This document shows, piece after piece, positions 1 to 64,000 of a DNA stretch of 64,000 bases. Position 1 is the stretch's first letter; the number at the start of each line of letters is the position of its first letter. Below the pieces are notes generated by a model, which was not told the origin of the DNA, made no database searches, and saw only the letters and a list, made by a program, of their open reading frames with translations. Origin of the DNA: an uncultured Holophagaceae bacterium (lineage in GTDB: Bacteria; Acidobacteriota; Holophagae; Holophagales; Holophagaceae); assembly GCA_903937385.1 (NCBI GenBank), contig CAIZZF010000005.1, forward strand, positions 62,001-126,000, in the 5' to 3' direction. The position numbers and the translations under genes are program-made.

Positions 1-323
1 AGCAGGTGCAGCAGGGCTTCGACGCTGGGAGTCTGGGGCAGGAAGGGCAAGGGCAGGCCGGCCAGGGTGGCAGAGCGCTGATCCAGCTTCTGCCGGGGGG
101 CCAGCAGGTGGTAGCCTGCGGCCCGGTCGCCTTCCAGCAGCACCAGGCGCTCACCCTGGGCGTGCAGCTCCAGGATGAGGCGGCCGCTCTTGGGCTCCAT
201 GAGCAGGCTCAGGGTGCCGACGCCTTCCCCATCGGGGCCCGAGTAGCCCCAGCCGTACATGGCACGGACCGGTGCCTTGGCGGGCGCGGCTTCGGTGAGG
301 GCCGGCGGGACCTGGAGGAGCAT
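1..323 (-). CDS. Hypothetical protein, 3' end outside the window
   Basis: The visible part is about 107 residues read leftwards from an ATG whose A is also the last base of the upstream TPR gene's TGA (TGATG arrangement), so the two are translationally coupled. It has no obvious signal peptide. The residues are rich in short beta-type stretches such as GTLSLLMEPKSGRLIL and GERLVLLEGDRAAGYHLL, which resembles the beta-rich fold of LolB/DUF4292-type envelope proteins. That resemblance is a guess from pattern only. It is the last visible gene of the aroB-TPR operon. Confidence 0.55.
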   Translation of the reverse strand, partial: MLLQVPPALTEAAPAKAPVRAMYGWGYSGPDGEGVGTLSLLMEPKSGRLILELHAQGERLVLLEGDRAAGYHLLAPRQKLDQRSATLAGLPLPFLPQTPSVEALLHL

Positions 324-2185
324 CAGTCCTCCTCCTCGTCCTCGTCCGGCGCGGCGGCTTTCGGGGCAGTCTCGGAGGCCGCCACCTCCCGCTTTGCCGC
401 AGCCTCCTTGGCGAGGCGCACGCGCAGCTCGCCCAGGCGCTTCTCGAGCCCGACCCGCTCCGGAAAGACGAAGGCCAGGGCGCGCTCCCACTGCTCGGCG
501 GCCTCGGCCAGCTTGCCCTGCTTCACCAGGACTTCGCCGAGGTGCTTGCGGACCTCGGGGCTGAAGGGGCTCAGGTCCACGGCCCGCCGCAGAGTGGCTT
601 CCGCCTCGGCGATCCGGCCCAGCTTGAACTGCGCCCAGCCCAGGCTGTCGACCACGTTGCCGTTGTCGGGGGTCGCCTTGGCGCTGGCCTCGATGAGGGC
701 TGCGGCCTCCTCAAGCTGGACGTCCTGCTCCAGGAGCAGGTAGCCGAGGTTGTTCTGGACCAGGGAATTGGTGGGCTCCAGGGCCTGGGCCTCGCGCAGT
801 ACAGCCATGGCCTCTGCGTGCCGGTCGAGCTGGTCCAGGGCCTGGCTCTGCAGGATGAGGCTGTCGACGCTGCGGGTGGGCACCAGGCGGCGGGCCCGCT
901 CCAGGGCCTCCAGGCACTTGTCCCAGCGCGAGAACTCCTGCCAGAGCGCGGCCATGCCCTCGAGGTACAGGTTCTCCACGGCGGCACGGGCCTCCTTCCG
1001 GGAAAAGAACCGGTATTCGAGATACTTCGGAGGGAGCTTGTCGGCCTGCTTGAAGAAGGGCAGGAGCGGGAAGCGGGCGACGCCCTCCCGGAGGGCGGCC
1101 AGGGCACTCGGCCAGTCGTCCTGGCTGACGTGGGCCTGCACCTTGAAGACCTGCGCCTCGCTGTCGGTGCGCGGCCGGGGCGGCCGGTTCTGGAGGAAGG
1201 TCAGCAGCACCTTGCCCTTGCCCTGCAGCAGCAGGGCCTCGGCGTAGAGCATGTGGGCGCCGTCGCCGATCCAGTCGGCCTCGATGGGCTGCGCCACCAG
1301 CACGCTCAGGCGGGCCTCGGCCTCGGCGAAGCGGCCCAGATTCATGAGGGCCCGCGCCGTGTGGAAGGTGAGGTTCGGACTGCCCTTGATGGCTTCGGCC
1401 TTGGCCAGCGTCTCGAGCGCCTCCGCGAATCGCGAGGTCTGCATGCGGATGAGCGACACGTTCTCCCAGAGTCCCGCTTCCTGGGGCAGGTGCCGGGCCA
1501 GCAGGAGGAAGCTCTCCTCGGCGTGGGCCAGGTAGCCCAGCTTGATCTGCTCCCGGGCCAGCTCTTCCAGCAGGCGCAGGTGTCGGTCCTCGGCACCGCG
1601 GGCGTTGAGGGCCAGCAGGGCCTCCCGCTTGCCTTCATAGCTCTGGGTGGCCCGCGCGTGGATCAGGGCCCGCTCCCAGGCGGGGCTGAAGCCGGGCCTC
1701 AGGCGGCCTAGCCGCAGCCAGGCCTTGAGGGCACCCTCCCCGTCCTTGAGCTGCTCGGAGACCTCACCCAGGCGCGCCCACAGCTCGGGGTCCAGGGGCA
1801 GGCGCTGGGCCGCGGCCCGCAGCTCCTTCGCGGCCTGGGGTCCCACGGCGGGATCTTTCTGCATGCGCTGGTACTGCAGCAGGGCCAGGTGGGCCTGCGC
1901 CTCAGCGTTCTGGGGGGCCAGCTCCACGGCGCGCCGGGCGGGGGCCACGGCGGCATCCGGTTCCTCCGCTTCCTGGAGGGCCTCGGACAGCCGGAGGTTT
2001 GCCTCGGCGCTCTCCGGCACCTGGGCGAGCACGCGGCGGTAGAGCGCCGCGGCGGCCTTGGGGTCCTCTCCCCCGCCCCGCAGCTGGAGGGCCCGGGCCT
2101 GGAGCATGAGCGCGCGCACATCCTCGGCGGAGGCAGGCGCCGCCGCCAGGAGCAGGGCGAGAAGGGGGGACCGGAGGTCAGGCAC
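323..2185 (-). CDS. Secreted tetratricopeptide-repeat protein
   Basis: About 620 residues, starting with a GTG preceded by AGGAG at a good spacing and overlapping the 3' end of aroB by 8 bases. An ATG 39 bases further upstream exists, but it adds a basic, Cys-rich leader unlike a signal peptide. From the GTG the N-terminus (PDLRSPLLALLLAAAPASA) is a plausible Sec signal peptide. The rest is helical TPR repeats, with typical signatures such as AEANLRLSEAL, NLGYLLLEQ and VDSLGWAQFKLGR. The C-terminus is Lys/Glu-rich and ends in an acidic tail (DEDEEED). TPR arrays mediate protein-protein contacts in the periplasm or at the outer membrane. The specific partner is unknown. Confidence 0.85.
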   Translation of the reverse strand: MPDLRSPLLALLLAAAPASAEDVRALMLQARALQLRGGGEDPKAAAALYRRVLAQVPESAEANLRLSEALQEAEEPDAAVAPARRAVELAPQNAEAQAHLALLQYQRMQKDPAVGPQAAKELRAAAQRLPLDPELWARLGEVSEQLKDGEGALKAWLRLGRLRPGFSPAWERALIHARATQSYEGKREALLALNARGAEDRHLRLLEELAREQIKLGYLAHAEESFLLLARHLPQEAGLWENVSLIRMQTSRFAEALETLAKAEAIKGSPNLTFHTARALMNLGRFAEAEARLSVLVAQPIEADWIGDGAHMLYAEALLLQGKGKVLLTFLQNRPPRPRTDSEAQVFKVQAHVSQDDWPSALAALREGVARFPLLPFFKQADKLPPKYLEYRFFSRKEARAAVENLYLEGMAALWQEFSRWDKCLEALERARRLVPTRSVDSLILQSQALDQLDRHAEAMAVLREAQALEPTNSLVQNNLGYLLLEQDVQLEEAAALIEASAKATPDNGNVVDSLGWAQFKLGRIAEAEATLRRAVDLSPFSPEVRKHLGEVLVKQGKLAEAAEQWERALAFVFPERVGLEKRLGELRVRLAKEAAAKREVAASETAPKAAAPDEDEEED

Positions 2186-3242
2186 GGGGGAACTCCTGGC
2201 GGAGCAGGGACAGGATGCGGGCATGGGCGGATTCCCAGACCTCAGGCGGCAGCAGGCGCTGGATGGCCGGCTCGCCGGGGCGCGGGAGGATGCAGTAGAT
2301 CTCGATCACCGAGGCGGCCTCCGCGGGCTCGGCGGCGCGCCGGGCCTTCTTGTCCCGCGCCAGCAGCGGCAGGCAGTCCGCCCAGGGCGCCACCAGGGGC
2401 GCCAGCGGCGCCAGGCGCTGGGCCATGGCCTCCAGCAGTGGTGCCGGGAAGGGCTTGAGGTTCTGCTCTTCCGCCAGGAGGCAGGTACCCAGCAGGCCCA
2501 GGCCCACGGACTCGCCGTGCAGCAGCTGGTAGCCCGAAGCCGCCTCCAGGGCGTGGCCCAGGGTATGGCCCAGGTTCAGCAGGCGCCGCTCGCCGGACTC
2601 CCGGGGGTCGCGGTGCACCACGCCAGCCTTGAAGGCCAGGGCCCGCTCCACCCAAGAGAACTTGACCGGACCGTCCTGGAGCATCTCCTCCGCCCAGGCC
2701 ATCTCACCCAGGATGAGGGCGGTCTTGATCAGCTCCCAGCGGCCGTTCTCGACGTGCCGCTCGGGGAGGGAGGCCAGGAAGTCCGTGCAGGCCACCAGCC
2801 GCCGGGGGGCGTGGAAGGCGCCCACCAGGTTCTTGCCGGCCTCCAGGTCGGCGCCAGTCTTCCCGCCCAGGGCCGCATCGGCCATGGCCAGCAGCGTCGT
2901 CGGCCACACCTGCCACGCCACGCCGCGCAGGTAGAGCGAGGCCGCGAGGCCCGTCAGGTCCGACAGGACGCCGCCGCCGAGGGCCACCACCGTGAGATCC
3001 CGGTGGAAGGGCGCCCGGGCCCAGTGCTCCAGCCAGGGCAGGATGGTGCGGAGGTTCTTGTCCTCCTCCGGCACGGAGACCCAAAGGGCCTGGGGCGGCT
3101 CCGGCATGCCGGCGCCGAGCCAGGCTTCGCGCAGGGCCTGATCCGCCACCAGGGTCCAGGGACCCTCGGGCAGCAGCTCGCGCTCCGGGGCCTCCAGCAG
3201 GAAGACCTCGGTCGCGAACCCGGAGGGCGTGGCCAGCCTCAC
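2178..3242 (-). CDS. aroB: 3-dehydroquinate synthase
   Basis: Converts DAHP to 3-dehydroquinate, the second step of the shikimate pathway, using NAD and a metal ion. About 354 residues from a GTG that shares its first G with the TAG of the upstream peptidase gene (TAGTG) and has GAAGGG upstream. Visible family motifs are the nucleotide-binding GGGVLSDLTG, KTGADLEAGKNLVGAFHAP, and the metal-ligand segments WELIKTALI, NLGHTLGHALE and LLHGESVG. Another shikimate enzyme, a shikimate kinase domain, is encoded on the opposite strand about 4 kb away. The gene lies in an operon with the M28 peptidase, the TPR protein and an unknown. Confidence 0.95.
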   Translation of the reverse strand: MRLATPSGFATEVFLLEAPERELLPEGPWTLVADQALREAWLGAGMPEPPQALWVSVPEEDKNLRTILPWLEHWARAPFHRDLTVVALGGGVLSDLTGLAASLYLRGVAWQVWPTTLLAMADAALGGKTGADLEAGKNLVGAFHAPRRLVACTDFLASLPERHVENGRWELIKTALILGEMAWAEEMLQDGPVKFSWVERALAFKAGVVHRDPRESGERRLLNLGHTLGHALEAASGYQLLHGESVGLGLLGTCLLAEEQNLKPFPAPLLEAMAQRLAPLAPLVAPWADCLPLLARDKKARRAAEPAEAASVIEIYCILPRPGEPAIQRLLPPEVWESAHARILSLLRQEFPRA

Positions 3243-4999
3243 TAGCGGCCCTTCAGGGTTGCTTCGGCCTTCATGAGCTGGTCGCCGCGCAGCCACTGGA
3301 TGACCGCCTTGTCGCCGGGCTTGTAGCTGCCCAGGACGCCCATGTAGTCATAGATGCTCTTGATGGGCTTGTCGCCGAACTGCACCATGATGTCGCCCGC
3401 CTGCATGCCGATGGTCTCGGCGGTGGAGCCCTTGCTGACACCGTTGATGCGGAAGCCCTTGGCGTTGTCCGCGTAGTCCGGCAGGGTGCCGAAGGCGATG
3501 CGCATGGGGCCGCCGTCGCCCTTCATGGGGATCTTGGCCGTCTCGGCGTCCCAGGCCGGCAGCACGTCGGCGTTGGCGAGATCCAGCGTCACCGCCTTGC
3601 CGAACACGGCGAGGCGCGCCATGCCCGCGAAGTTGATGAGGTCCGCCGTGTCCGTGGGCCGGTGGTACTCCCCGTGGATGCCCGTGAAGAAGAAGAAGGT
3701 CGGGATCTTGGCCTGGGAGAAAGTCATGTGGTCGGAGCCGCCCACGCTGGCGCCGACGTCGGCGCTCACGGAGAAGTCCTTGGGCACGAACTTCTGCGCG
3801 GCCTCCACGGCGGACTTGGGCGCGCCGAGGCCGCCCATCATGAGCTTGGGCGCCTTCAGGTCCAGGCGGCCCACCATGTCGAAGTTGAGCATGAACTTCA
3901 CGGACTCCAGCGGCTGGGTGGGGTGCTGCACCCAGTACTGGGAGCCCAGGAGGCCCTCCTCCTCGCCGCCGAAGTGCAGCACGAGGATCGAGCGCTTCGG
4001 CTTGGCCTGCTTCAGCTGCCGGGCCAGCTCCACGACCATGGCCGTGCCGGAGGCGTTGTCGTCGGCTCCGGGGTGCATGAGGCCGCGGCCCTCGGCGCCG
4101 GCCATGCTGTGGCGCTCGCCCATGCCGAGGTGGTCCATGTGCGCGCCGATGGCGATGAACTCCTTCTTCAGCTTGGGATCCCGGCCGGGGATCACCGCCA
4201 CGACGTTGGGCACCTGGGCCTCGGCGCGGCTCAGCTTCAGGTCGAGGTTCAGGGCCGTCCAGGGCGCCAGCACGAAGTCCTGGCTGGCGGGCTTGCCCGT
4301 CTCCTTGATGGTCTTCAGCCGGGCCACCAGGTCGCCGCAGTTGGCGGCGAGGGCCTCGGCGGTGATGCCGACCACGGGGATCTCCAGCTTCACCGGACCC
4401 TCTTCGCGCAGCAGGGAGCGGACGCCGTTCTCCTCGAGCACGATGACGCCCGCCACCTTGGCGGCTTCCAGGCGCTTCAGCCGGGCCAGCAGGCTGCGAT
4501 CCATGCGCGGCAGGTGGGCGAAGATGTCGAGGTCGGGCACCGTGCGGGCGATGACCGCCACGTGGCCCTTCAGGTCGATGCCTGCGAAGTCATCGTAGCC
4601 GCCGGGGATCTGGACGCCATAGCCGAGGAAGGCCAGGGGACGGTTCCGGAAACCCGCGTCGGCGCTGAGTCCCAGCGCCTCGATGTCCTTGCCCCACACC
4701 AGGGGCCGGACGGTGTCGCCGTGGACCAGGGCCGCGTCCTGGCTTTCCCGGACCACCTTGGCGATGAAGGGGAAGTGCTGGAGTTGCGTCTTCAGGCCCA
4801 GGGCCTTGAGTTCCTTCTCGATGCGCCGGGCGGCCTGTTCCAGCTCGGGATAGCCGTTGCCGCGCCCCTTCAGCTCAGGAGCCGCGAGGAAGGTCACGTC
4901 CTTTCGAAGCCGGGCCTCCGTCGCCTTGTCCAGGCTGACCTGAGCCGGCGCCTGGGCGACAAGGCTGGTGGCGATGAGAAAGAGGGTCCAAGGGCGCAT
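3242..4999 (-). CDS. Secreted M28-family zinc aminopeptidase with PDZ domain
   Basis: A 585-residue exported metallopeptidase. The N-terminus (MRPWTLFLIATSLVAQAPA) is a signal peptide and GGAG lies six bases before the ATG. After a PA-like insert (about residues 130-240) comes the M28 catalytic domain. It shows GAHMDHLGMG near residue 286 (Zn His/Asp), DDNASGTAMV (bridging Asp), GGEEEGLLGS near 345 (general-base Glu pair), FDMVGR, and SDHMTF (last Zn His). A PDZ-type module with GVSKGSTAETIGMQAGD fills the C-terminus. It probably trims periplasmic or extracellular peptides. Exact substrate is not predictable. Confidence 0.92.
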   Translation of the reverse strand: MRPWTLFLIATSLVAQAPAQVSLDKATEARLRKDVTFLAAPELKGRGNGYPELEQAARRIEKELKALGLKTQLQHFPFIAKVVRESQDAALVHGDTVRPLVWGKDIEALGLSADAGFRNRPLAFLGYGVQIPGGYDDFAGIDLKGHVAVIARTVPDLDIFAHLPRMDRSLLARLKRLEAAKVAGVIVLEENGVRSLLREEGPVKLEIPVVGITAEALAANCGDLVARLKTIKETGKPASQDFVLAPWTALNLDLKLSRAEAQVPNVVAVIPGRDPKLKKEFIAIGAHMDHLGMGERHSMAGAEGRGLMHPGADDNASGTAMVVELARQLKQAKPKRSILVLHFGGEEEGLLGSQYWVQHPTQPLESVKFMLNFDMVGRLDLKAPKLMMGGLGAPKSAVEAAQKFVPKDFSVSADVGASVGGSDHMTFSQAKIPTFFFFTGIHGEYHRPTDTADLINFAGMARLAVFGKAVTLDLANADVLPAWDAETAKIPMKGDGGPMRIAFGTLPDYADNAKGFRINGVSKGSTAETIGMQAGDIMVQFGDKPIKSIYDYMGVLGSYKPGDKAVIQWLRGDQLMKAEATLKGR

Positions 5000-5090
5000 G
5001 GGGTCTCCAACGGAAGCTCCAGTTTACAGGTCAGGCCCCGTTCCGGCGAGGCGCCACCTCACCGGGTACCAGGTGTGGGAGAATGGGCTC

Positions 5091-6878
5091 ATGTCTGAAC
5101 AGGGAGCCTTCTTCCGGTCCGATCAGGTGGACCAGCGACCCATGCGCCACGCGCTGCTCTGGCGCCTGGCTGGCTATCTGCGCCCCCAGTGGGCCTCCCT
5201 GCTGGCCCTGCTGGTGCTCATGGCCCTGGGCGCCTTCCTGGAGGTGCTGCCCTCGGAGCTGACGCTGCGCCTCATCAACCGCTTCATGGGCCAGGGCAGC
5301 CTCCGGGGCGCCGCTCCGCTGATCGCGGGCTTCTTCGGCGTCCTCGTCGCCGGTTTCCTGGTCAGCTTCGCCCGCTACTTTCTCCTGGCCCGGGTGGGCC
5401 AGAGGGCCATGCTCGACCTCCGGGTGCAGCTCTTCGCCCACTTGATGGGGCGCAGCACGGACTTCTTCCACCGCAATCCCGTGGGCCGCCTCATGACGCG
5501 GGTCACCAGCGATGTCCAGAACCTCAACGAGATGTTCGCCTCGGGCTTCGTGGCCATCGTGGGGGACGCCCTGTCCCTGCTGGCCATCGTGGGCTGGATG
5601 TTCTGGACCCACCCGGGCATGGCCATGGTGGCCCTGGGCATCCTGCCCTTCCTCCTGATCGCCACGGAGGTCTTCCGGCGCCGGGCGGGGGACGCCTTCC
5701 GCGAGACCCAGCGGCGCTACGCGGCCATCAACGCCTTCCTCCAGGAGCAGATCTCCGGCATGGGCCTGGTGCAGGTCAACGCCCAGGAGGCCCGCAGCGC
5801 CCAGCAGTTCCAGACCATCAACGAGGACTACTTCCAGGCCTTTCTCCGCACCATCTTCGCCTACGCGGTGTTCTTCCCGGTGGTGGAGTTCATCACCTCC
5901 GGCACCCTGGCGGCCCTGATCTTCTACGCGGGGTTCAAGCTCCAGGCCGGGGCCATCACCTGGGGCCTCCTGCTGGCCTTCATCCAGCAGTCCGGGCGCT
6001 TCTTCCGGCCCATCCGCGAGCTGGCCGAGCGCTACAACGTCATGCAGACCGCCCTGGCTTCCAGCGAGCGCATCTTCAAGCTGCTGGACAACCAGGAGGC
6101 CATCCCCGAGGACCCGGCAGCCGCGTCCGCGGCGTTCACCCGCGAGATCCGCTTCGAGGATGTCACCTTTGCCTACGAGGAGGGCGGCCGGAAGGTGGTC
6201 CGCGGCCTCAGCGGCGTCATCCCCCGGGGCCGTCGCGTGGCCGTGGTGGGCCACACCGGCGCGGGCAAGAGCACCCTCATCAACCTGCTCATGCGCTTCT
6301 ACGACGTGCACGCGGGACGCATCACCGTGGACGGCACCGACGTGCGCCAGCTCAAGGTCCGCGAGCTGCGGGCCCTCTTCGGCCTGGTGCTGCAGGATGT
6401 GTTCGTCTTCTCTGGCACCCTCCGCGACAACATCGTGCTGGACCGGCCCCTGGACCTGGCCCGCCTGGACTCCGTGCTGGAGCAGAGCCAGCTCAAGGAC
6501 CTGGTGGAGCGCCTGCCCCAGGGCCTGGACACCCAGGTGGGCGAGCGCGGCCAGAAGCTCAGCGCCGGCGAGCGCCAGCTGCTGGCCTTCGCCCGCATGC
6601 TCTACCTGGAGCCGGCGGTGCTGCTGCTCGACGAGGCCACCGCCAACATCGACTCCGAGACCGAGGCCAAGATCCAGAAGGTCATCGAGCGCGTCAGCCA
6701 CCGCCTCACCACCTTCACCATCGCCCACCGGCTCTCCACCATCCGGGATGCCGACGAGATCTGGGTGCTGGACCAGGGCACCCTCGTCGAGCGCGGCACC
6801 CACGACAGCCTCATCGCCCAGGACGGCGTCTACGCCAAGCTCGTCCGGCTCCAGTTCGCCGAGGGCGAGGCGGCGTAG
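5091..6878 (+). CDS. ABC transporter, fused permease-ATPase (MsbA-like exporter)
   Basis: A 595-residue half-transporter: six membrane segments (about residues 25-320) followed by an ATP-binding domain. Walker A GHTGAGKST lies near residue 386, signature LSAGERQLL near 489, Walker B VLLLDEAT near 511, and the H-loop IAHRLST near 545. This layout is typical of MsbA/lipid A or drug exporters that act as homodimers in the inner membrane. The start chosen is the ATG preceded by GGGAG nine bases upstream; an in-frame ATG 123 bases earlier lies inside the divergent peptidase gene. The two genes diverge from about 90 bases of shared upstream DNA. The substrate is not deducible. Confidence 0.9.
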   Translation: MSEQGAFFRSDQVDQRPMRHALLWRLAGYLRPQWASLLALLVLMALGAFLEVLPSELTLRLINRFMGQGSLRGAAPLIAGFFGVLVAGFLVSFARYFLLARVGQRAMLDLRVQLFAHLMGRSTDFFHRNPVGRLMTRVTSDVQNLNEMFASGFVAIVGDALSLLAIVGWMFWTHPGMAMVALGILPFLLIATEVFRRRAGDAFRETQRRYAAINAFLQEQISGMGLVQVNAQEARSAQQFQTINEDYFQAFLRTIFAYAVFFPVVEFITSGTLAALIFYAGFKLQAGAITWGLLLAFIQQSGRFFRPIRELAERYNVMQTALASSERIFKLLDNQEAIPEDPAAASAAFTREIRFEDVTFAYEEGGRKVVRGLSGVIPRGRRVAVVGHTGAGKSTLINLLMRFYDVHAGRITVDGTDVRQLKVRELRALFGLVLQDVFVFSGTLRDNIVLDRPLDLARLDSVLEQSQLKDLVERLPQGLDTQVGERGQKLSAGERQLLAFARMLYLEPAVLLLDEATANIDSETEAKIQKVIERVSHRLTTFTIAHRLSTIRDADEIWVLDQGTLVERGTHDSLIAQDGVYAKLVRLQFAEGEAA

Positions 6879-6908
6879 AGTCGTAGGTATCTAGGGCAAA
6901 GAGAAAAG

Positions 6909-7070
6909 ATCACCACGAAGACACGAAGAAAAGCAAAGGAACGTATAACCACGAAGAACACATAGAACACAATGAAAAATGGATCAGGTTTTATGCCCTT
7001 TGTGTCCTTCGTGGTTAATTTGCTATTTTTATTTCCGCTTTTCTTCGTGTCTTCGTGTCTTCGTGGTGGA
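6909..7070. repeat. Nested inverted repeats built from CACGAAGA units
   Basis: The left arm CACCACGAAGACACGAAG begins at 6911. Its reverse complement, carrying one additional 8-base unit, occupies 7041-7068. Inside it a second pair faces each other: AACCACGAAGAACACA near 6948 and TTTGTGTCCTTCGTGGTT at 6999-7016. The whole gap between the ABC transporter and thiE-aroK could thus fold into one long interrupted hairpin. Base composition is clearly more A+T-rich than the flanking genes. No coding sequence is convincing here. Confidence 0.75.
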
Positions 7071-7134
7071 TCAGTTGTTTTTCTCTTCCCTGCTTCTGTT
7101 CTGGCGCTGCGGCTCTGGGCGCTAGACTGGTGGG

Positions 7135-8283
7135 ATGTTGCAGCTGCCGCCGCTCTATCCGATCACGGACGCCACGCGCCCGGAGTCTCTGTCGGCGCAG
7201 GTGCGGCGCTTTGGCGAGGCGGGATTTCCGCTGGTGCAGTTCCGGGGCAAGCCGCTGGATGCACGGGCCCAGTGGGTGGAGCTGCGGGCGGCGCTGGCGG
7301 AGGCCTCGGCCAATGGCGGCTGGCCCCAGATCTGCGTCAATGACCGGGCGGACCTGGCGATGCTGGCAGCCCAGGAGGGCCTGGCGCCCTGGGGCCTGCA
7401 CCTGGGCCAGGGCGACCTGCCCGCGGCCGAGGCCGCGGGGCTGCCGGGCCTGGGCCGCTGTCACTTCGGCGCCTCGACCCATGCCCCTGCCGAGTGGGAG
7501 GCGCCCGAGTCGGGTTGCGATCACGCGGGCGTCGGTCCCTTCCGGGGCACGGCCACCAAGGCCGACCACGCGGAGCCCATCGGCCTGGAAGGCCTTCGGG
7601 CCGGCTGCACGGCCCTGCGGTCCCGGGACCTCGCGCCCATCGCCATCGGCGGCCTGACCGCCGCGGATGCGCTCGACTGCTTCACCGCGGGTGCCGAGGC
7701 CCTGGCCATGGTGGGCGAGCTGCACCGGGGCGGAGACCTCGCGGCGCTGGGCTGGGCGGTCCAGCGGCAGCGCTGGCAGGTGCGTCCCCCGTTCCGAGTC
7801 GGTAAGGGCGTCGTCCTCCTGGGCGGCAGCGGCGCCGGGAAGACCACCGTGGCCAAGGAGCTGGCCCAGCGGACGGACCTGCCCTTCCACGATCTGGACG
7901 CGGTCATCGAGCAGCGGCAGGGCCAGCCCATCAGCGCCATCTTCGCCGCGGCCGGGGAGCCTGCCTTCCGAGCCCTCGAGGCGGAACACCTGGCCTCCCT
8001 GCTGGGGAGCCCGGCCATCGTGGCCCTCGGCGGCGGCGCCTGGGAGGCTCCGGCCAACCGGGCCACCGTGGCCGCCAGCGGCTTCGCGGCCCTGTGGCTG
8101 GCCGAGTCGCCCCTGCGCGCCTGGGCGCGGGTGGGACGGGACCCGAACCGGCCCCTCGCCCAGGACCGCGCGGCTTTCATGGCCCGCTGGGCGGCGCGGG
8201 TGCCGGCCTGGTCCCTGGCCCCCATGGCCATCCCATTTGGTCACAGTTCCCGGGAGTTGGCCTCGGCCTTGCTAAACTGTTAG
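7135..8283 (+). CDS. Fused thiamine-phosphate synthase / shikimate kinase
   Basis: A 382-residue two-domain enzyme. Residues about 1-215 match ThiE, which joins HMP-PP and thiazole phosphate: LYPITD, QFRGK (phosphate contact), ICVNDRADLA, GLHLGQGDLP, GVGPFRGTATKAD and IAIGGL all align in order. Residues about 222-382 match shikimate kinase (AroK/AroL): Walker A GGSGAGKTT, shikimate-binding DLDAVIE, GEPAFRALE, the GGG loop ALGGGAW, and a lid region RDPNRPLAQD. Both halves keep their key residues, so both activities may be real. The fusion is unusual, since the two activities belong to unrelated pathways. No stop or frameshift lies between the domains. Confidence 0.88.
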   Translation: MLQLPPLYPITDATRPESLSAQVRRFGEAGFPLVQFRGKPLDARAQWVELRAALAEASANGGWPQICVNDRADLAMLAAQEGLAPWGLHLGQGDLPAAEAAGLPGLGRCHFGASTHAPAEWEAPESGCDHAGVGPFRGTATKADHAEPIGLEGLRAGCTALRSRDLAPIAIGGLTAADALDCFTAGAEALAMVGELHRGGDLAALGWAVQRQRWQVRPPFRVGKGVVLLGGSGAGKTTVAKELAQRTDLPFHDLDAVIEQRQGQPISAIFAAAGEPAFRALEAEHLASLLGSPAIVALGGGAWEAPANRATVAASGFAALWLAESPLRAWARVGRDPNRPLAQDRAAFMARWAARVPAWSLAPMAIPFGHSSRELASALLNC

Positions 8284-8301
8284 CCAACCCCCAGGCACCC
8301 C

Positions 8302-9042
8302 GTGGACCTGATCCTTTCCGATCTGCATTCGAACCTGCACGCACTCCGCGCCGTGCTCCGGTTCACCCGCAGGCGGGCGATCCACCGGTTCGTGATCCTC
8401 GGCGACCTGGTGGGCTACGGCGCCCACCCCAATCAGCTGCTGGACAAGATCCGCGAGCTGCGCCCCCGGTTCCTGGTCCGCGGCAACCACGACAAGGTCT
8501 GCGCAGGCCTCGAGCCCGACAACACCTTCAGCCTCCCGGCCCGGCAGGCCGCGGACTGGACCCGGGAGCGGCTGCGCCAGGACAACTGGCGGCTGCTGGC
8601 CGAGGCCCCCACGGGACCCGTCTGGGTGGGGGACGACTACCTCATCGCCCACGGTGCTCCCATGGATGAGGACGCCTACCTGCTCCACATCCGGGAGGTC
8701 AGCCAGGCCTTCGACGCCTTCCAGGGCCAGCTCTGCTTCTTCGGCCACACCCACGTGCCTGGCTGCTTCGAGCTGGACGAGAGCCGGAACCAGCTGAACT
8801 GGATCTCGCTGGAACCCGGCGAGTGGTTCCAGCTGCAGCCCCACTGCCGCTACCTGGTGAACCCGGGCTCCGTGGGGCAGCCCCGGGACCGCGATCCCCG
8901 CGCCTCCTTCATGACCTACGACCCCAAGCACCACCGGCTGAGGCTCCACCGCCTCGACTACGACGTGAAGGGCGCAGCCAAAGCCATCCTGGCCGCTGGG
9001 CTGCATCCCAACCTGGCCCACCGGCTGAGCCAGGGCATCTGA
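8302..9042 (+). CDS. Calcineurin-like metallophosphoesterase
   Basis: 246 residues from a GTG start 18 bases after the previous stop. All canonical metal-binding motifs of the superfamily are present in order: DLHSN (for DxH), GDLVGYG (GDxxxxG), RGNHD, and GHTHVP. The small single-domain size resembles YfcE/DUF2437-like cytosolic phosphodiesterases. The substrate cannot be inferred. It is probably cotranscribed with thiE-aroK and the PilZ gene that follows after 14 bases. Confidence 0.88.
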   Translation: MDLILSDLHSNLHALRAVLRFTRRRAIHRFVILGDLVGYGAHPNQLLDKIRELRPRFLVRGNHDKVCAGLEPDNTFSLPARQAADWTRERLRQDNWRLLAEAPTGPVWVGDDYLIAHGAPMDEDAYLLHIREVSQAFDAFQGQLCFFGHTHVPGCFELDESRNQLNWISLEPGEWFQLQPHCRYLVNPGSVGQPRDRDPRASFMTYDPKHHRLRLHRLDYDVKGAAKAILAAGLHPNLAHRLSQGI

Positions 9043-9056
9043 AAGGCAGTCATTCC

Positions 9057-9752
9057 ATGGTCAATGTTTCCTTCCTCTCCGCCCACGTGCTTGAGCAGTT
9101 CCTCATCCAGGCCCGATTGACCAAGGCGGTAGCCAGCCTCCGCCTGCAGAAGGCCAACTCCCGGCTGCTGGGCGACCTGCGGATCCACAGCTTCCGGGCG
9201 GGTTCGACGCTCGAGCTGTCCGGCCTCCACGCCCGGGACCTGGTGCCCGTGGAAGGCACCCCCGTGACGCTCACCATCCTCCTGGGTGACGAGGTGCTGA
9301 GCCTGGAGTCCGAGCTGCTGGCGCCCATCCAGGACGAGGAGGGGCACACCCTGCTCCACCTCCGCTGGCCCCACGAGCCCGCCCACCTGCACCGCCGCCG
9401 CGACATGCGGGTGGCCGGGCCCGATCAGTCGCCCCTGAAGGTCCACGTGACCCTGGGGGACCGCAAGCTGGAGGCCCTCCTGGTGAACCTCACGGAGACC
9501 GGCGTGGGCCTCGCCTTCGAGGAGGCCCTGATGGTGGACCTCCACGCCGCCGTGGAGATCGACGCCGAGCTGCCGGACGGCGCCATCCTGCACTGCCCCG
9601 GGGAGGTGCGGCACCTGAACTTCCTCGAGGGCCAGGACTACCCCACCCGGCTGGGCATCGTGCTCCATCCGCTGCCGGGCACCGATCTCGAGCCCATCCA
9701 CCGCTTCATCCAGGCCCGCCGCACGGACCGCTCGCACTCGTCGGCGCGCTAA
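9057..9752 (+). CDS. PilZ-domain protein (c-di-GMP effector)
   Basis: 231 residues. The C-terminal half shows a PilZ signature: an arginine-rich HRRRDMRVAG (RxxxR) followed about 40 residues later by NLTETGVGL, the (D/N)xSxxG motif with Thr in place of Ser. The N-terminal half resembles the YcgR-type N-terminal beta domain. PilZ proteins bind cyclic di-GMP and adjust motility or surface behaviour; the target here is unknown. The TAA stop overlaps the TAG of the convergent DsbD-like gene in the four bases CTAA. Confidence 0.82.
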   Translation: MVNVSFLSAHVLEQFLIQARLTKAVASLRLQKANSRLLGDLRIHSFRAGSTLELSGLHARDLVPVEGTPVTLTILLGDEVLSLESELLAPIQDEEGHTLLHLRWPHEPAHLHRRRDMRVAGPDQSPLKVHVTLGDRKLEALLVNLTETGVGLAFEEALMVDLHAAVEIDAELPDGAILHCPGEVRHLNFLEGQDYPTRLGIVLHPLPGTDLEPIHRFIQARRTDRSHSSAR

Positions 9753-10150
9753 GGCGCGACCGGGATCTCTGCCGCCGCCGCCGCGACGGTGCGCTTGGTG
9801 GGCAGGTAGCAGACGCCGCCTTCGCCCTCGATACAGGGCTGGTAGGTCACGAGCAGCCGGACCGGATCCTCCAGGTTGCGACCGGTCAGCGCGAGGCGCA
9901 CGGTGCCGCGCAGGATGGGATCGCCGGCGTCGTCGATCTCACTGGTGGCAGGCAGGGGCGCGCAGGTGAGCTGGCCCCGGGAGACCAGGGCCACCTTGAA
10001 GCTGCGCGCCTTGAGGTGCACATTCTCCGGCAGCGTCAAGGACAGCGCCCCCCCGGCCACCGTGAGCGAAACATCCCTGGCGGGGTCGAAGCCCGCGGCG
10101 GAGAGGGCCTGCGCGGCCACCATCAGGAAGGAGATCAGGACGCGTCGCAT
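9749..10150 (-). CDS. Stand-alone DsbD alpha-like periplasmic domain
   Basis: 133 residues with a signal peptide (MRRVLISFLMVAAQALSAAG). The segment YQPCIEGEGGVCYLPTKR resembles the active-site cysteine region of the N-terminal (alpha) domain of the disulfide reductase DsbD, but no membrane or thioredoxin domain follows. It sits four bases upstream of the apbE stop's gene neighbourhood as the last gene of a periplasmic redox operon with a TlpA protein. It may receive or pass electrons through its Cys pair. Family assignment is from the motif and size only. Confidence 0.65.
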   Translation of the reverse strand: MRRVLISFLMVAAQALSAAGFDPARDVSLTVAGGALSLTLPENVHLKARSFKVALVSRGQLTCAPLPATSEIDDAGDPILRGTVRLALTGRNLEDPVRLLVTYQPCIEGEGGVCYLPTKRTVAAAAAEIPVAP

Positions 10151-10154
10151 GGCC

Positions 10155-11117
10155 TCAGGCTCCAGCAGGAAGGTCGGAAATCCGGGCCATGCCCGGGGTG
10201 GCCAGGAGCTCCCCGGCCTCGGTGATCAGGGCACCTTCCACCGAGGGCGTCGCGGCCAGCAGATGGAGGCCGCGCTCCGGCCCCAGGAGAAAGGATGCGG
10301 TGGCGAGCCGTCCGGCCTCAGCGGCCGTGGGCGCCACCACCGTGGCGGAGGCGAGCCCCCGGGCGGGCCAGCCCGTGGTTGCGTCGAGCAGGTGGTGGTA
10401 GCGCACGCCGCCGGACTCGAAGCCGCGCTCGTAGTCTCCGGAGGTGGCCACCCCGCAGTCGGCTTGCGCGCGGATCGCGAAACGGCAGCGGCTGCGGTCC
10501 CGGGGATCCTGCACGCCGATGAGCCAGGGGGCGCCATCGCCCCGCCGGCCCACGGTGCGAACATCCCCCAGCAGGTTCACCATGGCCGATTCAACGCCCC
10601 GGGCCTTGAGCAGCTCGGCCAGGCGGTCTGCGGCGTATTCCTTGCCGACGCCACCCAGGTCCAGCGCCATGCCCTCCCGGGCCAGGCGGACGGTGCCGTG
10701 GCTCAGCTCGACAGCCCGATAGTCCACCCGGGTCAGCAGGGCCTGGAGGACCTGCTCGGAAGGCACCTCCGCCCGGCGAAAATCCCAGGCCTGGCGCAGC
10801 ACGCCCACGGTGGGGTCGAAGCGGCCCCCCGTCAGGCGCGCCAGCTCCAGGGCGCTCTGCACCAGGGCCTCGGTCTCGTCATCCACAGCCAGCGGAGCGC
10901 CGCCGGCCTCGTCGTTGAGCTGGCCCACCACACTGGTGGCGCGGTAGCGGCTGAACTTCTGCTCGATGCGCCGGGCCTCGGCCACCGCCTCGCGGCCGAG
11001 GCGGGTGGCGGCCGCTTCGCCGCGGTCGTCCACGAACTTCAGCAGCGCGTCGCCCCCCATGAGCGGGAAGCGCACGGTGTAGAGGGTCCGCTCCAGGACG
11101 GGGGTCAGTACTTCCAC
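10155..11117 (-). CDS. apbE: FAD:protein FMN transferase (ApbE)
   Basis: 320 residues. ApbE proteins attach FMN covalently to Thr/Ser residues of exported redox proteins. Motifs seen: KFSRYRATSVVGQLN, GRFDPTVGVLRQAW, LGGVGKEYAADRLAELL, MVNLLGDVRTVG, and the C-terminal DATTGWPARGLASATVVA. There is no clear signal peptide, so it could act in the cytoplasm or be anchored otherwise. The start overlaps the DUF3570 stop by 13 bases, indicating coupling. No flavinylated substrate motif was recognised in the immediate operon. Confidence 0.88.
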   Translation of the reverse strand: MEVLTPVLERTLYTVRFPLMGGDALLKFVDDRGEAAATRLGREAVAEARRIEQKFSRYRATSVVGQLNDEAGGAPLAVDDETEALVQSALELARLTGGRFDPTVGVLRQAWDFRRAEVPSEQVLQALLTRVDYRAVELSHGTVRLAREGMALDLGGVGKEYAADRLAELLKARGVESAMVNLLGDVRTVGRRGDGAPWLIGVQDPRDRSRCRFAIRAQADCGVATSGDYERGFESGGVRYHHLLDATTGWPARGLASATVVAPTAAEAGRLATASFLLGPERGLHLLAATPSVEGALITEAGELLATPGMARISDLPAGA

Positions 11118-12355
11118 TTCAGGCCCAGGGTGACGGTGGTGGCGCTGACATCCGCCGCGGAGGTGGCGGGACCCGCGTAGACCGCCGGGAGGCCGCCGCT
11201 GGCCGCGGTCTTGAGCGGCGTCACTTGGTCCTTCCCCGACTGGAACTGGTAGGAGGCCCCCAGACTCAGGGTGAGTCCCGGCTTGAGGTCCACGGCGACG
11301 GCACAGCCCAGGAGGAGGCTGCTGAAGGCGGACAGCCGGTAGTCTGCGGACATGAAGGGCTGGGCCGCGTCGAAGCGGGCGCCGTAGAAGGAGGCGGCGC
11401 GCTGGCTGTAGGCCCGCAGGCGCGGTGTGAGAATCCAGCTCTCGTCCAGGTGCTGGTCGTAGGTGAAGTCCAGCGTGTGCGCCTTGATGCCCCAGTCATC
11501 GGTGTAGAAGCGGTAGGAGGTCTTGAGGGCCCCGTCCCACTCGAAATAGTGGGCGTGCTTGACCAGGAAGGCGTCCCGGACGCGGGTGTCCGGCCGGTGC
11601 TCGCCCTGGGTCAGGTTGCCCACGGTCACGATGAGGTAGGGCTCGTCCAGGTAGCCGCTCAGGTTCATGCGGGAGGCGCTGAAGTCGATCAGGTCCTCGG
11701 CGCCCAGGATCCAGGTCCAGCCCAGGGCATAGCCGCGGGTCTTCTTGGGCAGGCGCAGGGTGCTGGTCACCGGGGCCACGGTGTCGTTGGCCAGAGACAA
11801 CCCGTAGTGGAGCGTGCCGCGCCCCTGAGCCATGGTCCAGGCATCCGAGAGCCCGAAGCCCTGGGAGGTGTAGTCCTTCTCCACAGAGTGGGAGATGTCC
11901 ACCGTGGGCAGGTGGGCCCCGATGCGGCGGCCCCAGGTGAAGCCCTGGGCGTTGCGCTCGTCCATGTACTGCACCATCGGGATCTTGCCCGCGGCGTTGG
12001 TGTTCCGGATTCCCGAGGCAGAGGTGGTGGTCGTGACGCTGAGGGTGGGATAGCCGCCCGTGGGCGAGGCCCCGGAGACGCTGTCGTGGGCCAGCAGGAG
12101 ATCGATCTGCCCAAGGGCCTCGCTCAGCTCGTGGTGCACCAGCAGCGTCGGGCTCTTCACCTGGGTGCGGCCGTCAGTCTCGTTATAGAAGAGGTAGCGC
12201 AGCTCCACCGCGGACTGGGCCAGGGCCACCCGGCCTGTGAGGATTCCCATGCCGGCCACCATCCAGGGCAGGCCCTGCAGTGCCAGCCGGCCCCGCCGCC
12301 GGACCTTGCGGGCGCGCTCAGTTGCAGCCACAGCCACCTCCCGCCGCGCCGCCAT
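11105..12355 (-). CDS. DUF3570-type outer-membrane beta-barrel protein
   Basis: About 416 residues. The start chosen has GGAAGGGG upstream and gives a long twin-basic n-region followed by a hydrophobic stretch (MVAGMGILTGRVALAQSA) that ends in a cleavage-like AQSA. The mature part alternates polar and aromatic residues and ends in a TVTLGLKWKY-type strand, as outer-membrane barrels do. The neighbourhood (TlpA/DUF4266 upstream, ApbE downstream) is the usual setting for DUF3570. The 5' end overlaps the upstream gene by 38 bases. Function is unknown; a role in moving electrons or a modified peptide across the envelope is only inference. Confidence 0.75.
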   Translation of the reverse strand: MAARREVAVAATERARKVRRRGRLALQGLPWMVAGMGILTGRVALAQSAVELRYLFYNETDGRTQVKSPTLLVHHELSEALGQIDLLLAHDSVSGASPTGGYPTLSVTTTTSASGIRNTNAAGKIPMVQYMDERNAQGFTWGRRIGAHLPTVDISHSVEKDYTSQGFGLSDAWTMAQGRGTLHYGLSLANDTVAPVTSTLRLPKKTRGYALGWTWILGAEDLIDFSASRMNLSGYLDEPYLIVTVGNLTQGEHRPDTRVRDAFLVKHAHYFEWDGALKTSYRFYTDDWGIKAHTLDFTYDQHLDESWILTPRLRAYSQRAASFYGARFDAAQPFMSADYRLSAFSSLLLGCAVAVDLKPGLTLSLGASYQFQSGKDQVTPLKTAASGGLPAVYAGPATSAADVSATTVTLGLKWKY

Positions 12356-13040
12356 TGCCCGCGGCCCCTTCCTTGCTGGCATGGATGTGCTCGCGGAAGA
12401 ACCCCGTCAGGGTGTCCCCGTCCAGGCTCATGATGGGATCCGCCAGGTGGCCCCGACGCCAGGCCTTCAAGCTGCCCGTGGCCTGCAGCCCCGCAGCGAT
12501 GCGGACCTCCTTCGGCGCCGGGCTGCCGGCCAGCAGGGCCGCCACCGCAGCGGCCTCCTCCTGGACGTGCGCCCCGCCCTCGAAGCGGGCCGCGATGCGG
12601 CCCTCGCGGTCGATGAGAAAGGTGGTGGGCATGGCCACCACGGAGAAGGCCTCGCCGGTGCGGCCCGTGGCATCCTGCAGGATCGTGAACCGCACCGGCA
12701 CCTGCTCTAGGAAGCTGCCGACCGCGGCCGTCTCCTCGTCCAGCGAGATGCCCACCACCTTCACCCCCTGGTCCGCGAACCGGTCCTGGAGCTTGTCCAG
12801 TTCGGGCATGCTCTTGCGGCAGGGACCGCACCAGGAGGCCCAGAAGTCCACCACCACCACCTGGCCCTTGAGCGCCGCCAGGGAGAAGGGCTTGCCCTTC
12901 GAGTCCTTCAGCTGCACCTCGGGCGCCAGGTCGCCCTTGCCCGCGGCAGCCAGGCTGGCCCCCGCCAGGAAGAGCGCCGCGCCCAGCGCCAGCCAGACCC
13001 GTTGGCCAGGGAATCGAGGAAAAAAGTTCAGTTTGAGCAT
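12318..13040 (-). CDS. TlpA-like thioredoxin fused to a DUF4266-like Cys tail
   Basis: About 240 residues from an ATG with GGGAG seven bases upstream. After a signal/anchor segment comes a TlpA/ResA-type thioredoxin domain with FWASWCGPCRK (CxxC) and the cis-Pro loop MPTTFLIDREG. A further ~50 residues follow with DPIMSLDGDTL, EHIHASKEGAAG and the terminal GGGCGCN. That tail looks like DUF4266, normally a separate small lipoprotein encoded next to DUF3570 and ApbE. Here it is fused to the thioredoxin. This suggests the thioredoxin acts on the CxC pair of the tail. Domain identification of the tail is from remembered pattern, not a search. Confidence 0.78.
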   Translation of the reverse strand: MLKLNFFPRFPGQRVWLALGAALFLAGASLAAAGKGDLAPEVQLKDSKGKPFSLAALKGQVVVVDFWASWCGPCRKSMPELDKLQDRFADQGVKVVGISLDEETAAVGSFLEQVPVRFTILQDATGRTGEAFSVVAMPTTFLIDREGRIAARFEGGAHVQEEAAAVAALLAGSPAPKEVRIAAGLQATGSLKAWRRGHLADPIMSLDGDTLTGFFREHIHASKEGAAGNGGAAGGGCGCN

Positions 13041-13196
13041 GGCTCTCCCAGGCGCCCAGGACCCGGCGCTGGAAGCCTCCGGACCCATGAGCAGACAATG
13101 CGTGTTCCTACATCTATGCTGCCACCGGACGGAAGGATCCCGGAGAAATAATCTCCAGAGAATGCAACTTTTCGGGGAAGCGGCTCCGGAACCGCC

Positions 13197-13472
13197 CTAC
13201 CCTCCGCCCCGCTGGAACCCCCGGTGGAAGCGGGCCATGAAGGCGGCCACCTGATCTGCGGACTGCCCCTCGAAGGTTAATTCCACGCGATGCCTAACCA
13301 GCGACAGGCGCCCGAGCCGCAGGGGCTCCAGGGGCTGGAGCGCCAGGGACCAGCCTCGGCCACCCTCGGCGTGCCGGAAGACCCCATCGGCCCCGGCCTG
13401 CGGCGTGTGTCCCACGGCCTCGGGCAGCAGGCGCAGGAAGTCCTCCCGGCTGATGGTCATCTCCAGGCTCAC
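13197..13472 (-). CDS. Small unknown protein of the AOR operon
   Basis: About 91 residues from a GTG preceded by GGGAG; an ATG four codons later is also possible. The protein has FLRLLPEAVG near the start, a central GRGWSLALQPLEPLRLG, and a C-terminal FMARFHRGFQRGGG. No cysteine pairs or membrane segments are present. It follows the MoaD-like gene closely and closes the aldehyde ferredoxin oxidoreductase operon, so it may assist cofactor insertion or enzyme maturation. I do not recognise the family. Confidence 0.6.
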   Translation of the reverse strand: MSLEMTISREDFLRLLPEAVGHTPQAGADGVFRHAEGGRGWSLALQPLEPLRLGRLSLVRHRVELTFEGQSADQVAAFMARFHRGFQRGGG

Positions 13473-13497
13473 CCGCTGCTCCCGGGGGACCACATCC

Positions 13498-13752
13498 CTA
13501 GCCACCGGCGACGGGGGGCCAGATGGCGAGGGCCTGGCCTTCTTCCAGCACCTTCGTGCCCAGGTCCGCCTGGGCCACCCAGACGCCATCCACCAGCACG
13601 ATGGCGCACTCTCCCGACTGCAGGCCCATGTCCTGGATCACCGCCAGAACCGTGGTGCCGGGGTCGAGGTCCAGTTGCAGGCAGTGGCTGGACCGGGCCT
13701 CCGCCGGGAGGCGGATGCTGAGGGACGCGAACAGCTTGAGCGTGATCTTCAT
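13498..13752 (-). CDS. MoaD/ThiS-family sulfur carrier
   Basis: 84 residues with the beta-grasp pattern and the diagnostic C-terminal Gly-Gly (WPPVAGG). Such proteins carry sulfur as a C-terminal thiocarboxylate for pterin (molybdo/tungstopterin) synthesis. In AOR operons a dedicated MoaD-like protein is common and probably serves the tungsten cofactor. The start overlaps the stop of the flavoprotein gene by four bases (ATGA type), so expression is coupled. Confidence 0.85.
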   Translation of the reverse strand: MKITLKLFASLSIRLPAEARSSHCLQLDLDPGTTVLAVIQDMGLQSGECAIVLVDGVWVAQADLGTKVLEEGQALAIWPPVAGG

Positions 13753-14993
13753 GCCAGGCGGTGCGCCGCCGCGAGGTAGGCCGGCATGACCAGCGTGGGG
13801 TCAGCCATGAGGCGCTGCTTCCAGGGGCCCAGCCGCAGCTTCCCTTCGATGAGCCCGCGCAGGGCGCCGACGTGGTCGGTGAAGCCCACGGTGTTGGCGC
13901 CGACCAGGCGGTCGCCGTCGAACTGCAGGTTCATGTAGCGGTAGCGGGCCTCGTCCAGCAGCTCGGTGGACTCCCCACCGGGCACGCCCTCCCACTCGCC
14001 GAAGGAGGAGGAGACGAGGCCGAGGGTGGTGAGCACGTTGAACACCAGGCTGCCCTGGAAGGCCGTCGGCTTGCCGGCCATGTTCAGCGCCGCGATGCGG
14101 CCCTGCTCCACGGCATTGGGCTGGATCGCGTTGACCTGGCGCTTGCCACTGAGGCAGTCCACGGACTCGGCCACATCCCCGGCGGCGTAGATGCCGGGCA
14201 CGCTGCTCTGCAGGTGCGCGTCCACCACGATGCCCTGGTTGATCTCGATGCCGCTGCCGGCCAGGAACTCCAGGTTCGGGTCCACGCCCACGGCGCTGAG
14301 ATAGACGTCGGCGGGCAGCACCCGGCCCTCGCCCAGGTCCACCTGGAGGATGCCGTCCTGCTGGCTCAGGCCCTTGGGCTGGGTGCGGGTCAGGATCTTC
14401 ACGCCCTTGGCCTCGCACCAGCGCCGCAGCATGTTGCTGGCGGCGGGGTTCATCATGCGGCGGACCATGTAGCCGCTGCGCACCAGGATCGTCAGGTCCA
14501 CGCCCTTGGAGAGCAGGCCCTCCATGATGATGCAGCCCACAAAGCCGGCACCCATCTGGACCACGCGGGTGCCGGGCTGGGCTTTGGCCAGGATGGCGCG
14601 GGCGTCGGCGAGGGTCCAGCAGGCCTGGACCCCGGGCAGGTCGATGCCCGGGATCTTCTCCAGGCTGGGCCGGGAGCCCGTGGCGATGAGCAGGCGGTCA
14701 TAGCTCAGGGTCGTGCCCTCGCCCAGGTCCACGGTGCGGGCGACGGCATCCACAGCGTGGGCGCGGGCCTGGACCAGGCCGATGCGCAGGCGCTGGAAGT
14801 GATCCGCGGTCTTCCGGAGGTGGGTGCCCTCCTCGCCAATGTCCCCCCGGAGCAGGTAGGGGATGGCCATGCGGGAGTAGGGTGCCTCCCCTTCGCCGCA
14901 GAGCATGAAGATCTCTGCGGCGGGGTCAGCCTTGCGCAGGGTCTCCGCGGCGACCACACCCGCGGGACCGCTTCCGATGATGACGTGTCGCAT
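13749..14993 (-). CDS. FAD-dependent NAD(P)H oxidoreductase of the AOR operon
   Basis: About 414 residues from an ATG with AGGA five bases upstream. The N-terminal Rossmann motif HVIIGSGPAGVVAAE binds FAD. LLIATGSRPSL and the second nucleotide fold near VVQMGAGFVGCIIMEGL bind NAD(P)H. VPGIYAAGDVAE is the conserved FAD-contact GD motif. It resembles the NADH oxidase/nitrite reductase flavoprotein family, but no redox-active CxxxxC pair is visible. Its position between AOR and MoaD suggests it exchanges electrons between AOR/ferredoxin and NAD(P)H. It overlaps neither neighbour except for four bases with moaD. Confidence 0.87.
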   Translation of the reverse strand: MRHVIIGSGPAGVVAAETLRKADPAAEIFMLCGEGEAPYSRMAIPYLLRGDIGEEGTHLRKTADHFQRLRIGLVQARAHAVDAVARTVDLGEGTTLSYDRLLIATGSRPSLEKIPGIDLPGVQACWTLADARAILAKAQPGTRVVQMGAGFVGCIIMEGLLSKGVDLTILVRSGYMVRRMMNPAASNMLRRWCEAKGVKILTRTQPKGLSQQDGILQVDLGEGRVLPADVYLSAVGVDPNLEFLAGSGIEINQGIVVDAHLQSSVPGIYAAGDVAESVDCLSGKRQVNAIQPNAVEQGRIAALNMAGKPTAFQGSLVFNVLTTLGLVSSSFGEWEGVPGGESTELLDEARYRYMNLQFDGDRLVGANTVGFTDHVGALRGLIEGKLRLGPWKQRLMADPTLVMPAYLAAAHRLA

Positions 14994-15010
14994 GGGGATC
15001 CTGGGCTGGG

Positions 15011-16861
15011 TCAGAGGCTGAGACGGGTGCGGGTGGCGGGCGTCGGAACGCCCTCGGCGCTCCACCCGCGGACCTCATAGTACTCCGGCAGCATCTTGTC
15101 CAGGTGGCACACGGCGCCCTTCTGGGGACCGGTCTTGATGGGCTCCGTCAGCAGGCGGGGCGGCAGGGTGTCGTCCTTCTTGCTGAGGCCCGCGCCCAGG
15201 TTGAACTCGCGCTCCAGGTTCCAGATGCGCTCGCCGACCAGGAGCAGCCGCTCCTCGGACCAGTCGCCCTCGCAGGCGGCCTGGATCTGGGGCTGGATGT
15301 CCTGCAGGCCCCAGGCGAAGGTGGTGAAGAGGCAGATGCCGGCGGAATCCACCACGGCGGTGAGGTCCTGGAAGGCCTTCAGCATGGCGGGCTTGCCCTC
15401 GGTGGCCTGGGGCTCCATCTTCACGGGGATGCCCAGCACCTCGGGAGAGACCATGTAGCCGCGGACATGGCAGGCGCCGCGGTTGCTGGTGGCGTATTCC
15501 AGGCCCATGCCCTGGAGGCCGCGGCCGTCGTAGGCCGGGAACTCCTGGCCCTTGACGGTCATGGACAGCTCGGGACGGCCATACTTGGCGCAGAGCCTCT
15601 TGGAGCCGAGCCCGATGATCTTGCCGAAGCCTTCGCCCACGGCGGTCCACTCCGCGAGCTTGACCAGGGCCTCCGCGGAGCCCCAGGTCAGCTTGAGACC
15701 CACCTCGGCCTCGGTGAGGATGCCCAGGTCGTAGAGCTCCATGGCGGCGCCCACGGTGGCCCCGAAGGAGATGGGGTCGTAGCCGTCCTCGTTGCAGAGG
15801 AAGTTGGCGTAGGTGAGGGCTTCCAGGTCCGACACGCCGTTGGCGGCGCCCAGGGCCCAGGCGGCCTCGTACTCCACGCCGCCGGAGGCGCCGTGGTACT
15901 GGGGCTTGTCCTTCACGCTGAAGTGGTTCGGATCCATGCGGGAGATGCGGCCGCAGGCGATGGTGCAGCCGAAGCAGGCGCCGTTCTTCACCAGGTTGGG
16001 CTTGCCATCCGTGGGCCGCTTCTCGTGCATGGCCTCGCCGCCGATGGCGTTGGCCCCCTCGAACTGCGCCTCGCGGTGGTTGTAGCTGGGCAGCGCGCCC
16101 AGCTCGTTGATGATGTTCATGAGCACCTGGGTGCCGTAGGTGGGCAGGCCCACGCCGGTCACGCCGTTGGCTGCCAGCACGGCCTTGCCCGCGTCCACGG
16201 CGGTGAAGAAGGCCTCGGGGTTCGCCACCTGGTAGGCATCGGTGAGCGTGCCGCGCACGGCCACGGCCTTGAGGTTCTTGGAGCCCATGACCGCGCCCAC
16301 GCCAGACCGCCCCGCGGCGCGGTGCAGGTCGTTGACGATGGCGGCGTACATGACGCCCGACTCACCAGCGCGGCCGATGGAGGCCACGCGGATCTGCGGA
16401 TCCTGGTGCGCCTTCTTGATGGTCTCCTCGGTGTGCCAGGTGGTCTTGCCCCACAGGTGGGAGGCGTCCAGCAGCTCGGCCTTGCCATCGATGATGAGCA
16501 GATAGACCGGCTTCGTGGAGCGGCCTTCGAAGATGACCATGTCCCAGCCCGCGAACTTGAGCTCGGCGCCGAAGTAGCCGCCGGAGTTGGAGCAGGCGAT
16601 GGCGCCCGTGAGGGGCCCCTTGGTGACCACGGAGTAGCGGCCGCCCGTGGCGGCCATGGTGCCCGTGAGGGGACCGGTCACGAAGATGAGCTTGTTCCCT
16701 TCAGCGAGGGGGTCGACCTTGGGATCGATCTCGGTGCAGAGGTACTTGGTGGCCAGGCCCCGCTGGCCCAGGTAGTCCTGGGCCCACTGCTGGTTCAGTG
16801 GCTCGGTGGTGCAGGTGCCCGCCGTGAGGTTGACGCGAAGAACCTTCTTAGTCCATGCCAT
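15011..16861 (-). CDS. aor: Aldehyde ferredoxin oxidoreductase (tungsten-type)
   Basis: 616 residues, the normal AOR length. These enzymes oxidise aldehydes to acids (or the reverse) with a bis-pterin tungsten centre and a [4Fe-4S] cluster. The N-terminal LRVNLTAGT start, the TGPLTGT and PLTGAIACSNSGGYFG segments, the cluster-binding CFGCTIACGR, and a later Cys in DSAGICLFT match the family. The operon supplies a ferredoxin upstream, a flavoprotein, and a MoaD carrier downstream. This is a typical anaerobic or microaerobic metabolic module. Substrate range cannot be read from sequence. Confidence 0.95.
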   Translation of the reverse strand: MAWTKKVLRVNLTAGTCTTEPLNQQWAQDYLGQRGLATKYLCTEIDPKVDPLAEGNKLIFVTGPLTGTMAATGGRYSVVTKGPLTGAIACSNSGGYFGAELKFAGWDMVIFEGRSTKPVYLLIIDGKAELLDASHLWGKTTWHTEETIKKAHQDPQIRVASIGRAGESGVMYAAIVNDLHRAAGRSGVGAVMGSKNLKAVAVRGTLTDAYQVANPEAFFTAVDAGKAVLAANGVTGVGLPTYGTQVLMNIINELGALPSYNHREAQFEGANAIGGEAMHEKRPTDGKPNLVKNGACFGCTIACGRISRMDPNHFSVKDKPQYHGASGGVEYEAAWALGAANGVSDLEALTYANFLCNEDGYDPISFGATVGAAMELYDLGILTEAEVGLKLTWGSAEALVKLAEWTAVGEGFGKIIGLGSKRLCAKYGRPELSMTVKGQEFPAYDGRGLQGMGLEYATSNRGACHVRGYMVSPEVLGIPVKMEPQATEGKPAMLKAFQDLTAVVDSAGICLFTTFAWGLQDIQPQIQAACEGDWSEERLLLVGERIWNLEREFNLGAGLSKKDDTLPPRLLTEPIKTGPQKGAVCHLDKMLPEYYEVRGWSAEGVPTPATRTRLSL

Positions 16862-16873
16862 GGCAGTCGCTCC

Positions 16874-17350
16874 TCACACCGTTGCCGGGTTGGTGTCGGT
16901 CTTGTCAGCCCACTGGCGCATCTTTTCAAGTCCCGTCCAGTCGGCATCCACGAAGGTGATGGCACCCGTGGGGCAGGCCTTGGCGCAGGCGGGCGCACCG
17001 CCGCAGAGGTCGCACTTCTGCACCTTGCCGCTGGAGGCCACGTAGTTGATGGTGCCGAAGGGGCAGGCGATGGTGCACACCTTGCACCCGACGCAGGTGG
17101 GATCCAGCACGATCTTCGCGCCGGTGACCGGGTCCAGCTTGATGGCCTCGGTGGGGCACGCCATCATGCACCAGGCCTCGTCGCACTGGGTGCAGGTATA
17201 GGGCACGAAGCGCGCGGCCTCGTGGAACGAGAACACCTTGATGCGGGACTTGGCGATGGTGAAGCTGCGGTGGTTCTCCCAGGAGCACGCCATCTCGCAC
17301 TGGAGACAGCCCGTGCACTTGTTGGGATCGATGTGGAGGGACTTCTGCAT
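16874..17350 (-). CDS. Polyferredoxin-type 4Fe-4S protein, AOR partner
   Basis: 158 residues beginning at an ATG with a strong AAGGAGG Shine-Dalgarno. Four ferredoxin-like Cys groups are visible: CTGCLQCEMAC, CTQCDEAWCMMAC, CVGCKVCTIAC and CDLCGGAPACAKAC, each continuing to a Pro as in [4Fe-4S] ferredoxins. The pattern is that of DmsB/HycB-like electron-transfer subunits with four clusters. It is the first gene of the AOR operon and probably passes electrons between AOR and the flavoprotein. Confidence 0.9.
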   Translation of the reverse strand: MQKSLHIDPNKCTGCLQCEMACSWENHRSFTIAKSRIKVFSFHEAARFVPYTCTQCDEAWCMMACPTEAIKLDPVTGAKIVLDPTCVGCKVCTIACPFGTINYVASSGKVQKCDLCGGAPACAKACPTGAITFVDADWTGLEKMRQWADKTDTNPATV

Positions 17351-17566
17351 GGTGGATCCTCCTTGGAAACAGTTTCGTGGGGGGGGGTGAATCCCGTTGA
17401 TCATAAATCGGATAACGCTCAATATCCGGTCTTTTTCAGGGAATTCCACCCACCCCCGCAAACGCAGTGGCGGCGCGGCTCTTCAAGCGCGCTGGGCCGC
17501 TCAGTTTGTGAGATTAAGTCTCTATTTCATGATTCCAATTGTCGGCCACGGTGGCGACCTGCGGCC

Positions 17567-17595
17567 TTCATCTGCGCCATCTGCGATTTCCCGGT
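17567..17595. repeat. Tandem CATCTGCG unit repeat between operons
   Basis: CATCTGCGCCATCTGCG is an octamer-like unit repeated in tandem, followed by ATTTCCCGG, lying just past the stop of the POT transporter gene. It looks like the short-unit intergenic repeats at 6909-7070 and 19145-19169, although the unit sequence differs. The surrounding 17,351-17,595 segment is otherwise non-coding and holds the upstream region of the ferredoxin-AOR operon. Confidence 0.5.
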
Positions 17596-19074
17596 TCAGG
17601 CCTGCTTCCGGAGGCTCACCAGGGTGCCGCTGGCGCCCAGCAGGAGCATGATCACGGCCTGGACCAGCGTCTTGTAGGAGACCTCGGAGCCGCCGAAGAG
17701 CGCCGACCGAACGAAGAGCACGCCCAGCGCCAGGAGCAGCAGGTAGATCCCCAGCATCACCTTCCGGGCCAGCTCGCAGGTCTGGGGCGTCTCCTTGGCG
17801 AAGATCCGGTCGTAGATGACCAGCCCCACGGCGGCGGCAACGTTCAGGACCACAAACAGCAGCCAGAAGCTGCGAGCCGCGGCGGGGCCGCCCGCCTGAC
17901 CGACAAGGGGCTTCAACATGGAGCCGTAGAGGGAGCCGCCGAGGCTGGAACCGATGAGGCTGCCGATGACGCCATAGAGGAAGGCATAGCCCATGTAGAC
18001 GGCCTTCTTGTCCTCGGGAGCCACCAGCCCCACGTAGCTGTAGTACTTCGGGTGGGCGGTCATCTCCCCGATGGAGAACACGGAGATGCCGAGGATGAAG
18101 ACCCAGACGTTGGTGGAGGCCGCCAGGCACAGGAAGCCCAGGGTGCCGATGACAATGCCGCCGACCATGGTCGGCAGGGGACGGAACTTCTTCACGATGC
18201 GGCTAACCAGCACCTGCAGCAGGATGATGGTGCCGCCGTTGACCACGGTGACGTGCTCCGCATCGAACTTGAGCGGCACGCCGAAGGAGGCGAAGAAGCG
18301 GTTCACGGGCGTGGCGTCCACGAAGTCGCGCAGGTACCAGAGCACCGACCCGAAGTTCTGGAAATAGAGGATCCAGAACCCGGAATAGACCACGATCATC
18401 AGCATGAAGCGGGCGTCGCCCAGCACCATGGCGGCGCCGTGGGCCACTTCCCGCAGGCTCTTGGAGTTCTCGGGCTTGGGGGGATCCTTGAACAGGAACA
18501 GCGTCGGCAGCAGCATCGCGGCGCAGTACAGCGCCGAGGCGATGAAGACGTAGCGCCAGGAGAAGCCCTTCAGCACGCTCACCACGAGGGGCGCGAGGAA
18601 GGCGCCGATGTTGATCATCCAGTAGTAGATGCCGAAGCCGAACCCCGAGTTCTCCTCGGTGGTGGTGCGGGCCAGGGTGCCGGAGATGATGGGCTTGAAC
18701 AGGCCCGCGCCCGTGGCCATGAGCAGCAGGGAGGCGAACACGGCCCCGTAGGTGGTCACGTTGCCGGCGATGAAGTAGCCCGTGCTGAGGATCGAAAACG
18801 CGAACAACAGCATGCGCCGGTAGCCGTAGCGGTCCGCCAGGGCGCCGCCGGCGATGGGGATCACGTAGGTGAAGGCATAGATCAGGCTCTGCAGGAAGCC
18901 CACGGACTGCTCCGTGAAGCCCAGGCCCCCGGCGGCGACCTGGTTCGTCAGGTAGACCGCCAGCACCGAGTTGAGCCCGTAGTAGGCGGCCCGCTCGAAG
19001 AGCTCCATGACATTCGCCAGCCAGAAGACGGGCGGGAAAGATCGTAGGATTCCGGCAGGGCGTGGGTTCGACAT
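17596..19074 (-). CDS. POT/MFS-family transporter
   Basis: 492 residues with about 12-14 hydrophobic segments. The start region FWLANVMELFERAAYYGL and the early loop ADRYGYRRML match proton-dependent oligopeptide (POT/PTR) transporters, which carry the ExxER/K-type signature on helix 1 (here ELFERAAYYG). FGFGIYYWMINIGAFLAP matches helix 4/5 of the family. It should sit in the inner membrane and import di-/tripeptides or related solutes with protons. It is transcribed alone; the upstream DNA carries the CTTGGTGC repeat. Confidence 0.85.
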   Translation of the reverse strand: MSNPRPAGILRSFPPVFWLANVMELFERAAYYGLNSVLAVYLTNQVAAGGLGFTEQSVGFLQSLIYAFTYVIPIAGGALADRYGYRRMLLFAFSILSTGYFIAGNVTTYGAVFASLLLMATGAGLFKPIISGTLARTTTEENSGFGFGIYYWMINIGAFLAPLVVSVLKGFSWRYVFIASALYCAAMLLPTLFLFKDPPKPENSKSLREVAHGAAMVLGDARFMLMIVVYSGFWILYFQNFGSVLWYLRDFVDATPVNRFFASFGVPLKFDAEHVTVVNGGTIILLQVLVSRIVKKFRPLPTMVGGIVIGTLGFLCLAASTNVWVFILGISVFSIGEMTAHPKYYSYVGLVAPEDKKAVYMGYAFLYGVIGSLIGSSLGGSLYGSMLKPLVGQAGGPAAARSFWLLFVVLNVAAAVGLVIYDRIFAKETPQTCELARKVMLGIYLLLLALGVLFVRSALFGGSEVSYKTLVQAVIMLLLGASGTLVSLRKQA

Positions 19075-19144
19075 CCGGCGAGTATAGCGGCGCCTAGCCC
19101 TTTGCCCCCATCGCGGGTGCGAGCGGGAGTCACGTCCCGTTTTT

Positions 19145-19169
19145 CTTGGTGCCTTGGTGCCTTGGTGGC
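19145..19169. repeat. Tandem CTTGGTGC repeat
   Basis: CTTGGTGC CTTGGTGC CTTGGTGG occurs in a 130-base gap between two divergent genes. It shares the style (8-9 base units, end in GGTGG, flanked by short T- or A-runs) with the CACGAAGA family at 6909-7070, but not the sequence. No coding sequence is seen across it. Confidence 0.6.
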
Positions 19170-19218
19170 AAAGTTGTTTTTCTTCCCTTCTTTGCGAAAA
19201 GGGATGCGAGGCTGCCCC

Positions 19219-20115
19219 TTGAAGACCATCTCCCTCCGCGTTGACGTGGACACCCTGGAAGGCTCCCTGACGGGGATCCCGACCCTGCTGCGCCTGCTGG
19301 ACAAGCACCGCATGCGCGCCAGCTTCTACTTCAGCTTCGGGCCGGACAACAGCGGCAAGGCCATCCGGCGCATCTTCCGCAAGGGCTTCCTGGCCAAGAT
19401 GCGGCGCACCAACGGCGTGAAGCTCTACGGCCTGAAGACCATGATGTACGGCGTGCTGCTGCCGGCGCCCATCATCTGGAAGCGGGCCGCCACGCAGATG
19501 CTGGCAGCCAGGGCCGCCGGCCACGAGGTGGGCATCCACGGCTGGGACCACGTGCAGTACCACGACCTGCTGGACCGCAAATCCCGCCGCTGGCTGGCGG
19601 ACTGGTACGCCCAGGCCCACGAGGCCTTCGGCACCGTGTTCGGAGAGAAGCCCCTGGGCGCCGTGAGCCCCGCATGGCGCTGCAATGACACCACGCTGGA
19701 GCTGCAGGAAGCCTACGAGCTCGCCTATGCCGGCGACTGCCGGGGCCTGGCGCCCTTCTATCCCATCGTGCAGGGCAGGCCCCTCCGCACCCTGCAGATC
19801 CCCACCACCCTGCCCACCCTGGACGAGCTGCTGGGCCTGGATGGCCGCACCCCGGAGCAGGTCAATCGCGAGGTCTGGGACCTGGTGCGCGAGGACGCCC
19901 TGAACGTCTACGCCCTCCACACCGAGGTCGAAGGTGGGGCCCTCTTCGAGACCTTCGACGCCTTCCTGGGCGGCCTCAACGACCGCGGCGTCCAGGCCCG
20001 CACTCACGCCGACTGGCTCCCCGAGCTGCTCGCCGCCCAGCCCCCCGCCAAGGCCATCACCCGCCGCGAGATCCCCGGCCGGGCCGGGTGGGTGAGCTGG
20101 GAAGGCAGCATCTAG
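19219..20115 (+). CDS. ArnD-like polysaccharide deacetylase / deformylase
   Basis: About 298 residues from a TTG with GAGG seven bases upstream; an ATG five codons earlier (19204) is the alternative. The N-terminal SLRVDVDTLEG, the RASFYFSFGPDNSG segment, and GHEVGIHGWDH match ArnD. That enzyme removes the formyl group from undecaprenyl-phosphate-formamido-arabinose during lipid A modification and belongs to the NodB metal-dependent deacetylases. AVSPAWRCND is the likely catalytic-Arg region. No other arn gene is nearby, so the in vivo substrate may differ from E. coli ArnD's. Confidence 0.8.
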   Translation: MKTISLRVDVDTLEGSLTGIPTLLRLLDKHRMRASFYFSFGPDNSGKAIRRIFRKGFLAKMRRTNGVKLYGLKTMMYGVLLPAPIIWKRAATQMLAARAAGHEVGIHGWDHVQYHDLLDRKSRRWLADWYAQAHEAFGTVFGEKPLGAVSPAWRCNDTTLELQEAYELAYAGDCRGLAPFYPIVQGRPLRTLQIPTTLPTLDELLGLDGRTPEQVNREVWDLVREDALNVYALHTEVEGGALFETFDAFLGGLNDRGVQARTHADWLPELLAAQPPAKAITRREIPGRAGWVSWEGSI

Positions 20116-20212
20116 AGGATCGGCACGAGAAAATATCGATATAAACTTAACGAAACTATTTAAGTACTACCCGCGCCCCTGCCGAGGAATCAGATTATCC
20201 GGGGGGTCCAAC
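20116..20212 (+). promoter_or_regulatory. AT-rich upstream region of the B12-sensor operon with a dyad
   Basis: A short AT-rich island in very GC-rich DNA. It contains the palindrome ATATCGATAT (20133-20142) and a dyad ACTTAA-N9-TTAAGT (20145-20165), ahead of a GGGGGG-rich leader just before the ATG. This is where a promoter and operator for the cobalamin-sensor/kinase operon would be expected. No assignment of -35/-10 is certain. Confidence 0.35.
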
Positions 20213-21319
20213 ATGTGGATCGGTGCCCACGCAGGTCCAGGCATGCCCTCCGCGGCTTCCAGCCTCGCGTATCACCAGAACCGGGATCTTCTGGCGGCGG
20301 CGGTGGATCAGGCGATCCTCCACCACCCCCAGCTTGGCCGGCTGATCGGGCCCAATCCCTTCGATCTGATTCAGCAGAACCACGCGAACCACGCCAAGTT
20401 CATGGACAACGTCTTCTTTCTGGGGAACTCGCAGCTGCTGGTGAAGACCCTCCCCTGGGTCTACCGGGTCTACGGTGCCCGCGGGGTCTCCATGGACTAC
20501 TTCCCCGTGGAGCTGCGGGCCTGGCAGCGGGCCATCTCCGAGCAGATCCCCGACCCGGCCGCCGCCCCGCTGCTGGCGGTCTATGACTGGATGCTCGACC
20601 ACCACACCGATCTGGTCGAAGCCGCGAGCCGACCCGAGGAGTCCGCCGCGGGGCCCGCGCCGGACGGCAGCGCCCTGGCAGCCTTCGTCGAGTCGCTGGT
20701 GACGGGCGACCCGACCTGGACGGACGCTGTCACCCGGGAGTACATGGCAGCACCCCAGGACCTGGAGCGCTTCTACCTGGAGATGCTCGACCCCGCCATG
20801 CGGGAGATCGGGCGGCTCTGGGAGGAGGCGCGGATCACCACGGCCCATGAGCACATGGCGTCGTCCCTGGTGATCCGGATGATGTCGAGGGCCTTCGCCA
20901 AGATCGAGTCCCAGGCGCATCCGAGGAAGCGGTGCGTGGTGAGCGCGAGCCCCAATGAGCATCACCAGATCGGCGCCTGGATGATCTCGGACCTGCTGGA
21001 GGTCCGGGGCTGGCAGACGCGCTTCCTCGGGGCCGACACACCCTCCGAGGCGCTCCTCTCGACCCTGGACGACTTCCGCCCGACCGTCCTGGCCCTCTCG
21101 GTGACCATGTCTTTCAACCTCCGGAATACCGCCGAGCTCATCGCCAGGGTCCGCCAGTTCGCGGGCGCCTGGGCCCCCCGGATCATGGTCGGGGGACGGG
21201 TCTTCCAGGACACCCCGGGACTCGCGGCGAGCATCGGCTCAGACGGGGAAGCCAGGGATGCGGCCGGGGCCTGTCTGCTGGCGGAGACCTGGTTCGAGGC
21301 CGGTGATGAGCTGGACTGA
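20213..21319 (+). CDS. Cobalamin-binding photosensor-like protein (CarH-type sensory module)
   Basis: 368 residues. The C-terminal half is a B12-binding domain: a four-helix cap with Trp203-x9-Glu213-His214 (LWEEARITTAHEH), the hallmark of light-sensing CarH/LitR photoreceptors, then E249-x-H251-x-x-G254, where His251 would be the lower axial ligand of cobalamin. LGADTPSEALL and LSVTMSFNLRN continue the Rossmann part. The N-terminal ~190 residues are an unrecognised helical region with no MerR DNA-binding domain. The gene overlaps the following histidine kinase by 14 bases, so the B12 protein probably controls that kinase, perhaps in response to light or adenosylcobalamin level. Confidence 0.82.
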   Translation: MWIGAHAGPGMPSAASSLAYHQNRDLLAAAVDQAILHHPQLGRLIGPNPFDLIQQNHANHAKFMDNVFFLGNSQLLVKTLPWVYRVYGARGVSMDYFPVELRAWQRAISEQIPDPAAAPLLAVYDWMLDHHTDLVEAASRPEESAAGPAPDGSALAAFVESLVTGDPTWTDAVTREYMAAPQDLERFYLEMLDPAMREIGRLWEEARITTAHEHMASSLVIRMMSRAFAKIESQAHPRKRCVVSASPNEHHQIGAWMISDLLEVRGWQTRFLGADTPSEALLSTLDDFRPTVLALSVTMSFNLRNTAELIARVRQFAGAWAPRIMVGGRVFQDTPGLAASIGSDGEARDAAGACLLAETWFEAGDELD

Positions 21320-23243
21320 GATCGACCCACCCCTGGTCTCGCTGCTGGCTGGCTTCCTGGCTCGCGTCTCCAAGTCGGTCGTCCTGGTCCGCATGGACGA
21401 GAGGGGACGGATCCAGGAGAGCAATGCCGCCTTCCAGGGGCTCTTCCAATCTCGAGAGCCCCTGCATGGACAGCACCTCTCCCACTTTGTCCTGAGGCAG
21501 AACGGCCAGCCCGTGGAAGCGGATCCAGGGGCCTTTGAGCAGCATCCGAGCCACCTGAAGCTGGTGGCCCCCCAGGTCATCGGCACCTCGCTCCAGGCTT
21601 ACTGCTTCCCCTACCAGGGCCAGTCCATCCTCATCGGCGAGCGCATCCTGCCGGCGACCGCCGAGGCTCTGGACGTGCTCAGCGGCACCTCCAACGAGCT
21701 GGCGACGCTCACCCGCGACCTGAAGCAGCGCTACCAGGAGAAGGCCATGGCCCTCCAGGAGGAGGAGACGCTGATGAAGATGACCGAGAACCTGGCCACC
21801 ATCGGCTGGTGGACCTGGAACCTCGGTTCGAACCGGAACAGCTGGTCGGACAATCTCTTCCGCCTCTACGGCCTGGAGCCGACCAAGGTGGAGCCCTCCT
21901 ACGAAGCCTGGGTGCAGGCGATCCATCCCGAGGACCGGCCGCGCGTCACCGCCCTCGTGAGCAGCGGTGTCGAGCAGCACGCCGAGCTGGACTTCGAGTG
22001 GCGGGTGAACCGCCTGGACGGCACCGACTGCTGGCTCCTGTCCAGGGCCTATCCGGTGCTGGATCCCGCGGGCAACCTGCTTCGCTACATCGGCACCGCC
22101 ATCGACATCACCCAGCGCCACCGCATCGAGAAGGAGCGGAGCGCCTTTGAGGCCCAGGTCCAGCACCTCCAGCGCATGGAGAGCGTGGGCCGGCTGGCGG
22201 GCGGGGTCGCCCATGACATGAACAACGTGCTCTCCACCATCATGGCCGTGGGCTCGATCCTGAAGGAGCGCCACCGGGACCAGCCCGAGATCCTGAAGGA
22301 CTCGGAGCTGCTGCTCCGGGCGGCCACCCGGGGCCGGGACCTGGTGCGGAACCTCCGGGACTTCAGCCGCAAGGAGCTGGAGTCGGCCACCGAGCTGGAT
22401 CTCAACGACCTGGTGCGGAATGAGGTGGACCTCCTGGAGCGGACCACCCTCAAGAAGGTTGCCTTCGAGCTGGACCTGGAGGAGGGCCTGCCGCCCGTCT
22501 TCGGAGAGAGCAGCGCCCTGAGCAACGCCTTGATGAATGTCTGCATGAACGCCTGCGATGCCCTGCCCCGCGGCGGCAGGATCCACTTCCGCACGCGCAG
22601 GATCGGCCTCGGCCACCAGGAGCTCACGGTGGAGGACGAAGGCGAAGGGATGAGCCCCGAGGTCCTCAGCCGGGCCCTGGAGCCCTTCTTCACCACCAAG
22701 GCGCTCGGCAAGGGCACGGGCCTCGGCCTGTCCCAGGTCTACGGCACCATGAAGGCCCACGGCGGCACCGTGGACATCCAGAGCCGACAAGGGGTGGGTA
22801 CGCAGGTCCGGCTGACTTTTCCACCCATGGAAGAGGAGTCGGCCCCGACAGCCTCCCTGGCGCCCAGCCAGGTTCTGCCCCCCAAGCCGCTGCGCATCCT
22901 CCTGGTGGACGACGAGGAGCTCATCCGCACGGCGGTCCAGCGGCTACTGGAGATCCTGGGGCATGAGGTACAGATCGCGGCGGGTGGCCTGGAGGCCCTG
23001 CAGTGGCTGCAGACTGACCTGAACCCGGACCTGGTGATCCTCGACCTCAGCATGCCAGGCATGGACGGCAGCGAGACCCTGGAGCGCCTGCGGCGCCTCC
23101 GGCCCAATCAGCCCGTGCTGTTCGCCACCGGCTTCAGTGACGAGCGGATCCCCCAGATCCTAAGCCGCTTCCCCGAAGTCCGGGTGCTCAAGAAGCCCTT
23201 CTCCGCCATAGAGATGGAGCAGATGCTCTCCGGGTGGCTCTGA
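21306..23243 (+). CDS. Hybrid sensor histidine kinase with PAS and receiver domains
   Basis: 645 residues, soluble (no membrane segment). Order: PAS-like N-terminus (about 10-125), a coiled coil near 130-155, a PAS/PAC domain (165-275, ending YIGTAIDITQRHR), HisKA with GRLAGGVAHDMNNVLS (phospho-His near 303), HATPase with NVCMNACDAL, and G-boxes EDEGEGMSP and GKGTGLGLSQ. A C-terminal receiver domain follows with VDDEE, phospho-Asp near 579 in VILDLSMPGMDG, and KKPFS. It is translationally coupled to the cobalamin-binding protein and probably reads its state. No DNA-binding output is encoded alongside, so the final target is unknown. Confidence 0.9.
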   Translation: MSWTEIDPPLVSLLAGFLARVSKSVVLVRMDERGRIQESNAAFQGLFQSREPLHGQHLSHFVLRQNGQPVEADPGAFEQHPSHLKLVAPQVIGTSLQAYCFPYQGQSILIGERILPATAEALDVLSGTSNELATLTRDLKQRYQEKAMALQEEETLMKMTENLATIGWWTWNLGSNRNSWSDNLFRLYGLEPTKVEPSYEAWVQAIHPEDRPRVTALVSSGVEQHAELDFEWRVNRLDGTDCWLLSRAYPVLDPAGNLLRYIGTAIDITQRHRIEKERSAFEAQVQHLQRMESVGRLAGGVAHDMNNVLSTIMAVGSILKERHRDQPEILKDSELLLRAATRGRDLVRNLRDFSRKELESATELDLNDLVRNEVDLLERTTLKKVAFELDLEEGLPPVFGESSALSNALMNVCMNACDALPRGGRIHFRTRRIGLGHQELTVEDEGEGMSPEVLSRALEPFFTTKALGKGTGLGLSQVYGTMKAHGGTVDIQSRQGVGTQVRLTFPPMEEESAPTASLAPSQVLPPKPLRILLVDDEELIRTAVQRLLEILGHEVQIAAGGLEALQWLQTDLNPDLVILDLSMPGMDGSETLERLRRLRPNQPVLFATGFSDERIPQILSRFPEVRVLKKPFSAIEMEQMLSGWL

Positions 23244-23274
23244 AGGTTGAGGTTCCAACAGCGCGCAGCGCAAC

Positions 23275-23308
23275 TAAGAATCGTGGCCCAACTGGGCCAC
23301 GATTCTTA
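23275..23308. terminator. Perfect 16-bp inverted repeat between convergent genes
   Basis: TAAGAATCGTGGCCCA (23275-23290) is followed after two bases (AC) by its exact reverse complement (23293-23308). It lies 31 bases after the kinase stop, with A-rich and T-rich ends on both strands, and would form a strong hairpin. It probably terminates the kinase operon, or both converging transcripts. Confidence 0.7.
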
Positions 23309-23325
23309 CGGGTTAAAGGATCAAG

Positions 23326-23352
23326 AAGAAGCCCGGCTCTGCCGGGCTTCTT
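23326..23352. terminator. Second rho-independent hairpin, secDF side
   Basis: AAGAAGCCCGGC (23326-23337), loop TCT, and GCCGGGCTTCTT (23341-23352) form a 12-bp perfect stem with A-rich and T-rich flanks. It stands 48 bases beyond the secDF stop on the minus strand, so it would serve the tgt-yajC-secDF operon, and may also act on readthrough from the left. Confidence 0.7.
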
Positions 23353-23399
23353 CGCGGGGGCCCGGGGGTGTGCGAGCAGCGCGGAACCCCCGGAGAACA

Positions 23400-26246
23400 T
23401 CAGGCGTGCTGTTTCAGCTTGTCCTTGCCGCCGAACCACTGGTCCCAGTAGACCACCACGGGGGCGGCGATGTAGATGGACGAGTAGGTGCCGGTGATGA
23501 CGCCGATGACCAGCGGGAAGGCCAGGTCATGGAGGGCCGGGCCGCCGAAGAGCCAGAGACAGACGCTGACGAAGAGTACGGACAGCGAGGTGAGGATCGT
23601 CCGGCCCAGGGTCTGGTTGATGGAGTCGTTCACCAGCTTGGTGATGGAGGCCCGGCGGTATTCAGGTCGGTGGCTGTTCTCGCGGATTCGATCGAAGACC
23701 ACGATGGTGTCAGCCATGGAGTAGCCCATGAGAGTCAGGAAGCTCGCAACCACAGGTACGTTGAACTCGTAGCCGAAGGCCGCGAAGAGCCCCAGGGCCA
23801 TGAGGATGTCGTGGATGAGGGCCACGATGCCGCCCACCGCAAAGCTGGTGGTGAAGCGGAAGATCACGTAGATCAGGATGGCCAGCATCGCGAACCCGAC
23901 GGCGGTGAGCGTCTTGCTCGTCCACTCGCCGGAGATGCTGGGCGAGAAGCTCTCGTCCTTGAGGATGCCCACGCCACCGATGCGGTAGCTCTTCTGCACC
24001 GTGTCCTTGACGGCCTGCGGCAGATCCTTCGGCAGGTCATTGAAGGTCTGGTAGAGCCCGGAGGAAAGCTTGTCCCGACCGGCGATGGCTTTCTCCGCCA
24101 GTGGCGTGTAGGCCACGGTGAGCGCCTGGTCATCCCCGGGCAGCCGAAGGGGGTTGGCCTTGGCAAGCACGTCCGTGAGGTTCTTGGAGCCCTCGAGGTT
24201 GAGCATGGGCAGGGTGCTACCAGCTGCCTCGGGATCCATCTGCTTGAAGAGGGCGCGCAAGGCATTGGCCTGGATGGTGCTGTCCTTCTGGTCCCCGTCC
24301 TTCTTGGCCTTCACCTTGACGGAGAAGTCCCGGATGCCCTTGTCGGCGTTCTCGTAGGCCACCACGGTGGCGTCTGGATAGCCGCTCTTGGCCAGGGCAG
24401 CCCGGATGATTTCGGGCTCCATGGCGCCGCGGAAGCGGACGGTCATGTCATTGCCGCCCACGAACTGCATGCCGAGGTGGATGCGCTTGTTGTGGGTGAG
24501 ATTCCAGGGCTGGACCCAGAGGAACGTGAGGACGATGATGCCCCAGGTGGCGGCGAGAGCCACGCCCTTGTACTTCATGAAGTCGTAGGAGCTGCCCTTG
24601 AAGAAGGTGTGGGTGCCCACAGACAGCACCTTGGTGCCGGGGTGGCGCTCCAGGATCCAGTCGTAGATGAAGCGGCTGATGTAGATGCTGGTGAACAGCG
24701 AGGCCACGACGCCCACGGTGAGGGTCACGGCGAAGCCCTTGACGGGGCCCGTGCCGAAGATGAAGAGCAGCAGGGCGGCGAACAGCTGGGTCACGTGGCT
24801 GTCCACGATGGTCCAGAACACGCGGTCGAAGCCAGCGTCGATGGCGCCGGGCACACTCTTGCCCAGGCCCAGCTCCTCCTTGATGCGCTCGAAGATGAGG
24901 ATGTTGGCGTCCACCGCCATGCCCAGGGTCAGCACGAAGCCGGCGATGCCTGGCAGGGTCAGCGTGGCGCGGAAGGAGCCCAGCAGACCCATCATGACGA
25001 TGACGTTCACCGTCAGAGCGATGATGGCGTTGGCGCCGGACCAGTGATAGAAGAACACCATGAAGGCGATGATGGTGATGAAGCCCACCAGGGCGGCGCG
25101 CACGCCGGCATGGATGGAGTCGCGGCCGAGGCCGGGGCCCACGACGCGCTCTTCCAGGAACTTCATGGGGGCGCGCAGGGCGCCACTGCGCAGCTGGCTG
25201 GCGAGATCGTCGGCCTCCTGGGCGGAGAAGCTGCCGCTGACCCGCACGGCGCCGCCGATGATCTTTTCCTTGGCGCTGAGCGTGGTGACAATCTTGCGGT
25301 CCAGCACGATGGCGATGAGGCGGTTCTCTTCGGAGGCGGTGCCCGTCAGGCGGGCGAAGTCGTCATCGCCCTTCTTGTTCAAGGTGAAGTTGACCTCATT
25401 GGCCTCGGTCTGGGAGTTGGAGGCGCGGTGCGAATCGATGATGTCGGCGCCGTCCACGGCGACTCGGCTCTCGAGCAAGATCCAGCGGCTGATCTTCTCC
25501 TCGCCGGGCTTGGCCTTGACCACGGGCTGGCCGGACCGCTTGGCCTGGCGCTCGCTCTCGATCTCGGGCAGCAGCTCGAACTCCGGGGGAATCGCTCCCT
25601 TGTAGAAGGCCAGGGCCTCTTCACGGGAGGTAAAGTAGAGCTGCGGCACCTTGGCGAGCAGCCGCTGCTCCAGCCGGCCGGGGGTGGCCAGCAGCTTCTT
25701 GATGCGCTCGCGGTCACCCTCCTCGATGCCGGGGATCTCCACCACGATGCGGTTGCCTTCGGCCCCGCTGGCGGTGATCTCGGGCTCCAGCACGTTGGCG
25801 GGATCGATGTCGCGGATGCGCTTCTCGATGACCTCCAGGGCGCGCTTGTTGGCGTCGTCCTTGAGGTTCTTCTGGTAGTCCGCCTTCTGCGTGAGCCGGT
25901 AGACGTCTCCGTCCGCCGCCAGGGCGTAGCCCGGGAAGAAGTCCTTGGCGACCTTCTCGACCGTGGCCTTCTGGTCGGCGCTGACGCCGTCCACGCGGAT
26001 GGCCTCACCTTCCACGCGCGCCGTGGCGCCGGGCAGGTTCTTCTCGCGCAGGCGCGAGGCCATGCGGTCCTTGCTGTCACGCAGGTCGGCGGCGAGGGCC
26101 TCCTGGCCCTGGACCTCCAGCTCGAAGTGGACACCACCCCGAAGGTCGAGGCCCAGCTTCACTTTGGAGAGCGGTGTGAAGAAGTATCCGCAGCCGAACA
26201 GCACGGCGAGGACGATCGTGAGGCGCCAGAGGCTCCGCTTGGTCAC
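23400..26246 (-). CDS. secDF: Fused SecD-SecF protein-export membrane protein
   Basis: 948 residues. SecD and SecF, usually separate, are joined in one chain. The SecD half starts with a transmembrane helix and LGLDLRGGVHFELEV, then a large periplasmic P1 region, and a membrane block with GMAVDANILIFERIKEEL. The SecF half begins near residue 570 and contains GMQFVGGNDMTVRF and a second block with MGYSMADTIVVFDRIREN. These proteins use the proton gradient to pull preproteins out of SecYEG. The gene lies in the standard tgt-yajC-secDF order. Confidence 0.95.
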   Translation of the reverse strand: MTKRSLWRLTIVLAVLFGCGYFFTPLSKVKLGLDLRGGVHFELEVQGQEALAADLRDSKDRMASRLREKNLPGATARVEGEAIRVDGVSADQKATVEKVAKDFFPGYALAADGDVYRLTQKADYQKNLKDDANKRALEVIEKRIRDIDPANVLEPEITASGAEGNRIVVEIPGIEEGDRERIKKLLATPGRLEQRLLAKVPQLYFTSREEALAFYKGAIPPEFELLPEIESERQAKRSGQPVVKAKPGEEKISRWILLESRVAVDGADIIDSHRASNSQTEANEVNFTLNKKGDDDFARLTGTASEENRLIAIVLDRKIVTTLSAKEKIIGGAVRVSGSFSAQEADDLASQLRSGALRAPMKFLEERVVGPGLGRDSIHAGVRAALVGFITIIAFMVFFYHWSGANAIIALTVNVIVMMGLLGSFRATLTLPGIAGFVLTLGMAVDANILIFERIKEELGLGKSVPGAIDAGFDRVFWTIVDSHVTQLFAALLLFIFGTGPVKGFAVTLTVGVVASLFTSIYISRFIYDWILERHPGTKVLSVGTHTFFKGSSYDFMKYKGVALAATWGIIVLTFLWVQPWNLTHNKRIHLGMQFVGGNDMTVRFRGAMEPEIIRAALAKSGYPDATVVAYENADKGIRDFSVKVKAKKDGDQKDSTIQANALRALFKQMDPEAAGSTLPMLNLEGSKNLTDVLAKANPLRLPGDDQALTVAYTPLAEKAIAGRDKLSSGLYQTFNDLPKDLPQAVKDTVQKSYRIGGVGILKDESFSPSISGEWTSKTLTAVGFAMLAILIYVIFRFTTSFAVGGIVALIHDILMALGLFAAFGYEFNVPVVASFLTLMGYSMADTIVVFDRIRENSHRPEYRRASITKLVNDSINQTLGRTILTSLSVLFVSVCLWLFGGPALHDLAFPLVIGVITGTYSSIYIAAPVVVYWDQWFGGKDKLKQHA

Positions 26247-26301
26247 GGGGCACTCCTTACAGAATGCGGGCCGGAGGATCCGGCCCGGAAGGTCAGGAGG
26301 T

Positions 26302-26616
26302 TCAGTTCTGCTTGATCTCAGGCTCGGTCGCCAGGGAGGCCACCGCCGAGCGGCGGGCCTTCACGACGGAGCCGCCGAGCTTCAGCCAGAGGTCCTTGTC
26401 CTCGACGCGGTCGATGGTGGCGTAGAGGCCCGAGCTCAGGACCACCTCGTCGCCGGCCTTCAGCTTGGCGAGACGCTCTTCCTGGGCCTTCCGGGCCTTG
26501 CTCTGGGGCCGGATGAGCAGGAAGTAGAACATCAGGGCCATGCCGCCGATGAACACGAACTGGGTCCAGCCCGGAGGGCCGCCAGCCTGGGCCTGTGCGA
26601 TAAGGGCGAAGTTCAT
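26302..26616 (-). CDS. yajC: Preprotein translocase subunit YajC
   Basis: 104 residues with one N-terminal membrane helix (FVFIGGMALMFYFLLIRPQSKARK), the typical YajC signature RPQSK(A/R)RK, and a small cytoplasmic domain with LKAGDEVVLSSGLYATI. YajC associates with SecDF. Its ATG directly abuts the TAA of tgt, with a GAGGAG Shine-Dalgarno inside the tgt 3' end, so it depends on tgt transcription. Confidence 0.93.
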   Translation of the reverse strand: MNFALIAQAQAGGPPGWTQFVFIGGMALMFYFLLIRPQSKARKAQEERLAKLKAGDEVVLSSGLYATIDRVEDKDLWLKLGGSVVKARRSAVASLATEPEIKQN

Positions 26617-27765
26617 TTAGGGCTCCTCGGTCAACCACCCGGCGCGCGTGGACTGGGCAAAGGCGGGAAACCTGTTTTCCAGCAATGCCTGCCTTGCGGC
26701 GCGGGTAAGCCCCACAGTGTAACTCAGGTTGTGGATCGTGTTCAGCGTGAACCCCAGAAGCTCCCCACACCGGAACAGATGGTGCAGGTAGGCCCGGCTG
26801 AAGGTGGCGCAGGTGTAGCAGGCGCAGTCGGGGTCCAGAGGCCGATCCGCGTCCCGGTGCCGGGCGTTCTTCAGGTTCAGGCGCCCCCGGCTGGTGAGGG
26901 CGCGGCCATGCCGGGCCTCGCGGCTGGGCAGGACGCAGTCGAAGAGGTCCACCCCATGCTCGATGCCGAAGATCAGGTCCTCCGGCGTCCCCACCCCCAT
27001 GAGGTAGCGGGGCCGGTCGGCGGGCAGTTCCCGGACGAACTCCGCCAGCAGGGCGTTCATCTCGGGCTTGGGCTCTCCCACGCTGAGCCCGCCCACGGCG
27101 AAGCCCTGGAAGGGGGTCCGGGCATCCAGCTCCAGGGCCTCGGCCAGGTGGCGGCGCCGCAGGTCCAGGTGTGTGCCCCCCTGGTTGATGGCGAAGAGGG
27201 CCTGGTAGTCCTGCAGGGGCACGGCCCGGCTGCGGGCCAGCCAGCGGGTGGTCCGGGCCATGCTGATCTCCAGCTTGGAGCGCTCCAGCTGCCCCGGCGG
27301 GCACTCGTCCAGGGCCATGCAGATGTCCGAGCCCAGGTTCCGCTGGATCTCCAGGCTGCGCTCCGGGGACAGGAACTGGGGGCTGCCGTCGATGTGGCTC
27401 TGGAAGGTCACCCCCTCCTCGTTCATCTTCCGCAGGGAGGCCAGGGAGAAGACCTGGAAGCCGCCGGAATCCGTCAGGATGGGGCCGTCCCAGCCCATGA
27501 AGCGGTGCAGCCCTCCCAGCCGGGCCACCAGCTCGTCCCCCGGCCGAAGCCCTAAGTGATAGGTATTGCCGAGGATGACCTGGGGCCCGATCTCCCGGAG
27601 CTGGACCGGCGTGATGCCCTTGACCGTGCCCTGGGTGCCCACGGGCATGAAGGCCGGCGTCAGGACCAGGCCATGACCGGTATGGAAGGACCCCGCGCGG
27701 GCGGGGGTTTCCGGGCATTCGGCCTCGGTGCGGTATGCGCAAGATCGGTCTGCTTGATATGGCAT
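26617..27765 (-). CDS. tgt: tRNA-guanine transglycosylase (queuine/preQ1)
   Basis: 382 residues. Exchanges G34 for preQ1 in tRNAs with GUN anticodons. Visible features: the substrate-binding LTDSGGFQVFSL (nucleophile/base-contact region), GGLSVGEPK, YLMGVGTPEDL, the catalytic-Asp segment GVDLFDCVLPSR, and the zinc site CACYTCATFSRAYLHH. A short N-terminal extension precedes the conserved HTGHG-like region. First gene of the tgt-yajC-secDF operon; it diverges from tonB across about 260 bases. Confidence 0.95.
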   Translation of the reverse strand: MPYQADRSCAYRTEAECPETPARAGSFHTGHGLVLTPAFMPVGTQGTVKGITPVQLREIGPQVILGNTYHLGLRPGDELVARLGGLHRFMGWDGPILTDSGGFQVFSLASLRKMNEEGVTFQSHIDGSPQFLSPERSLEIQRNLGSDICMALDECPPGQLERSKLEISMARTTRWLARSRAVPLQDYQALFAINQGGTHLDLRRRHLAEALELDARTPFQGFAVGGLSVGEPKPEMNALLAEFVRELPADRPRYLMGVGTPEDLIFGIEHGVDLFDCVLPSREARHGRALTSRGRLNLKNARHRDADRPLDPDCACYTCATFSRAYLHHLFRCGELLGFTLNTIHNLSYTVGLTRAARQALLENRFPAFAQSTRAGWLTEEP

Positions 27766-28029
27766 GATAGGGACTCGGCTTTCATAACAATGATTGGCAC
27801 TTCCACTCAGCGGGCCGCACTAACAAGGACGCGGCTTCCGGGAATATCCTCAGAGCACCGTCGTGTCGAGAGGATGGCCCCGAGTTTCAAGGCTTGACCT
27901 GCCGACGACCCTTTGCCATCTTAGCCGTTGGGCTTGACCCAGATCTTTATCCTATTCACTGAAGCTGGACCGATGTTCCCGTCGGCTCGGCTCGCTGTTT
28001 TTTCCCTGTGGATTTTTCAAGGGAGTCGC

Positions 28030-28827
28030 ATGAGCAAAGACCCCAACAAATCTGTTCCAGCCAAACCGGCCGCTCCCGTGGAGACGCTGGAGGACGCCGT
28101 CTATAAGACGTCCCTGGTGGCCGGGAACGAAGAGATCAGGCGGGGCAATCCCATGGTCACCATCCCGACGACGGTGGCCATGTATGTGCTGTTTTCGGTG
28201 GTGGCCTTCCAGCTCGCGAAGCAGTCGCAGGTGGTCAAGGAGAAGCTGAAGACGGTCGGCATCGACCTCACGGAGCAGGCTGACGCCGCCCCGCCGCCGC
28301 CGCCTCCGCCCCCTCCGCCTCCGCCCCCGCCTCCGCCCCCGCCCATGGCGGCCACGTCCAAGGCGGACACGACCCCGATCGACCCCCGACAGGAAGTCGT
28401 GCCTGAGCAGGCTCCGAAAGAGCTGCCCAAGCAGGATCACTCCCTCGGCGGCGTTCCGGGCGGCGTGCCCGGTGGCGTCCCTGGTGGTGTCATCGGCGGC
28501 GTCGTGGGTGGCGTCATCGGCGGCGTTCCCGGCGGCACCGGCAAGGTGGTGGATTTCGACTTCAGCCAGATCAAGGTGAAGTATCAGCCCCCCGCCCCCC
28601 CCTACCCGGCCCTCGCCAAGATCGCCAAGATCCAGGGCACCGTGGTCGTCGAGATCGTCGTGGGTCCCGATGGGGTGCCCACTTCGGCCAGCGCCAAGGA
28701 AGGTCCACCCCAGCTCCGCCCCACTGCTGAGGCCTACGCCATGCAGTGGAAGTTCGAGCCAGCCTTGCTGAACGGCCAGCCGCAATACGCCCGCTTCAAA
28801 TTGACCATGCCGTTCCGGCTCAGGTAG
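28030..28827 (+). CDS. tonB: TonB-family energy transducer
   Basis: 265 residues from an ATG with GGGAG four bases upstream. The N-terminal ~45 residues are cytoplasmic, and one membrane helix follows (TTVAMYVLFSVVAFQLA). A long uninterrupted run of about 20 prolines comes next, then a Gly-rich stretch of GGVPGGV-type repeats. The TonB C-terminal domain starts at VKYQPPAPPYPALAKIAKI and ends in RFKLTMPFRLR. TonB carries proton-motive energy to outer-membrane receptors. It is followed by exbB and two exbD genes, forming a full energising module. Confidence 0.92.
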   Translation: MSKDPNKSVPAKPAAPVETLEDAVYKTSLVAGNEEIRRGNPMVTIPTTVAMYVLFSVVAFQLAKQSQVVKEKLKTVGIDLTEQADAAPPPPPPPPPPPPPPPPPPMAATSKADTTPIDPRQEVVPEQAPKELPKQDHSLGGVPGGVPGGVPGGVIGGVVGGVIGGVPGGTGKVVDFDFSQIKVKYQPPAPPYPALAKIAKIQGTVVVEIVVGPDGVPTSASAKEGPPQLRPTAEAYAMQWKFEPALLNGQPQYARFKLTMPFRLR

Positions 28828-28882
28828 TCCACCCGACCTCCGTCATTCAACTCTTCCCCTTTTTCTTCCAGAAGGAACTCAC

Positions 28883-29611
28883 ATGAACCTGCTTTCCTCC
28901 CCCCTGATGCTCGCCCTTGCCGAGGGTGGCCAAGACAGCTTCTCGCCCCGCGAGCTCTTCATGGCGGCCTCCCCCGCCAACAAGGGCATCATCATCCTGC
29001 TCATCTTCCTCTTCTGCTATCAGGTCTACGTGGCAGTCGAGCGCTTCGTGACCTACGCGCAGAGCAAGCAGGCCTCTGACAAGTTCCTCAAGCTCTTCAT
29101 GGACACCCTCCGCCGCGGTGACTTCGAGGCCGCCAAGCGCGCCGCCACCACCCACAACAAGAGCCACATCGCCCTCGTCCTCAAGCACGGCCTGGACATC
29201 TTCCAGTACGAGAAGCAGCTCAAGACCATGAACCCCCACCACGACGCCATCCAGCCCGTGGAGCGCGCCATCCAGCGCGGCACCGCCGAGGTCCTCGAGC
29301 TCCTCAAGAAGGGCATGAGCGGCCTGGGCACCATCGGCGCGCTGGCCCCCTTCATCGGCCTGCTCGGCACCGTCATCGGCATCATCAAGGTCTTCTCTGA
29401 CCTGAAGACCAAGGGCGCGGGCGACATCAACGCGCTGGCCGGCTCCATCGGTGAGGCCCTCGCCACCACCGCCCTCGGCCTCTTCGTCGCCATCCCCGCC
29501 GTGTGGATCTACAACCTGCTGGTGAACAAGCAGGACGTGGTGGTCACCAACATCAACAACGCCGCCTCCCAGATGATCGACGAGTTCATCCGCCGCGAGA
29601 GCCAGAACTAA
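28883..29611 (+). CDS. exbB: ExbB/TolQ-family proton channel
   Basis: 242 residues with three membrane helices: one near residues 32-50 (GIIILLIFLFCYQVYVAV) and two in the C-terminal half (GLGTIGALAPFIGLLGTVIG and ALATTALGLFVAIPAVWIY). The segment GTIGALAPFIGLLGTV with the conserved Pro and the ATTALGLFVAIPA helix are diagnostic. It forms the pentameric channel around ExbD and drives TonB. Confidence 0.93.
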   Translation: MNLLSSPLMLALAEGGQDSFSPRELFMAASPANKGIIILLIFLFCYQVYVAVERFVTYAQSKQASDKFLKLFMDTLRRGDFEAAKRAATTHNKSHIALVLKHGLDIFQYEKQLKTMNPHHDAIQPVERAIQRGTAEVLELLKKGMSGLGTIGALAPFIGLLGTVIGIIKVFSDLKTKGAGDINALAGSIGEALATTALGLFVAIPAVWIYNLLVNKQDVVVTNINNAASQMIDEFIRRESQN

Positions 29612-29671
29612 GCTGCTTCCCCACCCCGCCCGGGGGCGCAAGTCCCCGGGTCATTCAGAGGAGAACACACC

Positions 29672-30172
29672 ATGGATACAGGTGGTTCCAAGGGTGGAAT
29701 GAAGGCCGACATCAATGTCACGCCGCTGGTGGACATCGTGCTGGTGCTGCTGATCATCTTCATCGTGATCACACCCGCCGTGAACAACGCCGTGAAGCTG
29801 CCGTTGGCCAAGCATGCCCCGAAGGTGGAGCAGCAGCAGGACTCGGGTCAGAAGTACCTGACCCTCATGCTGACCTCCAAGCGCAACGACAAGTACGAAG
29901 TGATCGGCCCCGGCGCCGTCCTGATTGATGACAAGGACGCGAAGGACATGCGCTTCTTCATCAACAACGAAGCCCAGCGCCAGCAGCTTGAGGACTTCAT
30001 CAGCCGCAACGTCTCGCAGCTGAACGACAAGCGCGTGTTCGTGAAGGCCGATGCCGATCTCCCCTTCAAGTACATCAACGAGCTCTTCCAGACCTGCCGC
30101 AAGGGGGGCGCTGACGAGGCGTCCATCGTGACCAGCGAAGACAAGAGCGAAAAGAAGGAAGGGGGTCACTGA
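29672..30172 (+). CDS. exbD: ExbD/TolR-family protein, copy 1
   Basis: 166 residues. The N-terminus (KADINVTPLVDIVLVLLIIFIVI) carries the conserved membrane Asp needed for proton conduction. The periplasmic C-terminal domain contains FVKADADLPFKYINELFQTC. A clear Shine-Dalgarno (AGAGGAG) precedes the ATG. The stop is fused to the ATG of the second exbD copy (TGATG). Confidence 0.92.
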   Translation: MDTGGSKGGMKADINVTPLVDIVLVLLIIFIVITPAVNNAVKLPLAKHAPKVEQQQDSGQKYLTLMLTSKRNDKYEVIGPGAVLIDDKDAKDMRFFINNEAQRQQLEDFISRNVSQLNDKRVFVKADADLPFKYINELFQTCRKGGADEASIVTSEDKSEKKEGGH

Positions 30173-30663
30173 TGGATACCGGCGGTGCCAAAGGCAAACA
30201 GAAATCCGATATCAACGTCACGCCCCTGATCGACATCGTGCTGGTGCTGCTCATCGTCTTCATTGTGATGGTGCCGGGCCTGAGCAAGGCCATGAAGGTG
30301 GTCGTGCCCCAGGTCGTCCAGACCGCCACGCCGCCCAAGCCTGACCCCAACAACATCCTGATCCAGGTGGACCAGGACGGGACGATGACGCTTCAGCAGG
30401 ACAAGATTGATGCCCAGGGTCTCAAGGAGAGGCTCCCTGACGCCGTCATGCTGCAGCCCCTCAACTACCGCAAGGTCTTCCTGAAGGTCGATGAGGACGT
30501 GAAGTTCCAGGTCATGGTGGACGTGCTCGACGCGATCCGCGCTGCCTCGGACAGCGCGAAGAAGAAGTCCCTCGAGCAGCTCGACAAGTTCCAGGGCCAG
30601 GATGGAGGTGACGTCAAGGTTGCCGTCTCTCTCAAGAAGCGGGCAGGAGCCCCCACGACCTGA
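30172..30663 (+). CDS. exbD: ExbD/TolR-family protein, copy 2
   Basis: 163 residues, a divergent paralogue of the preceding gene. It has the same membrane motif INVTPLIDIVLVLLIVFIVM with Asp, then a different periplasmic domain including FLKVDEDVKFQVMVDVLDAI. Two different ExbD chains in one operon are common in TonB systems of Acidobacteriota and Bacteroidota, and may give heteromeric ExbD dimers. Its start overlaps the first exbD by one base. Confidence 0.9.
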   Translation: MDTGGAKGKQKSDINVTPLIDIVLVLLIVFIVMVPGLSKAMKVVVPQVVQTATPPKPDPNNILIQVDQDGTMTLQQDKIDAQGLKERLPDAVMLQPLNYRKVFLKVDEDVKFQVMVDVLDAIRAASDSAKKKSLEQLDKFQGQDGGDVKVAVSLKKRAGAPTT

Positions 30664-30694
30664 AATCGCTAAAAACAGTTCGAACTATTTTCAC

Positions 30695-30723
30695 CAGGGC
30701 CCCAGTCGGGGCCCTGTTTTTTT
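30695..30723 (+). terminator. Rho-independent terminator of tonB-exbBD
   Basis: CAGGGCCCC (30695-30703), loop AGTC, and GGGGCCCTG (30708-30716) make a 9-bp perfect GC stem followed directly by seven Ts. It sits 32 bases after the second exbD stop, in the normal position for the end of the operon. Confidence 0.92.
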
Positions 30724-30994
30724 GGGCCCTGGTATAGCGAAATTCACTTAGTCCGGCCGGTTTGTCTAAGTATTACCGTTCATGTATTTGGCTACATTTG
30801 GCTCCATTTTGGGGCCTGGCGGGCCTCGCAAAGGGCTCCTGAAACACGCTGAACGAGGGGGGTGACTGGTAGTCCATCAAGCGTATTTCGCTGTCGTTGA
30901 TCGGGTTGAACACTGTGGTTGTGGATTCACCACCTTCCCCTCACGAATCCGGGAAGCCAGCTCCAGACCAAAAGGTTTCACCCAGGAGTGCTTC
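30724..30994 (+). promoter_or_regulatory. Upstream region of the M4 protease gene
   Basis: No gene. The segment is less GC-rich at its left end and includes three staggered TTTGGCT/ATTTTGG units (30786-30812), an imperfect tandem repeat, then a leader with AGGAGTGCTTC directly before the protease ATG. Promoter elements are expected here, but none can be fixed from sequence. Confidence 0.35.
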
Positions 30995-33634
30995 ATGACC
31001 CCCTTCAGCGCCCGCTTCCTGACCTGCACCTCCCTCCGGCTGACCCTCTCCTTCCTGGCCGTCACCCTGGCCGCTGGCACCCCCTCCACCCACACTGGGC
31101 TGGAAGCCTCCCACCTGGCGACGGCCGGCACCGAGGGACTGGCTGCCAAGCGTGCCGAGCTGGGCCTGAACGCGGACCATGCCTTCCAGGTGCGCGGCAC
31201 CCACTCCGACGAGCTGGGCCAGACCCACGGCCACCACAGCCAGTTCTACAAGGGCATCCGGGTCTGGGGCGGCGACGCCATCACCCACCTCGACCGCAAT
31301 GGCCTCGAGCTGCCCCTGACCGATTCGCTCCAGCGCAACATCCAGCTCAACGTGACGCCTTCCCTGGGTGCCGGCGAAGCACTCGCGGCCGTCCTCCAGG
31401 ATCTGGCCCCCCTCGGCGCCTTCTCCGTGGCCCCCACCAGCGAGCTCGTGGTCTACCCCGAGACCAGCCTCGTGGTCCGCAAGCCCAGCAGCCACACCCT
31501 GGACCAGGACTTCGACGCCACCGGCATCGAGCACGAAGTCATCCGCCACACCCTGGCCTACCACATCCACACCGAGCTCGAGAATGCCCAGGACGGCATC
31601 CGGCACACCGACTACCTTGTGAACGCCCACACCGGCGCGATCCTCCAGCAGTGGAACACCCTGCACACCGTCGGCACCACGGGCACCGGCAAAAGCCAGT
31701 ATTCGGGCGTGGTCACCGTCAACACCAACAGCACCAGCACCGGCTACGAGCTGCGCGACCTGACCCGCGGCACGGGCGGCACCTTCGGCAACAACGTGGT
31801 CACCAACGCTGCCCATGCCACCACCAGCTCCACCGCCACCGGCACCGTCTACACCAGCGCCACCAACACCTGGGGTGACGGCGCCAACTACGTCGAAAAC
31901 ACCTCCACCACCGCCCCCAATGGCCAGACTGCCGCGGTTGACGCCATGTTCGGCATGGCCAAGTCCTGGGATTTCTACAAGAACGTCTTCGGCCGCAACG
32001 GCATCGACGGCAAGGGCACCGCGACCTACAGCCGCGTGCACATCGGCAGCGCCTACGACAACGCCTTCTGGTCCGACAGCTGCTTCTGCATGACCTACGG
32101 CGACGGCACCGGCTTCACCACCCTGACGGCCCTGGATGTGGCGGGTCACGAGCTGAGCCACGGCGTCTGCGCCCGGACCGCGAACCTGGTCTACTGCGGC
32201 GAGTCCGGCGGCCTCAACGAAGCGAACTCCGACATCTTCGGCACCCTGATCGAGTTCTACGCCCGCGGCGGCTCCGGCGCCAGCATCGGCAACACCGGCG
32301 GCAACTGGACCATCGGCGAGCAGCTCTCCTCCACCCCCCTCCGCTACCTGTACAAGCCCAGCCTCGACGGCCGCAGCCCCGACGCGTGGAGCGCCTCCCT
32401 CGGCAGCCTGGACGTGCACTACTCCAGCGGCCCCATGAACCGCTGCTTCTACTTCCTGAGCCAGGGCGCCACTCCCGCCGGCAACACCAGCACCAGCTAC
32501 CTGCCCACGGGCATGGCCGGCCTGGGCAACGACAAGGCCGCGGCCATCTGGTTCCGCGCCCTCACCACCTACCTCACCAGCACCTCCAACTACGCCGCCA
32601 CCCGCACCGCCACCATCAGCGCCGCCAAGGACCTCTACGGCGCGGGCAGTGCGGAAGAGCAGGCCGTGTGGAACGCCTTCCACGGCATCAACGTGGGCGC
32701 CGCCTGGTCCAGCACCGTGCCCGACACCACCGCGCCCAAGACCACGGCCGCCGAAGCTGGCACCGCCGGCACCATCACCCTGACCGCCACGGCCACCGAC
32801 AACATCGGCGTCACCAAGGTCGAGTACTACGTCGATGGCGTCCTCAAGGGTACCAACACCGCCGCCCCCTTCGCCCTGAGCCTGGACTCCAGGACCCTGG
32901 CCAACGCCAGCCACAGCCTGGTGACCAAGGCCTACGACGCCGCCGGTAACATCGGCACCTCCCCCGCCGTCACCTTTGCCATCAGCAACCCTGTCCCTGA
33001 CACCACCGCCCCCAAGGCCACCGGCTCCGTCTCCGGCACCGCCGGCACCCTCACGCTGTCTGCCACGGCCACCGACAACGTCGGCGTCACCAAGGTCGAG
33101 TACTACGTCGATGGCACCCTCAAGGGCACCACCACCACCGCCCCCCACACCCTGGGCCTGGACTCCAAGACCCTCTCCAACGCCTCGCACAGCCTGGTGG
33201 TCAAGGCCTACGACGCCGCCGGCAATGTCGGCACCTCCGCGGCCGCGACCTTCGTCAGCAACAACGCCAGCGTCGTCTCCAGCTACTGCGAAGTCGAGAG
33301 CAACAACACGGTGGCCACCGCCAACGTCCTCGCCGACACCATCACCAAGGTCACCGGCACCATCGGCACCAGCACCGACCAGGACTTCTTCAAGCTCACC
33401 GTCGGCGCGGGCCGCACCGTGACCGTGAACATGACGGGCCCCGCGAACAAGGACTTCGACCTCTACCTGTTAAACGGCAACGGGACCACCCTGAAGTACA
33501 GCTCCACCTTCACCTGCACGGAGTCGGTGACCTACCAGAACACCGGCGCGACCGCAGTATTCTACCTCAAGGTCGTCGGCTGCAGCGGTTCCTTTAACGC
33601 CTCTGCCCCCTACACCCTGACCATCAGCCGATAG
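30995..33634 (+). CDS. Secreted M4 (thermolysin-like) metalloprotease with Ig-like and PPC domains
   Basis: 879 residues. A signal peptide is followed by an FTP/propeptide-like region with YKGIRVWGGDAI. The catalytic domain has the zinc motif HELSH at residues 385-389 and the third zinc ligand Glu409 in LNEANSDIFG, exactly the 19-residue spacing of thermolysin. Two tandem Ig-like domains follow (DTTAPK...TDNVGVTKVEYYVDG), nearly identical to each other. The last ~110 residues are a pre-peptidase C-terminal (PPC) domain, usually removed on secretion. It is probably an extracellular protease for peptide scavenging, matching the peptide transporter and aminopeptidase elsewhere in the window. Confidence 0.94.
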   Translation: MTPFSARFLTCTSLRLTLSFLAVTLAAGTPSTHTGLEASHLATAGTEGLAAKRAELGLNADHAFQVRGTHSDELGQTHGHHSQFYKGIRVWGGDAITHLDRNGLELPLTDSLQRNIQLNVTPSLGAGEALAAVLQDLAPLGAFSVAPTSELVVYPETSLVVRKPSSHTLDQDFDATGIEHEVIRHTLAYHIHTELENAQDGIRHTDYLVNAHTGAILQQWNTLHTVGTTGTGKSQYSGVVTVNTNSTSTGYELRDLTRGTGGTFGNNVVTNAAHATTSSTATGTVYTSATNTWGDGANYVENTSTTAPNGQTAAVDAMFGMAKSWDFYKNVFGRNGIDGKGTATYSRVHIGSAYDNAFWSDSCFCMTYGDGTGFTTLTALDVAGHELSHGVCARTANLVYCGESGGLNEANSDIFGTLIEFYARGGSGASIGNTGGNWTIGEQLSSTPLRYLYKPSLDGRSPDAWSASLGSLDVHYSSGPMNRCFYFLSQGATPAGNTSTSYLPTGMAGLGNDKAAAIWFRALTTYLTSTSNYAATRTATISAAKDLYGAGSAEEQAVWNAFHGINVGAAWSSTVPDTTAPKTTAAEAGTAGTITLTATATDNIGVTKVEYYVDGVLKGTNTAAPFALSLDSRTLANASHSLVTKAYDAAGNIGTSPAVTFAISNPVPDTTAPKATGSVSGTAGTLTLSATATDNVGVTKVEYYVDGTLKGTTTTAPHTLGLDSKTLSNASHSLVVKAYDAAGNVGTSAAATFVSNNASVVSSYCEVESNNTVATANVLADTITKVTGTIGTSTDQDFFKLTVGAGRTVTVNMTGPANKDFDLYLLNGNGTTLKYSSTFTCTESVTYQNTGATAVFYLKVVGCSGSFNASAPYTLTISR
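32728..33262 (+). repeat. Tandem duplication of an Ig-like domain inside the M4 protease
   Basis: Two coding units of about 270 bases (around 32,728-32,995 and 32,998-33,262) repeat the same reading, with identical runs such as GCGTCACCAAGGTCGAGTAC. High DNA identity points to a recent internal duplication or gene conversion. Confidence 0.75.
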
Positions 33635-33650
33635 TTCGAGCCGGTTCCCA

Positions 33651-33684
33651 AGGAGGAGGGCCGCCACGGCGGCCCTCCTCCTTT
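33651..33684 (+). terminator. Terminator of the M4 protease gene
   Basis: AGGAGGAGGGCCGCC (33651-33665), loop AC, and GGCGGCCCTCCTCCT (33668-33682) form a perfect 15-bp stem with a short T run. It begins 17 bases after the protease stop. Confidence 0.8.
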
Positions 33685-33813
33685 GCTGGTCCATCACATT
33701 TATGCCTGGTGGTTGGGGCATAGGGACCCCGTTCACTCCGCACGCCGCCAGCGCCCCGCGACAGGTCCCTGCTCCAGATGCCATGACCAGAAAGACTCTA
33801 AAGCCAAGGGAAA

Positions 33814-33882
33814 CCGGTGAGGAACGGGGAGACTGCCATGAACGAAGATTCTTTCTCACCGGCCCTCACCGTTCCTCACCGG
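33814..33882. repeat. 14-bp perfect inverted repeat with 41-base loop
   Basis: CCGGTGAGGAACGG (33814-33827) and CCGTTCCTCACCGG (33869-33882) face each other. A partial third copy, CTCACCGGCCCTCACC, lies in the loop. The repeat lies 22 bases beyond the stop of the minus-strand DMT transporter and may end its transcript. No other function is evident. Confidence 0.6.
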
Positions 33883-33903
33883 CGAATCAGCCTTTTTAGC
33901 CGC

Positions 33904-34806
33904 TCAGGCCGCGGCGACGGGTTTCCGGCGCTGGCCCAGCACGGTGCCGTAGGCCACCCCGGCCACGGTGATGAGCACCCCCGCCAGCCCCGCCAGGGTG
34001 GCCCGCTCCCCCAGCAGAGGCATGGCCAGCAGGTATTGGATGATGGGCAGCAGCTGGAGCCAGATGGCGGCTTCCGAGACGGCCAGGGTGCCATAGGCCT
34101 GGGACATGAGGATCTGGCCCCCGTAGGCCAGCAGGCTCATGAGGATGGCCAGGGACCAGGGTCCGAGCCCACCGGGCCAGGGGGTCAGGGCGAAGGGCAG
34201 CACCACGGGCAGCCCCGCCACACAGAAGAAGAAGAAGATCGTGGCGGCATTGTCCGTGTGGCGGACGGCGCGGATGGCGTTGGCGCTGGTGGCGGCGAAC
34301 ACCGCGGCGGCCAGCGCAGCCAGCTGGCCCCGGCCGAAGCCCAGGCCAACGTGGCCCTGGCTGAGCACCAGCGCCACACCCAGGGACGCAGCCAGGATGG
34401 CCAGCCAGAGGTGGAGGGAGGGTCGCTCCTTGAAGAGCACCAGCGACATCCCCGTGGCGATCACCGGGAACACGTTGTAGAGGATGCCCGCCTCGCCCGC
34501 TGGGATGTGGGCCAGGGCGTAGAAGTAGAGCACCACCACCGCCCCGCCCGAGAGGCCGCGGGTCACCAGCAGCCGGTAGTTGCTGGGCCGGTAGAGGCCC
34601 GGGATCAGGCCGAAGGCCACCAGGCTGAGGAGGGCTCCCACCACGAAGCGCATGACCGCGAGATGGCCCGCCGAGAACCCCATGCCCGGCAGGGTGAGCT
34701 TCCGCGCCAGGATGGCCATGAGGCCGAAGCACAGCGCCGACCCGGCCAGCTGCGCCCGCGCCACCATGCGGCGACGGGACAGGGCAGCGGCGGCGGCAAG
34801 AGGCAT
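33904..34806 (-). CDS. EamA/DMT-family membrane transporter
   Basis: 300 residues with ten predicted membrane helices in two EamA repeats (first about 15-140, second about 155-290). Typical signatures are RFVVGALLSLVAF, LYFYALAHIPAGEAGILYNVFPV and SQAYGTLAVSEAAIWLQLLP. Members export metabolites such as amino acids or nucleosides; the substrate is not predictable. It is the last clearly core-like gene before the accessory region. Confidence 0.88.
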   Translation of the reverse strand: MPLAAAAALSRRRMVARAQLAGSALCFGLMAILARKLTLPGMGFSAGHLAVMRFVVGALLSLVAFGLIPGLYRPSNYRLLVTRGLSGGAVVVLYFYALAHIPAGEAGILYNVFPVIATGMSLVLFKERPSLHLWLAILAASLGVALVLSQGHVGLGFGRGQLAALAAAVFAATSANAIRAVRHTDNAATIFFFFCVAGLPVVLPFALTPWPGGLGPWSLAILMSLLAYGGQILMSQAYGTLAVSEAAIWLQLLPIIQYLLAMPLLGERATLAGLAGVLITVAGVAYGTVLGQRRKPVAAA

Positions 34807-34877
34807 CTCCGCATCCTAGAGCGGAGGCAGAAGAGGACAAAGGAAAAGCTTCAGCAGGCCAAGGCTGCCTTTTTATT

Positions 34878-36210
34878 GGTTCTTCCGGGATTTGAGGGGT
34901 AGATAGACAGGGCAACGGCAGTCTCTGATTCACTTGGATTTGCGAAGAAACAAGTGGAGAGGAGGCTGCCGTTGCTGACTAAGGAGTCTATGGCCCGAGT
35001 GGGGGCTTGGGAAGGGTACGTCGTCAGTTCGGTGCGGCGATTCGAGGCAGGTGAGCAGGGACCGAGACCTGAGGTGTGGATCGAGCTTCGGCCAAGGGAG
35101 AATCGGCTGCATAAGTGCGGGGGGTGCGGTCGGAAGGTCCGGCAAGTCCATGACTGGCATGAGCGATGGATCAGGGACCTGCCGATATTCGATGCGGACA
35201 CCCGGTTGCTGGTGAACCGGTGTCGGGTGGCCTGCCGGACGTGCGGACCCAAGGTGGAGGCCCTGGATTGGCTGGCCCCCTACGCCAGGGTCACCAGGCG
35301 CCTGGCGGAGAGCGTGGGTCGGCTGTGCAAGGTGCTCTCAATCAAGCATGTGGCGGAGCACTTCAACTTGCGTTGGGACGCGGTGAAGGCCATCGACAAG
35401 GCCACCATGGAGGCAGAGCTGGGCGCGCCCGATTTCAGCGGCGTCACGATCCTGCTGATCGATGAGTTCGCCCTCCGCAAAGGCCATCGCTACGCCACGG
35501 TGGTTATGGATGGCCTCCGTAAGCGTGTGCTGTGGGTCGGCAAGGGGCGTGGCCGAGAGGATATCCGCCCCTTCTTTGAACTGCTCGGGAGGGAAGGCTG
35601 CCAGCGCATTCAGGCGGTCGGAATGGATATGTCGGCTGCCTTCGAGGGCGAAGTCCGGGCCCGGTGCCCCCAGGCGGAGGTCGTGTTCGATCTGTTCCAT
35701 GTCGTGGCCAGATACGGGCGGGAGGTGATCGACCGGGTCCGGGTGGATGAGGCGAATCGACTCAGGCATGACAAGGCCACCCGGAAGGTCGTGAAGGGCG
35801 CCAAGTGGCTCCTGCTTCGGAATTGGGAGAATCTCCCTGACGAGAAAGCCAAGGTCCGGCTGAACGAGCTACTCGAAGCGAATCAGGCCCTCATGACCGT
35901 CTACCTGCTGAAGGATGACCTCAAGCAGCTATGGGACTACAAGCGGACAGGCTGGGCGCGAAGGGCATGGGAAGGCTGGTTGGATCGGGCCAGGGAAAGC
36001 GGCATACCCCCACTCATCAGCTTCGCGAAGAACCTCGGCAAGAGGATCGACGGCATCCTGGCTCACTGTGACTTTCCGATCCACACCAGCCTGATCGAAG
36101 GCGTGAACAACAAGATCAAGCTCATCAAGCGCATTGGCTACGGCTACCGGGACGATGCCTACTTCTTCCTCAAAGTCCGCTCAGCCTTCCCCGGAATTCC
36201 CGGATGAACC
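34878..36210 (+). mobile_element. ISL3-family insertion sequence
   Basis: A 1,333-base element bounded by terminal inverted repeats: left GGTTCTTCCGGGATTTGAGG (from 34878) and right, read inwards, GGTTCATCCGGGAATTCCGG (from 36210). It encodes one transposase. The 8 bases outside each end (TTTTTATT and ATTTAATA) do not match, so no target duplication remains. Together with the truncated pglX on one side only, this suggests a deletion that started at the element rather than a simple insertion. Confidence 0.85.
34972..36207 (+). CDS. ISL3-family transposase
   Basis: About 411 residues. A TTG start with AGGAGG six bases upstream is preferred; an upstream GTG (34954) or a later ATG (34990) are alternatives. 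An N-terminal zinc-binding region (CGGCGRK, CRVACRTCG) and HTH-like segment precede the DDE domain. The latter has ILLIDEFALRKGH (first Asp), VGMDMSAAF (second Asp) and the C-terminal SLIEGVNNKIKLIKRIGYGYR with the catalytic Glu. The stop codon lies inside the right inverted repeat. It appears intact. Confidence 0.9.
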   Translation: MLTKESMARVGAWEGYVVSSVRRFEAGEQGPRPEVWIELRPRENRLHKCGGCGRKVRQVHDWHERWIRDLPIFDADTRLLVNRCRVACRTCGPKVEALDWLAPYARVTRRLAESVGRLCKVLSIKHVAEHFNLRWDAVKAIDKATMEAELGAPDFSGVTILLIDEFALRKGHRYATVVMDGLRKRVLWVGKGRGREDIRPFFELLGREGCQRIQAVGMDMSAAFEGEVRARCPQAEVVFDLFHVVARYGREVIDRVRVDEANRLRHDKATRKVVKGAKWLLLRNWENLPDEKAKVRLNELLEANQALMTVYLLKDDLKQLWDYKRTGWARRAWEGWLDRARESGIPPLISFAKNLGKRIDGILAHCDFPIHTSLIEGVNNKIKLIKRIGYGYRDDAYFFLKVRSAFPGIPG

Positions 36211-38550
36211 ATTTAATAGGCCCAAGACCCCTAAACGGAATTCGTTGGGGAAAAAACACGGACTTACATCGCCATTTATAACCCCAGCATCGTGTAACCT
36301 TAATGAAGGCACAGACGCTGTGATCCTTGACCACACAAATCCAGGTTCAAAATACAAATGCTCGCTTGGAACAATCGGATTATGACCACTTTTAATCCTT
36401 CGACCGTTCCCTTCCCAATCTACTACCAGGATATTGTTGCCATACCATCGACGAAATGCGCCACCGCTATCAAACTTGAACCAACGCTTGCTTGATGAGA
36501 CTGCTTGGTTTCTGCTTTGGGCATCCAGTTCGAAGTTGTCCGAGCCTACTTCCCACCATTTTTTTACGAGCCGCTCTACATCCCCCGGTTGTAAACCTCG
36601 CTTTGCATCTCCCAAATTCTCAATGGTTGGTCCTGATAACAATTTGAGGGACTGTTTGCTGAGCCAGTAAGCAACCAGATAACCAGGCAGCTTTTTAAAA
36701 TCAGATGATGAGCGCAGATAGGACGGGAAAGCATCCAAATTATGGAAGTTTGCTTCTATGTCCGTGTTTGACTGAATCTCACCAGCTTTGTTGAACAATC
36801 GTCTAAAAACCCCTTTTCGCTCAGTGTTGGGGGTTTTGGCGAGGACGAATCCACAACTTCCGAAATCCCCACCCCATACTCCCCGCCCATTGTGCGACAT
36901 GGAAACGATGCACCCAACGTTGAGCACAATCCTACGGAGGTCTGAGAAGGATTGAAGAAACAGCCAATTGGGGATTGTGATCATTCCGCAAAGGCCATCA
37001 GCCGTCAGGAACGCAAAGTTTCGGAGAATGAATGCACCATATAGATCAGATTTTCCTTCAGCGAGAGTGGAGCCCAAGAAATTCCTGATAGAGGGGATCA
37101 TCGCCCCGCTACCCATATAGGGTGGGTTAGCCACAACAACGTGATACCGCTGAGTCAGCGCCTCGGCCTGCTCAAGCACGCGCAGGACCTTGAGGTGGGT
37201 ATCTCGCAAGAATATCTGGCTGCCAATATTTTGCGAATTGATGGCCCTCCGAACCTCGGCGATGGCCTTCTCGTCCATGCAAGGTTGGATGAGCGAGCCA
37301 AAGGTCTTGGCCTCCTCGAACTGATGGAGCAACCGGATTGGGGCCTCACTGAAGAGATCCCCCAGACCAAGGGCGCGAATGTACTCCCGCAGTTCCCCCT
37401 CATCAAAGAGCACATTCTGAAGCTCCATGACGGCGGGCTGGACAATGCGCTCAGGCTGGAGGAACCGGCGGGACTTCTCCCGCGCCTTAAGGACGAGAGC
37501 CAACCCTGCGAGTTGGGCGGCACGGGGACAGATCTCCAGGCCGTGAAGGTTGTAACGCAGTATGAGAGTGGGAATGTCGTTCGGTGCGTAACCCGCTTCC
37601 TCGTAGATGAGCACGAGGAGGTCGAAGGCATAGAGAAGCATGTGTCCGGAGCCGCAAGCTGGATCTAGGAGGCGGATCTCCTCGGGCTTGTTGATGCGCA
37701 GGAAGTCCGTTTCTACTTCGCCCTCGATGTAGTACGGCATGTACTCGCGGAGTCGAGAACTAGGGCGGTTCAGCAGCCAGAGACGGCCCAGAGAATTCTC
37801 TACCAGGTAACGGACGATCCAGTGGGGCGTGAAAAGCTGAGTGACAGCAGGAATGTCCTCCGTAGGCACCACGCTCTTGCGCGCCATCACGGCGTCCTTC
37901 TTCTCGGCAATGTAGAATTGATAGAGCCAGCCCAGTACTTCGACGTTTTCGCAGTCCTCTGAGGCGAGGTTGTCCACCACCTTCCGCAGAACGGAATCCG
38001 AGTGTAGGAGGTTATCCGGTAGCAGGAGTTCGGTTTCGTCCTCAATGGCCTCGAAGAGGAAGGGCATTACCCTGTGAAGGGCATTACATTGAGCCACTAG
38101 TAAACGGCGGTATAGTTCCTGCTCCTTACCTTCCAGCTTCAGGTCCACAACATCTGAGGCCTTGATACCGGGCAGATCCAAATGCTCGGCCTGCTCCAGT
38201 ATTTCTGGCACCGGTTTGCCCTCAGGGTGGCTGAGCACCCGGTACCCGTGATCGAGGTAGCCCTGCAACTCCATGTAGCGGAGCGCGGCGAAGCGATTGA
38301 ACCAGGTGTAGGCCATGGCCTCCATGACCTGTTCGAAGCCCTCCCTTTCGATTCGGCCCACTAGCCGCTGCCGACGCCCCTCAACAGCCTTTGGGTAGGC
38401 TTGGCCCTGAATGATCGTCACATCGCCCTGTGTTATGGCTGGGGCTATGCCCTTCTCCGTAATCCCGAAAAGTGCGGCACGAGCCTTCATCGCCTGGATG
38501 AAGTCTCGTCGAGCAGCAGGAGCATAAGCCTTCAGCTTAGTGCGGTCCAT
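36181..38550 (-). pseudogene. pglX: BREX methyltransferase PglX, 3' part missing at the IS end
   Basis: PglX is the adenine-N6 methyltransferase that marks host DNA in BREX. The remaining frame gives about 789 residues, against roughly 1,200 for the full family. The start chosen (MDRTKLKAY) is 10 bases after brxC. The SAM motif DPACGSGHML near residue 295 and the catalytic NPPY near 475 are intact. Native sequence ends at 36211, where the right inverted repeat of the ISL3 element begins. The final ten codons (GSSGNSGEG end) are read from the IS. The missing C-terminal third is not found beyond the IS, so activity is probably lost or altered. Confidence 0.88.
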
Positions 38551-38560
38551 TTTTGTTCCC

Positions 38561-41500
38561 TTATCTAATCTGTACACGTTCATTGCTAGCCAGTGCGGCC
38601 TCTAACTGCACACGCAGGGCCGCAAGGAAGTCGTCAACATCTTCCTGAGTTTCCAAACCACTCTTGGGGGCCAGGTCGGCTGGCTTCAACACGCGTGGCT
38701 TCTTGATGGTGGGTTTGGGTGGCTCTGAGGCTGGCGTTATTCCCCCTCCGGGGGTTGGCTGGGGAGGCCGTGGCGCACAGGCAGCTTCCAAGCGTAGAAG
38801 CGCCTCACCATATAGTTGGTCTGCCTCCTCCACAGATTGCTTGAGGTGGGGAATGCTCTCCTGGCTATCGACCCGGCCTAGAAGTGCGTTCAGTGGAGAG
38901 ACACATCCGTCAATGATGTTGACTGATGCATGACTCCCCTCAGCATCCCTTCGCAGACTTGTTAATAGACCCTCGATTTTATCTCTGGTCTCCCGACGAT
39001 GGTGCGCCAAGAGGAGGTTCTGGAGGGCCTCCAACTTAGCAATCAGATCCGGGCCTTCCTGAATGCACCCGTAGGGATGAGACATCCCAAGGATCTCCTT
39101 CATTCGTCTCAATGCAACCTTGCCGGTTTCATCTTCTTCAAGCTGGAGCCGATTCAACTCAAACTTTGCATAGGCCTTACACATCCGGTCCCAGGTCGGT
39201 CGCTGGGGACCAAAGAAGTTGCTTAAGGTGTGGAAGTCCTCCGTCCCATCTAGCAACTCGCTCTTGGCTGCATTGAAGCCTTCGATAAATGCAGCGCTGT
39301 CCTTCTCCGCCAGCAAGGGCTTCACCACTTTCAGAAGATGCAGAACCTCTTCTCTTCCTGGATAGGTGGTCCCCTCAGTGAGTCCCTGGAATTGCTTAAG
39401 ATCCTCCAGCCAGCCATCTAGCTTGGTCCGCAGGAATGCCACAATGAGATCTTCGCCATCAGGCCCCATCTGGGCGAAGACATCCTTACCAAGCTGGCGG
39501 GCCGTTTGGATGGCTTTGGGATCCAACGCCTTACGCTGGACGACCGTGATCCTCCGCCGCTTCTGTGGGTTGGTGATGGCTTCGTAAACCCGATCCAGGG
39601 GAATATTCGCACTATCCATGACGAGTTGGATCTCTCCCAGCACCACCAGGCGGGCAACGATGAGCAGTGTCTCTTCCTCGGGCCATCCATAGGGGCGGCG
39701 AGAGAATTTGGCCTCCACCAGATCATGCAGGACGACTTGAGCACTTCTCATACCCATCAGGTTCAGATAGTCACGGACCTCCTTGATCGCCTTCGGGTTG
39801 CTCTCTTCTTCTTCTAGGTCCAACCGGGCCTTGGCCACATCATTGGCCCGAAGCACGGCTTGAATTTCTCGCGGCATAAGGTGGCTGGTATCTCCATCCC
39901 CACGCCTATGGAGGTAGTCCATCTTCGTGAAGGTGTTGTCTACCAGGTAGCCCAGGGATTCAAGCAGGTAGTCATAGGCTCCACCCTTCTTGGGGGAGAG
40001 TGGCTGGCCTGCGCCGAAGTAACTGGCCTCCATAAGAAGGTTGGCCACGCTTGAAATGAGTCGCTCTCGACGATTGTGGTTCTCGGTGGCGAGATCACTG
40101 AGAATTCGGCGGGTGGCTTCGGGTTGAGTCCCATCGTTCTTCTGGGTGGTGTATTTGCCCACCTGGAGCATCATTCGGAGTTCCCGTTGGAGGATCGCAT
40201 TTGTATCCCCCAACTTGATCACTACGGCCCCACCATCGCGGCTGGCACTCTCAGATAAGCAGCGCCCTTTGTCCCAGGATTCGTAGTCATCGGCCAGAGG
40301 CGTGACGACCAGAACCGGCAAAGCCCCGTCTTCCTTCCGTCCGATGGCATGTTGGTCGCATTCCCGATTGAAGGAGAAGGGCCGTCGGGTCTGGAGGTGC
40401 GTGAATTTCTTGTTGTCCTTGTAGACCTCTTCGAAGATCAGCTTGCCAAGGGCATTGGCCTGCTCGGAGGCGATGACCTCAACATCCTTGATCTCTCGGT
40501 TGATGTCGCGCTCTTCATTAGTGAGAAAGAAGTACAGGTCACCATTCCGGCTGATCAGGGTTTCCTTTTCCAGCCGGACGAGACTTTCCTCGATGCGCCG
40601 CTTGAGAGGAATTCGGTCCTGGTCTATTTCCTCGGCGCAGAGCGATGCCAGGTTGTCCACATTAGCCCTCATTTCCTCCACATAACGGATGAGGAAGAGG
40701 ACCTGAAGCAGCAGAACGTCGAAGGGCTGAAGTGAGTCGTTGCCTTTAGCCTGATCGATAGTGCGTTTCACAGCGGTATCGAGGAAGCTCTCGATGGAGG
40801 GATAGAAACGATAGAGGGGGACCAATACGCCGAGTTCCTGGTCCGCCACCTGTTTGGCGGCAGACTGGAAGGCATCCAGGATGGAGCGCTCGCCCCGAGA
40901 GAGGTGGGCCCCAGTCGCCCCGTGCTTACGAATGGCCTCGAAGATCTTCTGAAGCAACTGAAATTGATAGGGCGCAAAGGGGTAGTGCGCCGCGAAATCG
41001 TCCGCTTCCTTGTACTGCCGGAAGGTCATACCCGAATTCAGGAAGGACATCTGGTTCTTGAGGATGTCGCCCTTGGCCTTATAGAGGGTGCGCAAGGCTT
41101 CCTTCACGCCTTCTTTCTTCTCTAGAAGACGCTTGAGAATAACCTCGTCCACGTTGGTGCTGGAGAGAGAGAGGCGTGTCTTGAACCGGCCCTGAATCTT
41201 GGAGAAGTCCTGGGCTCTTTCCTTTTTCAACTGGCCAAGGACGGCGTCTATGTCCTCCTGGGATGTCACCACCACCCAGGCTCGGCCTTCGCAGATGGTG
41301 CCCAAGTTCTCGGTGATGGTCTGGAGGCTAAGCATCAGGTGAGAGTCGTCACCGATGAACTGACCGACTTCATCGACCAGGAACATGATTCGGTGCTGGG
41401 GACCTTTCTCGTCAAGGTATTCCTTGACCCATTTACTAAAATTCTCTGGCGTGATGGAAACCGCTTCTGACCCGCTATCAAAGAACTTCTCGGCAGATTC

Positions 41501-42178
41501 CATACTGATTTCAAGCGCGTGACTTAGGGCCTTAATGACATGGTCCCGAAGCAAATCCTTGGCGTCGCGCTCGACTTCCCACTCTGAGCCATAGTCCTCG
41601 TGAAAGGCGTCCACAAAGGCTTGGTACTTCCCCTTCTTCGTGAGGTGACGCTCCATGAAGGCGATCTCAGGATGGTCGGCGCAGAAGCCCTGCATCTCAT
41701 TGAAGACCTTCAGAAACACGCGCAGGATGGCGTCACGTCCGTGGTTGGCGTCAGCCTTACTGTCGATGTTGAAGAGGATCGCATCGGTATTGGCAGTCGC
41801 CACGCGCTGAATGTCGCCCAGTATCATGGCGTCATTCACCTTTGACTTGAAGAACTCTACGGCCTTGCGTTGCTGGCCGTCGTAGCTGTGCAGGTCATTC
41901 TTCAGAAGGTAGGAGAGCACCTTGATGAAATGGGATTTACCCGAGCCGAAGAAGCCCGAGATCCAGACGCCGGTCTTTGATGAGGCATCTGCATCCGCTG
42001 CGCGCCCCAGCGTGGAGGCAAAAACCTCTAGGAATTTGCCCATGTGACCATTCAACTCACGGGTGACCACGAACTCGTCGAGTTCCTGCCAGACAGAGGC
42101 ATCGTCCAACTGGTCAGCTTTGACCACCCCGTTGATGGAGCGGGCGATACGGCGTTCGAAGAGATCTTGGATCTGCAT
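38561..42178 (-). CDS. brxC: BREX ATPase BrxC (PglY family)
   Basis: 1,205 residues, the usual BrxC size. Walker A GFFGSGKSH lies near residue 75, and an arginine/sensor region IMFLVDEVGQFIGDD near 260 is the Walker B. The start MQIQDLFERRIAR and the order brxA-brxB-brxC-pglX are diagnostic of type 1 BREX. A proline-rich linker (PQPTPGGGITPASEPPKP) precedes the C-terminal 60 residues. The reading frame is intact. BrxC is an essential BREX ATPase whose exact step is not fully defined. Confidence 0.95.
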   Translation of the reverse strand: MQIQDLFERRIARSINGVVKADQLDDASVWQELDEFVVTRELNGHMGKFLEVFASTLGRAADADASSKTGVWISGFFGSGKSHFIKVLSYLLKNDLHSYDGQQRKAVEFFKSKVNDAMILGDIQRVATANTDAILFNIDSKADANHGRDAILRVFLKVFNEMQGFCADHPEIAFMERHLTKKGKYQAFVDAFHEDYGSEWEVERDAKDLLRDHVIKALSHALEISMESAEKFFDSGSEAVSITPENFSKWVKEYLDEKGPQHRIMFLVDEVGQFIGDDSHLMLSLQTITENLGTICEGRAWVVVTSQEDIDAVLGQLKKERAQDFSKIQGRFKTRLSLSSTNVDEVILKRLLEKKEGVKEALRTLYKAKGDILKNQMSFLNSGMTFRQYKEADDFAAHYPFAPYQFQLLQKIFEAIRKHGATGAHLSRGERSILDAFQSAAKQVADQELGVLVPLYRFYPSIESFLDTAVKRTIDQAKGNDSLQPFDVLLLQVLFLIRYVEEMRANVDNLASLCAEEIDQDRIPLKRRIEESLVRLEKETLISRNGDLYFFLTNEERDINREIKDVEVIASEQANALGKLIFEEVYKDNKKFTHLQTRRPFSFNRECDQHAIGRKEDGALPVLVVTPLADDYESWDKGRCLSESASRDGGAVVIKLGDTNAILQRELRMMLQVGKYTTQKNDGTQPEATRRILSDLATENHNRRERLISSVANLLMEASYFGAGQPLSPKKGGAYDYLLESLGYLVDNTFTKMDYLHRRGDGDTSHLMPREIQAVLRANDVAKARLDLEEEESNPKAIKEVRDYLNLMGMRSAQVVLHDLVEAKFSRRPYGWPEEETLLIVARLVVLGEIQLVMDSANIPLDRVYEAITNPQKRRRITVVQRKALDPKAIQTARQLGKDVFAQMGPDGEDLIVAFLRTKLDGWLEDLKQFQGLTEGTTYPGREEVLHLLKVVKPLLAEKDSAAFIEGFNAAKSELLDGTEDFHTLSNFFGPQRPTWDRMCKAYAKFELNRLQLEEDETGKVALRRMKEILGMSHPYGCIQEGPDLIAKLEALQNLLLAHHRRETRDKIEGLLTSLRRDAEGSHASVNIIDGCVSPLNALLGRVDSQESIPHLKQSVEEADQLYGEALLRLEAACAPRPPQPTPGGGITPASEPPKPTIKKPRVLKPADLAPKSGLETQEDVDDFLAALRVQLEAALASNERVQIR

Positions 42179-42190
42179 GGGGAATCCGAA

Positions 42191-42766
42191 TCAAGGAACG
42201 AGTTTGAAGGCGCGGTAGTAGTTGTCTTGCTTGATCTGACCGAAGAGCGAAAGGGACTGCCCGTCGTAGATGCCGGGATAGAAGAGAACCAGCGGGGTTT
42301 CACCCATGATGGGATGAAGGTTGTTCAGCAGGTTGTGGGTTCGAAGCAATGGATAGGCGCTGCCCACACCTGACATGAGCATCAGATCCAAATCCTGAGG
42401 TGGGTGCTGGCTGGCTAGGAACTTCGCAATGTTCTTGCCTTGCAAGGGAGCGGCAAGGGCCTTCAGCAGAGCCTCGTTGCCCTTGGCCGTCTGTAACTCG
42501 ATGGCCTTGCCCAAGTAGTTGCGATCCTTCAGGTAGTCGATCAGCAAATCGAACAGGTTGACATGGGCCACCCGCAGGGCCGGGCGTTGCTTTGAGATCT
42601 GGGACATGAGGAAGTCAAGGTGCTTCCGAACGGACAACTCGTCCTCAGGCAGGTAGTCGAAGATCCAGAAGCTGATCTCGTTTCCCAGGCCCTTACCGGT
42701 CAGGAAGTCGTCGCTGATGATCTTGGGCAGAATCTGGTTCAGGCGCTCATCGAGGTCACGGGTCAT
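42191..42766 (-). CDS. brxB: BREX protein BrxB (DUF1788)
   Basis: 191 residues, intact. The N-terminus (RLNQILPKIISDDFLTGKGLGNEISFW) and the C-terminal VLFYPGIYDGQSLSLFG match DUF1788. BrxB is a conserved small component of BREX, thought to help assemble the BrxC/PglZ/PglX complex. It overlaps brxA by four bases and is 12 bases from brxC, so the operon is tightly coupled. Confidence 0.92.
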   Translation of the reverse strand: MTRDLDERLNQILPKIISDDFLTGKGLGNEISFWIFDYLPEDELSVRKHLDFLMSQISKQRPALRVAHVNLFDLLIDYLKDRNYLGKAIELQTAKGNEALLKALAAPLQGKNIAKFLASQHPPQDLDLMLMSGVGSAYPLLRTHNLLNNLHPIMGETPLVLFYPGIYDGQSLSLFGQIKQDNYYRAFKLVP

Positions 42767-43353
42767 GGGCTCACCTGGAGGCAGCGGAGGACATACCGTT
42801 CGTTCCTGGATTCCAGGTAACGAAGAACTGGCGTGGCTATGAACACTGGCTGGAGTTTGAGGCTACGGGTGCTATCCAGGAAGCCTGCTTGAGCTAAGCA
42901 AAGGTAAACAGAGGAACGCAGGCGTCGGCGGGTGGAGTCGTTCCAGTGGGGCATTTCCGAATCCCGCCCCCGACAATCGGCCAGGTAGTCCTCCCACAAG
43001 CTGATGGGCAAGGTAGTGGCGAACTTCCGAAACTGTTCCCGGACCACCAGATCCAGGAAGTCGCCAAGCAGGGGGCTGTGCTTCACGGCAGCCGCCAGCA
43101 GGGCGTGTTGAACGACTGGGCTGGCAGAGTCCCGGACCATCTCCAAAAGGGGTGGGTCGAACGGGGCCAGGCGGTCACGAATCAGCCGGGCCAAACGCTG
43201 GGCGGTGGCCATGCTCTTGGCATGGAGCACATTGTCCTTCCCAATGGCTGCCTGCCAGGCATCCCCCTCCACACCACGCAGCAGCAGATCCGCAACAACA
43301 CGGCTCTCGGCGGGCTTCAAGGCCCCCGCTGTGATGTTGGCGGCGTAGATCAA
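42763..43353 (-). CDS. brxA: BREX protein BrxA (DUF1819)
   Basis: 196 residues, intact. YAANITAGALKPAESRVVADLLL and the C-terminal VLRYLESRNERYVLRCLQ match DUF1819. BrxA is a small helical DNA-binding protein and the usual first gene of type 1 BREX. The 140 bases upstream hold a strong dyad (43492-43516). Confidence 0.92.
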   Translation of the reverse strand: MIYAANITAGALKPAESRVVADLLLRGVEGDAWQAAIGKDNVLHAKSMATAQRLARLIRDRLAPFDPPLLEMVRDSASPVVQHALLAAAVKHSPLLGDFLDLVVREQFRKFATTLPISLWEDYLADCRGRDSEMPHWNDSTRRRLRSSVYLCLAQAGFLDSTRSLKLQPVFIATPVLRYLESRNERYVLRCLQVSP

Positions 43354-43491
43354 TGGATTGGCAGGGGATGAAAGGGTTCCAGGAGGGACTCCAGTGGTGT
43401 AAAAGCTGGGCGGGGTGCTACCTATTGTCTCCGAACTGGCCGCCGGGCTGCCTAAAGAACGACCTTGGTGTCGACTTTCTTGGAATGCCGC

Positions 43492-43516
43492 TAAGTTTAT
43501 TTATACAATAAACTTA
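43492..43516 (-). promoter_or_regulatory. Perfect 10-bp dyad upstream of brxA
   Basis: TAAGTTTATT (43492-43501), spacer TATAC, AATAAACTTA (43507-43516). On the brxA strand the centre reads TGTATAAAT, an extended -10-like box, so the dyad would straddle the promoter. BREX loci are often controlled by WYL-type BrxR repressors binding inverted repeats. No brxR gene is seen next to this site. Confidence 0.5.
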
Positions 43517-43642
43517 ATGACGAACTTGCCTGTTTGCAAGCGTCCAGCTTCCGTTCTTGCCGTGCATCTATGGGCTATGTCGATTTTTACGGGTGCTTGC
43601 GCGGGCTCCGTTCCAGGTGCCATCCGCCTAAGCCAGTGAAAA

Positions 43643-43990
43643 TCACTCGGGGAATCGAATACCAATCGCGATGATCAGGCAACCGGGTGCAGGAGCCAGT
43701 AGACAGAAAACCACATCTCCATTTCCGAGGAGCTTCGCGTAAGCGGGATCAGAAGGGTTGGGGCCTTCCTCGGCATCCTCACCTTGTTCGGAACCCACTC
43801 GGCGGAGGTTCTCTGGGAGGGTGGGTGAAACGTAGTCCATCTCACCGGTCTCGCTCACCCAGGTGAATAACAGGTGATTACAGGCCCTGTGTGTGACCCC
43901 GCCGTCATCGAAGATTTCGGCCCCGCAGGCTGGGCAATGGAACCGAGTTCCTCCCCAAGTAGCTTGAATATCGATGATCTGACCAGCCAT
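43643..43990 (-). CDS. Small zinc-ribbon-like hypothetical protein
   Basis: 115 residues from an ATG with GAAGGGG five bases upstream. FHCPACGAEI followed by THRACNHLLF gives a C-x2-C/C-x2-H set that could bind zinc. The C-terminus is hydrophobic (VVFCLLAPAPGCLIIAIGI). It precedes the brx operon on the same strand, separated by about 290 bases. I do not recognise a family, and it has no obvious DNA-binding domain. Confidence 0.6.
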   Translation of the reverse strand: MAGQIIDIQATWGGTRFHCPACGAEIFDDGGVTHRACNHLLFTWVSETGEMDYVSPTLPENLRRVGSEQGEDAEEGPNPSDPAYAKLLGNGDVVFCLLAPAPGCLIIAIGIRFPE

Positions 43991-44599
43991 ATGCACCCCT
44001 TCAGGGAATTGTTGGATCATTGCTTCCTGAACGATACCTGCACCGATTGGACACTGGGTGACCAGAGTCCTAAACCGCGCGCAGCAGAGGGTTGGCTTAG
44101 AGTGGCGCGGCGTTTCCCCTGTGCGACTGGCGGCGCTGAGCCTGCTAGCCGCCCTCTCCAAGCCGGGGCGACTGGTCAGTTCGCTACCACTGGGAACGCT
44201 GTCTGCGACTCCCACACCCTTTCCAGCGGCAAGGCCCCCCCTGCCAACCACCAGCGGCTGGCCAATGCCCTCCAACGCGGCAAGCCCCATCAGCACGGGT
44301 CGGCCTTCAGGGCGATTTTTCACTCAAAACATTCTCAGTGAACAAGCCGTTTTTGCCCGTTTATGGTGCCTGTCAGTCGAAAATCGTCAGTTTTTGGTCC
44401 CATTCAATGACTTTTTTCAAGTTTCTGAGATTTACAGATTTTTTCTCGGTTTTGTTTGCACAAAAGTGCTTTAGTAAGGTTATGGAGAGCAAGGCGCGCA
44501 TTGCTTTTCCGCATTTCAACATTTTGCTATACATCCTGTTTTCTATATCTTGCTGCCTAAATGGCAGCATTCAACGGCGCAACAGCGCAGGAGAATTCT
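43991..44599. other. Gene-free stretch, GC-rich left part and AT-rich right part
   Basis: Several overlapping open frames exist in 43,991-44,340, but none has a convincing start or a recognisable product. The part 44,340-44,560 is strongly AT-rich, with runs of T, and is the probable promoter region of the small-gene operon that begins at 44600. No hairpin with a T run was found. Confidence 0.5.
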
Positions 44600-44905
44600 A
44601 TGACACGCTACTTGATGGGTGACGGCACGGTCGTCGATACCGAGAACGCCACCCAAACCTGGGAGGAAGGCACCCACTGGGATGGGCGCCATTACATCAG
44701 CCTGGCCACTGGCACGGCCGGGCACCACCAGACCCTGTTCCGGAGCAGGAAGGGGCGCTATTTCCTGGAGCATTCGTCCTCCTGGCAGAGCACCCCTCCT
44801 ACGGCGGAATGGGTCTGCCACCACGCCGCCATCTTCTGGCTGGTGGCCAACGACCACGAGATCCCTGAAGACCTGCTGGAACTCGCCGAAAGCATCTCGG
44901 AATGA
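44600..44905 (+). CDS. Hypothetical protein, first gene of a three-gene accessory operon
   Basis: 101 residues from an ATG with AGGAG seven bases upstream. Conserved-looking features are RYLMGDGTVVDTENA, TLFRSRKGRYFLEHSSSW and a C-terminal acidic helix ending LLELAESISE. No membrane segment or metal site. Its stop overlaps the next start (ATGA). It resembles small soluble proteins that I associate with plasmids and mobile elements, but I cannot name a family. Confidence 0.65.
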   Translation: MTRYLMGDGTVVDTENATQTWEEGTHWDGRHYISLATGTAGHHQTLFRSRKGRYFLEHSSSWQSTPPTAEWVCHHAAIFWLVANDHEIPEDLLELAESISE

Positions 44906-45192
44906 CCGGCGTGGCCACCTTCGTCTTTGCCAACACTCCCTCCGGTGCCCTTTCCGAAGGCTGCATCCTGGCTGGCTTCGACTCCACAACCGCCGAAGTC
45001 TCTGGCTCCGCCTACCAAAGTCAACGCGCCTTGGCGCTCTTTCAGGCCCTGGGGACGACCCCCAACGATCCCGAGATGGTGTTGGGGAAGCTCCCGGACA
45101 GCCGTTGGGCACTCCTTGGGCTCGCAGTGACCGGGCATACCTGTGCGGTCGAAGCGCTCACTCCCCCCATTCCAGTTTCCGGTTCGGTGTGA
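44902..45192 (+). CDS. Hypothetical protein, second gene of the operon
   Basis: 96 residues. It starts with TGVATFVFANTPSGALSEGC and ends GLAVTGHTCAVEALTPP. The start overlaps the preceding stop by four bases, and the following gene begins one base after its stop, so the three genes form a tight unit. No motif known to me. Confidence 0.55.
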   Translation: MTGVATFVFANTPSGALSEGCILAGFDSTTAEVSGSAYQSQRALALFQALGTTPNDPEMVLGKLPDSRWALLGLAVTGHTCAVEALTPPIPVSGSV

Positions 45193-45193
45193 G

Positions 45194-45766
45194 ATGGGCC
45201 CTCGGTCGAGCAGCCAGCACGGCGAATTCCACGGTTCGGCCCTGCACCAGGCCGTCGCGTCCTTTGGCCACGCCACGAGGGGTGTGGAAGCGCACCGAAA
45301 TCGCGTCTCTCAGGACATCAAGGCCTTGGAGACCTACTTGCAGGGCCTGCCCTGCCAGACGCCCTTCCGGCTGTGCCTTGGGCAGGACTTCGACACCGCC
45401 TTGGTCCCACCCATTGCGGCCAAGCTACTGCCCGCTACTGAGCCTGAGGCTGCTCTGGGGGTCGCTCTGGTTCTGGCCCTTGGGCCGAATCCCAAGGGCA
45501 AGACCAGGCTGCTCCTGGAAGTCTCCATCGGCTTCCCTGCCAGCGACCTGGGCCTTCCGGACCGAGGGGCCAACGCGCCAGTTGAGCTTCGGTACCGCGA
45601 GTGCAAACCCTTGATTGAACACACCTGGGCGATCCGCGCCCAGGTCTACCCAAGGTTGCCGGAATTCCTACACGCCCTGGCTGAGCATAGGCAAACCACA
45701 GCCAAGGTGATCGCCACCAGGCCCGGAGCGAGCCCGCCTGCCCAGCAGCCGACTGGCAATCTATGA
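45194..45766 (+). CDS. Hypothetical protein, third gene of the operon
   Basis: 190 residues starting one base after the previous stop. An N-terminal helical part (SFGHATRGVEAHRNRVSQDIKAL) precedes a beta-rich half (LPCQTPFRLCLGQDFDTAL, ARVEVSIGFP-like segments) and a Pro/Ala-rich tail. No catalytic motif is apparent. The unit might be a toxin/immunity or a DNA-processing accessory, but nothing in the sequence decides this. Confidence 0.55.
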   Translation: MGPRSSSQHGEFHGSALHQAVASFGHATRGVEAHRNRVSQDIKALETYLQGLPCQTPFRLCLGQDFDTALVPPIAAKLLPATEPEAALGVALVLALGPNPKGKTRLLLEVSIGFPASDLGLPDRGANAPVELRYRECKPLIEHTWAIRAQVYPRLPEFLHALAEHRQTTAKVIATRPGASPPAQQPTGNL

Positions 45767-46133
45767 CGGGCTCCCTATTCGTAACAAACAATTATATTGC
45801 AATAGTTAAATAACAACCAGAGAGAAATGGAATTACCGCTCGGCAGGACCAGGAAGGGGTCGAGTTTGGGTTTCTGAAAAAAAATCCGCGATCTTTGCCT
45901 TCGAATTGACTATTCCCTATTGCTGGCCCAAAAAAGCGACCAGCCAGGCAACCCAGGGTTGGCCGCCCAAGCGTGGGTTGCGCCAGACCACTTCCCTCGC
46001 CGCACCACCTTTGCCAAGGCCGGAGACCAACATGCCAAAGCCACCAGCCGCCCGGGCCCCTCCTTTAAAACACTCTCGTTCCTCGCCTGGGGCAGATCCA
46101 CCTAATCGGGCGCTCTGACCCAAGCCTCTCGGT
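45767..46133. other. Intergenic DNA left of the CRISPR-like array
   Basis: The segment 45,776-45,900 is AT-rich (TAACAAACAATTATATTGC onwards) and could be a leader or promoter. From about 45,900 to the first repeat the DNA is GC-rich, with no convincing gene. If the array was once functional, this is where a leader would lie relative to the repeat orientation. Confidence 0.4.
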
Positions 46134-46399
46134 CCCTTCCCCGTAGCTGCGGGGATCAACCGGCCGAACGCACTACGAGGATGGCGTCAACCTAACCTTT
46201 CCCCGCTGACGCGGGGATGAACCCAATGGGTTTCAACTTTTGGCTGACGTTCTTTCTATTCCCCGCCTCGCGGGGATGAACCAAGCACTAACGATGGCAC
46301 CACCATCGTGTTCGCCTTCCCCGTTCTACGGGGATGAACCCAGCACCAACGATGGCACCACCATCGTGCTCTCCTTCCCCGCTCTGCGGGGCTGCACCA
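46134..46399 (+). CRISPR. Degenerate orphan CRISPR-like array, type I-E repeat form
   Basis: Five units of TTCCCCG...CGGGGATGAACC start at 46137, 46199, 46259, 46317 and 46375, at steps of 62, 60, 58 and 58 bases, i.e. 28-29-base repeats with 30-33-base spacers. All five keep a 6-bp stem, but loop and sixth pair differ: GTAGCTGC, GCTGACGC, GCCTCGC, GTTCTAC, GCTCTGC. The last repeat has a decayed 3' end (GGGGCTGCACC). Spacers 3 and 4 are almost the same sequence. There are no cas genes in the window. An active array would have identical repeats, so this is a relic or another kind of hairpin repeat. Confidence 0.6.
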
Positions 46400-46694
46400 A
46401 ACCGCACCACTGCTCGCCGACCAACTGGGCCCTTGGCCCAGGACGAAGGGGTTGTCAGGGCGCAGGCTGAGGTTCGAGACCTCGCTCTGGCCCCCTTCTG
46501 CTGGTCGTCCACTCCCCGGCCGGGGCTCGTAACTTTTTGCAATTTTCCCTGCGACCTTTTGCGCTCCCCTGACTAATTCAGTTGGGGGCCCACCAAGGTG
46601 GCTACTGCGGCAGGGACCGAACCACCCGCCCTCTTTGGGGCCGGGTTGGCCCTGCCTACCTCAATCCTACCCGTTCCTTTCTCAGGAGATATCC
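46400..46694. other. Intergenic region right of the array
   Basis: No gene. The last 20 bases hold CTCAGGAGATATCC, a good Shine-Dalgarno for the gene starting at 46695. The rest is GC-rich without obvious repeats. Confidence 0.4.
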
Positions 46695-47153
46695 ATGAAC
46701 ACCATCAACCCTGCCCGTGACCCGGAGGTTATTCAGGCCGTGCTGAAGTCGTACCTGCCGCTGCTTCACCAGGAATATGGCCCGCAAGATGTGGCCAATT
46801 ACGCTGCCGAGGCCTCCGCCCGCTACCTCACCTTGATGCGCACCCATCGGCCCAGGCTCACCAAGGCTGAGTGGCTCCTGCTGGTGGAAGCGTTCTTGGG
46901 GACCATGACGCTGTTCGAGTCGAACCAGGTGGCCATCACTAATGGGTTGCTGCTGCTGGAAGTCGAGGACGCCTGCACCCTGGAGGGCTTGGCCTCCAAG
47001 TGGCACGTCGACCAGGCGGAGTTGCTGCGGAAAGTCGCAGCCTTCAGTCCCCTCGAAACGATGGCGGCGTTGCATGTCATCGAATATGCCAAGTTCCACG
47101 TCGAGGAAATGCCCATTGAACAGGCCTTGGCCGAGCGCGGCGCAGCCGTCTAA
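46695..47153 (+). CDS. Hypothetical helical protein
   Basis: 152 residues from an ATG with AGGAGA. Almost entirely helical: YLPLLHQEYGPQDVANYAAEAS, WLLLVEAFLGTMTLFESNQ, and a C-terminal HVIEYAKFHVEEMPIEQAL. No cysteines or catalytic motifs. It is followed after 48 bases by another small gene on the same strand. Family not recognised. Confidence 0.6.
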   Translation: MNTINPARDPEVIQAVLKSYLPLLHQEYGPQDVANYAAEASARYLTLMRTHRPRLTKAEWLLLVEAFLGTMTLFESNQVAITNGLLLLEVEDACTLEGLASKWHVDQAELLRKVAAFSPLETMAALHVIEYAKFHVEEMPIEQALAERGAAV

Positions 47154-47201
47154 CCACAAGCAGTGTCACCTAACCGTTTTCACATTCATTAAGGAGAAGC
47201 A

Positions 47202-47612
47202 ATGAACAAGAAGCAAGAAGCTGCTTTGCAGCAGAACGAATTCCTCAGGTCCGTCACCACTTGCACCATCGTGGTGGAAGATGCCGTGGCGGAGGGGGAC
47301 TTGGCGGAGGCGGACCTGCAGTTGGGTCGCCTGATCAGTTACATTCTCGGCGCCTGTGCTGGTGCCGTGTGCTTTGGCGAGGATCTGCCGACCACTTATC
47401 CGGCCTTTTTCGCAGCCTGGGAAAGCGTCTTCACGAGTCTTGACCGGCTCGGGCAGCAGGCGGGCCGGGCTGGCGCCAAGCAGGATTCCAAGCTCATCCT
47501 GGCGCTGATGGCCGAACTGCGGACGGCCGCCTTGCAGGAGGGCGTGCTTTGCTCGGACTGCGGGACCCTGCTGGTCCAGGGCCAAAATTGTTCGAAGCTG
47601 GCTTGTCACTGA
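47202..47612 (+). CDS. Hypothetical protein with C-terminal Cys cluster
   Basis: 136 residues; AAGGAGAAGCA precedes the ATG. A helical body with a hydrophobic centre (LISYILGACAGAVCF) ends in CSDCGTLLVQGQNCSKLACH, a plausible zinc knuckle (C-x2-C...C-x4-C). Probably cotranscribed with the preceding gene. Function unknown. Confidence 0.6.
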   Translation: MNKKQEAALQQNEFLRSVTTCTIVVEDAVAEGDLAEADLQLGRLISYILGACAGAVCFGEDLPTTYPAFFAAWESVFTSLDRLGQQAGRAGAKQDSKLILALMAELRTAALQEGVLCSDCGTLLVQGQNCSKLACH

Positions 47613-47926
47613 CTCCCACTGTTGGCCTGGGCCCCTCGCTAGGGGGGCCTGGGCTCGGGAGCAGGAACCCGTCTCTCTACCCAAGGCAGGGAGGCGAGAG
47701 GCTACACGAGGGGCGCTCTTGGCTCCGGGTGCTGGCCCCTAGCAGGCATCCACCCTACTGCCGGGGATACCACAGGCCAGCAGGTCCCCAGTGGGCCCTG
47801 GCAGCACCATTGCTTGGGCCTGGACCTTCTTGCTGAGAAGGTCCCGAGGCTCAGTCCAACCGTCGAACCAACCCGTTGGTGGTCGGCGAATCTCACCGGG
47901 ATGAATTCCCTTTTTGGAGTGATCGA
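47613..47926. other. Intergenic region with two hairpins
   Basis: GGCCCC (47628-47633) and GGGGCC (47642-47647) could pair just after the upstream stop. A 9-bp stem, GGACCTTCT-TGCTG-AGAAGGTCC, lies at 47822-47844. Neither has a T run. TTTTTGGAGT before 47927 serves as the ribosome-binding site of the next gene. No coding sequence is convincing. Confidence 0.45.
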
Positions 47927-48403
47927 ATGAAAGTGAAGCACAAGATCTACGACCTTCGGATCGCCGCGTTCCATGTGGCTGGCCAGGAGCTTATGGCTCG
48001 CAGTTTTGGCCTGAATAGCCTCGTGAAGATCTGGCCAGTGGAGAACCCAGGGCCGGATGACCGCACCTGGCGCGCGAGTATTGAGTATGACGGCCAGTGG
48101 GTGACCGCCAAGGGGCATCGGATGATCTGCCTGGCGGGCTGGTTGGCCGAAACCATTCTCCGGGACGAGGTGAGCAAGCAGGAGATCAATGCGTGGCTCG
48201 CCGACCCCTGCGACCTGGCGCGCGACCTCGTCGACGCCCTCGAAGCGAACGACTTCAGCGCGAGCGCCTCCCGAGGACTCCAGGGTTGGACGCTGGAGGA
48301 GCTTGTTGACGTGTTGGGTTTCCTGAAACGGTACCGGTCACTGCTTGAGGTTGAAGCCAAGGTTTGGATTGCCCGGGCCCTCGCCGGACCTGTGGCGGCT
48401 TAA
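47927..48403 (+). CDS. Protein resembling a degenerate M41 (FtsH-type) peptidase domain
   Basis: 158 residues; GGAGT precedes the ATG by a few bases. AAFHVAGQELMARSFG followed by WRASIEYDG and then HRMICLAGWLAETIL has the layout of small FtsH-type M41 domains (HEAGH...G...ALAGRAAE). The catalytic HExGH is replaced by HVAGQ, so peptidase activity is unlikely. The C-terminal ~60 residues are helical. The stop overlaps the stop of the convergent anti-sigma gene within TTAA. The family suggestion is based on pattern alone. Confidence 0.5.
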   Translation: MKVKHKIYDLRIAAFHVAGQELMARSFGLNSLVKIWPVENPGPDDRTWRASIEYDGQWVTAKGHRMICLAGWLAETILRDEVSKQEINAWLADPCDLARDLVDALEANDFSASASRGLQGWTLEELVDVLGFLKRYRSLLEVEAKVWIARALAGPVAA

Positions 48404-48705
48404 CCGCCCTCAGTCCTGGTTCCGCTCCGCAGTTTCTGATAGGCGGCCTTCTCACTATCTGGGATGACATAGCCCCGCTCTGTCATTTTTTGCTCCAACA
48501 TCGCGAAGAAGCCCTCGTGAAAACCAGGGCTGGGCTGCACCTCGGAGACGGACTTCAGGAGGGACCATACTTCTGCTTGGCGATGCAGTTCTTCCCGGCA
48601 GGCCGCGCAGTGCACCCGATGTTCCTCCATTGGGGCAATTTGCTCCTCGTCAATCTGGCCATTGAGCACGCTGGCAATGAGCCTATTGAACTCCCCACAG
48701 TTCAT
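48400..48705 (-). CDS. Soluble zinc-binding anti-sigma factor
   Basis: 101 residues with EEHRVHCAACREEL, the HxxxCxxC zinc-binding anti-sigma (ZAS) motif, near residue 30. No membrane helix, so it would act in the cytoplasm, possibly sensing redox state or a ligand. Its ATG overlaps the sigma factor's stop by four bases, the standard sigma/anti-sigma coupling. Confidence 0.82.
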   Translation of the reverse strand: MNCGEFNRLIASVLNGQIDEEQIAPMEEHRVHCAACREELHRQAEVWSLLKSVSEVQPSPGFHEGFFAMLEQKMTERGYVIPDSEKAAYQKLRSGTRTEGG

Positions 48706-49235
48706 ACGCCCCTCCTCTGGAGTGCCACATATTTAGCCTTCAAACGCCGAATTGTCCGATAGATGCGGTCCTTGACAGCACTTTCCTTGCAACCAATGAT
48801 TCGGGCGATTTCTTGGTGAGACAACCCTTCTTTGGTGAGTGCAAGGATTTCACGTTCAGTATTGCTCAAGGAATTGAGGGCTTTGGACATCCATTCCAAT
48901 TTTTCAACTTCTTGAAACTCATCATGGGGACTCGGACTCGGATCTGGCACTTCAGATATCGGAGAATGCTCCAGTATCGTTCCCTTTTGGTGCTCCCAAC
49001 GCTGATTGCGTGCAATCGCAAACAGCCAAGCTTTAAACGGCATGTTCGGGTTATAAGTCTGACATTTAACCATGATGGCTAAGAAGGTTCCGGCTGCCAC
49101 GTCTTGGCTGAGGATCTGATCTCGCGTCCATCCTACTAAGTAGTTCAACACCCTCAGGTGATATCGCATGAAGAGTTCACCGGCGTGGTGGAGTTGCCCT
49201 GCTTGAATTAGGGCCATCAACTGTTCATCAGTCAT
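48702..49235 (-). CDS. ECF-family RNA polymerase sigma factor
   Basis: About 177 residues from MTDEQLMALIQAG; an ATG 30 bases upstream exists but lacks a ribosome-binding site, while AAGGAG precedes the chosen one. Sigma region 2 shows GELFMRYHLRVLNYL and FKAWLFAIARNQRW. Region 4 shows LSNTEREILALTKEGLSHQEIARIIGCKESAVKDRIYR, a helix-turn-helix for the -35 element. It probably transcribes its own operon and, perhaps, the divergent radC operon. The trigger is unknown. Confidence 0.88.
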   Translation of the reverse strand: MTDEQLMALIQAGQLHHAGELFMRYHLRVLNYLVGWTRDQILSQDVAAGTFLAIMVKCQTYNPNMPFKAWLFAIARNQRWEHQKGTILEHSPISEVPDPSPSPHDEFQEVEKLEWMSKALNSLSNTEREILALTKEGLSHQEIARIIGCKESAVKDRIYRTIRRLKAKYVALQRRGV

Positions 49236-49577
49236 GCCTGCCAGCGCTCCTTCCTCTCGTGCCATTTGGTTTTGCTAATGTTGACATGAGGCTCCAGAAA
49301 AGCCGAAGGTCCAAGTGCTCCGATTTGTGGTTGCCTGGAGACGCCAAGAGCAGCCCAATGCCCTCAGGCGCGCAAGGGCCCTGCCTAGCCTGTCGCAAGT
49401 CATGGCGCCGCGCCCACTCCGGAGCAGGCACTGCCGGAGGTCCTGGTCCCGCGCCACGGCGGCCCTTCCCGCTCACTACCCGGTTCACTGCGTTGCCCGG
49501 TGCGTTCCCGGTCCAGGCCTGGGGAGCGGGGGACTCCGTCGGTGCGTGCCCCGCTCCGGTGGGCACGGAGGATCGCC
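49236..49577. promoter_or_regulatory. Divergent promoter region between sigma factor and radC
   Basis: About 340 bases separate two diverging operons. The right part ends in CACGGAGGATCGCC, a Shine-Dalgarno for radC. A short in-frame start codon for the sigma gene (49263-49265) lies here but is not favoured. Sigma-autoregulated -35/-10 boxes are expected but cannot be fixed by eye. Confidence 0.35.
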
Positions 49578-50285
49578 ATGAACGCACCCAAGCCAGCAAA
49601 AGGAAAGCCCATCAGTGTCGCTGAGGCCACGGCTCTGTTTGGCGCCGACGCTTTGTCTGATCACCAACTGCTCGAAACGCTGTTCGCGAAGGACAGCCCG
49701 GTCGAACCCCTGGAACTCCTTGCCCAGGTTGGCACCTTGCAGGCCCTGATCGCCATGGGACCGATTGAACTCCGAGCCCTTGGGGTCAGCCCGGAGGATG
49801 CCGCCCGCTTGGAAGTTTGCGGAGAGCTTCAGCGTAGAAGCACTCGCACTCTGGGCGCCCGCCTGGCTAGTCCGCGCATGGCCGGTACCTACCTGCTGCC
49901 CAAGGCGGCCGGACTCAGTGCCGAACGCTTTGGCATCCTTTGCCTCAATGCGAGGAATGAAGTCATCGCCGACCGCATTCTGAGCCAGGGCACGGCAACT
50001 GGCACCCTCATCAGCCCTCGCGAGTTCTACCGGGAAGCGCTGCGGCATGGTGCTGTCACTGTGATCGCCTGGCACAACCATCCGTCCGGGGATCCCACCC
50101 CTTCCCAGGAAGATCGAGAGTTGACCCGGCGTTTTCGTCTCGTCGGCGAGTATCTCGGCATCTTTTTCGCTGACCACATCGTGCTGGGCAGTGATACCTG
50201 GTGCTCCATGCGCACTGAGGAGGGTTGGGACCGAGACGTGGAGATGGCGTTCGCTGCCCCTGCCGAGGGGGAGCCGCAGTCATGA
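49578..50285 (+). CDS. radC: RadC-family JAB-domain protein
   Basis: 235 residues with ACGGAGG upstream of the ATG. The N-terminal helical part resembles the UPF0758/HhH region (ELRALGVSPEDAARLEVCGEL). The C-terminal JAB/MPN domain has the JAMM motif HNHPSGDPTPSQED plus an upstream Glu-rich strand, so metal binding is likely. RadC-like genes are frequent on plasmids and integrated elements; their biochemical role is unsettled. Its stop overlaps the next start (ATGA). Confidence 0.88.
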   Translation: MNAPKPAKGKPISVAEATALFGADALSDHQLLETLFAKDSPVEPLELLAQVGTLQALIAMGPIELRALGVSPEDAARLEVCGELQRRSTRTLGARLASPRMAGTYLLPKAAGLSAERFGILCLNARNEVIADRILSQGTATGTLISPREFYREALRHGAVTVIAWHNHPSGDPTPSQEDRELTRRFRLVGEYLGIFFADHIVLGSDTWCSMRTEEGWDRDVEMAFAAPAEGEPQS

Positions 50286-50680
50286 CCAAAGAACAGCTTA
50301 TCGACTGGTTGCATCAGTCGAATACCCTCTGGGCGTGCCTGGATATTTTTGAAAACATTTCCGATGGCTGTCGCCGACGGATTTCACCCCAAGACGAGAT
50401 CACCTGGGCTTTTTGGTACTTCCACGACGAAGTTCGGTTCCACATGCTCCAGGAAGAGCACGGCGATCTGGGCATCGCCAAAAGTCTCCAGTGGTTGTCG
50501 GACAACTCGGAGCGAATTTTGGCGGAACTCCATGCCAGCCACCACTGCATTAGCCCGTGGCTTTCGGTTTTCGACCGGGTCAGTTTCACCGCCCAATTTT
50601 TCGGTGGTGCAGTGGACCGTATTGCCACTCGTCACCAACAGCAGTTGGCCATGCAGAGCCAGTCTGAAGAGCAGTTCTAG
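50282..50680 (+). CDS. Hypothetical protein downstream of radC
   Basis: 132 residues; ATG overlaps the radC TGA by four bases. Aromatic-rich, helical: WLHQSNTLWACLDIFENI, WAFWYFHDEVRFHML, and FDRVSFTAQFFGGAVDRI. No recognised motif. Translational coupling suggests it works with RadC. Confidence 0.55.
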   Translation: MTKEQLIDWLHQSNTLWACLDIFENISDGCRRRISPQDEITWAFWYFHDEVRFHMLQEEHGDLGIAKSLQWLSDNSERILAELHASHHCISPWLSVFDRVSFTAQFFGGAVDRIATRHQQQLAMQSQSEEQF

Positions 50681-50734
50681 TCCGAACCTGCTGCAAGCAG
50701 CAGGGAGCTTGGCATACCTCACCCTGGAGTGAAC

Positions 50735-51115
50735 ATGCAGATGGTCGGTCTCGATTTTCAGCCCTTGCGCATCGAGTTCCCCAACCTCTTTGGGGGCGGG
50801 ACCTTTATTTCTCTGTGGATCGGCCAAGGTTGGGGCGGGCTGTTCCATTCCCTCTGCACAGAACTGGAAGTCATCGCGCGTCAGCGCAGCGCTGAAGGCC
50901 TGCCGCCGCTGCACATCCTGCAGGTGAAGGAACGGGATGGCGTGCTGGCTTGCCTCTTGGCCAATGCCCCAGAGGCAGCTTTGGTCCTGGTGCAGCAGGC
51001 GCAAACCCAGTCGGAGACAGTCTGTGAGGCCTGTGGTCAACCGGGGCGCTTGGTGAGCCTACGTGGCTGGACTAAGGTGTTCTGTGCTCAGCATCACCGT
51101 GAAGCCCAGGCCTGA
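50735..51115 (+). CDS. Hypothetical protein with terminal zinc-finger-like motif
   Basis: 126 residues from an ATG with GGAG five to six bases upstream; a GTG two codons earlier is an alternative. The N-terminal part is beta-rich (VGLDFQPLRIEFPNLFGGG). The C-terminus has CEACGQPGRLVSLRGWTK followed by FCAQHH, a C-x2-C/C-x2-H set likely to bind zinc. Third gene of the radC operon. No family recognised. Confidence 0.6.
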   Translation: MQMVGLDFQPLRIEFPNLFGGGTFISLWIGQGWGGLFHSLCTELEVIARQRSAEGLPPLHILQVKERDGVLACLLANAPEAALVLVQQAQTQSETVCEACGQPGRLVSLRGWTKVFCAQHHREAQA

Positions 51116-51129
51116 CCGAGGCGGGCTGA

Positions 51130-51678
51130 TCAGTCCAGTTCAGCGATGAGGGCCAAGGCCTCGTTCGCGGCTGTCGTCACCCAGGCTCGTTGGAAACGCT
51201 CGGCATAGTGGGCAGAAATGCAATCTGGACCACGACTGGCATTGCGGCGCACGGTTTCGGGGAAGTCGCAGGTGATCAACTGGACATCAATCTCATACCC
51301 AAGCGCATACATGGGATCCAGCAGGGCTTTGATGGGTTCGAATTCTGTCCCGATCAACTCCAGCACGATGTGGCGGAATTGGCGGACCGCCCGCTTGGCG
51401 ACCTCACCGCCGATCAGGTTTAGCGGTTCCTCAAAGGCAGCGGGGAAGGGGTAATGGCCACCCCGACTGAGGTTGAGGAAGATCTCAGCCGCATCGATCA
51501 CCACATAGCCAGTGGCATATCGAGTCTTCCGTAGGGTCGTTTTGCCCACTGCTGGGGCGCCCATGAGCACCACCAGGCGGGGGCGTTGGTCGCCGCTGGT
51601 TCGCGAAGACTCATCAAAGAACCGATCTCGTTCGACCCAAAGGTCGAACTGGATATTTTCGGGCAAACGCGTAGCCAT
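51130..51678 (-). CDS. Zeta-toxin-like P-loop kinase
   Basis: 182 residues. Walker A VVLMGAPAVGKTTLRK near residue 40 and the following VVIDAAEIFLNL resemble zeta toxins/UDP-GlcNAc kinases and related small kinases. EIDVQLITCDFPETVRRNASRG fits the later core strand and arginine region. No epsilon-type antitoxin is encoded next to it. Could be a phosphotransferase in a defence or addiction role; not decisive. Confidence 0.65.
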   Translation of the reverse strand: MATRLPENIQFDLWVERDRFFDESSRTSGDQRPRLVVLMGAPAVGKTTLRKTRYATGYVVIDAAEIFLNLSRGGHYPFPAAFEEPLNLIGGEVAKRAVRQFRHIVLELIGTEFEPIKALLDPMYALGYEIDVQLITCDFPETVRRNASRGPDCISAHYAERFQRAWVTTAANEALALIAELD

Positions 51679-51903
51679 GGCAGGCAGCCTTTACGTTGGG
51701 GGAATGCTAGAGGCTCCCGCCTGGGCGGAGAGGGCATTCCAAGTTGTTGGGGGATACCCCAACCATACACCCAACTGACTGAAAGGCAAGTGTCCCTAAT
51801 AGACATTATTTGTCTAATGCGTCTCTCTATACTGCGCCCAGCACAACGCTTCCAGGCGGCCAAGGTTACAGGCAGAAGGTAGTGCTCCCTACCATCCAGG
51901 CAC
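51679..51903 (-). promoter_or_regulatory. Upstream region of the P-loop kinase with two small dyads
   Basis: GTTGGGG-GATA-CCCCAAC (51746-51763) and TAGACA-TTATT-TGTCTA (51800-51816) are inverted repeats. The second lies in an AT-rich patch and may be an operator. No gene fits here. Confidence 0.4.
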
Positions 51904-52320
51904 TTAAAGGTCGAAGCGGTTTTCGATCTCGCACTCGATGCGGCCAGTGGGGCGATGGAAACTGGTGAAGCGAGCGTTGAAGGCCTTACCAGTGGCATGG
52001 TCAAAGGCCGCCGCCGCCGCCGGGCCGCCATCACTCTTCATCTCAGCTTCCAACAAAATGATGGGCTTGCCCGGTTGAAAGTACTGGTCGAGCAGATTCA
52101 AGCTCGCTTGCACCGGGTGGGAACTGGAGGGTACTGGGGCGCCCGGATCAACGTAACGCAGCACCTGGCCTTCTCCCGTCCTGTATTTGCGGAAGTAATT
52201 CTTGTGCCCCATAAGAACCAGCACGCCACTTGGGGCCAAGCCGCACCAGAGCGTGCCTCGACCACCCAAGGTGGTGATCCCGACTTTCTCGAAGGCCTGA
52301 CCATAATTCAGCTTGGGCAT
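51904..52320 (-). CDS. Hypothetical protein downstream of the helicase-nuclease pair
   Basis: 138 residues starting MPKLNYGQAFEKVG, then beta-rich: LWCGLAPSGVLVLMGHKNYF, KPIILLEAEMKSDGG, and a C-terminal GRIECEIENRFDL. The Glu-x-Glu-x-Lys pattern LLEAEMKSDG might be part of a PD-(D/E)XK-type core, but the preceding Asp is not clear. It follows the nuclease-like gene after 84 bases that contain two GAACATTCC copies around a small hairpin. Family unknown. Confidence 0.6.
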   Translation of the reverse strand: MPKLNYGQAFEKVGITTLGGRGTLWCGLAPSGVLVLMGHKNYFRKYRTGEGQVLRYVDPGAPVPSSSHPVQASLNLLDQYFQPGKPIILLEAEMKSDGGPAAAAAFDHATGKAFNARFTSFHRPTGRIECEIENRFDL

Positions 52321-52404
52321 GGTTGGCTCTCCTGGGTGACGGTTCGAGGTGGGAACATTCCAACAGGCTCTGTTAGAACATTCCGGCCCGGCCTGCCGAC
52401 CGGG

Positions 52405-52980
52405 TTAGGTCTTGAGGAACTCGACGATGGCCGCAAGGCGTTCCTCCAGCAGAAACTGCGTGAACTCCCGCCCTCGGCGTTTCTGATCGCCCCGTGTCTG
52501 AAAAATCCGCCGCTCACTATTGAAGCCGAAGCCAAACATCCGGTCGGGCTGCCCCCCCACGGTCAAACAAGAGGCCATGAACTTCTTCATCTCTGCTTGA
52601 GTGAAGAGCAAGGTGCAGTCCTGATACCAATCCTGATTGACGGGCGCGGTGCGGCTGGGGTCCGGTGCATAGGTGCCAAAGAGCAGAAAGAAGTCGGCCT
52701 CTTTTGGGACTTCGAAGCGATTGAACCAGGTCTCGAATTTAAACCGTTTCGTCGTCTCACGTTTGGGCGGTTCCGAGAGATACGTGCGCGAGGCCTTGAT
52801 CTGCAACGTCGTCGTCGCCGATTTGCCGCCCGCCGCCCGGCGGGTGATCGCCAGGTCGAAGCCCTTTTCTTGCCGAGAGACCGGCACCAACACCGAAAAG
52901 CCTTGGGCCTTGGGCAGCAGCTTCTGCAGGCGGTTGGCCAGAATGAATTCGGGCCATTGCAGGGTGAAGACTGGATCCAT
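52405..52980 (-). CDS. PD-(D/E)XK-like nuclease candidate, helicase partner
   Basis: 191 residues from an ATG eight bases after the helicase stop, with AGGGG upstream. FPEFILANRL-like helix (actual QWPEFILANRLQKLLP), then KGFDLAITRR and TTLQIKASRTYL give Glu, Asp, and Q-x-K in the order and spacing of a PD-(D/E)XK endonuclease core. The rest holds long stretches rich in Phe and Arg. It would supply nuclease activity to the adjoining SF1 helicase. Catalytic residues are inferred by eye. Confidence 0.6.
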   Translation of the reverse strand: MDPVFTLQWPEFILANRLQKLLPKAQGFSVLVPVSRQEKGFDLAITRRAAGGKSATTTLQIKASRTYLSEPPKRETTKRFKFETWFNRFEVPKEADFFLLFGTYAPDPSRTAPVNQDWYQDCTLLFTQAEMKKFMASCLTVGGQPDRMFGFGFNSERRIFQTRGDQKRRGREFTQFLLEERLAAIVEFLKT

Positions 52981-52988
52981 GACTGCCC

Positions 52989-55214
52989 CTAGGGAAGACT
53001 TCGGTTCGTGGTGGTTGGGCTGGGCAGGAACACGGTGGTGAAGGCGGTCTGGATCCGAGGCAACTCCGAGGGTGGGATGGTGGCAGGGTCCGCCAGCCAA
53101 GCTCTCATCTCCTGGTAGGACACCCCCAAGGCTCGGCGCAACAAATGGGTCTGGTCGGGCCCATAGTGCTGAGCCAGGGCGACCAAGAGGCCGCCTGCTG
53201 GGACTCCAACCTGCCCCGTGGCGGCGACTGGATCCTTCGGGGCCACCCTGTTCTCTTCTTCAGATGGAGCTTGGCTGACTGGCTCTGGGTTCTGGTCTGC
53301 TGCTTCTGGCTTCGGAGGCGGCCTCACTGGCAGCAGGGCCTTTTGAATGCGGATCCCTCCAGTTGGGGCCGTTGTTCGCTCTTGGACCTCCTCGATGGAT
53401 TGGGCGGCCTTCATGATGGAGGCCAGCCGCCCCAACAAGGGGTTGTGCTTGCGATCTCCAGGGGAGAGGTGCACCACCAAGCGAGCCTGGGCCCGGCTCA
53501 GCGCCACATTGATCAGGCAGGCCATCGCGGGGCTCTTCAGCCACTCGCTATCGCCTGACACTGGATCGAAAAAGACCGTGTGACATTCCATGCCCTGCGC
53601 TCGGTGCACGGTGGAGACCCGGACCTTCTTGAACTCCGGTTGGCCCTGTTCCTCCGCCAAGCGCCGGAGCAGACTCCGCAGCAGCGCCCGCTGGGCCCGG
53701 AACGGCGTCAGCACCAGCATGTCCTTCGCAGGAAGGTGGGGCAGCAGTTCGGCAATGCGGTCAACGATCTGCGTCGCCGACGGATAGCGGATGGGGCCGC
53801 CATAGGCCTGACTCCATTTCCATTCCTCGGCCACTGGCTCCAGATGCAGATGACGGCGGAAGGTGGGTGTGGTCGGCATCCGGCGGAAGCGGCGCCACTC
53901 CAGGTTGGCGTGGCAGTCTTCGGCCACCTTCAAACGGCCCTGGTAGAACAGGTCACTCACCACTCGGCAGATGGGCTCGGCCATGCGGGACTGCTCTTCG
54001 AGAAAGCAGGTGCCATGCACTTCCCGGTCCAGCAAATCGAACATCGAGTGCGCGAACAGCAGGTCAACCTCATCGTCTTCCGATTGGGCGACCGGCCGAA
54101 GCTGCTGGGGATCTCCCGCGAAGAGCACCCGCCGCCCCAAGGGCGCCAGCAAGAGGGCATGGGCGAGACCAACCTGACTGGACTCATCAAAGACCAGATA
54201 ATCAAACTGGGGGCACTCGCACAGGTCCTTCAAGCCAAAGGCAGCCCGCGTGGTGGTCATGGCCACCAGGCTGGACTTGGCCACCAGTTGGAGCACCTGG
54301 GCTTTCATTTCCGCCCGCAGCCCCTCGTCCCGCTCTTTCCAGCGAGCGAAGGCCTGGATGTCCTCGGGATCGGGCTTCTTGGCTTCGAGTTCGGCCAGTT
54401 CTCGAATCAGGTACTTGTTCAGGGCCGGGAGCAGGTGCTCGCGGCCCTCGTATTGAGAAGCGACGAAACGACTGCCTAACCGCTGGCATTTCCCCCGGAG
54501 GGACTCGCAGCGGCCCTCGGTAGCGCTCATCACCTGCAAAGCCTTATCGACGGCCACCAGGGCTTGGTCCACCGCTGAATTCGTGGTGGACAGGAGGAGC
54601 ACCTTCGCTTTGGGTTTGCGGAGCAGGAGGTGCGCCAGCAGATAGCCCAAGGTATGGGTCTTACCGGTGCCCGGCGGCCCCCACAGAAAGCTGACCTCTC
54701 GCGCCAGCAGGTCGAAGCTGAGGGCCTGGCTGGGCCGCAAGGGGACTTTGGGGGCGACCGGCCTCGGGACCGCGTTCGGGTCGGTAGCTGGGTTTCGGAG
54801 GGGGCCTTGAATCCAGGCGTGGACCTCGCGGACCCAGGCCATATCCTTCCAGGCGTCCTGCACCTTTTCCAGGTAGCGAGCCGGATAGATCAACAGGTGG
54901 CCCCCGGCGTCGGGGGGCGGGGCTACGCAATAGCGCAGGGTGATCTGGTTCTCTTCCGGCAGGACGCTCAGGATGTCGGCACTGCCCTTCACTGGTTCGG
55001 GCCACCAGACCTTCCCGGCTTCGAGGCTTTCATCAAGCACTTCGCCCCGCCGGGACTGGGCCGACACCTTCAACACCCAGAAGGCCCCCTCTCGGCGCCG
55101 CTCCTCGACCCGCAGCACTAAGGGCTTAGAGCACCGTTCTAGCTCAGCACCAGTCGCTGCCAGCATCTGCGCCTGTAGTTCCTCTGTGCCCCATTCGAAT
55201 ATCTGCTCGGGCAT
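52989..55214 (-). CDS. SF1B (UPF1/DNA2-like) helicase
   Basis: 741 residues. Walker A FLWGPPGTGKTHT near residue 190, motif II YLVFDESSQVGL (DES-type), motif III GDPQQLRPVAQ, motif V-VI region VSTVHRAQGMECHTVFFD and LINVALSRAQARLVVH define an Upf1/Dna2-type superfamily 1 helicase. The N-terminal ~170 residues are a beta-rich domain that may bind nucleic acid. A Pro-rich linker (VRPPPKPEAADQN) leads to a C-terminal helical region. It forms a unit with the nuclease-like and the 138-residue genes that follow. Role in phage defence is plausible but unproven. Confidence 0.85.
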   Translation of the reverse strand: MPEQIFEWGTEELQAQMLAATGAELERCSKPLVLRVEERRREGAFWVLKVSAQSRRGEVLDESLEAGKVWWPEPVKGSADILSVLPEENQITLRYCVAPPPDAGGHLLIYPARYLEKVQDAWKDMAWVREVHAWIQGPLRNPATDPNAVPRPVAPKVPLRPSQALSFDLLAREVSFLWGPPGTGKTHTLGYLLAHLLLRKPKAKVLLLSTTNSAVDQALVAVDKALQVMSATEGRCESLRGKCQRLGSRFVASQYEGREHLLPALNKYLIRELAELEAKKPDPEDIQAFARWKERDEGLRAEMKAQVLQLVAKSSLVAMTTTRAAFGLKDLCECPQFDYLVFDESSQVGLAHALLLAPLGRRVLFAGDPQQLRPVAQSEDDEVDLLFAHSMFDLLDREVHGTCFLEEQSRMAEPICRVVSDLFYQGRLKVAEDCHANLEWRRFRRMPTTPTFRRHLHLEPVAEEWKWSQAYGGPIRYPSATQIVDRIAELLPHLPAKDMLVLTPFRAQRALLRSLLRRLAEEQGQPEFKKVRVSTVHRAQGMECHTVFFDPVSGDSEWLKSPAMACLINVALSRAQARLVVHLSPGDRKHNPLLGRLASIMKAAQSIEEVQERTTAPTGGIRIQKALLPVRPPPKPEAADQNPEPVSQAPSEEENRVAPKDPVAATGQVGVPAGGLLVALAQHYGPDQTHLLRRALGVSYQEMRAWLADPATIPPSELPRIQTAFTTVFLPSPTTTNRSLP

Positions 55215-55347
55215 GCCGTTACCCTTCCCCCATCGGTCTGCTTCATTCCTGATCTGCTCCTCAGCTTACCTGGCCCCTGGCGCCAAAAACTGTCGAATCC
55301 CTGCGCCCCCACCCATGCCACCTGCGCCTGCCCTATATGCTCTAGGA

Positions 55348-56160
55348 ATGCCTGAACTGCCGGAAGTCGAAACCACCCGCCTGGGCCTGGTCCCCCACCT
55401 GGAGGGACGCCAGATCAAGTCAGTGCGCCTGCGCCGGGCCGACCTGCGCTGGCCAATTCCCCGCGAGATCAAGACCCTCCTGCCCGGCCAGCCCATCCTT
55501 GGCCTACGCCGTCGAGCCAAATACCTGCTGCTGGATGTGCCCTCAGGCAGTGCCCTCATCCACCTGGGCATGTCGGGTTGCCTGCGCCTGGTGGACCAGG
55601 CCCAACCCATCGGCCGCCATGACCATGTGGACCTAGTCCTCGATTCCGGCCAAAGCATTCGCTTCACAGATCCCCGCCGCTTTGGTTGCCTGCTCTGGCA
55701 GCCGCTAGGCCAAACCCATGACCTGCTGCGCGACCTGGGGCCGGAACCACTGACAGCGGAATGTTCTGGCGAGTATCTCTTTGCCCGCAGCCGCCAGCGC
55801 ACGGCCAGTGTCAAAACGTTCCTGATGGACCAGGGGATCGTCGTGGGGGTTGGCAACATATACGCCGTGGAGACGCTGTTCCGCGCCGGAATTGCTCCTG
55901 GCCGTGCCGCAGGCAGGGTATCCAAAGCGCGCTATAGCCGGTTGGCAGAGGCCATCAAGACGGTACTCGCCGAGGCGATCCGTTCGGGTGGCACCACGCT
56001 TCGAGACTTCCTGCACCTGGACGGTATGCCGGGCTATTTCAAGCAGGAGTTGTTGGTCTATGGTCGGGAAGGACAGCCGTGCCTCGCTTGTGGTCGAACC
56101 CTAAGCGGAACTCGGTTGGGCAACCGAGCCACAGTCTGGTGCGGTCACTGTCAGCGGTGA
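55348..56160 (+). CDS. mutM: Formamidopyrimidine-DNA glycosylase (Fpg/MutM)
   Basis: 270 residues. Starts with PELPEVETTR (catalytic Pro2 and Glu3), contains HLGMSG and FTDPRRFG, the helix-two-turns-helix region GIVVGVGNIYAVETLFRAGI, and ends with a C4 zinc finger (CLACGRTL...WCGHCQR). Excises 8-oxoguanine from DNA. AGGA abuts the ATG, and a TATATGCT box lies only 8-13 bases upstream, so the transcript may be leaderless or nearly so. It diverges from the helicase operon. Confidence 0.93.
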   Translation: MPELPEVETTRLGLVPHLEGRQIKSVRLRRADLRWPIPREIKTLLPGQPILGLRRRAKYLLLDVPSGSALIHLGMSGCLRLVDQAQPIGRHDHVDLVLDSGQSIRFTDPRRFGCLLWQPLGQTHDLLRDLGPEPLTAECSGEYLFARSRQRTASVKTFLMDQGIVVGVGNIYAVETLFRAGIAPGRAAGRVSKARYSRLAEAIKTVLAEAIRSGGTTLRDFLHLDGMPGYFKQELLVYGREGQPCLACGRTLSGTRLGNRATVWCGHCQR

Positions 56161-56548
56161 CGGGTGCCCTGTCCCCTGCTTCGGCCAGAATGTTTCACTC
56201 TGCCTGGTTGCTCGCCGCTTCGCCCTGGGCATCAACAGCGGCCAGCAGGGTGGCTACCTGCGAAGAACATTTTACCAACCCAACCGACGAACCCAAGAAG
56301 CAGGAGCAGCGCCAACAGGTGGGGTCCGAAGCCCAGGAGAGTCAGCAGCACCAGTACTCCAAGCAGACCTTTCAACATCGGTTTCCCAGGGGACGGAGGC
56401 CCAAAATCAGGGTCCATTGGTAGACCTGACAAAAAATGTCGACTCCATGGAGCTACCTTGGGGTCATGGCTACCGCAGGCCTAACTGCCGATGCCTGGGC
56501 GCCCCAAGCTCAAAACATTCTCCAGGACCTGAGGTCGAGCGTTTTCCC
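56161..56548. other. Region between mutM and the YqaJ-type gene
   Basis: No conserved gene. A 48-codon hydrophobic frame (56232-56378, minus strand) is listed separately. The DNA just upstream of 56549 has only a weak ribosome-binding site, GAGG far from the ATG. Confidence 0.35.
56232..56378 (-). CDS. Possible 48-residue membrane protein
   Basis: MLKGLLGVLVLLTLLGF and LLALLLLLGFVGWVGKMFF give two hydrophobic segments with few polar residues, preceded by a GGGA Shine-Dalgarno-like sequence at 6-7 bases. It could be a small membrane protein, or chance in a GC-rich region. It has no homologue known to me. Confidence 0.3.
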   Translation of the reverse strand: MLKGLLGVLVLLTLLGFGPHLLALLLLLGFVGWVGKMFFAGSHPAGRC

Positions 56549-57172
56549 ATGAAAAAAGTCACGATCACAAACGCCAATGCCGCCGAAAACCGCGAGGATT
56601 GGCTTACGCTGCGCCGCCAACACCTTACTGCCACGGACTGGCCGAAAATCACTGGCACCAGCCGGTGGGGTACCGCTGAAGATGTGGCTTGGGACAAACT
56701 GAATCCGGCTCCTGGTGGGGAGTACAAGTCCAACCTGCCCATGCAAGTTGGGACCGACCTTGAACCCCTGATTATTAACCTGGCCAAGAACGTTTTGGGA
56801 CGAGGGGAGTATCTCTCGCAGGCCTTCCTGGCCCGCCGCCACATGGGGTTTACCCCGGATTTGATCCGGCTCCACAAGACTGCCGATTGGGTCCTGGGGG
56901 AGATCAAGGTATCCGTTGCGGAATGGGGCGGAGCCGTGCCCCGGGACTATCTGGATCAGGTCCGGTTTCAAGCCACCGTGCTGGGCCTAGACCATGTCCA
57001 GGTATTCCACCTCCAACTGACAAGTTGGGGCGAGGGCTTACGTCTGATCAAGCTGGGCAAGATCCCACCCGAGCGCTTGGCTGTGTATCAAGTGGAAGTG
57101 AGTGCAACCGAGCGGCAGCGCATTGAGCGGCAGTCGTTACGTTGGTGGCAGGAGAATATTCTGTGTGCCTAG
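56549..57172 (+). CDS. YqaJ/lambda-exonuclease-like recombinase nuclease
   Basis: 207 residues. WLTLRRQHLTATDWPKI, GTDLEPLIINLAKN, FTPDLIRLHKTADWVLGEIKVS and DQVRFQATVLGLDHVQV match the YqaJ viral recombinase family, a 5'-3' exonuclease with the PD-(D/E)XK core (Asp in TPDLI, Glu and Lys in GEIK). Such enzymes pair with a single-strand annealing protein on phages and islands. None is seen nearby. It converges on the helicase-HNH gene with only 29 bases between stops. Confidence 0.75.
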   Translation: MKKVTITNANAAENREDWLTLRRQHLTATDWPKITGTSRWGTAEDVAWDKLNPAPGGEYKSNLPMQVGTDLEPLIINLAKNVLGRGEYLSQAFLARRHMGFTPDLIRLHKTADWVLGEIKVSVAEWGGAVPRDYLDQVRFQATVLGLDHVQVFHLQLTSWGEGLRLIKLGKIPPERLAVYQVEVSATERQRIERQSLRWWQENILCA

Positions 57173-57201
57173 TTCCTTTACTCGGCTAGCGATGCTCCGC
57201 T

Positions 57202-59757
57202 CTAGTTGCGGATGACCAGTTCTTCCACGTGAGCACAGCCCAAATCTTGCGCAATGTGGCTGAGCAATTCAGCCTTGTGCTGAAGCAGCCAGGCTGGATT
57301 ATTGGGGCTAAACAACACAATCTCCCAGGTGGAATAGTGCTTACCGTTCCTCTTTTGGCTGATCTTCACTTCGCAGACGGCGCCGCAATGATAATAGAAG
57401 TTCACTAGCCGACGCAGTGCGCGCTCGGTTTCTTCGCCACGGTTGCCACTAAGGAAAGTCGGCGGCTTCGGCCCTTGGAGGGGGGTCTTGTGGGGGCGGA
57501 AATCAATGTCGTTGACGCCCTTGTACCGCCCGCCATTGCAAACACTGCAGAGGGTTTGTAAGTTGTCGAGCCGGGTGGCCCCACCATGGTTTCTAGACAG
57601 GATGTGGTCGGCCTGGAGTTTCACGCCTTTCCCGCTGACCCCACAGGCCAGGCAGGTGTGACTGTCGCGGGAGAACACCTGCTTATAAAGGGCCTCCTGC
57701 TGCTCCTGATCGAGGTTGTCTGGTTGGGGAACGAAAGTGGGTGGTCTCGTCGGCTGGGTAGGTCCATATTTTTTAACCCGCCACAGCCTGAGCAGAGCGG
57801 CATTGAAATCCTGCTGGAACCAGTCGAAGTTATCCTTGTAGAAGACGCTCCAGAGGTTTCCCTCTTTCCTAAATTCCGCCTGAAGCGCATCCAATTGGTG
57901 CGGTATCGGTTGGCTATAGAGGTCCGCCGCCAACTGATCCAGATCAAAGCGGTCGCGTTCCGCGAAGGCAAGGAAGTCTGGGCGTGCCCCATTGCTGCCC
58001 ATATGGCGAGCCAAGCTAGTTAAGTTTTGCGAAAGACTATTCCCAAGATCATCCGACCCGCCTCCAAAGTACTGCGAGACCCACTGCTGAACCTGTGGTT
58101 CCACCCAGTCTGCAGCCAGACCTTCCTTCCCCCATTCCTCTGACATCTTCGCGAATTCTAATTGAAGGAATTTGTCATAGTTCTCTTTTGAATTCGCGAA
58201 GACCATTACGAACTCTCTGACCCGTTCCGTGGTTTCGACCCCTTCGTCGATGGTCGCGACCGAATATTCCGTCTGATACCAACCTACCGGAATGTGTTCC
58301 AGGAACGCCTTTTGATCTGGGACACCGGGGTTATCGATACGGTGAATTAGGTTTTCGACAAGTTGAATCGAGATGTAGTCCAGGGGTTTGTGACCACGCA
58401 CCGGTGTATTGGCTTCAGCGAGCCCACCCTTGGTATCCGGTTTCACCCAGATATCCAGGAGGTGTTTCCATTTATCGACGAAGAGGACGATGTTGGCTTG
58501 GTCCTTGGCAGCACCGCCGCCAGCCTTCTTGCCCCGAAGGCCTCTACCAATCATCTGCGTCAACAGAATGGAACTGGTCGTCTGCCGGGTGACAAAGATG
58601 GTTCGGGTATCGGGGACGTCTGTCCCCTCCGTCAGCATCCTCACATTGATGAGCACATCCACTTCGTTGGCTTTAAAGCGTCGGATGGTTTCAGCATTCT
58701 CCACTGTAGTGGTGCTGCGCTGGAGACCTGCCTCATCCTGCACCCCATCCACCCGTGAAAACACGGCTTCCGCCCGAATGTTTTGTTTCCTGAGTTTGTC
58801 CTTTAGGTAAAGACACTGGAACCAACGATCAGCGAAGATGATCGTCTTCCCGTATTTGGCTTTGTTGGTAATGTACTCGTTCACGATGTAATCGTTGCGC
58901 AGGGAATTCCGCGCCAACAACTCCACAATGTCCTTGGGCATATCTTTATGCTCTTGGACCAGCCTTCGATACAGGTCGTTATCCACTTCGAGTTCTAAGC
59001 CCGTGGGCATCTCGACAAAGACAGGTTTCGCTAGAATATTCTGGGCAATCAGGTTGGCTTGCTCAGCCTTATAGACGACGCCATCAGAAAAAATCTTGCC
59101 GAACCATCCCCGTTTTGATTCGTCGGTATAGGTCGGGGTCGCAGTCAGACCCAGCAAGGTCATATCCGGTACGAGTTCTCTCATGCGATCCAGGAGTTTG
59201 CGACAACCATAGGCAGGGGCGTGGTGCGCTTCGTCGAGGACTACCATGAGTCCGTTCTTGCGGGCTTCCCGGACGAACACCTCCAGGTTGGTGACAAAGC
59301 GTTCCCCTGTAATCCCGAGCGACTCCTTGTTCAGTGCCGAGGTTGCGGTCTGGCTGGTGATGATGACCACATCGTCAGTGGTTGCAATTGAATGGACCTG
59401 GTCATGCGAGGGGTGACTGGAGACCACTCGAAGATTGAGAAATTTTGCTGGAGGAGGAATATGCCGGGCATTGCTAGCAAACGACTCGAAGGCCTGATCC
59501 AGCAAGTGAAATGACTGCGCCAACCAGAGTACCTTGATGTTTTTGGCAAAGACTTTTCGGGCGATCCAGTTCACTGAGGTAAAGGTTTTCCCAGCGCCAG
59601 TTGGGAGCACAAGCAAAGCAGACTTAGGCTCTCCTGCCTTGAAGGAGAAGAGCTTGTCCATGGCTTTGAAGGCTTCTTGTTGATGCGGGAAGGGACTCCT
59701 GCCATCGCCCGGTTCTTTGCGTAGCTCGTCGAGATCGATAGAGCAGTATTCCGTCAT
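57202..59757 (-). CDS. SF2 DEAD/DEAH helicase fused to an HNH endonuclease
   Basis: About 851 residues from an ATG with GGAG five bases upstream; a GTG two codons earlier is the alternative. An N-terminal SF2 (type I restriction/UvrB-like) helicase shows VLPTGAGKTFT (motif I), LDEAHHA (motif II), LTATPTY (III), VLINVRMLTEGTDVPDTRTI and MIGRGLRG (motifs V-VI). The C-terminal third has an HNH nuclease domain: CLACGVSGKGVKLQADHILSR, then LDNLQTLCSVCNGGR. The ~30 kDa middle is unassigned. Helicase plus nuclease in one chain is a common layout for anti-phage effectors. It is preceded by the IS21-split gene, probably its partner. Confidence 0.85.
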   Translation of the reverse strand: MTEYCSIDLDELRKEPGDGRSPFPHQQEAFKAMDKLFSFKAGEPKSALLVLPTGAGKTFTSVNWIARKVFAKNIKVLWLAQSFHLLDQAFESFASNARHIPPPAKFLNLRVVSSHPSHDQVHSIATTDDVVIITSQTATSALNKESLGITGERFVTNLEVFVREARKNGLMVVLDEAHHAPAYGCRKLLDRMRELVPDMTLLGLTATPTYTDESKRGWFGKIFSDGVVYKAEQANLIAQNILAKPVFVEMPTGLELEVDNDLYRRLVQEHKDMPKDIVELLARNSLRNDYIVNEYITNKAKYGKTIIFADRWFQCLYLKDKLRKQNIRAEAVFSRVDGVQDEAGLQRSTTTVENAETIRRFKANEVDVLINVRMLTEGTDVPDTRTIFVTRQTTSSILLTQMIGRGLRGKKAGGGAAKDQANIVLFVDKWKHLLDIWVKPDTKGGLAEANTPVRGHKPLDYISIQLVENLIHRIDNPGVPDQKAFLEHIPVGWYQTEYSVATIDEGVETTERVREFVMVFANSKENYDKFLQLEFAKMSEEWGKEGLAADWVEPQVQQWVSQYFGGGSDDLGNSLSQNLTSLARHMGSNGARPDFLAFAERDRFDLDQLAADLYSQPIPHQLDALQAEFRKEGNLWSVFYKDNFDWFQQDFNAALLRLWRVKKYGPTQPTRPPTFVPQPDNLDQEQQEALYKQVFSRDSHTCLACGVSGKGVKLQADHILSRNHGGATRLDNLQTLCSVCNGGRYKGVNDIDFRPHKTPLQGPKPPTFLSGNRGEETERALRRLVNFYYHCGAVCEVKISQKRNGKHYSTWEIVLFSPNNPAWLLQHKAELLSHIAQDLGCAHVEELVIRN

Positions 59758-59831
59758 AAACACTCCGAGTAGGCCACACTAGGGCTTGCTACTGCGCAAA
59801 TTGTCCTGGTCAAAGCCTGAAGGCGGAAGCG

Positions 59832-60482
59832 TCAATCGCTTGGCCACTCAAAGCCTTCGACGTAAAGTTTAACCTTGTCGTCCAAGCCAAACTGATAAAG
59901 CTCGACCAGCAGTTTCATTCCAAGCTCTGCAAGTCCTGCTCCCTCCACCCGGAGGTACTCAACCTCATTCAAAGAACATTTCACCAACTTATGGCCATGG
60001 CGCTGCGCAAATTTAATGACCGTCCCCTGTTCTTGAATATTCCCATCACCGAGCAGGACCCAGTCCAAGCCAATGACCTCGTTCTCGACGGAGTATTGCA
60101 GATTGAGAAAGTCATCCTCGCTGCGGCCCTGCGGAACAAACATGAAGACCGCGAATCTAACCTCGCCTTGACCAAGTTGTAAGGCCTTCAAGACCGTTGG
60201 TATTTCTCGAACAGCGACAAGGGGAAAGCGCTCCGGATTGATATGACAAAAACTCACCTTGTCCTCTGGACCAAGCTCAGCCAGCGGAGGATTGAGTTCA
60301 ATCCCGAGGGCAAGCAATGAGTTGGTGATTCTCTGCTTTAGAGCTTTGGTCACCCGCTTGGCTCCAAAGTGCTGGGCCAGGCTGACCACTTTCTTCCATG
60401 GCTTCCTGCTCGAATTACGCCCTCTCAGCCATCGCAAGATTAGTTCCGCAGCCAATTCGTCGCTCTCATTAGTGCTTAAAGG
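59832..60482 (-). pseudogene. 3' fragment of a gene split by IS21
   Basis: This part encodes about 215 residues of an unrecognised protein, with mixed alpha/beta segments such as VSLAQHFGAKRVTKALKQR and DWVLLGDGNIQEQG. Its reading frame continues, without the IS, into the fragment at 62708-62853: joined across one copy of the AAAGG duplication it gives DARQP-LSTNESDEL, one uninterrupted frame of about 263 codons. It lies 74 bases upstream of the helicase-HNH gene, same strand, so the two probably formed a two-gene unit. Function unknown. Confidence 0.8.
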
Positions 60483-60612
60483 TGTCAAGCGACAGAACTT
60501 TTGACCCCCTGAACGACACGAATATTGACCCCCTTGGTTGATGTGGAACCGGTGGGGTGTCCGGAGCGGAGGCCGTAGGCCGCAGCGGAGGGCACCCCAC
60601 CGGTCGCGGCCT

Positions 60613-62639
<2,027 letters not shown>

Positions 62640-62707
62640 TGCTTCCCCCTTCCTCAGGGGGTCAATATTCGTGTCGCAGGGGGGTCAGTTTCTGATGTCG
62701 CCTGACA

Positions 62708-62853
62708 AAAGGCTGTCTTGCATCCGACTTGCCATCGGTGACTATCATCATGTCGCCATCGTCGAAGAGCATCTTAATAAGCCCGTCACCAATAGGGGCA
62801 TAACTGCCTTCCCGTCCGTCATCCAATTTGAACCGTTTGACCTCGATTGGCAT
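62708..62853 (-). pseudogene. 5' fragment of the gene split by IS21
   Basis: Encodes the first 48 codons: PIEVKRFKLDDGREGSYA, LIKMLFDDGDMMIVTDGKSD, then ends at the IS. It has an ATG at 62853. The downstream 215 codons are at 59832-60482. Together they would make an intact protein of about 263 residues. Confidence 0.8.
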
Positions 62854-62865
62854 TGCTGCACGTCC

Positions 62866-62986
62866 TTAGGGAGACAGTCGAAGGGACCGGAAGTTGTGGT
62901 TACGAGCTACCCTTAGGATATCTCTACTCGGAGCACAAATTACTTGAAGGCCTGAGAACGTTCGGAGATCGAGCCCCCTGGTGGCG
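62866..62986 (-). pseudogene. C-terminal relic of a DUF4258-type gene
   Basis: In frame on the minus strand, the segment reads GLDLRTFSGLQVICAPSRD, then ARNHNFRSLRLSP and a stop at 62866. It closely parallels the C-terminus of the DUF4258 gene at 63648-63938 (GIDLRPFAGLQVLCAPSG ... YRNHDFRSLRR). No intact N-terminal half is present. It immediately abuts the stop of the gene at 62987, as if that gene had recombined into an older DUF4258 copy. Confidence 0.65.
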
Positions 62987-63553
62987 CTAAAGGGGGTCGG
63001 TGAAGTCTGGCCAGCAAAAGACCTGACCTGCGTCATCATTCTCGGCCTCCCTACGAATGTTCTCCTGGCGAAGGGCTACCATCTGTTCTGATCGATCATA
63101 GGCTTCAACCAGAACGCCTTCCTTGAAGACCAGTTCGTGCACCTCCTCGTACTTCCAGGACAACTGCGTCCCCATGTGGACATAGAGTGCAGGAATGAAG
63201 TCAACCCCCAGCAACAGCTTCCCCGTGTACTTCAGCGGGTAGCCTAGATCCAGGTAGTGATTGTTGAACCAATCGCGACCTTCACCCTGACCTTTGGGTT
63301 TTACACCCTTGATGCTCGGACCTTTTTTTGGCGCATAGTCCTTCCCGGCCAGATAAATGTGAAGCTGATCCAACACGAGGTGGGAGTCCGAGATTGCAAA
63401 GCGTGCATAGAAACCTCGCCAACAAGCAGTACATGGCGCCACTGGTTCCAGCCCTAGCTGCGCAGGCCGGAACCAGGATTTATCGTCGCTGATCCCGGCA
63501 ATATCGAAGTCACGATCTTGATAGCGGAAGCCATCACTGATTTGGCCTGTCAT
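62987..63553 (-). CDS. Hypothetical protein upstream of the DUF4258 relic
   Basis: 188 residues from an ATG with GAGG eleven bases upstream. Aromatic-rich, mixed fold: FDIAGISDDKSWFRPAQ, FAISDSHLVLDQLHIYLAG, NNHYLDLGYPLKYTGKLLLG. No membrane segment, no clear catalytic site. The following ten bases hold the start of the relic reading, so its own 3' end may itself be an insertion point. Not recognised. Confidence 0.6.
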   Translation of the reverse strand: MTGQISDGFRYQDRDFDIAGISDDKSWFRPAQLGLEPVAPCTACWRGFYARFAISDSHLVLDQLHIYLAGKDYAPKKGPSIKGVKPKGQGEGRDWFNNHYLDLGYPLKYTGKLLLGVDFIPALYVHMGTQLSWKYEEVHELVFKEGVLVEAYDRSEQMVALRQENIRREAENDDAGQVFCWPDFTDPL

Positions 63554-63647
63554 GTCGAACCGACCTCGTTTCTCAATGTTCAAAGGAAAGCATTTGTGAG
63601 GCTATTGGGTCCCGGCCAGATTGGGGGGCCCAAGTCTTGCTGGCCAC

Positions 63648-63938
63648 CTAGGCTGACCGCCGCAAGGAACGAAAGTCGTGGTTGCGATAGACGGTGAGGA
63701 CGGCCCCGCTGGGAGCACACAAAACCTGAAGGCCAGCAAATGGCCGAAGATCAATCCCCTTGCGCGAGGCGAACTGGACTTCCTTCTCGCCCAGCGCGTA
63801 GATCTGAGCGCCCCGCGCCCAGACCATGCGGCCATAGGCCAGGACGGTCTCAACTGCCTCGGTAGAGATTCGGCGACCATCCATCCGAGTTCGGGCATGG
63901 ATGGTCAAGGGGAGTGGAGCGATGTTCGATGGGCTCAT
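63648..63938 (-). CDS. DUF4258-domain protein
   Basis: 96 residues. TIHARTRMDGRRISTEAVETVLAYG near the N-terminus, then GIDLRPFAGLQVL and the C-terminal YRNHDFRSLRR, are typical of DUF4258, a small family often encoded with toxin-antitoxin systems or as a small accessory factor. No partner gene is clearly seen within the window; the upstream neighbour lies past the end. The start may be the first ATG (63938). Confidence 0.65.
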   Translation of the reverse strand: MSPSNIAPLPLTIHARTRMDGRRISTEAVETVLAYGRMVWARGAQIYALGEKEVQFASRKGIDLRPFAGLQVLCAPSGAVLTVYRNHDFRSLRRSA

Positions 63939-64000
63939 GGATCACCTCCAGGTGCCCAAGTTTCTCCCTTCCGACTGGACATCGGCTGTCCATTCGATTC

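What the first reader, a model, noticed from the sequence alone, without database searches (positions are those of the whole stretch)
46134..46399. Type I-E-like CRISPR repeats that diverged but kept their stems
All five copies differ in loop and sixth base pair: T-G, C-G, C-G, T-A, C-G. The fourth copy shows a paired change (C-G to T-A) that keeps the stem. This covariation suggests selection on RNA or DNA structure rather than simple decay. No cas genes are seen in the window. The array may be an orphan processed by a distant Cas6, or a different hairpin system.
Basis: partly seen in the sequence, partly recalled or inferred. Interest (0 to 1): 0.7.

Follow-up and report, generated by a model that had tools for sequence, protein, structure and literature searches.

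The report
Orphan CRISPR array with diverged loops
A bacterial genomic island carries five CRISPR-type RNA hairpins whose stems have been preserved while their loops have scrambled, which is what we found when such an array is never renewed by the spacer-adding enzymes Cas1-Cas2 but is still read by the RNA-cutting enzyme Cas6e, here apparently in a different host.

Summary
Five type I-E repeat cores lie at 46137-46398 in a low-GC3 mobile/defence island. Loops are at saturation (0.77 differences per site), while base pairs 1-5 show 0 differences in 100 comparisons; simulated neutral decay cannot give this. One correction: copies 4 and 5 share the loop TCT.

The genome has no Cas6e and no Cas1, and no cas remnants were found in the window and sampled flanks. 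None of 76 other genomes of the family carries the array.

Among Cas1-bearing type I-E loci checked (Acetobacteraceae, plasmids), those with a detected array have nearly uniform repeats and a 61-nt period. The one Cas1-less locus with an array (Sabulicella, effector genes intact) has 22 different inner sequences in 23 copies, stems kept, spacing drifting, as in the window. About 20 cas-less viral mini-arrays also have diverged loops.

Best reading: an orphan array not copied by Cas1-Cas2 but selected as RNA for recognition by I-E Cas6e/Cascade in trans, most likely a repeat-mimic decoy (multi-hairpin Racr), less likely a guide mini-array or a relic of a Cas1-less locus. Decoy versus guide is not resolved. 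New variant of a known kind.

The parts
46137..46161 (+). repeat core R1, TTCCCCGTAGCTGCGGGGATCAACC; stem CCCCGT/GCGGGG (pair 6 U.G), loop AGCT
   Evidence: sequence
46162..46198 (+). interval 1 (37 nt between cores); no credible protospacer
46199..46223 (+). repeat core R2, TTCCCCGCTGACGCGGGGATGAACC; loop TGAC
46224..46258 (+). interval 2 (35 nt); no credible protospacer
46259..46282 (+). repeat core R3, TTCCCCGCCTCGCGGGGATGAACC; 3-nt loop CTC
46283..46316 (+). interval 3 (34 nt); 30/34 identical to interval 4; contains perfect hairpin ACGATGG-CACCA-CCATCGT
46317..46340 (+). repeat core R4, TTCCCCGTTCTACGGGGATGAACC; pair 6 T-A (compensated), loop TCT
46341..46374 (+). interval 4 (34 nt); diverged duplicate of interval 3 with the same internal hairpin
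46375..46398 (+). repeat core R5, TTCCCCGCTCTGCGGGGCTGCACC; loop TCT, handle changed at two bases
45767..46136 (+). upstream intergenic stretch (possible leader or promoter); no sigma-70-like site found
46695..47153 (+). 152-aa ORF next downstream, no family; no relative in public genomes or plasmids, one weak match in 297 phylum genomes; not shown to be linked in function
36181..43353 (-). BREX genes of the same island: short pglX, brxC, brxB, brxA (context only)

Best explanation
A cas-less array of five type I-E repeat mimics on a mobile/defence island. Its + strand RNA would be recognised and cut by type I-E Cas6e (stem) and bound through the AUGAACC handle, supplied in trans by whatever host the island enters. 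Because no Cas1-Cas2 copies the repeats, only the bases the machinery reads (stem, handle) are kept; loops, outer repeat edges and interval lengths drift. Most likely use: a multi-hairpin decoy that soaks up Cas6e/Cascade subunits (a tandem version of an RNA anti-CRISPR). Next most likely: guides for the host's Cascade against rival elements. Shown: the hairpins, the loop/stem contrast, covariation across comparable arrays, absence of Cas6e and Cas1, the island setting, and the agreement of the pattern with Cas1 absence. Inferred: transcription, Cas6e binding in trans, and the decoy role.
For: Loops saturated and pairs 1-5 invariant. Covariation on 30 hairpins: 98.6% paired, 6 compensatory cells, each 0/500 shuffles. 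U.G/G.U 8 against A.C 1 on the + strand, so RNA of this strand. Natural test: I-E loci with Cas1 have nearly uniform repeats and 61-nt period, while the only Cas1-less locus with an array (L218/L123) has 22 distinct inner sequences in 23 copies and spacing 58-62, with stems 95.8% paired and 4 compensatory cells, 2/500. No Cas6e, no Cas1, no cas remnants. GC3 falls from about 0.9 to about 0.65 at 36.2 kb, with BREX, RadC, YqaJ recombinase and IS elements. Viral contigs carry cas-less I-E mini-arrays with diverged loops; the nearest, L066, has five hairpins with different loops, a 50-nt period too short for a 32-nt guide, and two homologous intervals. Racr precedent for I-E exists (PMC10651486). 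For a decoy in the window: intervals correspond to 33, 31, 30, 30-nt spacers, two of them near-identical and self-complementary, none with a target.
Against: No Cas6e in this genome or in 46 congeners, so nothing here can use the array now. No promoter or terminator found by simple scans. No virus, relaxase or anti-CRISPR gene identified beside it. The array has no homologue, so selection is inferred among its copies and by analogy. The Cas1 correlation rests on a single Cas1-less array. Racrs described so far are solitary. Spacing drift alone does not separate decoy from guide, because the Sabulicella array, next to its own Cascade genes, drifts too.
Confidence: 0.5

Rival explanations
1. Guide mini-array: a mobile-element array whose intervals are real spacers that steer a host's type I-E Cascade against competing elements.
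For: Published virus-borne mini-arrays do this (PMC6858448, PMC7099407, PMC11656645). Several viral arrays found here have exact 61-nt spacing and intervals matching their own flanking genes with mismatches (L072, L085, L073, L059), as expected for targeting related viruses. Window intervals (30-33 nt if the repeat is 29 nt) are near the I-E length.
Against: No protospacer in phages, plasmids or IMG/VR above chance; no match to the island itself; intervals 3 and 4 are near-identical and self-complementary; length is off the 61-nt ruler.
Confidence: 0.22
2. Relic: the island once carried a type I-E locus that lost cas1-cas2 first (repeats then diverged under Cas6e selection, as in Sabulicella) and later all cas genes; the array now does nothing.
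For: The Sabulicella locus shows exactly that intermediate: effector genes, no Cas1 in the genome, 22 of 23 inner sequences different, spacing 58-62. R1 and R5 have handle changes such as decay would start with.
Against: No cas remnant in the window or the sampled flanks; all 30 base pairs intact in five copies; no relative with an intact locus was found.
Confidence: 0.22
3. Neutral decay of an ordinary CRISPR array (a decayed leader-distal end).
For: Terminal repeats of true arrays do degenerate (e.g. L128).
Against: Loop distance 0.77 against 0/100 in stems; neutral simulation gives 0 of 20000 at about half that divergence; all copies diverged, not only terminal ones.
Confidence: 0.02
4. A different hairpin RNA (sRNA, type III toxin-antitoxin RNA, riboregulator) unrelated to CRISPR.
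For: The 281-nt region folds better than shuffles on both strands (z -5.9 and -7.1); intervals 3 and 4 also form hairpins.
Against: No Rfam family near its threshold; the fixed bases are exactly the I-E stem and handle found in true I-E arrays of the same family; no toxin gene recognised downstream.
Confidence: 0.04

Closest known systems
RNA anti-CRISPRs (Racr, solitary repeat units), including RacrIE1 and RacrIE2 (PMC10651486)
   Same: Cas-less, MGE-borne RNA mimicking CRISPR repeats; I-E examples proven to inhibit.
   Different: Known Racrs are solitary. SRUFinder discards full matches within 100 bp of each other and candidates similar to their flanks, so tandem loop-diverged sets like this were outside that survey.
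Virus-borne CRISPR mini-arrays (PMC6858448, PMC7099407, PMC11656645)
   Same: Cas-less repeat arrays on mobile elements with CRISPR-like spacing.
   Different: Described with one or two spacers and repeats identical to the host's; here five copies differ among themselves in loop and pair 6, intervals match nothing, two are duplicates.
Type I-E CRISPR arrays with cas genes (e.g. G054/L040, same family)
   Same: TTCCCCG...CGGGGATGA-CC core, about 60-nt period.
   Different: True arrays: nearly identical repeats, 61-nt period, cas operon with Cas1.
Cas1-less type I-E locus of Sabulicella rubraurantiaca (L123/L218, found here)
   Same: Loops scrambled, stems compensated, spacing 58-62.
   Different: Has casA-B-7-5-6e beside it and about 23 copies.
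RliB-CRISPR of Listeria (PMC3886909)
   Same: Five-repeat array without cas genes nearby, can work with trans-encoded Cas proteins.
   Different: Identical repeats without stable hairpins, processed by PNPase, fixed locus throughout the genus.

Membership tests
Functional type I-E CRISPR-Cas locus | I-E hairpin repeat (CCCCGC/GCGGGG, ATGAACC handle) | tested here: met
Functional type I-E CRISPR-Cas locus | cas6e and cas1 in the genome | tested here: not met
   assembly 97.8% complete
Functional type I-E CRISPR-Cas locus | near-identical repeats with fixed 61-nt period | tested here: not met
   controls
RNA anti-CRISPR (Racr) | repeat mimic without cas genes on a mobile element | tested here: met
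   island evidence; the element type is not identified
RNA anti-CRISPR (Racr) | solitary (no second repeat within 100 bp), as used in the published survey | tested here: not met
   five copies; rule
RNA anti-CRISPR (Racr) | expressed small RNA that binds Cas6/Cas7 and inhibits immunity | not testable with these tools
   needs RNA-seq, binding and interference assays
Virus-borne CRISPR mini-array | spacers matching related viruses or elements | tested here: inconclusive
   no match above chance
Virus-borne CRISPR mini-array | repeats identical to the host's CRISPR repeats | tested here: not met
   no I-E system in this host; copies differ from one another

The most novel reading that the evidence does not exclude
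Tandem, loop-diversified repeat mimics form a separate class of RNA anti-CRISPR (multi-hairpin decoys) carried by phages and genomic islands. Loop divergence keeps the copies from recombining away while every stem still captures Cas6e.
Probability: 0.28. Interest if true: 0.75.

Novelty: new variant of a known kind. Interest (0 to 1): 0.55.

Why it matters
Loop scrambling with stem retention appears to be a fingerprint of arrays still read by Cas6e but no longer copied by Cas1-Cas2. That gives a way to find working adaptation-free arrays and tandem repeat mimics that array finders (which need identical repeats) and SRUFinder (which needs solitary repeats) both pass over. It also isolates the part of the repeat Cas6e needs from the part kept only by copying.

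Tried and rejected
Rfam: nothing near threshold. tRNA attachment-site idea for the downstream hairpin (TGAGGTTCGAGACCTCG): no tRNA found. Protospacer searches of the whole array in phages and plasmids, and of interval cores and a codon-degenerate STNDGTTIV pattern in IMG/VR: matches do not extend beyond the searched core. Similarity of intervals 3/4 to genus genomes is to unrelated coding sequence. Plasmid hits to the array are ordinary I-E arrays and became controls. Neighbouring protein as a handle to sister islands: no relative in genome contigs or plasmids, one weak hit in 297 phylum genomes. First MAFFT alignments A1/A2 misplaced the 3-nt loops; redone with N padding (A3/A4). One search failed on a script error and was rerun. 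The walk added a spurious sixth window copy and did not extend L066; those two rows were not used.

Full report
WHAT IS THERE. Five copies of a type I-E repeat core lie on the + strand at 46137-46161, 46199-46223, 46259-46282, 46317-46340 and 46375-46398, spaced 62, 60, 58 and 58 nt, in an intergenic stretch between ORFs ending at 45766 and starting at 46695. The core is TTCCCCG(N)(loop)(N)CGGGGATGAACC, the arrangement seen in true I-E arrays of the same taxonomic family, e.g. CCCTTCCCCGCGAACGCGGGGATGATCCG in G054. Copies 4 and 5 share the loop TCT, so there are four distinct loops.

NOT CHANCE, NOT DECAY. The pattern gives five hits in this 3.7-Mb genome, all here, and only two lone hits in 76 other genomes of the family. 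Among the 25 aligned columns the four loop columns are the single most variable set of four out of 12650 sets. Pairwise differences are 24/31 in the loops, 10/20 in pair 6, 0/100 in pairs 1-5 and 12/70 in the handle. In a neutral star-tree simulation with an expected loop divergence of only 0.41, all 30 pairs stayed intact in 0 of 20000 runs. Copies 4 and 5 together with their preceding near-identical intervals (30/34) suggest a unit duplication in which pair 6 changed from T-A to C-G or the reverse with the loop kept. With about 12% divergence that compensation would arise by chance perhaps 3% of the time (my estimate), so it is suggestive only, and the unit boundary is ambiguous.

SETTING. 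From about 36.2 kb onward GC at third codon positions falls from about 0.9 to about 0.65. This stretch holds BREX brxA, brxB, brxC and a short pglX, RadC, a sigma factor, a YqaJ/RecE-type recombinase, helicases, an IS21 pair, and an ISL3 transposase at its left edge. It is an acquired island; its element type was not identified. The array itself was not found in any relative. There is no Cas6e or Cas1 in the genome, no Cas6e in 46 congeners, and no cas remnant in the window and sampled flanks.

COMPARABLE ARRAYS. Scans of IMG/VR for the core with 5 or 6 inner bases gave 57 stretches. After removing duplicate contigs, 38 multi-copy arrays could be scored (including the window): 23 have loops that differ among copies and 15 are uniform. 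Only one viral locus, L100, has detectable I-E cas genes in the fetched flank. The closest to the window is L066: five hairpins with different loops, a 50-nt period, and intervals 1 and 2 homologous to each other. A 25-nt gap between cores cannot hold a 32-nt spacer, so L066 is hard to read as guides. Other viral arrays keep exact 61-nt spacing, and some of their intervals match nearby genes of the same contig with mismatches, as expected for published guide mini-arrays against related viruses.

COVARIATION. Thirty hairpins (the window, viral, and a few cas-less genomic ones) give 98.6% paired cells against 95.3% in shuffles, 6 compensatory cells against 0.8, and covariation score 0.175 against 0.100, each reached by 0 of 500 shuffles; slid controls collapse. 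The number of pairs with a change on both sides (2) is not significant on its own (68/500). These sequences are partly related and were found by searching for the core, so pairs 1-4 are uninformative by design; pairs 5 and 6 (columns 7-14 and 8-13) carry the signal, pair 5 being fixed in each seed copy and free in the others. U.G or G.U pairs in these two pairs on the + strand number 8, A.C one, which points to RNA of this strand.

A NATURAL TEST OF WHY LOOPS DIVERGE. A scan of species-representative genomes found L123 (Sabulicella rubraurantiaca), with casA-B-7-5-6e genes, no Cas1 in the 5-Mb genome, and about 23 repeats almost all different in the loop, some with fully compensated stems. Its stems are 95.8% paired (10/500), with 4 compensatory cells (2/500) and covariation score reached by 2/500. 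I then sampled 200 genomes of its family; 35 have Cas6e, and regions around them were read. Every locus with Cas1 and a detected array has nearly uniform inner sequences (0-7% off the commonest in most, up to 37% at worst) and a 61-nt period, as do four plasmid loci with Cas1. The only Cas1-less locus with an array, Sabulicella, has 22 distinct inner sequences in 23 copies and spacing 58-62. The window array (4 distinct loops in 5 copies, spacing 58-62) has the Cas1-less pattern. This rests on one Cas1-less array and needs a wider survey.

MECHANISM. Copying by Cas1-Cas2 keeps repeats identical. Without it, only what Cas6e and Cascade read is maintained: the stem and the AUGAACC handle. I favour a decoy because the intervals are off the I-E length (30-33 nt), two are near-identical and self-complementary, none has a target, the outer repeat edges are not kept, and Racrs of type I-E are proven inhibitors (PMC10651486). 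A guide mini-array or a relic of a Cas1-less locus remain open. Transcription, Cas6e binding and inhibition are inferred, not shown.

NOVELTY. Racrs are described as solitary units; the published finder discards repeats within 100 bp of one another or similar to their flanks. Mini-arrays are described with repeats identical to the host's. A cas-less array of five mutually diverged but structurally kept I-E repeats fits neither description. The literature searched was an open-access library only, so earlier mention elsewhere cannot be excluded.

Noticed in passing
L123:297-7789 (NZ_JAFEUU010000008.1, Sabulicella rubraurantiaca); also L218: Type I-E effector operon without Cas1 anywhere in the genome; the cas6e gene is followed by a 396-aa RTX-type repeat gene instead of cas1-cas2, then an array with nearly every loop different and several compensated stems.
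   Followed up: yes
L066:2449-2672 (IMGVR_UViG_2900074995_000003): Five I-E hairpins with different loops at a 50-nt period on a viral contig; intervals 1 and 2 are homologous and too short for a guide.
   Followed up: partly
L072, L085, L073, L059, L061, L089 (viral contigs): Intervals of I-E mini-arrays match flanking genes of their own contig with mismatches, consistent with spacers against related viruses.
   Followed up: partly
L048:3177-3260 (reverse strand): Second hairpin of a viral two-copy array is followed by TTTTTT, so the last repeat seems to double as a transcription terminator.
   Followed up: no
window 34954-38583: PglX of the BREX cluster matches only about the first 805 of 1174 profile positions and ends beside an ISL3 transposase, so the BREX system looks truncated by an insertion.
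   Followed up: no
window 46425-46540: Further hairpins downstream of the array (CTGGGCC-CTT-GGCCCAG and a long GAAGGGG...CCCCTTC helix, then CCCCGGCCGGGG with a nearby TTTTT), fold z-score only -1.8.
   Followed up: partly
L104 and L053 (IMGVR_UViG_3300046376_000041): One viral contig holds several separate I-E mini-arrays with different loops.
   Followed up: no
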